Below the pieces are notes generated by a model. It was given only the letters and a program-made list of their open reading frames with translations. It did no database searches and was not told the origin of the DNA. A DNA stretch of 33,668 nt from Comamonadaceae bacterium (GTDB lineage Bacteria > Pseudomonadota > Gammaproteobacteria > Burkholderiales > Burkholderiaceae_C), in NCBI GenBank assembly GCA_947448325.1, contig CANFMK010000008.1:1-33668 (forward strand), written 5' to 3'. Positions 1 through 33,668 of the stretch are shown here, piece by piece (the first letter of the stretch is position 1; the number at the start of each line of letters is the position of its first letter). The translations under genes and the position numbers were made by a program.

Positions 1-1355
1 AAATCCACGATCGCAGGCGTAGCAGCTTGCAGGGCGGCCAGCAAGGCTTGGCCATCCGCACTCACGGTGCCCAGTTGACCGCCAAAACGCTTGGCAATGA
101 AGCCGGCCGAGCGCGAGGCGATGTTGACGTACTTGCCGATCAAGTCGGCATTGACGCGGGCCAGAAAATCGTCGGCATTGAAGTCGATGTCCTCATTGCG
201 CCCGGACAGCTTGGCCGCCAGGTAGTAGCGCAGCCACTCTGGGTTCATGCCCAGGCTCAAATACTTGAGCGGGTCCAGACCGGTGCCCCGGCTTTTGCTC
301 ATCTTCTCGCCGTTGTTCACCGTCAAAAAGCCATGCACATGGACTTGGTTCGGCGTCTTGCGGCCGCTGAAATGCAGCATGGCCGGCCAAAACAGGGTGT
401 GGAAGGTAACGATGTCTTTGCCGATGAAGTGGATCTGCTCCAGATTCGGGTTTGCCATGTAAGCGTTGTAGTCTTCGCCGCGTTTATCGAGCAGGTTTTT
501 CAGCGAAGCCAAATAGCCCACAGGCGCGTCCAGCCACACATAAAAGTACTTGCCCGGCGCATCCGGAATTTCAATGCCAAAGTAAGGCGCGTCGCGGCTA
601 ATGTCCCAGTCACCCAGGCCCTCGCTGGTGGTGCCGTCGGGGTTGGTGCGCACGCTGAACCATTCTTTGACCTTGTTGGCCACCTCGGGTTGCAGCTTGC
701 CGTCTTGCGTCCATTCGGTCAAAAACGCGACGCAACGCGGGTCGGACAGTTTGAAGAAGAAGTGCTCCGAAGTTTTCAGCTCCGGCTTGGCGCCGCTCAA
801 CGTCGAGAACGGATTGATCAGGTCGGTCGGGGCGTACACCGAGCCGCACACCTCGCAGTTGTCGCCGTACTGGTCTTTGGCATGGCACTTTGGGCACTCG
901 CCTTTGATGTAGCGGTCGGGCAGGAACATGTTCTTTTCAGGGTCAAAGAACTGCTCCACGGCGCGCACTTCGATCAACGAGCCGCCATCGGCGAAGGGGA
1001 TGTCGCGCAGGTCGCGGTAAATCTGGCGCGCCAGTTCGTGGTTTTCTGGGGCGTCGGTGCTGTGCCAGTTGTCAAACTGGATGTGAAAGCCGTCCAAATA
1101 AGGTTTGCGGCCCGCAGCGATATCGGCCACGAACTGCTGCGGCGTCTTGCCGGCTTTTTCGGCGGCAATCATGATCGGCGCGCCGTGGGTGTCGTCGGCG
1201 CCGACAAAATTGACCTGGCTGCCCTGCATGCGTTGGAACCGCACCCAGATATCGGCCTGGATGTACTCCATGATGTGGCCAATGTGGAAATTGCCGTTGG
1301 CATACGGCAGGGCGGTGGTGACGAAAAGCTGGCGGGGCGCGTGGGGGGCAGACAT
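1..1355 (-). CDS. metG: Methionyl-tRNA synthetase, partial (N-terminal portion; continues off the left edge)
   Basis: Minus-strand translation from ATG at 1355: [45 protein letters not shown]...; class I HIGH-like motif (HIGH) and KMSKS ([14 protein letters not shown]) present. The 501-aa plus-strand ORF over it is a shadow. Confidence 0.96.
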
Positions 1356-1444
1356 GGAATGACAACTTGTAGGGGAATCGGTGATTTTAGGGTTTGTTGC
1401 CCGAGGTTATCTGTAAACTGCGCCCCAATTGTTGAAAGAACCCC

Positions 1445-2533
1445 ATGGCCACCCCCGAACAACTGCTTTCCGCCCTGCAAACCGTCATCGACCCGAACAC
1501 GGGCCGTGACTTTGTGTCCACCAAACAACTGAAAAATCTGAGCGTGGAAGGTGGTCAGGTGGCGTTCGATGTGGAGTTGGGTTACCCCGCCAAAAGCCAG
1601 ATCCCGGCGCTGCGCAGTGCTTTGATTGCCGCCGCCAAGGGTGTGGCGGGGGTTGAGAACGTCTCGGCCAACGTGTCAGTGAACATCGTGGCGCATGCGG
1701 CGCAGCGCGGTGTGGCTTTGCTGCCGCAGGTGAAAAACATCGTCGCCGTGGCCTCGGGCAAGGGCGGCGTGGGCAAAAGCACCACCGCGGTCAATTTGGC
1801 GCTGGCACTGGCCGCCGAAGGGGCCAAGGTCGGTTTGCTGGACGCCGATATTTACGGCCCCAGCCAGCCGATGATGATGGGCATTGAGGGGCGGCCCGAA
1901 AGCGAGGACGGCCAAACCATGGAGCCGATGGAGAACTACGGCGTGCAAGTCATGTCGATCGGTTTTTTGGTGAACCAGGACGAAGCCATGATCTGGCGCG
2001 GCCCCATGGCCACCCAGGCGCTGGAGCAGTTGCTGCGTCAAACCAATTGGAAAGAACTCGACTATTTGATCGTCGACATGCCGCCGGGCACGGGCGATAT
2101 CCAGCTCACGCTGTCGCAGCGCGTGCCGATGACGGGCGCCGTCATCGTGACGACGCCGCAAGACATCGCCCTGTTGGACGCGAAAAAAGGCATCAAGATG
2201 TTTGAAAAGGTGGGCGTGCCCATCTTGGGTTTGGTGGAAAACATGGCGGTGCATGTGTGCACGAACTGCGGCCATGTGGAGCATATTTTTGGCGCCGATG
2301 GCGGCAAGAAAATGGCCGCGCAATACGGCATGGACTATTTGGGCGCGATGCCCCTGAACATGCAAATTCGCCTGCAAGCGGACAGCGGCAAACCCACGGT
2401 GGTGTCGGACCCGGATGGTGAAATGGCCCTGATTTACAAGGCCATGGCGCGCCAAGTGGCGGTCAAGATCGCGGCCAAGGCGAAAGACTTTTCCAGCAAG
2501 TTCCCCAGCATCAAGATCAGCAAAGACACCTGA
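1445..2533 (+). CDS. apbC: Mrp/NBP35 family Fe-S cluster carrier ATPase
   Basis: 362 aa; deviant Walker A GKGGVGKSTTAVNLA, DADIYGPSQP, CTNCGH CxxC; N-terminal FSCA/DUF59-like domain. Confidence 0.95.
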   Translation: MATPEQLLSALQTVIDPNTGRDFVSTKQLKNLSVEGGQVAFDVELGYPAKSQIPALRSALIAAAKGVAGVENVSANVSVNIVAHAAQRGVALLPQVKNIVAVASGKGGVGKSTTAVNLALALAAEGAKVGLLDADIYGPSQPMMMGIEGRPESEDGQTMEPMENYGVQVMSIGFLVNQDEAMIWRGPMATQALEQLLRQTNWKELDYLIVDMPPGTGDIQLTLSQRVPMTGAVIVTTPQDIALLDAKKGIKMFEKVGVPILGLVENMAVHVCTNCGHVEHIFGADGGKKMAAQYGMDYLGAMPLNMQIRLQADSGKPTVVSDPDGEMALIYKAMARQVAVKIAAKAKDFSSKFPSIKISKDT

Positions 2534-2550
2534 TGGGTTAACCTGCTCGC

Positions 2551-3276
2551 ATGAGCACCCATTACGAATCGCTGCAGCAAAGTGCTGCCTACCTGGAAGG
2601 CTTTGGCCTTGAAGCCCCATTGGTGCTGGGCGCCAAAGACATTTGGCCGCGCAAGCCGGGCTTTTTCATTCGCCATGTCCCTGGCGCAGCAGCCCCCGCC
2701 TTGACGGCAGACGCGGCGCAGTCTTCGCCTCAAGCGGATGGTGATGCCCTGGCACTGCCGCCCGAGGTGGCGCTGCCCCAGCGCAGCCTGTGTGTGGGTC
2801 AGTTCGGTTTGGTGCCGGCTTGGGTCAAGTCGGCATCGGATGCCAAGTTGCGCTCTACCAAATTGGTCAATGCCCGGCATGAAACCGTGACCACTTCGAA
2901 CAATTTTCGTGATGCCTGGCTCAGTGGCCAGCGCTGCATCGTGCCAATGATGGCGTTTTTTGAAGACGATTTCCGCCCCGGTAAAGCGGTGCCCACGCGC
3001 ATCTCGCGCATCGACGGCAAGCCCATGGGCGCGGCCGGCGTGTGGTGCCGCTGGGTCGGCGCGGGGGACGAAGAAATCATCAGTTTCACCCTGCTCACGG
3101 TCAACGCCAACAGCCACGCCTTGATGCACCGCTACCAAAATCCGGGCGCTGAAAAACGCATGCCCGTGATCTTGAGTGAAGGCGCCTACGACGCCTATTT
3201 GTCGGCACGCCCCGAAAAAGCCAAGGAGTTCATGCGCCCGTTTGCCGCCGAACGACTGCGCGCCAATCCTTGGTAA
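2551..3276 (+). CDS. SRAP (SOS response-associated peptidase, YedK/HMCES-like) family protein, lacking the N-terminal Cys2
   Basis: 241 aa; TKLVNARHETV, RCIVPMMAFFEDDF, TVNANSHALMHRY...EKRMPVIL match the SRAP pattern, but the N-terminus is MSTHYES (ATG AGC ...); an in-frame stop at 2539-2541 rules out an upstream start. Confidence 0.82.
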   Translation: MSTHYESLQQSAAYLEGFGLEAPLVLGAKDIWPRKPGFFIRHVPGAAAPALTADAAQSSPQADGDALALPPEVALPQRSLCVGQFGLVPAWVKSASDAKLRSTKLVNARHETVTTSNNFRDAWLSGQRCIVPMMAFFEDDFRPGKAVPTRISRIDGKPMGAAGVWCRWVGAGDEEIISFTLLTVNANSHALMHRYQNPGAEKRMPVILSEGAYDAYLSARPEKAKEFMRPFAAERLRANPW

Positions 3277-3377
3277 TGACGAGGGCGGTGATTGTGAGAA
3301 CTTATGCATGCGCCAGCGCGCCAGCGTGTTCTTTGGGGTTTTAAAAAATCAACAAAATCAAAAGCAAAACCGAGCGC

Positions 3378-3395
3378 ACTTGACGTAAGTCAAGT
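3378..3395. promoter_or_regulatory. Palindrome ACTTGAC-GTAA-GTCAAGT, FNR/CRP-family-like operator (TTGAC-N4-GTCAA)
   Basis: Perfect 7-bp inverted repeat with 4-nt spacer, about 45-60 bp upstream of the channel start codon; resembles FNR-type TTGAT-N4-ATCAA half-site geometry. Confidence 0.5.
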
Positions 3396-3439
3396 AAACC
3401 GGGGCGCTGGCGCTGGAAAATTGAAGCTCATTCACGTTG

Positions 3440-5092
3440 ATGCAGCTCATTTCTTTGTCACACCCTGCCCCCCCATCTTCTTCTCAGCCTCGCGCCAAAG
3501 GCCTTTTGCCGCTGATCCATCAATGGCTGTTTGATCCGGCGTTTGAACAGGGTTATCACCGCGAGGTGGAGAACGGCATTGGTTGGCTCATCATCGTCAG
3601 TGTGGTGGCCATCATCGCCGAACACATTGAGCCGATTTATGCCGGACGGGAGCTGTGGTTTCACATTTTTGATGTGGTGTCGATCGGCGTGTTCACGCTG
3701 GAGTACGTATTGCGTTTGGCCACAGCCCCGTGGGAGGCCGAATACGCCGGCCAGCGTTTTGCGCGCTGGCGCCATGCGGTGAGTTTTTACGCCTTGGTGG
3801 ATTTGCTGGCGATTGCACCCTTTTACTTCTCTGGATTTGTGGCCATGGACGTGGAAATGCTGCGCGCATTGCGGCTGCTGCGTTTGATGCGAATCCTCAA
3901 GCTGTCGCGCTACATGGTGCCGGCTTGGAAAGATTTTCAACAACTCAACCGGGGCCGCAGTGTGCGCGGCAAGTTGCATGCCTTGCTCGAGCCCACCGGC
4001 CACTCCGGTCAGTTGCATGTTTACTTAGACAACTTCATCATGTTTTGGGTGTTGGTGTCCATCATTGCGGTGGTGATGGAGTCGGTGCAGTCGGTGCATG
4101 CGGTCTTGTCTTTTGAGTTTTTCGTGATCGATGCATTGGCCTTCAGCATCTTCACCTTGGAGTATGTGGCACGCTTGTATGCCGCACCCGAAAACCCGGC
4201 CTACAAAAAAGCATTTCTGCCCCGCTGGGCGCATTTCAAGGCCGGGCCGAACATCATTGATTTGTTGGCGATCTTGCCGTTTTTGCTCGAGCATTTCTTG
4301 CCCTTTGCTTTGGACCTGCGCTTCTTGCGGGTGTTCAGGCTGATGCGCTTGCTCAAACTGACGCGCTACACCTCGGCCACCAAGACCTTGTTCCAAGTGG
4401 TCAAGCGCGAATGGCAGGTGATTTTTGCTTCGGTATTCGTCATGCTGCTGTTGGTGGTGCTGACCGCCAGTTTGGGCTTTTTATTCGAGCACGAAGCCCA
4501 GCCCGACAAATTTGAAAACATTCCCCAATCCATTTACTGGGCGGTGGTCACCTTGGCCTCGGTGGGTTATGGCGACATTTCACCCATCACGCCCATGGGC
4601 AGGGCGCTCACTGTGGTGCTGGCTTTGGTGGGCATTGGGATTTTTGCCATCCCCGCTGGCTTGCTGGCCTCCGCATTCACCGACCAATTGCGCATTGACC
4701 GGGAAGACTTCAAGCACAAGTTGTTGCTGGCCTTTGAAAAGGGCGAATTGGACACCAAGGCGCGCGCCATGATTGCCGAAGAGTCTGAGCGTTTGCATTT
4801 GTCGTTGGACGACATCAAGCGCTTGACCCACGAAGCGCGGGAGGCCATCAAGGCGCAGCAACGCGAGGAGCAGCGCTGGACATCTGCGGTGGTGTTGGAC
4901 CCCAAAACAAACCCCGAGTTGGCTGTGCAGCAATGGCGGTTGTTGGTGTCACAGTTGCAGATGCTGTCCCAAGCGGCAGGCCCACAAGTGCTGGCCAATC
5001 AATTGCAAACGACGCAGCCTCATAACGAGGTGTGTCTGCGCGTGCTCAAGTCACTTCAGGCCACGCAGCCCTTACCTCCAACCGCAGTGTGA
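3440..5092 (+). CDS. Voltage-gated potassium channel-like protein with two tandem voltage-sensor domains and one pore
   Basis: Two S1-S4-like blocks (FTLEYVLRL..DLLAIAPF..LRALRLLRLMRILKLSRY and FTLEYVARL..DLLAILPF..LRFLRVFRLMRLLKLTRY); one selectivity filter (TLASVGYGDIS) after the second. ORF track starts at TTG 3437; ATG at 3440. Confidence 0.88.
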   Translation: MQLISLSHPAPPSSSQPRAKGLLPLIHQWLFDPAFEQGYHREVENGIGWLIIVSVVAIIAEHIEPIYAGRELWFHIFDVVSIGVFTLEYVLRLATAPWEAEYAGQRFARWRHAVSFYALVDLLAIAPFYFSGFVAMDVEMLRALRLLRLMRILKLSRYMVPAWKDFQQLNRGRSVRGKLHALLEPTGHSGQLHVYLDNFIMFWVLVSIIAVVMESVQSVHAVLSFEFFVIDALAFSIFTLEYVARLYAAPENPAYKKAFLPRWAHFKAGPNIIDLLAILPFLLEHFLPFALDLRFLRVFRLMRLLKLTRYTSATKTLFQVVKREWQVIFASVFVMLLLVVLTASLGFLFEHEAQPDKFENIPQSIYWAVVTLASVGYGDISPITPMGRALTVVLALVGIGIFAIPAGLLASAFTDQLRIDREDFKHKLLLAFEKGELDTKARAMIAEESERLHLSLDDIKRLTHEAREAIKAQQREEQRWTSAVVLDPKTNPELAVQQWRLLVSQLQMLSQAAGPQVLANQLQTTQPHNEVCLRVLKSLQATQPLPPTAV

Positions 5093-5136
5093 GCGCCGCA
5101 GCCCTCTCGCATTTGACAACTTCACCTGAATTTGAA

Positions 5137-6903
5137 ATGACATCTCCAACCCTTGAAAATCAGGCTTCATCGGAAGCTGCTCTGCGCGAAGCCGCGCAGC
5201 ATTTGGACCAGACGCTGCACAGCCTGTGGGCCAAATCCAGCATGGGGTTGTCCCCCATCGCCATGACTTTGGCCTACATGGACTGGGCCATGCATCTGGG
5301 CTCTTCGCCAGGGCAACAAATGCTGCAGGCACAGCAATCCTGGACGGATTTTCAACAGCATCTGCAAGGTGCCAGCGAAGAAAAAGACCCGCGCTTTCTG
5401 GATGCCTCTTGGCAGCAATGGCCTTTCAGTGCATTCAAAGAAAGCTACAAAGCGCAGGCCAACCATTGGCTGCGCAGCACCCAGGTCGAAGGCATGTCGG
5501 AGCACCATCGCCATATGGTCGGATTTTTCACCCGCCAATGGCTTGATGCCCTGTCGCCTTCCAATTGGCCGCTGAGTAATCCCGAAGTCTTGCACAAAGC
5601 CATAGAGACACAGGGTGAGAGTTTGCAAAAAGGCTTGAAGCATTACCTGGCCGATGTGCACCCTGTGGCCAGCGATGCACATGGGCAGGATGCTGCTCAG
5701 ATCTTGCAGCCTTTGCCATTTGCGGTGGGCAAAGACGTGGCCACCACGCCGGGCAAAGTGGTGTTTCGCAACCGCCTGATCGAGCTGATTCAGTACGCGC
5801 CCACCACGGACAAAGTGCATGCCGAGCCGCTCTTGATCGTGCCCTCGTGCATCATGAAATACTATATTTTGGATTTGTCGCCGCACAACTCCATGGTGCG
5901 TTTCTTGGTTGACCAAGGCCATACCGTGTTCATGATTTCTTGGCGCAATCCGCAGGCCTCAGACCGTGATCTGGGCATGGACGACTACCTGCGCTTGGGT
6001 GTGATGGATGCCATGGCCGCCGTCAAATCGCAAACCGGTCAAGCCCGCCTGCATGCCCTGGGTTATTGCTTGGGCGGCACTTTCTTGTCCATTGTGGCGG
6101 CGGCGTTGGGACGCAAGTCCAGTCGACGCAGCAGTCGCAGCGACCCCGCCATGCCCGAGCTGGGCAGTGTGACCTTGTTGGCCGCGCAAACGGACTTTTC
6201 AGAACCCGGTGAATTGGGTTTGTTCATTGACGACGACCAACTGCAAACCTTGCGCGAAGACATGGCCCAAAAAGGCTATTTGTCGGGCAAACAAATGGCC
6301 GGCGCGTTTCAGTTCCTGAATGCGCGTGACTTGATCTGGTCGCGCAGCACCCACCGCTATTGGATGGGCGAAGAAGAGGTCGGCATGGACATGATGAGCT
6401 GGAACGCCGATGTGACGCGTTTGCCCGAGCGCATGCACAGCGAATACTTGGACAGTTTGTTTTTGCACGACGCCCTGGCCAAAGGCCATTACCGCTTTGC
6501 GGGCGAAGGTTTGGCGCTGATGGACATCAAAACCCCGATGCTGGTGGTGGGCACGGTGCGCGACCATGTGTCGCCTTGGCGTTCGGTCTACAAGATTCAC
6601 TTGACCACCGACACCGACACCACTTTCATCCTCGCTGCGGGCGGGCACAACGCCGGCATCATCTCTGAGCCCGGACACCCCAAGCGCAGTTATCAGATGC
6701 ACCACGTCAGCCCAGGTCACACCTGGATCGAGCCAGAAGCCTGGGTCAAAAAAGCGTCCCTGCATGAAGGCTCTTGGTGGGTGCCGATGCAAAACTGGTT
6801 GGCCAAGCATTCAGGATCCCTCATCAAAGCCCGCCCCATTCCTGCCGCCACCGTGTTGTGTGATGCGCCGGGCACTTATGTGAAAGTTCGTTATGCAGAT
6901 TGA
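5137..6903 (+). CDS. phaC: Poly(3-hydroxyalkanoate) synthase (class I-like)
   Basis: Lipase-like box GYCLGG with nucleophilic Cys, DHVSPW Asp and GGHNAGI His. Start at ATG 5137 (MTSPTLENQ) preferred over 5032, which overlaps the channel gene. Confidence 0.9.
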   Translation: MTSPTLENQASSEAALREAAQHLDQTLHSLWAKSSMGLSPIAMTLAYMDWAMHLGSSPGQQMLQAQQSWTDFQQHLQGASEEKDPRFLDASWQQWPFSAFKESYKAQANHWLRSTQVEGMSEHHRHMVGFFTRQWLDALSPSNWPLSNPEVLHKAIETQGESLQKGLKHYLADVHPVASDAHGQDAAQILQPLPFAVGKDVATTPGKVVFRNRLIELIQYAPTTDKVHAEPLLIVPSCIMKYYILDLSPHNSMVRFLVDQGHTVFMISWRNPQASDRDLGMDDYLRLGVMDAMAAVKSQTGQARLHALGYCLGGTFLSIVAAALGRKSSRRSSRSDPAMPELGSVTLLAAQTDFSEPGELGLFIDDDQLQTLREDMAQKGYLSGKQMAGAFQFLNARDLIWSRSTHRYWMGEEEVGMDMMSWNADVTRLPERMHSEYLDSLFLHDALAKGHYRFAGEGLALMDIKTPMLVVGTVRDHVSPWRSVYKIHLTTDTDTTFILAAGGHNAGIISEPGHPKRSYQMHHVSPGHTWIEPEAWVKKASLHEGSWWVPMQNWLAKHSGSLIKARPIPAATVLCDAPGTYVKVRYAD

Positions 6904-7273
6904 TTCCCTTTACAAAGACAACGCCACGCCTGGCCCCTTGCACCGCTTGGAAGCCTCGTTTGAGGCCTTGAACGCACGCATCGCGCGCCTGGCCATCAGC
7001 CTGGGCGTGCCGCTGGACCATGAAGACCATATCCATGAGATCTTGCGCTCACCCCAGGCGGTGTACTTTGCCGACCCGCAACACAAGCGCTACTGGATCG
7101 AGTTGCGTGGCCTGTTGGTGCTGCGCTATGGCATGGAGAAAAATGCCGCCGAGCAAGTGGGCGTCGAAACCCTCAAGCAAATCTTGCTTGATGCCGAAGA
7201 ACACCTGCAAATTGAGGGCTTCAAGCCCGGTGCTGATGGCCTTTGGGTGCATGAGCTGTTCAAGAAGGACTGA
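6893..7273 (+). CDS. Conserved hypothetical protein, 126 aa, overlapping the phaC 3' end
   Basis: ORF in the same direction, 11-nt overlap with phaC, 4 nt from the next gene; no family recognised. Confidence 0.75.
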   Translation: MQIDSLYKDNATPGPLHRLEASFEALNARIARLAISLGVPLDHEDHIHEILRSPQAVYFADPQHKRYWIELRGLLVLRYGMEKNAAEQVGVETLKQILLDAEEHLQIEGFKPGADGLWVHELFKKD

Positions 7274-7276
7274 GCG

Positions 7277-8053
7277 ATGACGAATTCAGTTCTCAACAGT
7301 TTGTCAGGTAAAAAAGGCCTGATCCTGGGCCTGGCCAACGAGCACAGCATTGCCTGGGGTTGCACCCGTTTGGCCCATGCGCAAGGTGCGCAGTTGTTCA
7401 CGACCTGTTTGAATGACAAGGCACTGCGCTTTGTGGAGCCCCTGACCCAGCCTTTGGGCGTTCCGGTGCTGCCTTGCAATGTGGAAGAAGCGGGCAGCCT
7501 GGCGCAGGTCGTTGCGCAAGCGGTGGCCCAATTGGGCTCGCTGGACTTTGTCATCCACTCGATCGCCTGGGCGCCGCTGGAAGACTTGCACGGCCAGGTG
7601 ATCGACAGCTCCAGTGTGGGTTTTGCGCGTGCCATGGAAGTGTCTTGCCATTCGTTTGCCACGTTGGCCAAACTCTGCGCGCCGCACATGACCCGTGGCG
7701 GCAGCATGCTCACCATGAGCTATTTGGGCGCTGACGAAGCTGTGCCGCACTACGGTCTGATGGGGCCGGTCAAGGCGGCGCTCGAATCTCTGGTGCGCTA
7801 CATGGCGGTGGAATTGGGACCTCACCAGATCCGAGTGCACGCCGTCTCGCCCGGCCCGATCCTGACGCGCGCCGCCTCGGGGATTGAGGGGTTCGATGAC
7901 TTGATGCTGAACGCGGTGCGCAAAGCACCGTTGGGCCGCTTGGTGCGCTTGGATGAAATTGCCCAGTTGTGTGCGTTTTTGTGCTCGGATGCCGCTTCGG
8001 GCATGACCGGACAGACGCTGTATGTGGACGCAGGCTGCCATGCGGTGGCGTGA
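7277..8053 (+). CDS. fabI: Enoyl-[acyl-carrier-protein] reductase (FabI-like SDR)
   Basis: KKGLILGLANEHSIAWG N-terminus, SYLGADEAVPHYGLMGPVKAALES (Y-x6-K), SPGPILTRAASGI. Confidence 0.88.
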   Translation: MTNSVLNSLSGKKGLILGLANEHSIAWGCTRLAHAQGAQLFTTCLNDKALRFVEPLTQPLGVPVLPCNVEEAGSLAQVVAQAVAQLGSLDFVIHSIAWAPLEDLHGQVIDSSSVGFARAMEVSCHSFATLAKLCAPHMTRGGSMLTMSYLGADEAVPHYGLMGPVKAALESLVRYMAVELGPHQIRVHAVSPGPILTRAASGIEGFDDLMLNAVRKAPLGRLVRLDEIAQLCAFLCSDAASGMTGQTLYVDAGCHAVA

Positions 8054-8068
8054 TCTTGTTGAAATGGA

Positions 8069-9487
8069 ATGCTGGCTGTGACTGAAATCGACCTGATTGA
8101 AAACCTGACATACGATGAACTCAGCGTGGGGCAAAGTGCCAGGCTGATCCGCACCCTGACCTTGGCCGATATCCAAGCCTTTGCGGCGGTATCGGGTGAC
8201 ACCAACCCGGCGCATTTGGACCCGGCCTATGCCAACGACACCTTGTTCCATGGCGTGATTGCCCACGGCATGTGGGGTGGGGCCTTGATTTCGGCTTTGC
8301 TGGGGACGCAGTTCCCCGGCCCCGGCACCATTTACCTGCAGCAAGACTTGCATTTTTCGCGGCCGGTGCGCATTGGCGATACGCTGACCGTCACGGTCAG
8401 CATCACAGGCAAGGACGACGCTAAAAAGCGTGTCGACTTGGACTGTGAGGTGATCAATCAGCATGCCGAGCGCGTGCTGCATGGCTCGGCCCGGGTGCTG
8501 GCGCCGACCCAAAAAGTGCGCCGTCCCCGTTCCACGGTGCCGCACATTCAGTTGTTTGATCCCGAAGCCCGGTTCAAGGCCTTGCTGGCCAGAGCCGAGG
8601 GCTTGGAGGCGGTGCGCTGCGCAGTGGTTCACCCTTGCGACGCCGAGTCCTTATCGGGGGCCTTGGACGCTGCGCGCTACGGTCTGATCATTCCGGTGCT
8701 GATCGGCCCGACCGCCAAGATCGACAAGGTGGCGCTCGATGCCGGTCTGGATCTGAGCGGCATTGAACGCGTGGCCGTGCCGCACAGCCACGCCGCCGCC
8801 GAAGTGGCCGCCGCCATGGCCGCCAAGTGCGAAGTGGATATCTTGATGAAGGGCAGCTTGCACACCGACGAGTTGCTGCACGCGGTGCTGGCCCAGCCCA
8901 GCTTGCGCACCGGTCGGCGCATGTCGCATGTGTTTCGCTTTGATGTGCCGATGTACCCCAAGCCTTTGATGGTGACTGACGCCGCGCTCAATATCCGTCC
9001 CAGCTTGATGGACAAAGTGGACATCGTGCAAAACGCCATCGACATGGCGCACATCATGGGCATCGCATTGCCCAAAGTCGCCATCTTGGCGGCGGTAGAA
9101 ACCGTCAACCCGGACATGCCCTCCACGCTGGACGCGGCGGCGCTGTGCAAGATGGCCGATCGCGGCCAGATTCAAGGCGGGTTGCTGGACGGCCCCTTGG
9201 CTTTTGACAATGCGATTTCGCCGCATGCGGCGCAGATCAAGCACATCGTCTCGCAGGTGGCGGGGGACGCCGACATCTTGGCGGTGCCGGATCTGGAGTC
9301 AGGCAACATCTTGGCCAAACAGCTGGAATATTTGGCGGGGGCCACCGGTGCAGGCCTGGTGTTGGGTGCTCGGGTGCCGATTGCCTTGACCAGCCGCGCC
9401 GACAGCGCCAACACCCGGGTCGCCTCGGCTTTACTGGCGCTCTTGGCTGCGCACCATGCACGGGCTCAGGCAGCGGCTGCGGTTTGA
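8069..9487 (+). CDS. Bifunctional MaoC-like enoyl-CoA hydratase / phosphate acetyl(butyryl)transferase
   Basis: N-terminal hot-dog hydratase motif (FAAVSGDTNPAHLDPAYA...FHGVIAHGMW) fused to a Pta/Ptb domain (ILMKGSLHTDELLHAVL, DAALNIRP, GARVPIALTSRADS). Confidence 0.92.
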   Translation: MLAVTEIDLIENLTYDELSVGQSARLIRTLTLADIQAFAAVSGDTNPAHLDPAYANDTLFHGVIAHGMWGGALISALLGTQFPGPGTIYLQQDLHFSRPVRIGDTLTVTVSITGKDDAKKRVDLDCEVINQHAERVLHGSARVLAPTQKVRRPRSTVPHIQLFDPEARFKALLARAEGLEAVRCAVVHPCDAESLSGALDAARYGLIIPVLIGPTAKIDKVALDAGLDLSGIERVAVPHSHAAAEVAAAMAAKCEVDILMKGSLHTDELLHAVLAQPSLRTGRRMSHVFRFDVPMYPKPLMVTDAALNIRPSLMDKVDIVQNAIDMAHIMGIALPKVAILAAVETVNPDMPSTLDAAALCKMADRGQIQGGLLDGPLAFDNAISPHAAQIKHIVSQVAGDADILAVPDLESGNILAKQLEYLAGATGAGLVLGARVPIALTSRADSANTRVASALLALLAAHHARAQAAAAV

Positions 9488-9507
9488 TGCTTTGAAAGTG
9501 ATTTGAC

Positions 9508-10695
9508 ATGGCCATTCTTGCTGTCAACGCCGGTTCTTCGACCTTGAAGTTTTCTTTGCACCCGGTGCAGGGCGACCAAGTTTTGCCCAGTGTGCTCACC
9601 GGCAGCATCCAAGGTTTGGAGCCGCAAGGCACGCCTGAAATCAGTTGGCGCGAACAAGGCGATGTGGTCAAGCAAGCCTTGCCACCAGGGCAGGGCGATG
9701 CATTTGAGCTGGCCCTGCAGGAACTGCGCCATTTGCTGGCGCGCCTCCCCCATCTGCCGGCCTTGCAAGCCGTTGCGCACCGCGTGGTGCATGGCGGTGC
9801 CCACTACACCTGCAGCGTGCGCGTGACGCCCCAGGTGCTGCAAGACTTGGCCCAACTCAATTCACTGGCGCCGCTGCACCAACCGCACAACTTGGCGGGC
9901 ATTGCGGCCTTTGCCCAGGCTTTTCCGAAGCTGCCGCAAATCGCATGTTTTGACACCGCGTTTCACACCACCGTTGCGCCCACAGAGCAGCAATTTGCCT
10001 TGCCCCCATCGCTCACGCAGCAAGGCGTGCGCCGCTATGGCTTTCATGGCCTGTCTTACCAATACATCATGGGCGCGCTGAAAGAGCGCACACCGCGCGC
10101 CGATCGGCGCGTGCTCATGGCGCACCTGGGCAATGGCGCCAGCCTGTGCGCGGCGCAAGGCGGCGCAAGCTGCGCCACCACCATGGGTTTCTCGGCGCTT
10201 GACGGCTTGATGATGGGCACCCGCAGCGGCGCGCTGGACGCGGGCGTTCTGCTTTATTTGTTGGAGCAAGGCTGGACGCACGACCGTCTGCAAAACCTGC
10301 TCTACAAGCAGTCCGGTTTGCTGGGTGTGTCCGGCATCTCGGCCGATATGCGCAAGCTGCGCGCGGATGCCTCAGCGCAGGCGCAATGGGCGATCGATTT
10401 GTTCACCCACCGTGTGGTGCGCGAAAGCGGTGCCATGGTGGCCTGCCTGCAGGGCCTGGATGTGTTGGCCTTCAGCGGCGGTATTGGCGAACACGATGCA
10501 CAACTGCGCTTGCAGGTGTGCCAGGCGCTGCAATGGCTGGGCGTGCAGATCGACCCTGTGCGCAATCTGCAAGCTTGCGGCGACAACATCTTGTCCATTC
10601 ATGCTGTGGGTAGCATGGTCGAAATTTGGGTGGTGCCCACCGACGAAGGCCGTGTGGCCGCGCGCGAGGCGGCCGCTTTGCTGCGCGGCGCGTGA
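9508..10695 (+). CDS. ackA: Acetate kinase / acyl-phosphate kinase
   Basis: ILAVNAGSSTLKFSL N-terminus, RVVHGG, FDTAFHTT, HLGNGASLCA, FSGGIGEH. Confidence 0.93.
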   Translation: MAILAVNAGSSTLKFSLHPVQGDQVLPSVLTGSIQGLEPQGTPEISWREQGDVVKQALPPGQGDAFELALQELRHLLARLPHLPALQAVAHRVVHGGAHYTCSVRVTPQVLQDLAQLNSLAPLHQPHNLAGIAAFAQAFPKLPQIACFDTAFHTTVAPTEQQFALPPSLTQQGVRRYGFHGLSYQYIMGALKERTPRADRRVLMAHLGNGASLCAAQGGASCATTMGFSALDGLMMGTRSGALDAGVLLYLLEQGWTHDRLQNLLYKQSGLLGVSGISADMRKLRADASAQAQWAIDLFTHRVVRESGAMVACLQGLDVLAFSGGIGEHDAQLRLQVCQALQWLGVQIDPVRNLQACGDNILSIHAVGSMVEIWVVPTDEGRVAAREAAALLRGA

Positions 10696-10707
10696 GGCGT
10701 GCGCAGC

Positions 10708-10729
10708 GCTGAAAGGACTCAGCCTTTTT
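10708..10729 (+). terminator. Possible rho-independent terminator of ackA overlapping the 3' end of the convergent ligase gene
   Basis: GCTGA-AAGGAC-TCAGC followed by CTTTTTC; weak 5-bp stem. Confidence 0.35.
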
Positions 10730-12278
10730 CTTGATCGCGCAATCTGAAGCGCTGGATCTTGCCGGTGGCGGTTTTGGGCAACTCGGCCACAAACTCAATG
10801 AAGCGCGGGTATTTGTAGGGCGCCAAATGGGCTTTGACAAAGGTTTTGATGTCTTCCTCGGTCAGGCTCTGGCCTTCTTTCAGCACCACAAAGGCCTTGG
10901 TTTTGACCAGACCGTCGGTGTCGGTTTTGCCGATCACCGCCGCTTCCAAAATGGCCGGGTGCTGCACCAGCGTGGCTTCCACTTCAAACGGCGAGACATA
11001 AATGCCGCTGACTTTGAGCATGTCGTCGTTGCGTCCGGCGTAGGTGTAGTAACCGTCGGGGTCGCAGCTGTATTTGTCACCGCTTTTGGTCCATTCGCCT
11101 TGGAAGGTGTCGAGTGATTTGGCGCGGTTGTTCCAGTACATCAGGGCACTGCTGGGGCCTTTGATGTACAGATCGCCGATCTCGTTGTGACCGCTGAGCA
11201 CCTGGCCTTCTTCACCGCGCAATTGCACTTCATAGCCAGGCACCGCTTTGCCGGTGGTGCCGTAGCGCACGTCACCCGGGCGGTTGGACAAGAACACATG
11301 CAGCATTTCGGTGGAGCCAATGCCGTCGATGATTTCGCAGCCAAAGTGCGCCGTCCAGCGCTCTGCGATGTCGCGTGGCAGTGCTTCGCCAGCGGATGAG
11401 CACAGACGCAGCGCCACCTTGGATTTGGCCGGTAAATCGGGGCTGGCCAGCATGCCGCCGTAGCCTGTCGGCGCGCCATAAAACACCGTGGGTTGATGGT
11501 CGACCAGGCGTTTGAATGTGGCTTGCGGTGTGGGGCGCTCGGCCATCAACACCACAGTGGCACCGACGGACAGCGGAAACGTCAGGGCATTGCCCAGGCC
11601 ATAGGCGAAAAACAATTTGGCGGCCGAAAACACCCTGTCGTTTTCGCGCAGCGCCAACACGCCTTTGCCGTACAGCTCGGCAGTCCAGTGCAAATTGCCT
11701 TGGGTGTGCACCGTGCCTTTGGGTTTACCGGTTGAGCCCGAAGAGTAGAGCCAAAAAGCCGGCTCATCCGCCAAGGTGGGTGCGGGCAGGCCGGGTGGCA
11801 AAGTGGCCCATTGCGCCATGTCGATCGCGCCGTCAGGCAAGGCGGCGGTGGGGCGTGACACCACCAGGTTGTGCACCTCGTGCGCACCTTGGCTGAGTGC
11901 GGTTTGCAGGGTGGGCAGCAAAGCGCCCGAGACCAGGGCCGCTTGGGCGCGGCTGTTGGCGATCATGAAGGCATAGTCTTCGGCGGTCAGCAGGGTGTTG
12001 ACGGCCACCGGCACCACGCCGGCGTACAGCGCACCCAAAAACGCCACGATCCAGTCACTGCTGTCGTGCATCAGCAAAAGCACGCGTTCTTCGCGCTTCA
12101 ACCCCAAACCGCGCAGGCCAGAGGCAAAGCGCTGCACCTGCAAAGCCAAATCGCCGTAGGTCAGTTGGCCTTGGTCGTCGATCACCGCCGTTTTGTTGGC
12201 GCGCGAACGGTTGGCCTGCAGCAGATGCTGGGCAAAGTTGAATTCAGCGGGCGGTGCCATCGTGGTGGAAGGGTTCAT
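10719..12278 (-). CDS. bclA: Benzoate-CoA ligase (AMP-forming)
   Basis: AMP-binding motif YSSGSTGKPKGTVHTQ, FFAYGLGNALTFP, YRGR-type YAGRNDDMLKVSGIYVSPFEVE; divergent from boxR. Start chosen at ATG 12278 (MNPSTTMAPPAEFNFAQ); the longer ORF start would cover the regulatory region. Confidence 0.9.
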   Translation of the reverse strand: MNPSTTMAPPAEFNFAQHLLQANRSRANKTAVIDDQGQLTYGDLALQVQRFASGLRGLGLKREERVLLLMHDSSDWIVAFLGALYAGVVPVAVNTLLTAEDYAFMIANSRAQAALVSGALLPTLQTALSQGAHEVHNLVVSRPTAALPDGAIDMAQWATLPPGLPAPTLADEPAFWLYSSGSTGKPKGTVHTQGNLHWTAELYGKGVLALRENDRVFSAAKLFFAYGLGNALTFPLSVGATVVLMAERPTPQATFKRLVDHQPTVFYGAPTGYGGMLASPDLPAKSKVALRLCSSAGEALPRDIAERWTAHFGCEIIDGIGSTEMLHVFLSNRPGDVRYGTTGKAVPGYEVQLRGEEGQVLSGHNEIGDLYIKGPSSALMYWNNRAKSLDTFQGEWTKSGDKYSCDPDGYYTYAGRNDDMLKVSGIYVSPFEVEATLVQHPAILEAAVIGKTDTDGLVKTKAFVVLKEGQSLTEEDIKTFVKAHLAPYKYPRFIEFVAELPKTATGKIQRFRLRDQEKG

Positions 12279-12341
12279 GATCGGTCTCTTTTCTTGGGAT
12301 GCATTAAAAAGCTGGTCGAGATGTGCAACTGGCTGTATAAA

Positions 12342-12381
12342 TGCATTATTTTGCGCATGACCGAGTATGCAGTAAAGTGCA
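12342..12381. promoter_or_regulatory. Candidate BoxR operator in the bclA/boxR divergent intergenic region
   Basis: TGCA-N6-TGCG at 12342-12355 and TGCA-N6-TGCA at 12368-12381, starting 26 bp apart; a further TGCA at 12324. Confidence 0.55.
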
Positions 12382-12439
12382 TGTTTTGAGTTGTCGTTGT
12401 GGCTAGGGTTTTCCCTTGGTCTCGTTTTCAAGGTGAATC

Positions 12440-13396
12440 ATGGAGATTTCAGTGACCGATATGGCAACGCACACCGATGCCGCAGCCGTGAATCCGGCCG
12501 AGGCCGCCCCACCTGTTGCCCTCGATGCGGCGCGCAGTCCGTTTTTGCTGGCCTTGGGCGAGCGCGTGCGCAATTTGCGCTCACGCCAGGGCATGACGCG
12601 CAAAGCCGTGGCCTTGGCTGCGGATGTGTCAGAACGCCACCTGGCCAACCTGGAGTACGGCACCGGCAACGTGTCTGTTTTGGTGTTGTTGCAAGTGGCG
12701 CAGGCTTTGCAATGTTCCTTGGCCGAATTGCTGGGGGACATGACCACCACCTCACCCGAGTGGTTGTTGATTCGCGAGCTGCTGGGTAAGCGCACTGAAT
12801 CCGATTTGCGCCGTGCCCGTTTGCAATTGAGCGAGATGTTTGGCGAAGGCAGTGACGCCCGCGCCCGGCAAAACCGAGTGGCTTTGATCGGCCTGCGCGG
12901 CGCTGGTAAAACCACGCTGGGCCAGCGTTTGGCCGACGATTTGGGTTTTCCGTTCATCGAGTTGTCGCGCCAAATCGAACAATTTGCCGGTTGCCAAATC
13001 AGCGAAATTCACAACCTCTACGGCGCGCACGCCTACCGCCGGTACGAGCGACGCGCGCTCGAAGAAGCGATTCAAATTTACCCGGAAGTGGTGATCGCTA
13101 CGCCCGGCGGTTTGGTCTCAGACTCGGCCAATTTCAACCTGCTGCTGTCGCACTGCACCACGGTGTGGTTGCAAGCCGAGGCCTCCGATCACATGGCCCG
13201 TGTCGCCGCGCAAGGGGACATGCGACCAATGGCGGCCAGCCGCGAAGCGATGGAAGATTTGAAGCGGATTTTGGAGGGGCGCTCGGCGTTTTATTCCAAA
13301 GCCGATATCGCCATCAACACCAGTGTCGGGACGGCCGATCAGGCATTTGCCCAGCTGCGCGATGCGGTGCGCAAACAGTTGGTGGCTACCGTTTGA
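12440..13396 (+). CDS. boxR: BoxR-type transcriptional regulator (HTH plus shikimate-kinase-like domain)
   Basis: N-terminal XRE-type HTH (LRSRQGMTRKAVALAADVSERHLANLEYGTGNVSVLVL) and C-terminal kinase-like fold with Walker A GLRGAGKTTLG; adjacent to box genes. Confidence 0.92.
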   Translation: MEISVTDMATHTDAAAVNPAEAAPPVALDAARSPFLLALGERVRNLRSRQGMTRKAVALAADVSERHLANLEYGTGNVSVLVLLQVAQALQCSLAELLGDMTTTSPEWLLIRELLGKRTESDLRRARLQLSEMFGEGSDARARQNRVALIGLRGAGKTTLGQRLADDLGFPFIELSRQIEQFAGCQISEIHNLYGAHAYRRYERRALEEAIQIYPEVVIATPGGLVSDSANFNLLLSHCTTVWLQAEASDHMARVAAQGDMRPMAASREAMEDLKRILEGRSAFYSKADIAINTSVGTADQAFAQLRDAVRKQLVATV

Positions 13397-13450
13397 GGGA
13401 CTCAGACTGCGCGCATGAATATAGGGTAAATACCAATAAAATGAATTAAA

Positions 13451-13463
13451 GTGCATATTGCAC
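13451..13463. promoter_or_regulatory. Palindrome GTGCA-TAT-TGCAC upstream of boxC, possible BoxR/regulator site
   Basis: Perfect 5-bp inverted repeat, also reads as TGCA-N3-TGCA; about 94-106 bp upstream of the boxC ATG. Confidence 0.4.
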
Positions 13464-13556
13464 ACCCTGATGACGAGAAATATAATTCACATTACCACCT
13501 CGTTGTAAAGCGGTGTGAACTGAATTTCAACCCGTTGTCCCTCTTTCGGAGATCCC

Positions 13557-15215
13557 ATGAGCGCTATTTTGACTGTCGATTACCAAACGAATCCTGCCCA
13601 CTACAAGCACATCACCCTGTCCTTCGAAGGTGAGATCGCCACCTTGGCCATCAACATCAACGAAGACGCGGGCATCCGCCCTGGCTACAAGCTCAAGCTC
13701 AACAGCTATGACCTGGGCGTGGACATTGAATTGCATGACGCCTTGCAGCGCATTCGCTTTGAGCATCCTGAAGTGCGTTCGGTGGTGGTGACCAGCCTGA
13801 AGGACCGCGTGTTCTGCTCGGGTGCCAACATCTTCATGCTCGGCGTGTCGACCCACGGTTGGAAAGTGAATTTTTGCAAGTTCACCAATGAAACCCGCAA
13901 CGGCATTGAAGACTCCAGCAAACACGACGGCCTGAAATTCGTCGCCGCCCTGAACGGCGCTTGCGCTGGCGGTGGTTATGAGTTGGCGCTGGCCTGCGAC
14001 GAGATTGTGTTGGTGGACGACCGTTCCAGCGCGGTGTCCTTGCCTGAAGTGCCTTTGCTCGGCGTGCTGCCCGGCACCGGCGGTCTGACCCGCGTGACCG
14101 ACAAGCGCCACGTGCGCCACGACCTGGCCGATATTTTCTGCACCAGCGTCGAAGGTGTGCGCGGTCAAAAAGCCGTGGACTGGCGCCTGGTCGATGCCAT
14201 TGCCAAGCCGGCCGTGTTCAAAGACGTGGTCAAAGCGCATGCCACCAAACTGGCAGCGGGCAGCAGCCGTCCTGCAGTTGCCAAGGGCGTGACGCTCACG
14301 CCTTTGAACCGCACGATCGCCGCAGACGCCCTGACCTACACCAACGTCACTGTGGAGATTGACCGCGCCAAGCGCCAAGCGGTGTTCACCGTCAAAGCGC
14401 CTGCCACAGCCCAGCCTGCCGACATCGCCGGCATTGAAGCCGCTGGCGTGAACTGGTGGCCGCTGCAGATGGTGCGTGAACTGGATGACGCCATCTTGCA
14501 CATGCGCACCAACGAACTGGACATCGGCACCTGGGTGCTGAAAACCTCAGGTGATGCTGCATCCGTGCTGGCCTGCGACGCCGCTTTGCTGGCGCACAAG
14601 GACCACTGGTTTGTGCGTGAAACCATCGGCCACTTGCGCCGCACCTTGGCGCGTTTGGACGTGTCCTCGCGCAGCCTGTTTGCCTTGATTGAAGAAGGCA
14701 CTTGCTTTGCCGGCACTTTGGCCGAACTGGCGTTTTGCGCCGATCGCGCCTACATGTTGGCCCTGCCTGACGACGAAGCCAAAGCACCCAAGCTGCAATT
14801 GAGCGAGATGAATTTTGGCTTCTTCCCGATGGTCAACGACCAGACCCGTTTGCAACGTCGCTTCTACGAAGAAGTGCCGGCCATGGAAGCTGCTCGCGCC
14901 GCCATTGGCAAAGCCCTGGACGCCGATGCCGCATTGGCACTGGGCTTGGTCACCGCCGCGCCGGACGACATCGACTGGGCTGACGAGATCCGTTTGGCTT
15001 TGGAAGAACGTGCCTCCATGTCACCCGACGCCTTGACGGGCTTGGAAGCCAATTTGCGCTTTGCGCAAAAAGAAAACATGGCCACTCGCATTTTTGGCCG
15101 CTTGACCGCCTGGCAAAACTGGATCTTCCAACGCCCCAACGCCGTGGGCGAAAAGGGCGCCTTGAAGGTCTATGGCAAGGGCGAGAAAGTTCAATTTGAC
15201 ATGAACCGCGTTTGA
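13557..15215 (+). CDS. boxC: 2,3-epoxybenzoyl-CoA dihydrolase (benzoyl-CoA-dihydrodiol lyase)
   Basis: 552 aa enoyl-CoA hydratase-like (LKDRVFCSGANIFMLG, LNGACAGGGYELALACDEI); position before boxB. Confidence 0.95.
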   Translation: MSAILTVDYQTNPAHYKHITLSFEGEIATLAININEDAGIRPGYKLKLNSYDLGVDIELHDALQRIRFEHPEVRSVVVTSLKDRVFCSGANIFMLGVSTHGWKVNFCKFTNETRNGIEDSSKHDGLKFVAALNGACAGGGYELALACDEIVLVDDRSSAVSLPEVPLLGVLPGTGGLTRVTDKRHVRHDLADIFCTSVEGVRGQKAVDWRLVDAIAKPAVFKDVVKAHATKLAAGSSRPAVAKGVTLTPLNRTIAADALTYTNVTVEIDRAKRQAVFTVKAPATAQPADIAGIEAAGVNWWPLQMVRELDDAILHMRTNELDIGTWVLKTSGDAASVLACDAALLAHKDHWFVRETIGHLRRTLARLDVSSRSLFALIEEGTCFAGTLAELAFCADRAYMLALPDDEAKAPKLQLSEMNFGFFPMVNDQTRLQRRFYEEVPAMEAARAAIGKALDADAALALGLVTAAPDDIDWADEIRLALEERASMSPDALTGLEANLRFAQKENMATRIFGRLTAWQNWIFQRPNAVGEKGALKVYGKGEKVQFDMNRV

Positions 15216-15303
15216 TGTTTTTGCGTTGTGCAGCATGGTTCCCGGTGGTCCGCGCTGCAACCGAAATTTGACCCCACCGTTGCTTTAATTTCTGGAGACT
15301 CTC

Positions 15304-16731
15304 ATGTCCGGTATCAACTACAGCGAAAAAATCCCCAACAACGTCAACCTGTCTGAAGACCGCACGCTGCAACGCGCGCTGGAACAATGGCAGCCCAACT
15401 TCATCAACTGGTGGGATGACATGGGCCCTGAAGGCTCCACCGACATGGACGTGTACTTGCGTACCGCCGTGAGCGTGGACCCGCAAGGCTGGGCCCAGTT
15501 CGGTCACGTGAAGATGCGTGACTACCGTTGGGGCGTTTTCATGAACCCCGGCGAGCAAGACCGCAAGATCCACTTCGGGGACCACATCGGTGAAAAGGCC
15601 TGGCAAGACGTGCCTGGCGAACACCGCGCCAACCTGCGCCGCATCATCGTGACCCAAGGCGACACCGAGCCGGCGTCGGTGGAGCAGCAGCGCCACCTGG
15701 GCCTCACCGCCCCCAGCATGTACGACCTGCGCAACCTGTTCCAAATCAACGTGGAAGAAGGTCGCCACCTGTGGGCCATGGTGTATTTGTTGCACAAATA
15801 CTTTGGCAAAGACGGCCGCGAAGAAGCCGATGCCTTGCTCCAGCGCAACAGCGGCAACGAAGACAATCCGCGCATTTTGCAGGCGTTCAATGAGAAGACC
15901 CCCGACTGGTTGTCCTTCTTCATGTTCACCTACTTCACCGACCGTGACGGCAAGTTCCAACTGTGTGCCCTGGCCGAATCGGCGTTCGATCCCTTGGCCC
16001 GCACCACCAAGTTCATGCTGACCGAAGAGGCGCACCACATGTTCGTGGGCGAGTCCGGCGTGAGCCGCACCATCCAGCGCACGGTGGACGTGATGAACGA
16101 GCTCAAGACCGACGACGTGGCCAAGCTGCGTGCCGCTGGTGTGATCGATTTGCCCACCATCCAGCGTTACATCAACTTCCACTTCTCGGTGACCATCGAT
16201 TTGTTCGGTGCCGACGAGTCGTCCAACGCCGCCACCTTCTACAGCTCCGGTCTGAAAGGCCGTTACGAAGAAGGCAAGCGCGCTGACGACCACATCCTCA
16301 AGGGCAATAGCTACAAGATCTTGTCGGTGGAAGACGGCAAGTTGATCGAAAAAGAAGTGCCTATGCTCAACGCTTTGAACGAAGTGCTGCGCGACGACTA
16401 CATCACTGACTCCAAGGGGGGCATCGACCGTTGGAACCGCGTGATCACCAAGGCCGGTATTCCTTTCACCTTGAAGGCACCTCACAAGGCCTTCCACCGC
16501 AACATCGGCTCTTTGTCGGGTTCCAAAATCACGCCCGAGGGTCAAGTGGTCACGGATGCCGAATGGATGGCCAAAGTCGGCGAGTGGTTGCCCACCAACG
16601 AAGACCGCGCCTATGTGGCCAGCCTGATGGGCCGTGTGGTTGAGCCGGGCAAGTTCGCCAACTGGATCGCGCCACCCGTCATGGGCATCAACCGTCAGCC
16701 TGTGGACTTTGATTACGTTCGCTTCAACTGA
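15304..16731 (+). CDS. boxB: Benzoyl-CoA 2,3-epoxidase subunit BoxB (diiron oxygenase)
   Basis: 475 aa; MSGINYSEKIPNNVNLSEDRTLQRALEQWQPNFINWWDDMGPEG, metal-ligand segments EEGRHLW and EEAHHMF. Confidence 0.97.
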   Translation: MSGINYSEKIPNNVNLSEDRTLQRALEQWQPNFINWWDDMGPEGSTDMDVYLRTAVSVDPQGWAQFGHVKMRDYRWGVFMNPGEQDRKIHFGDHIGEKAWQDVPGEHRANLRRIIVTQGDTEPASVEQQRHLGLTAPSMYDLRNLFQINVEEGRHLWAMVYLLHKYFGKDGREEADALLQRNSGNEDNPRILQAFNEKTPDWLSFFMFTYFTDRDGKFQLCALAESAFDPLARTTKFMLTEEAHHMFVGESGVSRTIQRTVDVMNELKTDDVAKLRAAGVIDLPTIQRYINFHFSVTIDLFGADESSNAATFYSSGLKGRYEEGKRADDHILKGNSYKILSVEDGKLIEKEVPMLNALNEVLRDDYITDSKGGIDRWNRVITKAGIPFTLKAPHKAFHRNIGSLSGSKITPEGQVVTDAEWMAKVGEWLPTNEDRAYVASLMGRVVEPGKFANWIAPPVMGINRQPVDFDYVRFN

Positions 16732-16750
16732 TGGGTTGAATTTTTGATCT

Positions 16751-16781
16751 GACTGCTGCCTCATTTATGGGGGCGGCAGTC
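16751..16781 (+). repeat. Imperfect hairpin GACTGCTGCC...GGCGGCAGTC (after boxB)
   Basis: 10-bp arms with one mismatch; right arm overlaps the left arm of the next, larger hairpin. Confidence 0.7.
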
Positions 16782-16853
16782 GTCAAAGGCAGGGGCGGGT
16801 TCCTCATACTGGGGTACCAGAAATCGTCACCCGCCCCTGCCTTTGACGACTGC
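16776..16853. repeat. Perfect 25-bp inverted repeat, 28-nt loop
   Basis: GCAGTCGTCAAAGGCAGGGGCGGGT (16776-16800) / ACCCGCCCCTGCCTTTGACGACTGC (16829-16853); loop contains CTGG-GGTA-CCAG. Confidence 0.95.
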
Positions 16854-16858
16854 ATGGT

Positions 16859-16873
16859 GTGCGCAAAGCGCAC
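16859..16873. repeat. Short palindrome GTGCGC-AAA-GCGCAC
   Basis: Perfect 6-bp arms, 3-nt spacer. Confidence 0.8.
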
Positions 16874-16884
16874 CCAATGCCGGT

Positions 16885-16908
16885 AGACTGCCAATGGCTG
16901 AGCAGTCT
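16885..16908. repeat. Short inverted repeat AGACTGC...GCAGTCT
   Basis: Perfect 7-bp arms, 10-nt loop. Confidence 0.8.
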
Positions 16909-16915
16909 GAGAGCG

Positions 16916-16987
16916 ACGGTATGGCTTGGGGCCGGGCGCCGATTTTTCGGTACGCCGTTTGAGGTGACCGGCCCCAAGCCATACCGT
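16916..16987. repeat. Perfect 20-bp inverted repeat, 32-nt loop
   Basis: ACGGTATGGCTTGGGGCCGG (16916-16935) / CCGGCCCCAAGCCATACCGT (16968-16987); loop contains CCGA-TTTT-TCGG. Confidence 0.95.
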
Positions 16988-17043
16988 TGCGGAGCTTGCC
17001 AAACAAAAGATAAAACACTGAAGAACCACAAGAAAGCCGTGAC

Positions 17044-18342
17044 ATGACCACCGAATCGATCCTGATCAAACAGCACGTCATCGACCCTGAAATCTGCATC
17101 CGCTGCAACACCTGCGAAGCGATTTGCCCGGTCGGCGCGATCACCCATGATTCGCTCAACTACGTGGTCAAGGCCGATATTTGCAACGGGTGCATGGACT
17201 GCATCTCGCCTTGCCCCACCGGCTCCATCGACAACTGGCGCATGGTGCCCAAGGCCCGGGCTTACAGCATTGAAGAACAACTGACCTGGGACGAATTGCC
17301 TGCCGAACTCAGCGCCGAAGAACTCGCCGCTGCCGGTGGTGACGCCCATGCTGCCCAAGAAGAGGCGCAAGCGGTGGTGCAGGCTGCGGCGGCTTCATCG
17401 GCATCGGCCGCCAGCACGGCCAGCGCCTCGGGATTCAACTCGGCCCAGTTCGGCGCCACCATTCCCCCTTGGTCCGCCGCACATGCTTACACCAATCTCT
17501 ACGGCCCCAAGGCCTTTGATAAAACCATCACCGCCACCGTGACGGGTAATTTGCGCGTCACGGAAGTGGGCAAGGAATACGACACCCACCACATCGTGCT
17601 CGATTTCGGCAGCATGCCTTTCCCCGTGCTGGAAGGACAGTCGATTGGTATTTTGCCGCCCGGTGTGGACGAAAAGGGCCGCGCACACCATGCGCGCCAG
17701 TATTCGATCGCCAGCCCGCGCAATGGCGAGCGTCCTGGTCACAACAACCTGTCGCTGACCATCAAGCGGGTGCTGGAAGACCATGACGGCCAGCCGGTGC
17801 GTGGCGTCGCTTCTAACTACATGTGTGACCTGAATGTAGGTGACAAAGTCCAGGTGATCGGTCCTTTTGGCGCGAGCTTTTTGATGCCGAACCATCCCAA
17901 GAGCAACATCGTGATGATTTGCACCGGCACTGGCTCGGCCCCGATGCGCGCCATGACCGAATGGCGTCGTCGTCTTCGTGCCAGTGGCAAGTTCGAAGGC
18001 GGCAAACTGATGCTGTTCTTCGGTGCCCGCACGCAGCAAGAGTTGCCTTATTTTGGCCCGCTGCAAAACCTGCCCAAAGATTTCATCGACATCGAGTTTG
18101 CCTATTCGCGCACACCCGGACAGCCTAAGCGCTATGTGCAAGACGCCCTGCGCGATCGGGCGGCCGACATTGCCGCCTTGCTCAAAGACAGCCATACCTG
18201 CTTTTATGTCTGTGGCTTGAAAAGCATGGAAGAAGGCGTGGTCATGGCGCTGCGCGACATCGCTCAAGGTGCGGGCATGGACTGGGACAGCGTGGGCGCT
18301 GCGCTCAAACAGCAAGGCCGCTTGCACCTCGAGACCTATTGA
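17044..18342 (+). CDS. boxA: Benzoyl-CoA 2,3-epoxidase reductase component BoxA
   Basis: Two 4Fe-4S motifs ([32 protein letters not shown]), Ala/Ser-rich linker, FNR-like FAD/NAD module ([26 protein letters not shown]). Confidence 0.95.
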
Positions 18343-20054
18343 TGAACGAGACCCGGATCGATCTGGGTCCATTGCGCGAACAACTGCGCAAGCCCCGCTC
18401 TCAGCTCAAGGGCCGACAGGCCTTGCCGCAAGCCCGCGCCGAGGTGCAGGCTTTGATCGGCTTGCCGCCTACTGCGGGCCATCGGCGCGATCTGCTGATC
18501 GAACATCTGCATGTCTTGAATGACCACTACCGGGGCTTGTTCGAGCGCCACATCGTGGCCTTGGCTGCGGAAATGCGCGTGCCGGTGGTCGAGGTGTTTG
18601 AAGTGGCTTCTTTCTATCACCACTTTCAGATTCTGCGCGATGACCAGACCGCACCGGCCGTCACGGTGCGGATCTGCGACAGCCTGAGTTGCTCCTTGGC
18701 CGGAGCCGATACCTTGTTGGCGCAAGTGCAGCGCGATCTAGGGGCTGGCGTCCAGGTGTTGGCTGCGCCTTGCTTGGGTCGCTGCGAACAAGCCCCCGCC
18801 GCGCAAGTGGGCCAGCAGGCGGTGGCGCAGGCCACGCCCCCCCAAATCAAGCATCTGTTAGCCAACGCGAGTGTTCTGCCCTTGGCCTTGCCCCACGCCA
18901 TCCGGTACGAAGCCTACAAGCAAGCAGGTGGTTACCAATTGGCTTTACAGGTGGCTGCTGGACTGAAAGACCCCGAGACGATCATCCAGACCCTGGAGTC
19001 TTCAGGCCTGCGCGGCCTGGGCGGTGCAGGGTTTCCGGCCGGGCGCAAATGGCGCATCGTGCGCAGCCAAGCCGCGCCGCGATTGATGGCGGTGAACATT
19101 GACGAGGGCGAACCCGGCACCTTCAAAGACCGCACCTGTCTGGAAGCGGACCCGCATCGCTTTTTGGAAGGCGTGCTGATCGCCGCCAGCGTGGTGGGTT
19201 GCGAGGCGGTGTACATCTACTTGCGCGACGAGTACCACGAAGCCCGAGTATTGCTGACCCAAGAATTGGCCGCATTGCAAGCCAACCCGCCTTGCGCCTT
19301 GCCGCGCATCGCGTTGCGACGTGGCGCAGGGGCCTACATCTGCGGCGAAGAATCGGCCATGATCGAAAGCATCGAAGGCCACCGCGGTGAGCCGCGCCTG
19401 CGCCCGCCTTACATTGCCGAAGTCGGTTTGTTCGGTCGCCCCACGCTGGAGCACAACTTCGAGACGCTGTACTGGATTCGTGAACTGGTGGAGCAGGGCG
19501 CAGAGGGCTTTGCCGCCCAAGGCCGTCATGGCCGCCAAGGCCTGCGGCGCTTCAGCGTCAGCGGGCGAGTCAAGCTGCCGGGCGTCAAGCTAGCCCCGGC
19601 CGGCATCACGCTGCGTGAACTGGTGGATGAATACTGCGGCGGCATGGCCGAAGGCCATACGCTGTACGCCTACCTGCCCGGTGGTGCCAGCGGCGGCATT
19701 TTGCCTGCCCGTTTGACCGATGTGCCGCTGGACTTTGACACCTTGCAAGCCCATGGCTGCTTCATTGGTTCGGCGGCGGTGGTGGTGCTCAGCGAACACG
19801 ACAGCGCGCGTGAAGCGGCGCTGAATGTCATGCAATTTTTTGCGCATGAGAGCTGCGGCCAGTGCACCCCGTGCCGCGTGGGCACCGACAAAGCTGCGCA
19901 ACTCATGGCCCAACCGGTGTGGGATGCCGACACCTTGCAAGACCTGGCGCAGGTGATGGGCGATGCCTCTATTTGCGGTCTGGGTCAGGCTGCACCGAAC
20001 CCGATCCGCTGTGTGTTGCAGTATTTCCCGCAAGAAGTTGGGGTGCAGACATGA
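18342..20054 (+). CDS. NAD-dependent formate dehydrogenase beta subunit, NuoE-like + NuoF-like fusion
   Basis: N-terminal thioredoxin-like 2Fe-2S (C..SC...; CLGRCEQAP), C-terminal NuoF (GLGGAGFPAGRKW, NIDEGEPGTFKDR, GAYICGEESAMIESIEG, ESCGQCTPCRVG). ATG at 18342 overlaps the boxA stop; the track start at 18339 is a TTG. Confidence 0.92.
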   Translation: MNETRIDLGPLREQLRKPRSQLKGRQALPQARAEVQALIGLPPTAGHRRDLLIEHLHVLNDHYRGLFERHIVALAAEMRVPVVEVFEVASFYHHFQILRDDQTAPAVTVRICDSLSCSLAGADTLLAQVQRDLGAGVQVLAAPCLGRCEQAPAAQVGQQAVAQATPPQIKHLLANASVLPLALPHAIRYEAYKQAGGYQLALQVAAGLKDPETIIQTLESSGLRGLGGAGFPAGRKWRIVRSQAAPRLMAVNIDEGEPGTFKDRTCLEADPHRFLEGVLIAASVVGCEAVYIYLRDEYHEARVLLTQELAALQANPPCALPRIALRRGAGAYICGEESAMIESIEGHRGEPRLRPPYIAEVGLFGRPTLEHNFETLYWIRELVEQGAEGFAAQGRHGRQGLRRFSVSGRVKLPGVKLAPAGITLRELVDEYCGGMAEGHTLYAYLPGGASGGILPARLTDVPLDFDTLQAHGCFIGSAAVVVLSEHDSAREAALNVMQFFAHESCGQCTPCRVGTDKAAQLMAQPVWDADTLQDLAQVMGDASICGLGQAAPNPIRCVLQYFPQEVGVQT

Positions 20055-20056
20055 TG

Positions 20057-20125
20057 CTGTGCAGGAGCGACGCCCCCGTCGCGAATATCAAAGGGCTCAT
20101 CGCGGCGAGGGCGCCGCTCCCACAG
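20057..20125. repeat. REP/BIME-like inverted pair of GGAGCG(A/G)CGCC...CGCGA units
   Basis: Plus-strand unit CTGTGCAGGAGCGACGCCCCCGTCGCGA and inverted unit (reverse complement) CTGTGGGAGCGGCGCCCTCGCCGCGA, with matching CTGTG/CACAG ends; lies between two formate dehydrogenase genes. Confidence 0.75.
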
Positions 20126-20136
20126 AGAGACCGCTC

Positions 20137-22926
20137 ATGAGCACCGTTCAATTCACCCTGAACGGCCAAAGTGTTGAAGCGCCTGCCGGAAAAAGCATTT
20201 TCAACATCGCCAAAAAGCTCGGCATCGCCATTCCGCACCTGTGCCACAAAGAGGGCATGACGCCGGATGGCAATTGCCGCGCTTGCGTGGTGGAGATTGA
20301 CGGTGAGCGCACGCTCGCCCCCAGTTGCTGCCGCAGTCCGACGGCGGGCATGAACGTGCAAACCGACAGCCCGCGCGCGCGAAAAAGCCAAAACATGGTG
20401 CTGGAGATGCTGTTGGCCGATTTGCCCGACCAAGGCCACAAATGGCTCGATGACCGCGCCGAGGCCCCGCACGGCGAGTTGAGCCAATGGGCCGAACACC
20501 ATGGCGTGCAGGTGCGACCGGCATTGGCTCAGCTGCGCCGCGAATCTGTACCCGCTGATGTGTCGCACCCCGCCATGGCGGTGAATTTGGACGCCTGCAT
20601 TCAATGCAACCGCTGTGAACGTGCCTGCCGTGATGTGCAGGTCAACGGCGTGATTGGCCTGGCGTTTCGCGGAGCCAGCACCCAAGTGGTCTTCGATTTG
20701 CAAGATGATATGGGCGAGAGCAGTTGCGTGGCTTGCGGTGAATGCGTGCAAGCCTGCCCCACCGGTGCACTCATGTCCAAGACCCACATGGGCGCGCAGT
20801 CGGTGGACCGGCAAGTGGATTCGGTGTGTCCGTTTTGCGGCGTGGGCTGTCAAATCACCTACAACGTGCGTGATGAAAAGATCATCAGTGTGCAAGGCCG
20901 TGACGGCCCGGCCAACGAGAGCCGCTTGTGTGTCAAAGGCCGCTTTGGTTTTGACTATGTGCACAGCCCCGAGCGCTTGACGCTGCCTTTGATCCGCAAA
21001 GCCGGTGTGCCCAAGGACCCGGCCTTGCTGGCGCGGGGGTTGGATTGGCGCGAGGTGTTCCGCGAAGCCACCTGGGAAGAAGCTTTGCACTTGGCCGCCA
21101 GCGGCTGGGTCGATTTGCGCGACCGCTTTGGCGCCAAGTCTTTGGCCGGTTTTGGCTCGGCCAAAGGCAGCAACGAAGAAGCGTATTTGTTTCAAAAACT
21201 GGTGCGCACCGGCTTTGGCAGCAACAACGTGGACCACTGCACGCGGCTGTGTCACGCCTCCAGCGTGGCTGCTTTGCTGGAAGGCGTGGGTTCGGGCGCG
21301 GTCAGCAACCCGGTGCGCGATGTGGCACACGCCGACCTGATCTTGGTCATCGGCTCTAACCCGACCGCCAACCACCCGGTGGCCGCCACCTGGATGAAAA
21401 ACGCCGCCCAGCGCGGCGCGCGCATTGTGCTGGCCGATCCGCGCATCACCGACATCGGTCAACACGCTTGGCGGACTCTGCAGTTCAAGCCCGACACCGA
21501 TGTGGCATTGCTCAACGCCATGCTGCATGTGATCGTTAACGAGAACCTGTGCAACGAAGCCTTTTTGCGTGAACGCGCCGACCACGTGGCAGCGCTCAAA
21601 GCCCATGTGCAGGCCTTCAGCCCCGAGGCCATGGCGCCAATCTGCGGCATCGATGCGGCCACGATCCGCGAAGTGGCCCGTGCCTATGCCACCAGCCCGG
21701 CCGCGATGATTTTATGGGGCATGGGGGTGAGTCAGCATGTGCACGGTACCGACAACGTGCGCTGTTTGATCGCCCTGGCCAGCCTGACGGGGCAGATCGG
21801 CCGCCCTGGCACCGGCTTGCATCCGCTGCGTGGGCAAAACAATGTGCAAGGCGCCAGCGATGCGGGTTTGATCCCGATGATGTACCCCAACTACCAACGC
21901 GTCACCGACAGCGCCGCGCACGCCTGGTTTGAAGATTTTTGGGGTCAACCGCTGGACGCTACGCCGGGCTACACCGTGGTGGAAATCATGCACAAGGCGC
22001 TGGCCGAGGACAGCGATCCGCACAAGGTGCGCGGCATGTACATCATGGGTGAGAACCCGGCCATGAGCGACCCGGATTTGAACCATGCGCGTCACGCCTT
22101 GGCCAGTTTGTCGCACCTGGTGGTGCAAGACATCTTCATGACCGAAACTGCTTGGCTGGCCGATGTGGTGCTGCCTGCCAGCGCCTGGCCCGAGAAAACC
22201 GGCAGCGTCAGCAACACCGACCGCATGGTGCAACTGGGCTTGCAGGCCATCCAGCCGCCCGGTCAGGCACGGGCCGATCTGGCCATCATCCAGGACTTGG
22301 CCGCGCGCATCGGTTTGAATTGGCATTACCGCGGGCCGCACCATGGCGTGGCCGAGGTCTATGAAGAGATGCGCCAAGCCATGGCTTGCGCCATTGGCGG
22401 CATCAGCTGGCAACGGCTTGAGCGAGAGTCCAGCGTCACCTACCCCTGCCTGACCGAGGACGATCCGGGCCAGCCCATCGTCTTCGACCATGCATTTCCG
22501 ACGCCCGACGGGCGGGTGCAATTGCGCCCAGTGGACCTGGTGCTCGCCGCCGAGCGAGTGGACGCCGATTACCCGTTTGTCTTGATCACCGGTCGGCAAC
22601 TGGAGCATTGGCACACCGGCAGCATGACGCGACGCGCCCAAGTGCTCGATGCGCTGGAACCTGCCGCCACGGCGAGTCTGTGCGGAGCCGATTTGCTGCG
22701 CCTGGGCTTGGCCGCCGGCGACCGCATCGCGGTACGCTCACGCCGAGGGCAGGTGACGCTGCAGGTGCGCCAAGACGACGGCACGCCCTTGGGCGCGGTG
22801 TTCATTCCGTTTGCCTATGTCGAAGCCGCAGCCAATGTGCTGACCCATGCGGCCCTCGACCCGGTGGCGAAAATCCCAGAGTTCAAATACTGCGCGGTGC
22901 ACATCGAAGCGGCGGTTTCGGCCTAG
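20137..22926 (+). CDS. Formate dehydrogenase alpha subunit (cytoplasmic, NAD-linked, Mo/W-bisPGD, NuoG-like N-terminus)
   Basis: 929 aa from MSTVQFTLNGQ; 2Fe-2S N-terminus, CIQCNRCERAC, CVACGECVQACPTGAL, CPFCGVGCQITYNV, active-site-region DHCTRLCHASSVAAL (Cys not Sec), GMGVSQHVHGTDNVRCLIAL. Confidence 0.94.
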   Translation: MSTVQFTLNGQSVEAPAGKSIFNIAKKLGIAIPHLCHKEGMTPDGNCRACVVEIDGERTLAPSCCRSPTAGMNVQTDSPRARKSQNMVLEMLLADLPDQGHKWLDDRAEAPHGELSQWAEHHGVQVRPALAQLRRESVPADVSHPAMAVNLDACIQCNRCERACRDVQVNGVIGLAFRGASTQVVFDLQDDMGESSCVACGECVQACPTGALMSKTHMGAQSVDRQVDSVCPFCGVGCQITYNVRDEKIISVQGRDGPANESRLCVKGRFGFDYVHSPERLTLPLIRKAGVPKDPALLARGLDWREVFREATWEEALHLAASGWVDLRDRFGAKSLAGFGSAKGSNEEAYLFQKLVRTGFGSNNVDHCTRLCHASSVAALLEGVGSGAVSNPVRDVAHADLILVIGSNPTANHPVAATWMKNAAQRGARIVLADPRITDIGQHAWRTLQFKPDTDVALLNAMLHVIVNENLCNEAFLRERADHVAALKAHVQAFSPEAMAPICGIDAATIREVARAYATSPAAMILWGMGVSQHVHGTDNVRCLIALASLTGQIGRPGTGLHPLRGQNNVQGASDAGLIPMMYPNYQRVTDSAAHAWFEDFWGQPLDATPGYTVVEIMHKALAEDSDPHKVRGMYIMGENPAMSDPDLNHARHALASLSHLVVQDIFMTETAWLADVVLPASAWPEKTGSVSNTDRMVQLGLQAIQPPGQARADLAIIQDLAARIGLNWHYRGPHHGVAEVYEEMRQAMACAIGGISWQRLERESSVTYPCLTEDDPGQPIVFDHAFPTPDGRVQLRPVDLVLAAERVDADYPFVLITGRQLEHWHTGSMTRRAQVLDALEPAATASLCGADLLRLGLAAGDRIAVRSRRGQVTLQVRQDDGTPLGAVFIPFAYVEAAANVLTHAALDPVAKIPEFKYCAVHIEAAVSA

Positions 22927-23001
22927 GACTGACACCTGCATGCGGCAGGCGCATCCGTGCGCCCAAGCAAGCCGTGGCGGCGGAGTTGTTACCATCGCCG
23001 C

Positions 23002-23568
23002 ATGAATCCTTTTTCCCAAACCGTGGCCGTGTTGATGCGGCGTGAGCGTGTCCAGGGGCCCATGGCCCGTTGGCAGCCCTGGCGTTGGGTCTTGGCCGAT
23101 GTGGTGCCGCACGAAGACCGTTTTGGCTTTGCGCCCCGTTGCTTGCTGCGCACCGACGACGAGCAGCGCTGGTTGTTTGCGGGCTTGGCGGCCACTTTGT
23201 TTCCTGACGATGGTGAAGGCTATTGGCTCAACGTCAACTCCCCCTCGCCGTGTTGGTTTGTCATGTGGCGCGTGGACGAAGAGGCTGGCGACGAAGGCTA
23301 TGCCCTGGCCCGGCCGCAAGCCGTTTCCCTGAGCTACCACGACGCAGGTCGTTGGCTGGATGCGCAAGAAACCGTGGAGCAAGTGCCTGCCCCCGAGGAT
23401 GTGGTGGCCTGGGTGCGCGCGTTTGCCCAAGACCATTACACGCCCGAGGTGAAAAGACGCCAGCGCCCCCAAAGCTTTCAGACCTTGACCGACCGCTTTG
23501 GGCAACCCGCTTCAGTCAGCACCGGTGACAGGCGCAGCCGCAAACCTGCGGGAGAGCAGGGCACATGA
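23002..23568 (+). CDS. DUF3305 domain-containing protein
   Basis: MNPFSQTVAVLMRRERVQGPMARWQPWRWVLADVVPHE; position in a formate dehydrogenase locus. Confidence 0.82.
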   Translation: MNPFSQTVAVLMRRERVQGPMARWQPWRWVLADVVPHEDRFGFAPRCLLRTDDEQRWLFAGLAATLFPDDGEGYWLNVNSPSPCWFVMWRVDEEAGDEGYALARPQAVSLSYHDAGRWLDAQETVEQVPAPEDVVAWVRAFAQDHYTPEVKRRQRPQSFQTLTDRFGQPASVSTGDRRSRKPAGEQGT

Positions 23569-24173
23569 GCGCGGCAGACCAGCCCGGTGCGGGCGGCTTT
23601 TTGGGCCGCTGGTCACAGCGCAAGCGCGATGCGCAAGCCGGCCGCCCACTGTCGCAGCCACTGCCTCCGTCCCAGCCCCAGATCCCCGCCCCGCAGAACA
23701 CCGAGGCTGCGCAGCCCTTGCCCGCTGAAAAAGAGGGCTCTATCCCCGCTGCACCGAGTTTGGAGCCGACCGCTGAGCGCGACTTGCCCACCCTGGCCGA
23801 TGCCCAAAACTTAACCCCGGCCTCTGACTTTCAGCCTTTCATGTCCGAAGGCGTGGCCAGCGAGGTGCGCAACGCGGCCATGAAAAAATTGTTCACCGAT
23901 CCGCACTTCAATGTGATGGACGGATTGGACATTTACATTGGCGACTACAACACCCCCGACCCCTTGCCGCCTGAGATGCTGCGGCAAATGGTCGGCGCCC
24001 AGTTTTTGGGTTTGTGGGACGATGAGGTCCCCAAGTCTGAAACTGTCGACCCTGCCTTACCCCTTCAAGCCCCAGAATCAGCTGCACCCCTGAGCGAACA
24101 TGACCACACTGATTTGCGATTGCAACCAAACCCAACCCCTGCAGACCCCGAGCCTGAGCCGCGCCCTGGGTGA
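23565..24173 (+). CDS. DUF3306 domain-containing protein
   Basis: GGFLGRWSQRKRDAQ N-terminus, FMSEGVASEVRNAAMKKLFTDPHFNVMDGLDIYIGDYNTPDPLP; ATGA-type overlap with the preceding gene. Confidence 0.83.
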   Translation: MSAADQPGAGGFLGRWSQRKRDAQAGRPLSQPLPPSQPQIPAPQNTEAAQPLPAEKEGSIPAAPSLEPTAERDLPTLADAQNLTPASDFQPFMSEGVASEVRNAAMKKLFTDPHFNVMDGLDIYIGDYNTPDPLPPEMLRQMVGAQFLGLWDDEVPKSETVDPALPLQAPESAAPLSEHDHTDLRLQPNPTPADPEPEPRPG

Positions 24174-26232
24174 AACGCTGACGCTGCACTCGGCTTTGTG
24201 CCGCCGTGAGGCCAGCGCGTTTCAAAAAGCCATTCAAAGCGGGCAGGACGTGGTGGTGGCGTGCACCCAAGAGCAGCGCCTGTTTTCTGAACTGGCCGAG
24301 CAAACCCCGGGGGCGGTCTCGGTTATCCAATTTGTCAACATCCGTGAAACCGGCGGCTGGAGCCAGGACGCGAAACACGCCAGCCCCAAAATCGCCGCGC
24401 TCTTGGCCGCCGCGCACCTGCCCGAGCCCGAGCCGGTGCCGGTGGTGACCTACAAAAGCCAAGGCAAGTTGCTGATCCTGGGCCCGATGGACGAAGCCGA
24501 ACGCGCTGCGGGTTTGTTGTCGGATGTGCTCGAGGTATCGATCTTTGCGCAAGGCCCCGGCAAAGCGGGCGGCGCCCAAACCCGGCGCTACCCGGTGCTG
24601 GCCGGTCGCATCACCGGCTTGACCGGTTGGCTCGGCGCCTTTGACGTGAGTTGGGAAGACAACAACCCGATCCACCTGGACTTGTGCACCCGCTGCAACG
24701 CCTGCGTGGAGGCTTGCCCGGACAACGCCATTGGCTTGGACTATCAAATTGACCTGTCGCTGTGCCAGTCGCACCGCGCTTGCGTCAAAGTATGTCAGTC
24801 GGCTGGGGCCATCGACTTTGGCCGCGTCGCCGTGGCCCACACCGAGCGCTTTGACCTGGTGTTGGACTTGCGCCCCGCTTCGGCTTCGCCCACCTTCAAC
24901 CAACACGCCACGCCGCAAGGCTATGCGCGCTGGGATGGGCAGGACCTGAAAACCCTGCTCGATTTGCGCGAGATGGTGGGTGAATTTGAGAAGCCCAAAT
25001 TCTTTGCCTACAAACAAAAACTGTGCGCCCACAGTCGCAACGAAACCGTGGGTTGCCAGGCTTGCATCGACATTTGCTCGGCTGAGGCCATTCGCAGCGA
25101 CAAGTCGCGCCAGCAAATCCAAGTCAACCCGAACCTGTGTGTGGGCTGTGGCGCCTGCACCACCGTCTGTCCTAGCGGCGCCTTGACCTATGGCTACCCC
25201 AAGGCGAGTGAACAAGGACAAAAAATCAAAACCCTGCTCAGCACCTACGCGGGGGCAGGGGGGCAGGAGGCGGTGCTGCTCTTGCACAGTCAGGGCGCTG
25301 GTCAAGCTTTGATTGGCGAGTTGGGACGGGCCGCCCAACTGCGCGTGGCTCAAGGCGTGCCGGCCCGGGTGATTCCGATGGGGCTGTGGCACACCGCCAG
25401 TTTGGGCCTGGAGGTGTGGCTCAGCGCCGTGGCCCAAGGTGCCAGCCAGGTGGTGGTGTTGACCACCGCCGAAGAAGCACCGCAGTACGCTGAAGGCCTG
25501 CAAGCCCAAATGGATGTGGCACAAAGGATTTTGAACGGTCTGGGCTACACCGGCACGCATTTCAAACTCATCCATGAAACCACGCCCTTGGGGCTGGATG
25601 CCGCCTTGCAAGCCTTGGCCCACACCCGCCAGGCCGTGCCTCAAGAGCCAGCGCGTTTTGCCGTCGCACCTGAAAAGCGGGCGACCCTGGAGTTGGCGCT
25701 GGACCACCTGATGGCATGGGCACCTTCGCCGACCTCAGCGCCGAGCCAGTCAGCCCCCGCCATTACGCTGCCTGCAGCAGGCTCCCCGCTGGGCTCGGTT
25801 CTGGTCAACAAAGACCGCTGCACCCTGTGCCTGAGCTGTGTCAGCGCCTGCCCGGCCAGCGCGCTGCAAGACAACCCGCAACTGCCGCAACTGCGCTTCA
25901 TCGAGAAAAATTGTGTGCAGTGTGGTTTGTGCGTCAGCACCTGTCCCGAAAAAGCCATCACCCTGGAGCCGCGCTTGCTGCTGACGCCCGAGCGCAAGCA
26001 GGCGGTGGTGCTCAATGAATCCCAGCCTTACGCCTGCGTGCGCTGCAGCAAGCCCTTTGGCACACTCAAAGCGATCGAAGCCATGCTCGGTAAATTGGCG
26101 GGCCACAGCATGTTCCAGGGCGAGGCCTTGGAGCGCTTGAAAATGTGCAGCGATTGCCGCGTGATCGACATCTACTCCAACCCCCAAGAAACCCGCATTG
26201 AAGATGTGCCCAGCGGCACAAAGCGACTTTGA
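24100..26232 (+). CDS. Large multi-cluster 4Fe-4S polyferredoxin associated with formate dehydrogenase
   Basis: 710 aa; CTRCNACVEACP, CQSHRACVKVC, CQACIDIC, CVGCGACTTVCP, CTLCLSCVSACP, CVQCGLCVSTCP, then CVRC...CSDC. Confidence 0.9.
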   Translation: MTTLICDCNQTQPLQTPSLSRALGETLTLHSALCRREASAFQKAIQSGQDVVVACTQEQRLFSELAEQTPGAVSVIQFVNIRETGGWSQDAKHASPKIAALLAAAHLPEPEPVPVVTYKSQGKLLILGPMDEAERAAGLLSDVLEVSIFAQGPGKAGGAQTRRYPVLAGRITGLTGWLGAFDVSWEDNNPIHLDLCTRCNACVEACPDNAIGLDYQIDLSLCQSHRACVKVCQSAGAIDFGRVAVAHTERFDLVLDLRPASASPTFNQHATPQGYARWDGQDLKTLLDLREMVGEFEKPKFFAYKQKLCAHSRNETVGCQACIDICSAEAIRSDKSRQQIQVNPNLCVGCGACTTVCPSGALTYGYPKASEQGQKIKTLLSTYAGAGGQEAVLLLHSQGAGQALIGELGRAAQLRVAQGVPARVIPMGLWHTASLGLEVWLSAVAQGASQVVVLTTAEEAPQYAEGLQAQMDVAQRILNGLGYTGTHFKLIHETTPLGLDAALQALAHTRQAVPQEPARFAVAPEKRATLELALDHLMAWAPSPTSAPSQSAPAITLPAAGSPLGSVLVNKDRCTLCLSCVSACPASALQDNPQLPQLRFIEKNCVQCGLCVSTCPEKAITLEPRLLLTPERKQAVVLNESQPYACVRCSKPFGTLKAIEAMLGKLAGHSMFQGEALERLKMCSDCRVIDIYSNPQETRIEDVPSGTKRL

Positions 26233-26283
26233 TGCCCGACGGCTCCCGTGACCGCTCCTTCGCTTGAAACCCAAGACCCACAC

Positions 26284-26910
26284 ATGACCTCTGCTTTGAA
26301 CCTGGACCCTGGCAGCGCTGCGCTGGACGAAGAGACGGCGCGCGCCGAAATTTACGGCTTGCTCTCGACCTTGTTTTACCAAGCCCCCGAGCCCGCCTTG
26401 TTGGCGCAGTTGCGCGTGGCTGTGACCGAAGCGCCCGCGCCAGGGGCTTACTTGGAAGCGTCTTGGCGCGAAGTGGTGGCCCGGACGCGCGACATGAGCG
26501 ATCAGGCGATTGCCGACGAGTTCACGGCCCTGTTTGGGGGTGTGGGCAAACCCGAGATTTACCTGTTTGGCTCGCATTATTTGAGCGGTTTTTTGAACGA
26601 AAAACCCCTGGTGCGCTTGCGCGACGACTTGGCCTCGCTGGGTTTGGGGCGCGACGAGGCCATGCGCGAAACCGAAGACCATATGGCTTATTTGTGTGAG
26701 GTGATGCGCTACTTGATTGCCGGGGATGACGTGGCCGTGGCCAATCTGACCCAGCAAAGTGCCTTTTTTGCAGCCCATTTGCAGCCATGGGTGTCGGCTT
26801 TGTGTGATGCCTTGGCCAACCACCCCCGCGCCGTTTTCTATCGCAGCCTGGCCGAGTTCACGGCCGCCTATGTGGGGGTGGAAGCTCAAGGATTCGATTT
26901 GTTGTCCTGA
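26284..26910 (+). CDS. TorD/DmsD-family molybdoenzyme maturation chaperone
   Basis: ARAEIYGLLSTLFYQAPEPALLAQL, ADEFTALFGGVGKPEIYLFGSHYLSGFLNEKPLVRLRDDLA, ETEDHMAYLCEVMRYLI. Confidence 0.87.
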   Translation: MTSALNLDPGSAALDEETARAEIYGLLSTLFYQAPEPALLAQLRVAVTEAPAPGAYLEASWREVVARTRDMSDQAIADEFTALFGGVGKPEIYLFGSHYLSGFLNEKPLVRLRDDLASLGLGRDEAMRETEDHMAYLCEVMRYLIAGDDVAVANLTQQSAFFAAHLQPWVSALCDALANHPRAVFYRSLAEFTAAYVGVEAQGFDLLS

Positions 26911-27013
26911 ATAAATTTCATGCTCAGTAAGGGTTATTACTCGGGTATCGCTTGATGGTTTTGTTACATTCACTCATCTTTGGAACTAGATCCTTAGTTA
27001 AAGGCGTAACCCC

Positions 27014-27217
27014 ATGACAGAAGCTGTATCCAAGTTGTCTCGCAGAACCTTGTTTGCCGGTGTGGGAACGGCGGGGGCCGTGGCCGCCGTGGTCAGTGCC
27101 TTGCCGCAGGTGCGTCAAGCGCTCCCCGACATCGTGGCCAAGCCCAAGCCTGAAAGAGGTGGCGGCTACAGCGAGAGCGAGCACGTCAAGCGCTATTACA
27201 AGACCGCTCAGGTCTGA
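27014..27217 (+). CDS. Small Tat-signal protein of formate dehydrogenase loci (67 aa)
   Basis: SRRTLFAGVGTAGAVAAVVSALP twin-Arg signal followed by a short conserved-looking tail GGGYSESEHVKRYYKTAQV. Confidence 0.85.
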   Translation: MTEAVSKLSRRTLFAGVGTAGAVAAVVSALPQVRQALPDIVAKPKPERGGGYSESEHVKRYYKTAQV

Positions 27218-27250
27218 TTCCCCCCTCGCCCAATTCACCTGGAGAGCACG

Positions 27251-30211
27251 ATGCTGCTGACCAAAAAGCCCCATGGCGCGCAGACCGCGCCTTCTTCTTC
27301 TTTTGTCCACAGCTTGCGGCGCGGTTTGTCGCAAGCCCTGCCCACCATGGACCGACGCAGTTTTCTGCGCCGCTCAGGTCTGGGCGTGGGCGTGGGACTG
27401 GCCGCTACGCAGTTGACCCTGGTCAAAAAAGCCCAAGCCAAAGATGCGGCAGCCGGACTGGGCGCTGGCAAAGTCGAAGTCAAGCGCACCGTGTGCACCC
27501 ACTGCTCGGTGGGTTGTGCGGTGGACGCCGTGGTGGAAAACGGCGTGTGGGTGCGCCAAGAGCCGGTGTTTGATTCGCCCATCAACCTGGGCGCGCATTG
27601 CGCCAAAGGCGCTGCGCTGCGCGAGCACGGTCATGGCGAATATCGTTTGCGCTACCCGATGAAGTTGGTCAACGGCAAATACGAAAAAATCAGCTGGGAC
27701 ACGGCGCTGAACGAGATCAGCGCCAAGATGCTCGAACTGCGCAAAGCCAGTGGCCCCGACAGCGTGTACTTTGTGGGCTCCTCCAAACACAACAACGAAC
27801 AAGCCTATTTGCTGCGCAAATTTGTCAGCTTCTGGGGCAGTAACAACTGCGACCACCAAGCCCGTATTTGCCACTCCACCACCGTGGCCGGTGTGGCCAA
27901 CACCTGGGGTTATGGCGCCATGACCAATTCGTACAACGACATGCAAAACAGCAAGGTCGCTTTGTACATTGGCTCCAATGCGGCCGAGGCCCATCCTGTG
28001 TCGATGCTGCACATGCTGCATGCCAAAGAAAACGGCTGCAAGATGATCGTGGTGGACCCGCGCTTCACCCGCACCGCGGCCAAAGCCGATGAGTATGTGC
28101 GCATCCGTTCGGGCACCGATATCCCGTTCCTCTTTGGTGTGCTGTACCACATCTTCAAGAACGGTTGGGAAGATAAAAAGTACATCAACGACCGGGTCTA
28201 CGGCATGGACGCGGTCAAAGCCGACGTCATGGACAAATGGACGCCGGACAAGGTGGAAGAAGCTTGCGGCGTGAAAGAAGAGCAGGTCTTCAAAATCGCC
28301 AAGATGCTGCACGAGAACAATCCCGGCACCATCGTGTGGTGCATGGGACAGACCCAGCACACCATCGGCAACGCCATCGTGCGCGCTTCGTGCATCTTGC
28401 AGTTGGCCCTGGGCAATGTGGGCAAGTCCGGCGGCGGCACGAATATTTTCCGGGGCCACGACAACGTGCAAGGCGCGACCGACGTGGGCCCCAATCCGGA
28501 TTCGCTGCCAGGCTATTACGGTTTGGCCGAAGGTTCTTGGAAGCACTTTGCCAAGGCCTGGGGCGTGGACTTTGAATGGATCAAAGGGCGCTTTGCCAGT
28601 CCCGCCATGATGAGCAAGAACGGCATCACCGTTTCGCGCTGGATCGACGGCGTGTTGGAAAAGAATGAGCTGATCGACCAAGACAGCAATTTGCGCGGCG
28701 TTTTCTACTGGGGCCATGCACCCAACTCGCAGACCCGAGGTCTGGAGATGAAGCGCGCCATGGACAAGCTCGATTTGCTGGTGGTGGTCGACCCTTACCC
28801 ATCCGCCACGGCGGCCATGGCGGCCATGCCCGGCAAGGCCGAAGACCTGAACCCGAACCGCGCCGTGTACCTGCTGCCTGCGGCGACGCAGTTTGAAACC
28901 AGCGGCTCTTGCACAGCGTCCAACCGCTCATTGCAGTGGCGTGAAAAAGTGATTGAGCCTTTGTGGGACAGCCGCAGCGACCACATGATCATGTACCAAT
29001 TTGCGCAAAAGCTGGGCTTTGGCGCGGAGCTGGTCAAGAACTACAAGATGCAAAAAGTCAAAGGCCTGGACGAGCCGGTGCCCGAAGACATCTTGCGTGA
29101 AATCAACAAATGCGTCTGGACCATTGGATACACCGGTCAAACCCCGGAGCGCTTGAAGGCGCACATGAAGAACATGCATTTGTTCGACGTGAAGACCCTC
29201 AAGTCCAAAGGCGGCAAAGACCCCGAAACAGGCTACGACACCACGGGTGATTACTTCGGTCTGCCTTGGCCTTGCTGGGGCACTGCCGAACTCAAACACC
29301 CGGGTTCGCCCAATTTGTATGACACCTCCAAACACGTCATGGAAGGCGGCGGAAACTTCCGCGCTAACTTTGGCGTGGAGCGTGAAGGCAAGAGTTTGTT
29401 GGCCGAAGACGGCTCCCACTCCAAGGGCGCCGACATCACCACGGGTTACCCGGAGCTCGATCACATCTTGCTCAAGAAGCTGGGCTGGTGGGATGAGTTG
29501 ACTGATGTCGAGAAAGCCGCGGCCGAAGGCAAAAACTGGAAGACCGATAACTCGGGCGGCATGATGCGCGTGTTCATGCAAAACCACGGCTGCCATCCGT
29601 TTGGCAACGCCAAAGCGCGTGCGGTGGTGTGGAACTTCCCTGATCCGATTCCGCAGCACCGTGAGCCCCTGTATGGCACCCGAGCCGACATGGCGGCCAA
29701 GTACCCGACGCACGACGACAAAAAAGCCTTCTGGCGTTTGCCGACCTTGTACAAAACCGTGCAAGACAAGAACATCGCCGACAAGGTGTACGAGAAGTTC
29801 CCGCTGATCATGACCTCGGGCCGTTTGGTCGAGTACGAAGGCGGCGGCGAAGAAACCCGTTCCAACCCTTGGTTGGCCGAGCTGCAGCAAGAGATGTTTG
29901 TCGAGATCAACCCGCAAACAGCGGCGAAACGTGGCATTCGCAATGGTGAGCGCGCATGGGTCAAGTCACCCACGGGCGCGCGCATCAATGTGCAGGCTTT
30001 GGTGACCGAGCGGGTGGGGCCAGACACGGTGTTCTTGCCGTTCCACTTTTCGGGCCGTTGGCAAGGTGCCGACATGCTGGCGCATTACCCCGCCGGTGCT
30101 GCGCCGATCGTGCGCGGCGAGGCGGTGAACACCGCCACCACCTACGGGTATGACAGCGTCACCATGATGCAAGAAACCAAGACCACCGTTTGCGAAATTG
30201 AGCGGGCGTAA
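27251..30211 (+). CDS. fdhA: Formate dehydrogenase catalytic (alpha) subunit, periplasmic, Tat-exported, Cys-type
   Basis: 986 aa; Tat motif RRSFLRRSGLGVGVG, CTHCSVGCAVDAVVENGVWVRQEP, active-site region DHQARICHSTTVAG, molydopterin dinucleotide-binding C-terminus. Confidence 0.95.
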   Translation: MLLTKKPHGAQTAPSSSFVHSLRRGLSQALPTMDRRSFLRRSGLGVGVGLAATQLTLVKKAQAKDAAAGLGAGKVEVKRTVCTHCSVGCAVDAVVENGVWVRQEPVFDSPINLGAHCAKGAALREHGHGEYRLRYPMKLVNGKYEKISWDTALNEISAKMLELRKASGPDSVYFVGSSKHNNEQAYLLRKFVSFWGSNNCDHQARICHSTTVAGVANTWGYGAMTNSYNDMQNSKVALYIGSNAAEAHPVSMLHMLHAKENGCKMIVVDPRFTRTAAKADEYVRIRSGTDIPFLFGVLYHIFKNGWEDKKYINDRVYGMDAVKADVMDKWTPDKVEEACGVKEEQVFKIAKMLHENNPGTIVWCMGQTQHTIGNAIVRASCILQLALGNVGKSGGGTNIFRGHDNVQGATDVGPNPDSLPGYYGLAEGSWKHFAKAWGVDFEWIKGRFASPAMMSKNGITVSRWIDGVLEKNELIDQDSNLRGVFYWGHAPNSQTRGLEMKRAMDKLDLLVVVDPYPSATAAMAAMPGKAEDLNPNRAVYLLPAATQFETSGSCTASNRSLQWREKVIEPLWDSRSDHMIMYQFAQKLGFGAELVKNYKMQKVKGLDEPVPEDILREINKCVWTIGYTGQTPERLKAHMKNMHLFDVKTLKSKGGKDPETGYDTTGDYFGLPWPCWGTAELKHPGSPNLYDTSKHVMEGGGNFRANFGVEREGKSLLAEDGSHSKGADITTGYPELDHILLKKLGWWDELTDVEKAAAEGKNWKTDNSGGMMRVFMQNHGCHPFGNAKARAVVWNFPDPIPQHREPLYGTRADMAAKYPTHDDKKAFWRLPTLYKTVQDKNIADKVYEKFPLIMTSGRLVEYEGGGEETRSNPWLAELQQEMFVEINPQTAAKRGIRNGERAWVKSPTGARINVQALVTERVGPDTVFLPFHFSGRWQGADMLAHYPAGAAPIVRGEAVNTATTYGYDSVTMMQETKTTVCEIERA

Positions 30212-30228
30212 AGCGCAAGGAGAACACG

Positions 30229-30837
30229 ATGGCAAGAATGAAATTCATCTGTGATGCAGAGCGCTGCATCGAATGCAACGGTTGCGTGACAGCCTGTAAA
30301 AACGAGCACGAAGTGCCCTGGGGCGTGAACCGCCGCCGTGTGGTGACTTTGAACGACGGTGTGCCTGGTGAAAAATCCATCTCAGTCGCCTGCATGCACT
30401 GCTCGGATGCGCCTTGCATGGCGGTGTGCCCTGTCAATTGCTTCTACCGCACCGACGAAGGTGTGGTGCTGCACGACAAAGACGTGTGCATCGGCTGCGG
30501 CTACTGCTCCTATGCCTGCCCCTTTGGCGCGCCACAGTTTCCTTCACAGGGCACCTTCGGTGTGCGCGGCAAGATGGACAAGTGCACCTTCTGCGCAGGT
30601 GGCCCCGAGGCCAATGGCAGTCAGGCGGAATTTGAAAAATACGGACGCAACCGCTTGGCTGAAGGCAAATTGCCGGCTTGCGCCGAAATGTGCTCGACCA
30701 AAGCCTTGCTCGCCGGTGACGGTGATGTGGTGGCCGACATCCTGCGCAACCGCGTGGTGCAACGCGGCAAAGGCGCAGAAGTCTGGGGCTGGGGCACGGC
30801 CTACGGCACCAAGCCCAGCGAAGGAGCAAAATCATGA
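30229..30837 (+). CDS. Formate dehydrogenase iron-sulfur (beta) subunit, FDH3-type
   Basis: 202 aa; CIECNGCVTACKNEHEVPWGVNRRRVV, CMHCSDAPCMAVCPVNCF, CIGCGYCSYACPFGAPQFP. Confidence 0.95.
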   Translation: MARMKFICDAERCIECNGCVTACKNEHEVPWGVNRRRVVTLNDGVPGEKSISVACMHCSDAPCMAVCPVNCFYRTDEGVVLHDKDVCIGCGYCSYACPFGAPQFPSQGTFGVRGKMDKCTFCAGGPEANGSQAEFEKYGRNRLAEGKLPACAEMCSTKALLAGDGDVVADILRNRVVQRGKGAEVWGWGTAYGTKPSEGAKS

Positions 30838-31076
30838 AGCCGTTACGCAGCATGTGCTTGCTGATCGCCGCCGTGTCGATCGCCGCTTTGACCGCTTGCG
30901 GTGAACATTCGCAAGCCCTGTCGGGTCTGCCCAAGTCGGATCAAGCCCCTTCTAAGGGCACCGGTGTCAGTGCTTTCACAGCTCCTGGATGGCAGGTTGG
31001 AGATGCGACGAGCTGGAACTCGCAGCTCAAGGCCCGTGCGCAGTACGGCATGAATGACCACACCCGTTCACCCTGA
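30834..31076 (+). CDS. Small predicted lipoprotein (80 aa) in the formate dehydrogenase operon
   Basis: N-terminal signal peptide with lipobox LTAC; ATGA overlap with the beta subunit stop. Confidence 0.8.
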   Translation: MKPLRSMCLLIAAVSIAALTACGEHSQALSGLPKSDQAPSKGTGVSAFTAPGWQVGDATSWNSQLKARAQYGMNDHTRSP

Positions 31077-31088
31077 ACCGGGAGGTTT

Positions 31089-32294
31089 GTGATGATCCAT
31101 TCCCTGATGCAACGTGTCTTCACCACAGTGCTGGCGCTGGGCCTGTTCGGTGCGGCGAGTCACGTCGCTGCGCAAAATGCGACGCCAGCCGCTGCAGCGC
31201 CTGTTGCGGCCCCTGAATCTGTGGGCGGTGTGAAAAGTGCGAACATTTTCTCTGTTGCGCCCGACGCCAATACCGATCCGAAATACGCCGACCAAACCAA
31301 CGGCGAGCGCAGCAAAGTGCAGCCCGGCAACAACGCGCCAATGTGGCGTCAAGTGGGTGCGGGCGTGACCGGTTACAGCAGCCTGCCGCTCAGCCAAGCG
31401 CCTGAAGCGGGCAACCTTATTCAACCCTTTGTGCAGTACCCCGGTTCCCGTTTGACCAACGCGGGCGAGGCCTGGCGTCAAGTGCGTAACCAATGGATCA
31501 TTCCTTATGGCGGCGCTTTGCTGCTGATCGTGGTGGGCGCGATCGCCTTGTTTTACTGGCGCAAGGGCACGATGGCCTTGCATGGTCAGGAAACCGGACG
31601 CCAAATCGAACGCTTCACCCCGTTTGAGCGCTCTGCACATTGGTCTAATGCGATCGCTTTTTGCGCCTTGGCGATCTCGGGCGTGGTCATGGCCTTTGGC
31701 AAGTTCTTTCTCCTGCCCATCATCGGTACCAGCTTGTTCGGTTGGCTGACATTCGTCCTGAAAAACGTGCACAACTTTGCTGGCCCCTTGTTTGCGGTGT
31801 CGCTGGTGATTGTGCTGATCACCTTTGTGCGCGACAACCTGCCTTCGGCCGATGACATTCAATGGCTGCTGCACGGCGGCGGTTTGTTCTCCGGCAAAGA
31901 AGTGCCCTCGCACCGTTTCAATGCGGGTGAAAAAGTGGTGTTCTGGGGCGGTGTTTTTTTCCTCGGTGGCATCGTGGTCGCTTCAGGTTTTGTGTTGGAC
32001 AAATTGATCCCAGGCTTGATATACGAACGCAGCACCATGCAAATGGCCCATATGATTCACGGCGTGGCCACCGTTTTGATGATGGCAATGTTCATCGGTC
32101 ATATCTACATGGGCACCATAGGCATGCAAGGCGCCTACAAAGCCATGCGCGAAGGCTATGTGGATGAAACCTGGGCCAAGGAGCACCATCAGCTCTGGTA
32201 CGACGACATTCAAGCCGGCAAAATTCCTGCACAACGCACTGCGCCAGCCTCGGCGGGCGTTTCTTCCGCCTCTGCCGCTTCTGTGCAAGCTTGA
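31089..32294 (+). CDS. Formate dehydrogenase gamma subunit (membrane cytochrome b)
   Basis: 401 aa; signal peptide, ~130-aa N-terminal extension, then RFTPFERSAHWSNAIAFCALAISGVVMAFGK, AGPLFAVSLVIVLITFVRDN, HMIHGVATVLMMAMFIGHIYMGTIGMQGAYKAMREGYVDETWAKEHH. Confidence 0.93.
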   Translation: MMIHSLMQRVFTTVLALGLFGAASHVAAQNATPAAAAPVAAPESVGGVKSANIFSVAPDANTDPKYADQTNGERSKVQPGNNAPMWRQVGAGVTGYSSLPLSQAPEAGNLIQPFVQYPGSRLTNAGEAWRQVRNQWIIPYGGALLLIVVGAIALFYWRKGTMALHGQETGRQIERFTPFERSAHWSNAIAFCALAISGVVMAFGKFFLLPIIGTSLFGWLTFVLKNVHNFAGPLFAVSLVIVLITFVRDNLPSADDIQWLLHGGGLFSGKEVPSHRFNAGEKVVFWGGVFFLGGIVVASGFVLDKLIPGLIYERSTMQMAHMIHGVATVLMMAMFIGHIYMGTIGMQGAYKAMREGYVDETWAKEHHQLWYDDIQAGKIPAQRTAPASAGVSSASAASVQA

Positions 32295-32311
32295 TCACAA
32301 AGGAAGCATTC

Positions 32312-32686
32312 ATGAAATTCCACATCCTCACAGCCGGCCTGATGTCATTCCTGTTGCTCAGCGCACCGGCCTGGGCCAAACTGCCCGCGCCCAGCGACGA
32401 AGCCAAAGCCAAAGCCGCTGAAGCCGCGGCCAAAACCGCGCACGGCAACAAAGTGGCAGATTTCCAGCTGTGCAAATCACGCGAAAAAGTGGCCGCGCAC
32501 TATTACAAAACAGCCAAGGCTGCAGGCAAATCCACCACAGCGCCGGTCAGCACACCGGCCTGCGCCGACCCTGGCGCCTTTGTGTATGTGCCCGCGCCGC
32601 CCGTGACCGCTGCCGCGCCCGCTGCCCCAGCGGCCACACCTGCAGCGGCGCCTGCTGCGGCGCCCGCGCCTGCGAAAAAGTCCTGA
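32312..32686 (+). CDS. Hypothetical exported protein with Ala/Pro-rich C-terminus
   Basis: Signal peptide MKFHILTAGLMSFLLLSAPAWA; two Cys (FQLCKSREK, TPACADPGAF); low-complexity APAAPAATPAAAPAAAPAPAKKS tail. Confidence 0.75.
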   Translation: MKFHILTAGLMSFLLLSAPAWAKLPAPSDEAKAKAAEAAAKTAHGNKVADFQLCKSREKVAAHYYKTAKAAGKSTTAPVSTPACADPGAFVYVPAPPVTAAAPAAPAATPAAAPAAAPAPAKKS

Positions 32687-32697
32687 ACGTCTGCCAT

Positions 32698-33564
32698 TTG
32701 AGCCTGAGCCCCAAACCCCACCTGACCCAAGCCAACGCCGCCCTCACGCAGGGTGTGCAGGTCATCAACGAATTCGGTGAAGCCAGCACCATCCCGATTC
32801 CCGCTGAGCGGGCGTTGACGGTGTACCTGGACAAGCGCGAATTGGTCACCCTCATGACCCTGGGCGCTCACCCCGAGTGGCTGGTGTTGGGGTTTTTGCG
32901 CAACCAACGTTTGATCGCTTCGGTCGAAGAGATTGAATCCATCACCGTGGATTGGACGATTGGCGAAGGCGAGTTGGGCCAGCCCGGTGTGGCTGCCGTT
33001 AAAACCCGCCACGGCGTGCCGGACACCCCCCAAGCCCCCCGCGTGGTCACCACCGGTTGTGGCCAGGGCAGTGTGTTTGGCGACTTGATGGCCGACATCG
33101 ATGCCATTGCGCTGGCACCGGCGCAGATCAGCCAAACGACCTTGTACAGCCTGGTCAACGCCATCCGCATTCAAGAGACCACCTACAAATCGGCCGGCTC
33201 GGTCCACGCTTGCGCGCTGTTTCGCGGTGACGAGATGCTGATGTTTGTGGAAGACGTGGGCCGTCACAACGCGGTCGACACGATCGCCGGATGGATGTGG
33301 ATGAACGAGGTTTCAGGTCAGGACAAAGTTTTTTACACCACCGGGCGTTTGACCAGTGAAATGGTGATCAAGTCGGCGCAAATGGGCGTGCCGATCGCTG
33401 TCTCGCGCAGCGGCATCACCCAAATGGGCCTGGATGTGGCCCAGCGTGTGGGGCTGTGCGCCATCGGCCGCGCCACTCACAAACGGTTTTTATGCTTCAG
33501 CGCCCCTGAGCGTTTGGTCTGGCAGCCTCAAGCGCCGCGGCCTCCAGACAGTCTAAAACCGTGA
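32698..33564 (+). CDS. fdhD: Formate dehydrogenase accessory sulfurtransferase FdhD (start uncertain: TTG 32698 or GTG 32755)
   Basis: SVHACALFRGDEMLMFVEDVGRHNAVDTIAGWMWM, YTTGRLTSEMVIKSAQMGVPIAVSRSGIT; similarity begins near VINEFGEASTIPIPAERALTVYLDKRELVTLMTLG. No ATG at a sensible position. Confidence 0.88.
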   Translation: MSLSPKPHLTQANAALTQGVQVINEFGEASTIPIPAERALTVYLDKRELVTLMTLGAHPEWLVLGFLRNQRLIASVEEIESITVDWTIGEGELGQPGVAAVKTRHGVPDTPQAPRVVTTGCGQGSVFGDLMADIDAIALAPAQISQTTLYSLVNAIRIQETTYKSAGSVHACALFRGDEMLMFVEDVGRHNAVDTIAGWMWMNEVSGQDKVFYTTGRLTSEMVIKSAQMGVPIAVSRSGITQMGLDVAQRVGLCAIGRATHKRFLCFSAPERLVWQPQAPRPPDSLKP

Positions 33565-33602
33565 CCCTGCGCGGGAACCCGCGTATCGGTTAAGGTGCGC
33601 GC

Positions 33603-33668
33603 ATGCATCTGAATTTACGTTTGGCCTTGGGTTTAGGTTGGCGCAATCTCTGGCGCGATCTGCGCGCG
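33603..33668 (+). CDS. Start of a probable ABC-transporter (FtsX-like) permease, truncated by the window edge
   Basis: MHLNLRLALGLGWRNLWRDLRA... resembles the N-terminus of FtsX-family permeases; only 22 codons visible. Confidence 0.4.
   Translation, partial: MHLNLRLALGLGWRNLWRDLRA

Follow-up and report, generated by a model that had tools for sequence, protein, structure and literature searches.

A predicted bacterial channel subunit with two voltage sensors in series and a single K+-type pore

The analysed stretch of DNA (the window) covered positions 1–33,668 of contig CANFMK010000008.1 of a Comamonadaceae bacterium (GenBank assembly GCA_947448325.1). An ORF of 550 amino acids was located on the forward strand at 3440–5092, with the ATG at 3440 and the stop codon ending at 5092. 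ORF, Pfam, alignment and AlphaFold2 analyses identified it as the coding sequence of a channel subunit with the order voltage sensor, voltage sensor, pore (VSD-VSD-pore). The genes downstream on the same strand were a phaC-like polyhydroxyalkanoate synthase gene 44 bp after the channel gene (5137–6903; PhaC_N 1.9e-55), a conserved neighbour encoding a 126-aa protein without a Pfam match, which overlaps phaC (6893–7273), a fabI-like enoyl reductase gene (7277–8053; adh_short_C2 3.5e-82), a MaoC-phosphotransacetylase fusion gene (pta, 8069–9487; PTA_PTB 5.2e-41, MaoC 2.1e-22) and the acetate kinase gene ackA (9508–10695; Acetate_kinase 1.5e-100). The intergenic gaps of this channel-to-ackA run ranged from -11 to 44 bp, and the same gene order on one strand was observed in loci L009 and L010. 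phaC was also linked to the dual-sensor gene in another order (L028, L029, and L043), and the dual-sensor gene came after ackA in L025–L029 and L043. The channel gene and phaC probably belong to the same operon.

Sequences within 400 bp upstream of the dual-sensor genes were searched for the FNR-type pattern TTGAY-N4-RTCAA, which represents the FNR consensus. An inverted repeat of this type, TTGACGTAAGTCAA (3380–3393, forward strand), was found 46 bp before the ATG of the channel gene. The window contains only one other match, TTGACCCTGGTCAA (27413–27426), which lies within a long ORF (27251–30211) and probably arose by chance. In six loci of the closest clade (the window, L009, L010, L012, L014, and L015), the pattern is conserved in place and starts 60–75 bp ahead of the gene; in the five loci other than the window it was the only match of each locus and starts 70–75 bp before the gene start used. 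The 400 bp preceding the remaining dual-sensor genes contained no such site (6 of 72 have it in all), and the single match in each of L025 and L026 lies upstream of pta. The dksA-phaC2-fabI operon of Herbaspirillum seropedicae is a direct Fnr1 target (PMC5934665). Low-oxygen expression of the channel gene in the clade of the window is a reasonable inference because of the FNR-type site together with the phaC-fabI-pta-ackA operon.

From the N to the C terminus, the protein consisted of S1–S4, a linker of approximately 30 residues without a pore, a second S1–S4 and a single S5-P-S6 region with the filter TLASVGYGD. The Ion_trans profile (PF00520) matched the whole protein in two stretches with 145 bits against a cut-off of 25, and 75 of 75 relatives matched it too, while an NCBIfam search of the protein returned no family above the cut-off. 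The first half alone matched only the S1–S4 part of Ion_trans (1.6e-13, profile positions 10–112 of 241); the second half alone matched the full domain (1.8e-30) and Ion_trans_2. The initial annotation had described two S1–S4-like blocks sharing three motifs, and the quoted pairs could be located in both blocks (FTLEYVLRLATAP / FTLEYVARLYAAP, DLLAIAPF / DLLAILPF, and LRALRLLRLMRILKLSRY / LRFLRVFRLMRLLKLTRY). The self-alignment it had proposed revealed that the blocks are homologous, with 36% identity over 132 aa (E 5e-25). The single TxxSVGYGD-type filter it had placed after block 2 was also confirmed, with one TLASVGYGD in the ORF; this is a close variant of the Kv filter TxxTVGYGD, with T changed to S at the fourth place. 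Pfam, self-alignment, and AlphaFold2 agreed that each subunit has two complete voltage sensors but a single pore of the K+ type.

A monomer model was produced by AlphaFold2 from an alignment of 75 sequences (mean pLDDT 82, pTM 0.68). Voltage sensor 1 (residues 22–158; 3503–3913) was modelled as a four-helix bundle at pLDDT 86–97, consisting of a pre-S1 helix (22–31), S1 (40–61), S2 (71–94), S3 (108–133), and a long S4 (138–169). The opposite outcome had been set beforehand as the test by which the two-sensor claim would fail; the four-helix block 1 was seen again in the model of a dual-sensor paralogue of the same genome (44–48% identical, same helix order, mean pLDDT 76). The inter-sensor linker (residues 159–188; 3914–4003) comprised the end of the S4 helix, extending to residue 169, and a short pre-S1 helix (175–183). 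A degenerate pore between the sensors could be ruled out, as this helical linker of about 30 residues has no space for one. Voltage sensor 2 (residues 189–310; 4004–4369) followed with S1 (190–214), S2 (217–247), S3 (261–286), and S4 (293–310), and then an S4–S5 linker helix (313–323; 4376–4408). The pore domain (residues 325–425; 4412–4714; Ion_trans_2 1.8e-17) was formed by S5 (325–350), a pore helix (363–375), and S6 (385–433), and cytoplasmic helices made up the tail (residues 426–550; 4715–5089). The filter region was modelled poorly (pLDDT below 50 at 364–382), as may be expected when a symmetric pore is modelled from a single chain. Foldseek comparison against the PDB matched Kv4, KCNQ, Kv2, and Kv1 channels, and no VSD-VSD-pore description was present among the best 50 matches listed.

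The layout is not an assembly chimera, as it recurred in 74 other full-length proteins, including those of isolates (Limnohabitans sp. Jir61, Limnohabitans sp. 2KL-17, and Polynucleobacter sp. UB-Piko-W3), in single-contig genomes (G081, G735, G757, and G860), and in Gemmobacter aquarius. Distribution was evaluated in even genome samples at the genus, family, class, and phylum levels, the last three of which include the genome of the window itself. Full-length dual-sensor genes were carried by 24 of the 61 genomes sampled from the genus of the window and by at least 48 of the 60 from a second genus, that around G081, some of them with two or more copies. The corresponding counts were 2 of 101 genomes for the family, 1 of 274 for the class, and 2 of 399 for the phylum. 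The gene is thus common in two freshwater Burkholderiales genera and rare elsewhere. Named records with the protein include Limnohabitans, Polynucleobacter, Ramlibacter, Polaromonas, and Oxalobacteraceae. A metagenome-assembled genome labelled Alphaproteobacteria (L036) contained a dual-sensor gene of 65% identity, with its tail in a different frame.

The divergent Gemmobacter aquarius protein WP_159082572.1, annotated only as 'ion transporter', shares the VSD-VSD-pore order and is 37% identical over 346 aa. It differs by a short tail, a reduced sensor 1 ladder, and the location of its gene on a plasmid of an alphaproteobacterium (L112:3719-5194, NZ_CP028919.1). Its sensor 1 S4 keeps the equivalents of R142, R145, R148, and R157, with R151 changed to S and K154 to H, which suggests that the full sensor 1 ladder is not needed everywhere. 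When 249 genomes of one family of the same phylum were searched with this protein, no second Gemmobacter-like dual-sensor protein was found; the only candidate, L131, proved to be a channel with one sensor and a tail that, by eye, resembles a cyclic-nucleotide-binding domain. A second sensor was not found in long open frames such as L100–L102 and L127, which were likewise rejected.

Conservation counts were based on 75 aligned full-length proteins (the window protein and 74 others) and not on the census of 89 VVP domain entries, which contained the same gene more than once and two false entries. These two, L104 and L105, have a single sensor split by an S3 insertion and, by eye, RCK-like tails, and were left out. 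In the S4 of sensor 1 (3851–3910), R145, R148, R151, K154, and R157 were present in 75 of 75 proteins and R142 in 72; in the S4 of sensor 2 (4316–4366), all six charges (R294, R297, R300, R303, K306, and R309) were present in every protein. The homologue survey suggested earlier for both arginine ladders therefore found them invariant or nearly so. The acidic partners D78, E88, and D121 of sensor 1 and D231, E241, and D274 of sensor 2 were likewise found in 75 of 75, together with R92 and R245, and the charge-transfer Phe was conserved in both sensors (F85 in 74 of 75, F238 in 75 of 75). The pore domain had the highest mean pairwise identity (78%), followed by sensor 2 (59%), the linker (54%), sensor 1 (51%), and, as the least conserved part, the tail (32%). 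The filter (residues 371–379; 4550–4576) was invariant. The conservation of the linker was comparable to that of the sensors, and P161, A162, N170, and R176 were invariant in it, as expected of a putative coupling element.

The dN/dS of sensor 1 was about 0.02–0.22 (Nei-Gojobori, only pairs with unsaturated synonymous sites), similar to that of sensor 2. Sensor 1 is thus maintained by purifying selection as a sensor and is not a relic. An ordinary Kv channel carrying a silent second sensor left from a gene fusion is most improbable: natural paralogues do manage without sensor 1, but this dN/dS and the invariance of functional residues over many species speak against it. It is less far-fetched, though still unlikely, that sensor 1 has lost voltage sensing and is kept for assembly, targeting, or the binding of a partner. 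Such a role would suit the faster divergence of sensor 1 compared with sensor 2 and the pore, the reduced ladder of the Gemmobacter homologue, and the frequent position of dual-sensor genes beside single-sensor channel genes. However, S4 charges at every third residue with three acidic counter-charges, conserved across the 75 proteins as given above, are hard to explain without charge movement.

Comparison with known systems demonstrated the closest likeness to Kv channels (Kv2.1, Kv4.2, and KCNQ), which were the best PDB matches by sequence and fold and share VSD2, the S4–S5 linker, the pore, and a VGYGD-type filter. The VSD2-pore part was nearest to Kv2, Kv4, and KCNQ channels, and VSD1 to Kv4 sensors. 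The classical six-transmembrane Kv subunit has one sensor per pore, whereas the dual-sensor protein has two in a row, the first of them not followed by a pore; it does not fit the one-sensor-per-pore definition. Bacterial single-VSD Ion_trans channels of Pseudomonadota (about 320–360 aa), among which the VSD2-pore part is nested in trees, lack both sensor 1 and the conserved linker. Two-pore channels (TPC) also carry two VSDs per chain, but have a pore after each, in contrast to residues 159–188 here. Voltage sensors are known in the layouts VSD-pore, VSD-pore repeats, and VSD alone, and the protein may be placed in the voltage-gated channel superfamily as a new architectural variant. According to a 2023 review, every prokaryotic voltage sensor known so far accompanies its own pore (PMC10377628), a statement from which sensor 1 departs. 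No VSD-VSD-pore protein was found in the open-access literature searched.

Hv1 proton channels, like sensor 1, are a VSD without its own pore, and the initial annotation had suggested that the first block may conduct protons. As an independent ion pathway fused to a K+ channel, like Hv1 or HCNL1, sensor 1 would give coupled H+ and K+ flux. Isolated sensors are described as able to conduct protons (Hv1; HCNL1), and sensor 1, like Hv1, has no pore of its own and has a full S4. However, Hv1 has an S1 Asp, the Trp of RxWRxxR, and no pore domain, whereas the dual-sensor protein has none of these motifs and has a pore at residues 325–425. Asp or Glu at S1 residues 45–60 was found in none of the 75 relatives. 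Seven residues ahead of the conserved E61, at what we take to be the place of the Hv1 filter Asp, 71 of 75 had N or S. The S4 Trp is replaced by the invariant Leu144 (R142-A-L144-R145), and with six charges the ladder resembles that of Kv channels and not the three Arg of Hv1. The S1 Asp and S4 Trp are Hv1 hallmarks (PMC8804609, PMC10377628), and prokaryotic Hv1 is not known (PMC10377628). Because both hallmarks are absent, proton conduction by block 1 is disfavoured and the fused pathway appears improbable; a putative accessory-sensor role, also considered earlier, is the better supported option.

The origin of the two sensors was addressed by phylogenetic analysis. In the VSD tree, all first sensors, including that of Gemmobacter, formed one clade (98/100), and second sensors were placed among ordinary single-sensor channels, apart from the first. 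Forcing the two together cost 10.5 log-likelihood units (p-AU 0.037). The description of the blocks as internal duplicates thus holds in the broad sense of homology; a recent internal tandem duplication received no support from the tree. Since the first sensors form their own clade and joining is costly, sensor 1 is old or fast-evolving. Short paralogues of about 390–430 aa without sensor 1 were present in the same genera (L124, L134–L138, L140, and L141), and most of them retain the inter-sensor linker (type NKGRTFRQKVFxLLHxTPTSGPLH) near the N terminus, together with the pore. In the VSD2-pore tree, dual-sensor proteins and the short-paralogue clade formed one group (94/96), with the short clade (98/90) sister to the betaproteobacterial dual-sensor proteins (99/94) and Gemmobacter outside; a single dual-sensor clade was compatible with the data (p-AU 0.30). 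The linker in the short forms would fit a loss of sensor 1 from a dual-sensor ancestor, and a gain of sensor 1 after the split of dual and short forms may also be considered. Upstream of the L124 short gene, no trace of sensor 1 was found, and in the other short-form loci all matches, among those listed, fall in the sensor that is present. Because short paralogues without sensor 1 keep the linker and the pore, sensor 1 looks like a module added to a self-sufficient channel.

A voltage-gated K+ channel is the default reading because VSD2 is normally placed and precedes a pore with a K+ filter. With moderate confidence, we infer a voltage-gated channel that is selective for K+ and presumably tetrameric, with two working sensors in each subunit, sensor 2 driving the pore and sensor 1 tuning the gating through the linker. 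Four subunits would assemble like other Ion_trans K+ channels and give eight sensors per pore, the number proposed earlier, which agrees with the two complete sensors found per subunit provided that the presumed tetramer forms. Sensor 2, in the usual place before the S4–S5 linker, would drive the pore in the manner of Kv channels. Sensor 1 would act as a second gating-charge unit. Its S4 is predicted to extend as a single helix into the conserved linker and on to the pre-S1 helix of sensor 2, which would provide a covalent path for coupling, and the movement of sensor 1 would most likely be relayed via the linker to sensor 2. Such a relay may shift or steepen the voltage dependence, or add a second voltage threshold. 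More tentatively, and with clearly lower probability, the outer four of the eight sensors could provide another voltage threshold, tuned independently, or be coupled to adjacent channel subunits, forming a bacterial electrical signalling module of freshwater Burkholderiales, some of which have four or five voltage-gated channel genes in a cluster. The family offers a natural experiment on the coupling of an extra sensor to a pore, with the sensor-1-less paralogues of the same genera as controls, in culturable and abundant freshwater bacteria (Limnohabitans and Polynucleobacter). Studies of the electrical physiology of these two genera were not found in the open-access literature.

A further alternative is that the subunit works only in heteromers with adjacent single-sensor subunits bearing shortened filters (TITSGYGN, TIISGWGN). 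The recurrent cluster dual2-KvA-KvB-dual1 would favour such an arrangement, but many dual-sensor genes, including that of the window, are located away from the KvA/KvB pair, and the dual-sensor protein has its own complete K+ filter; obligate heteromers accordingly appear improbable.

The KvA and KvB genes are overlapping single-sensor genes beside dual-sensor genes. Their filters were one residue short, with D changed to N, in 32 of 32 sequences, KvA having TITSGYGN and KvB a T(I/L)xSGWGN-type filter with one AGWGG variant. The pair was located at L099:3301-5174 (reverse strand), L016:65-1947 (forward strand), L019–L023, L037, L039, L065, L066, and L080–L082, and, in the window's own genome, at the end of contig C101 and on C137 (L003/L108:2-1681). 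KvA and KvB possibly assemble into a heteromer of unusual selectivity. In L037, L099, L016, L019–L021, L023, and L039, four or five voltage-gated channel genes were clustered in the order dual-sensor 2, KvA, KvB, and dual-sensor 1, and several of these loci contained an extra Kv-like gene on the opposite strand between KvB and dual-sensor 1. Two dual-sensor genes in direct tandem were observed in one genome (L139, G861:C60:400-4000), with a similar arrangement in G829.
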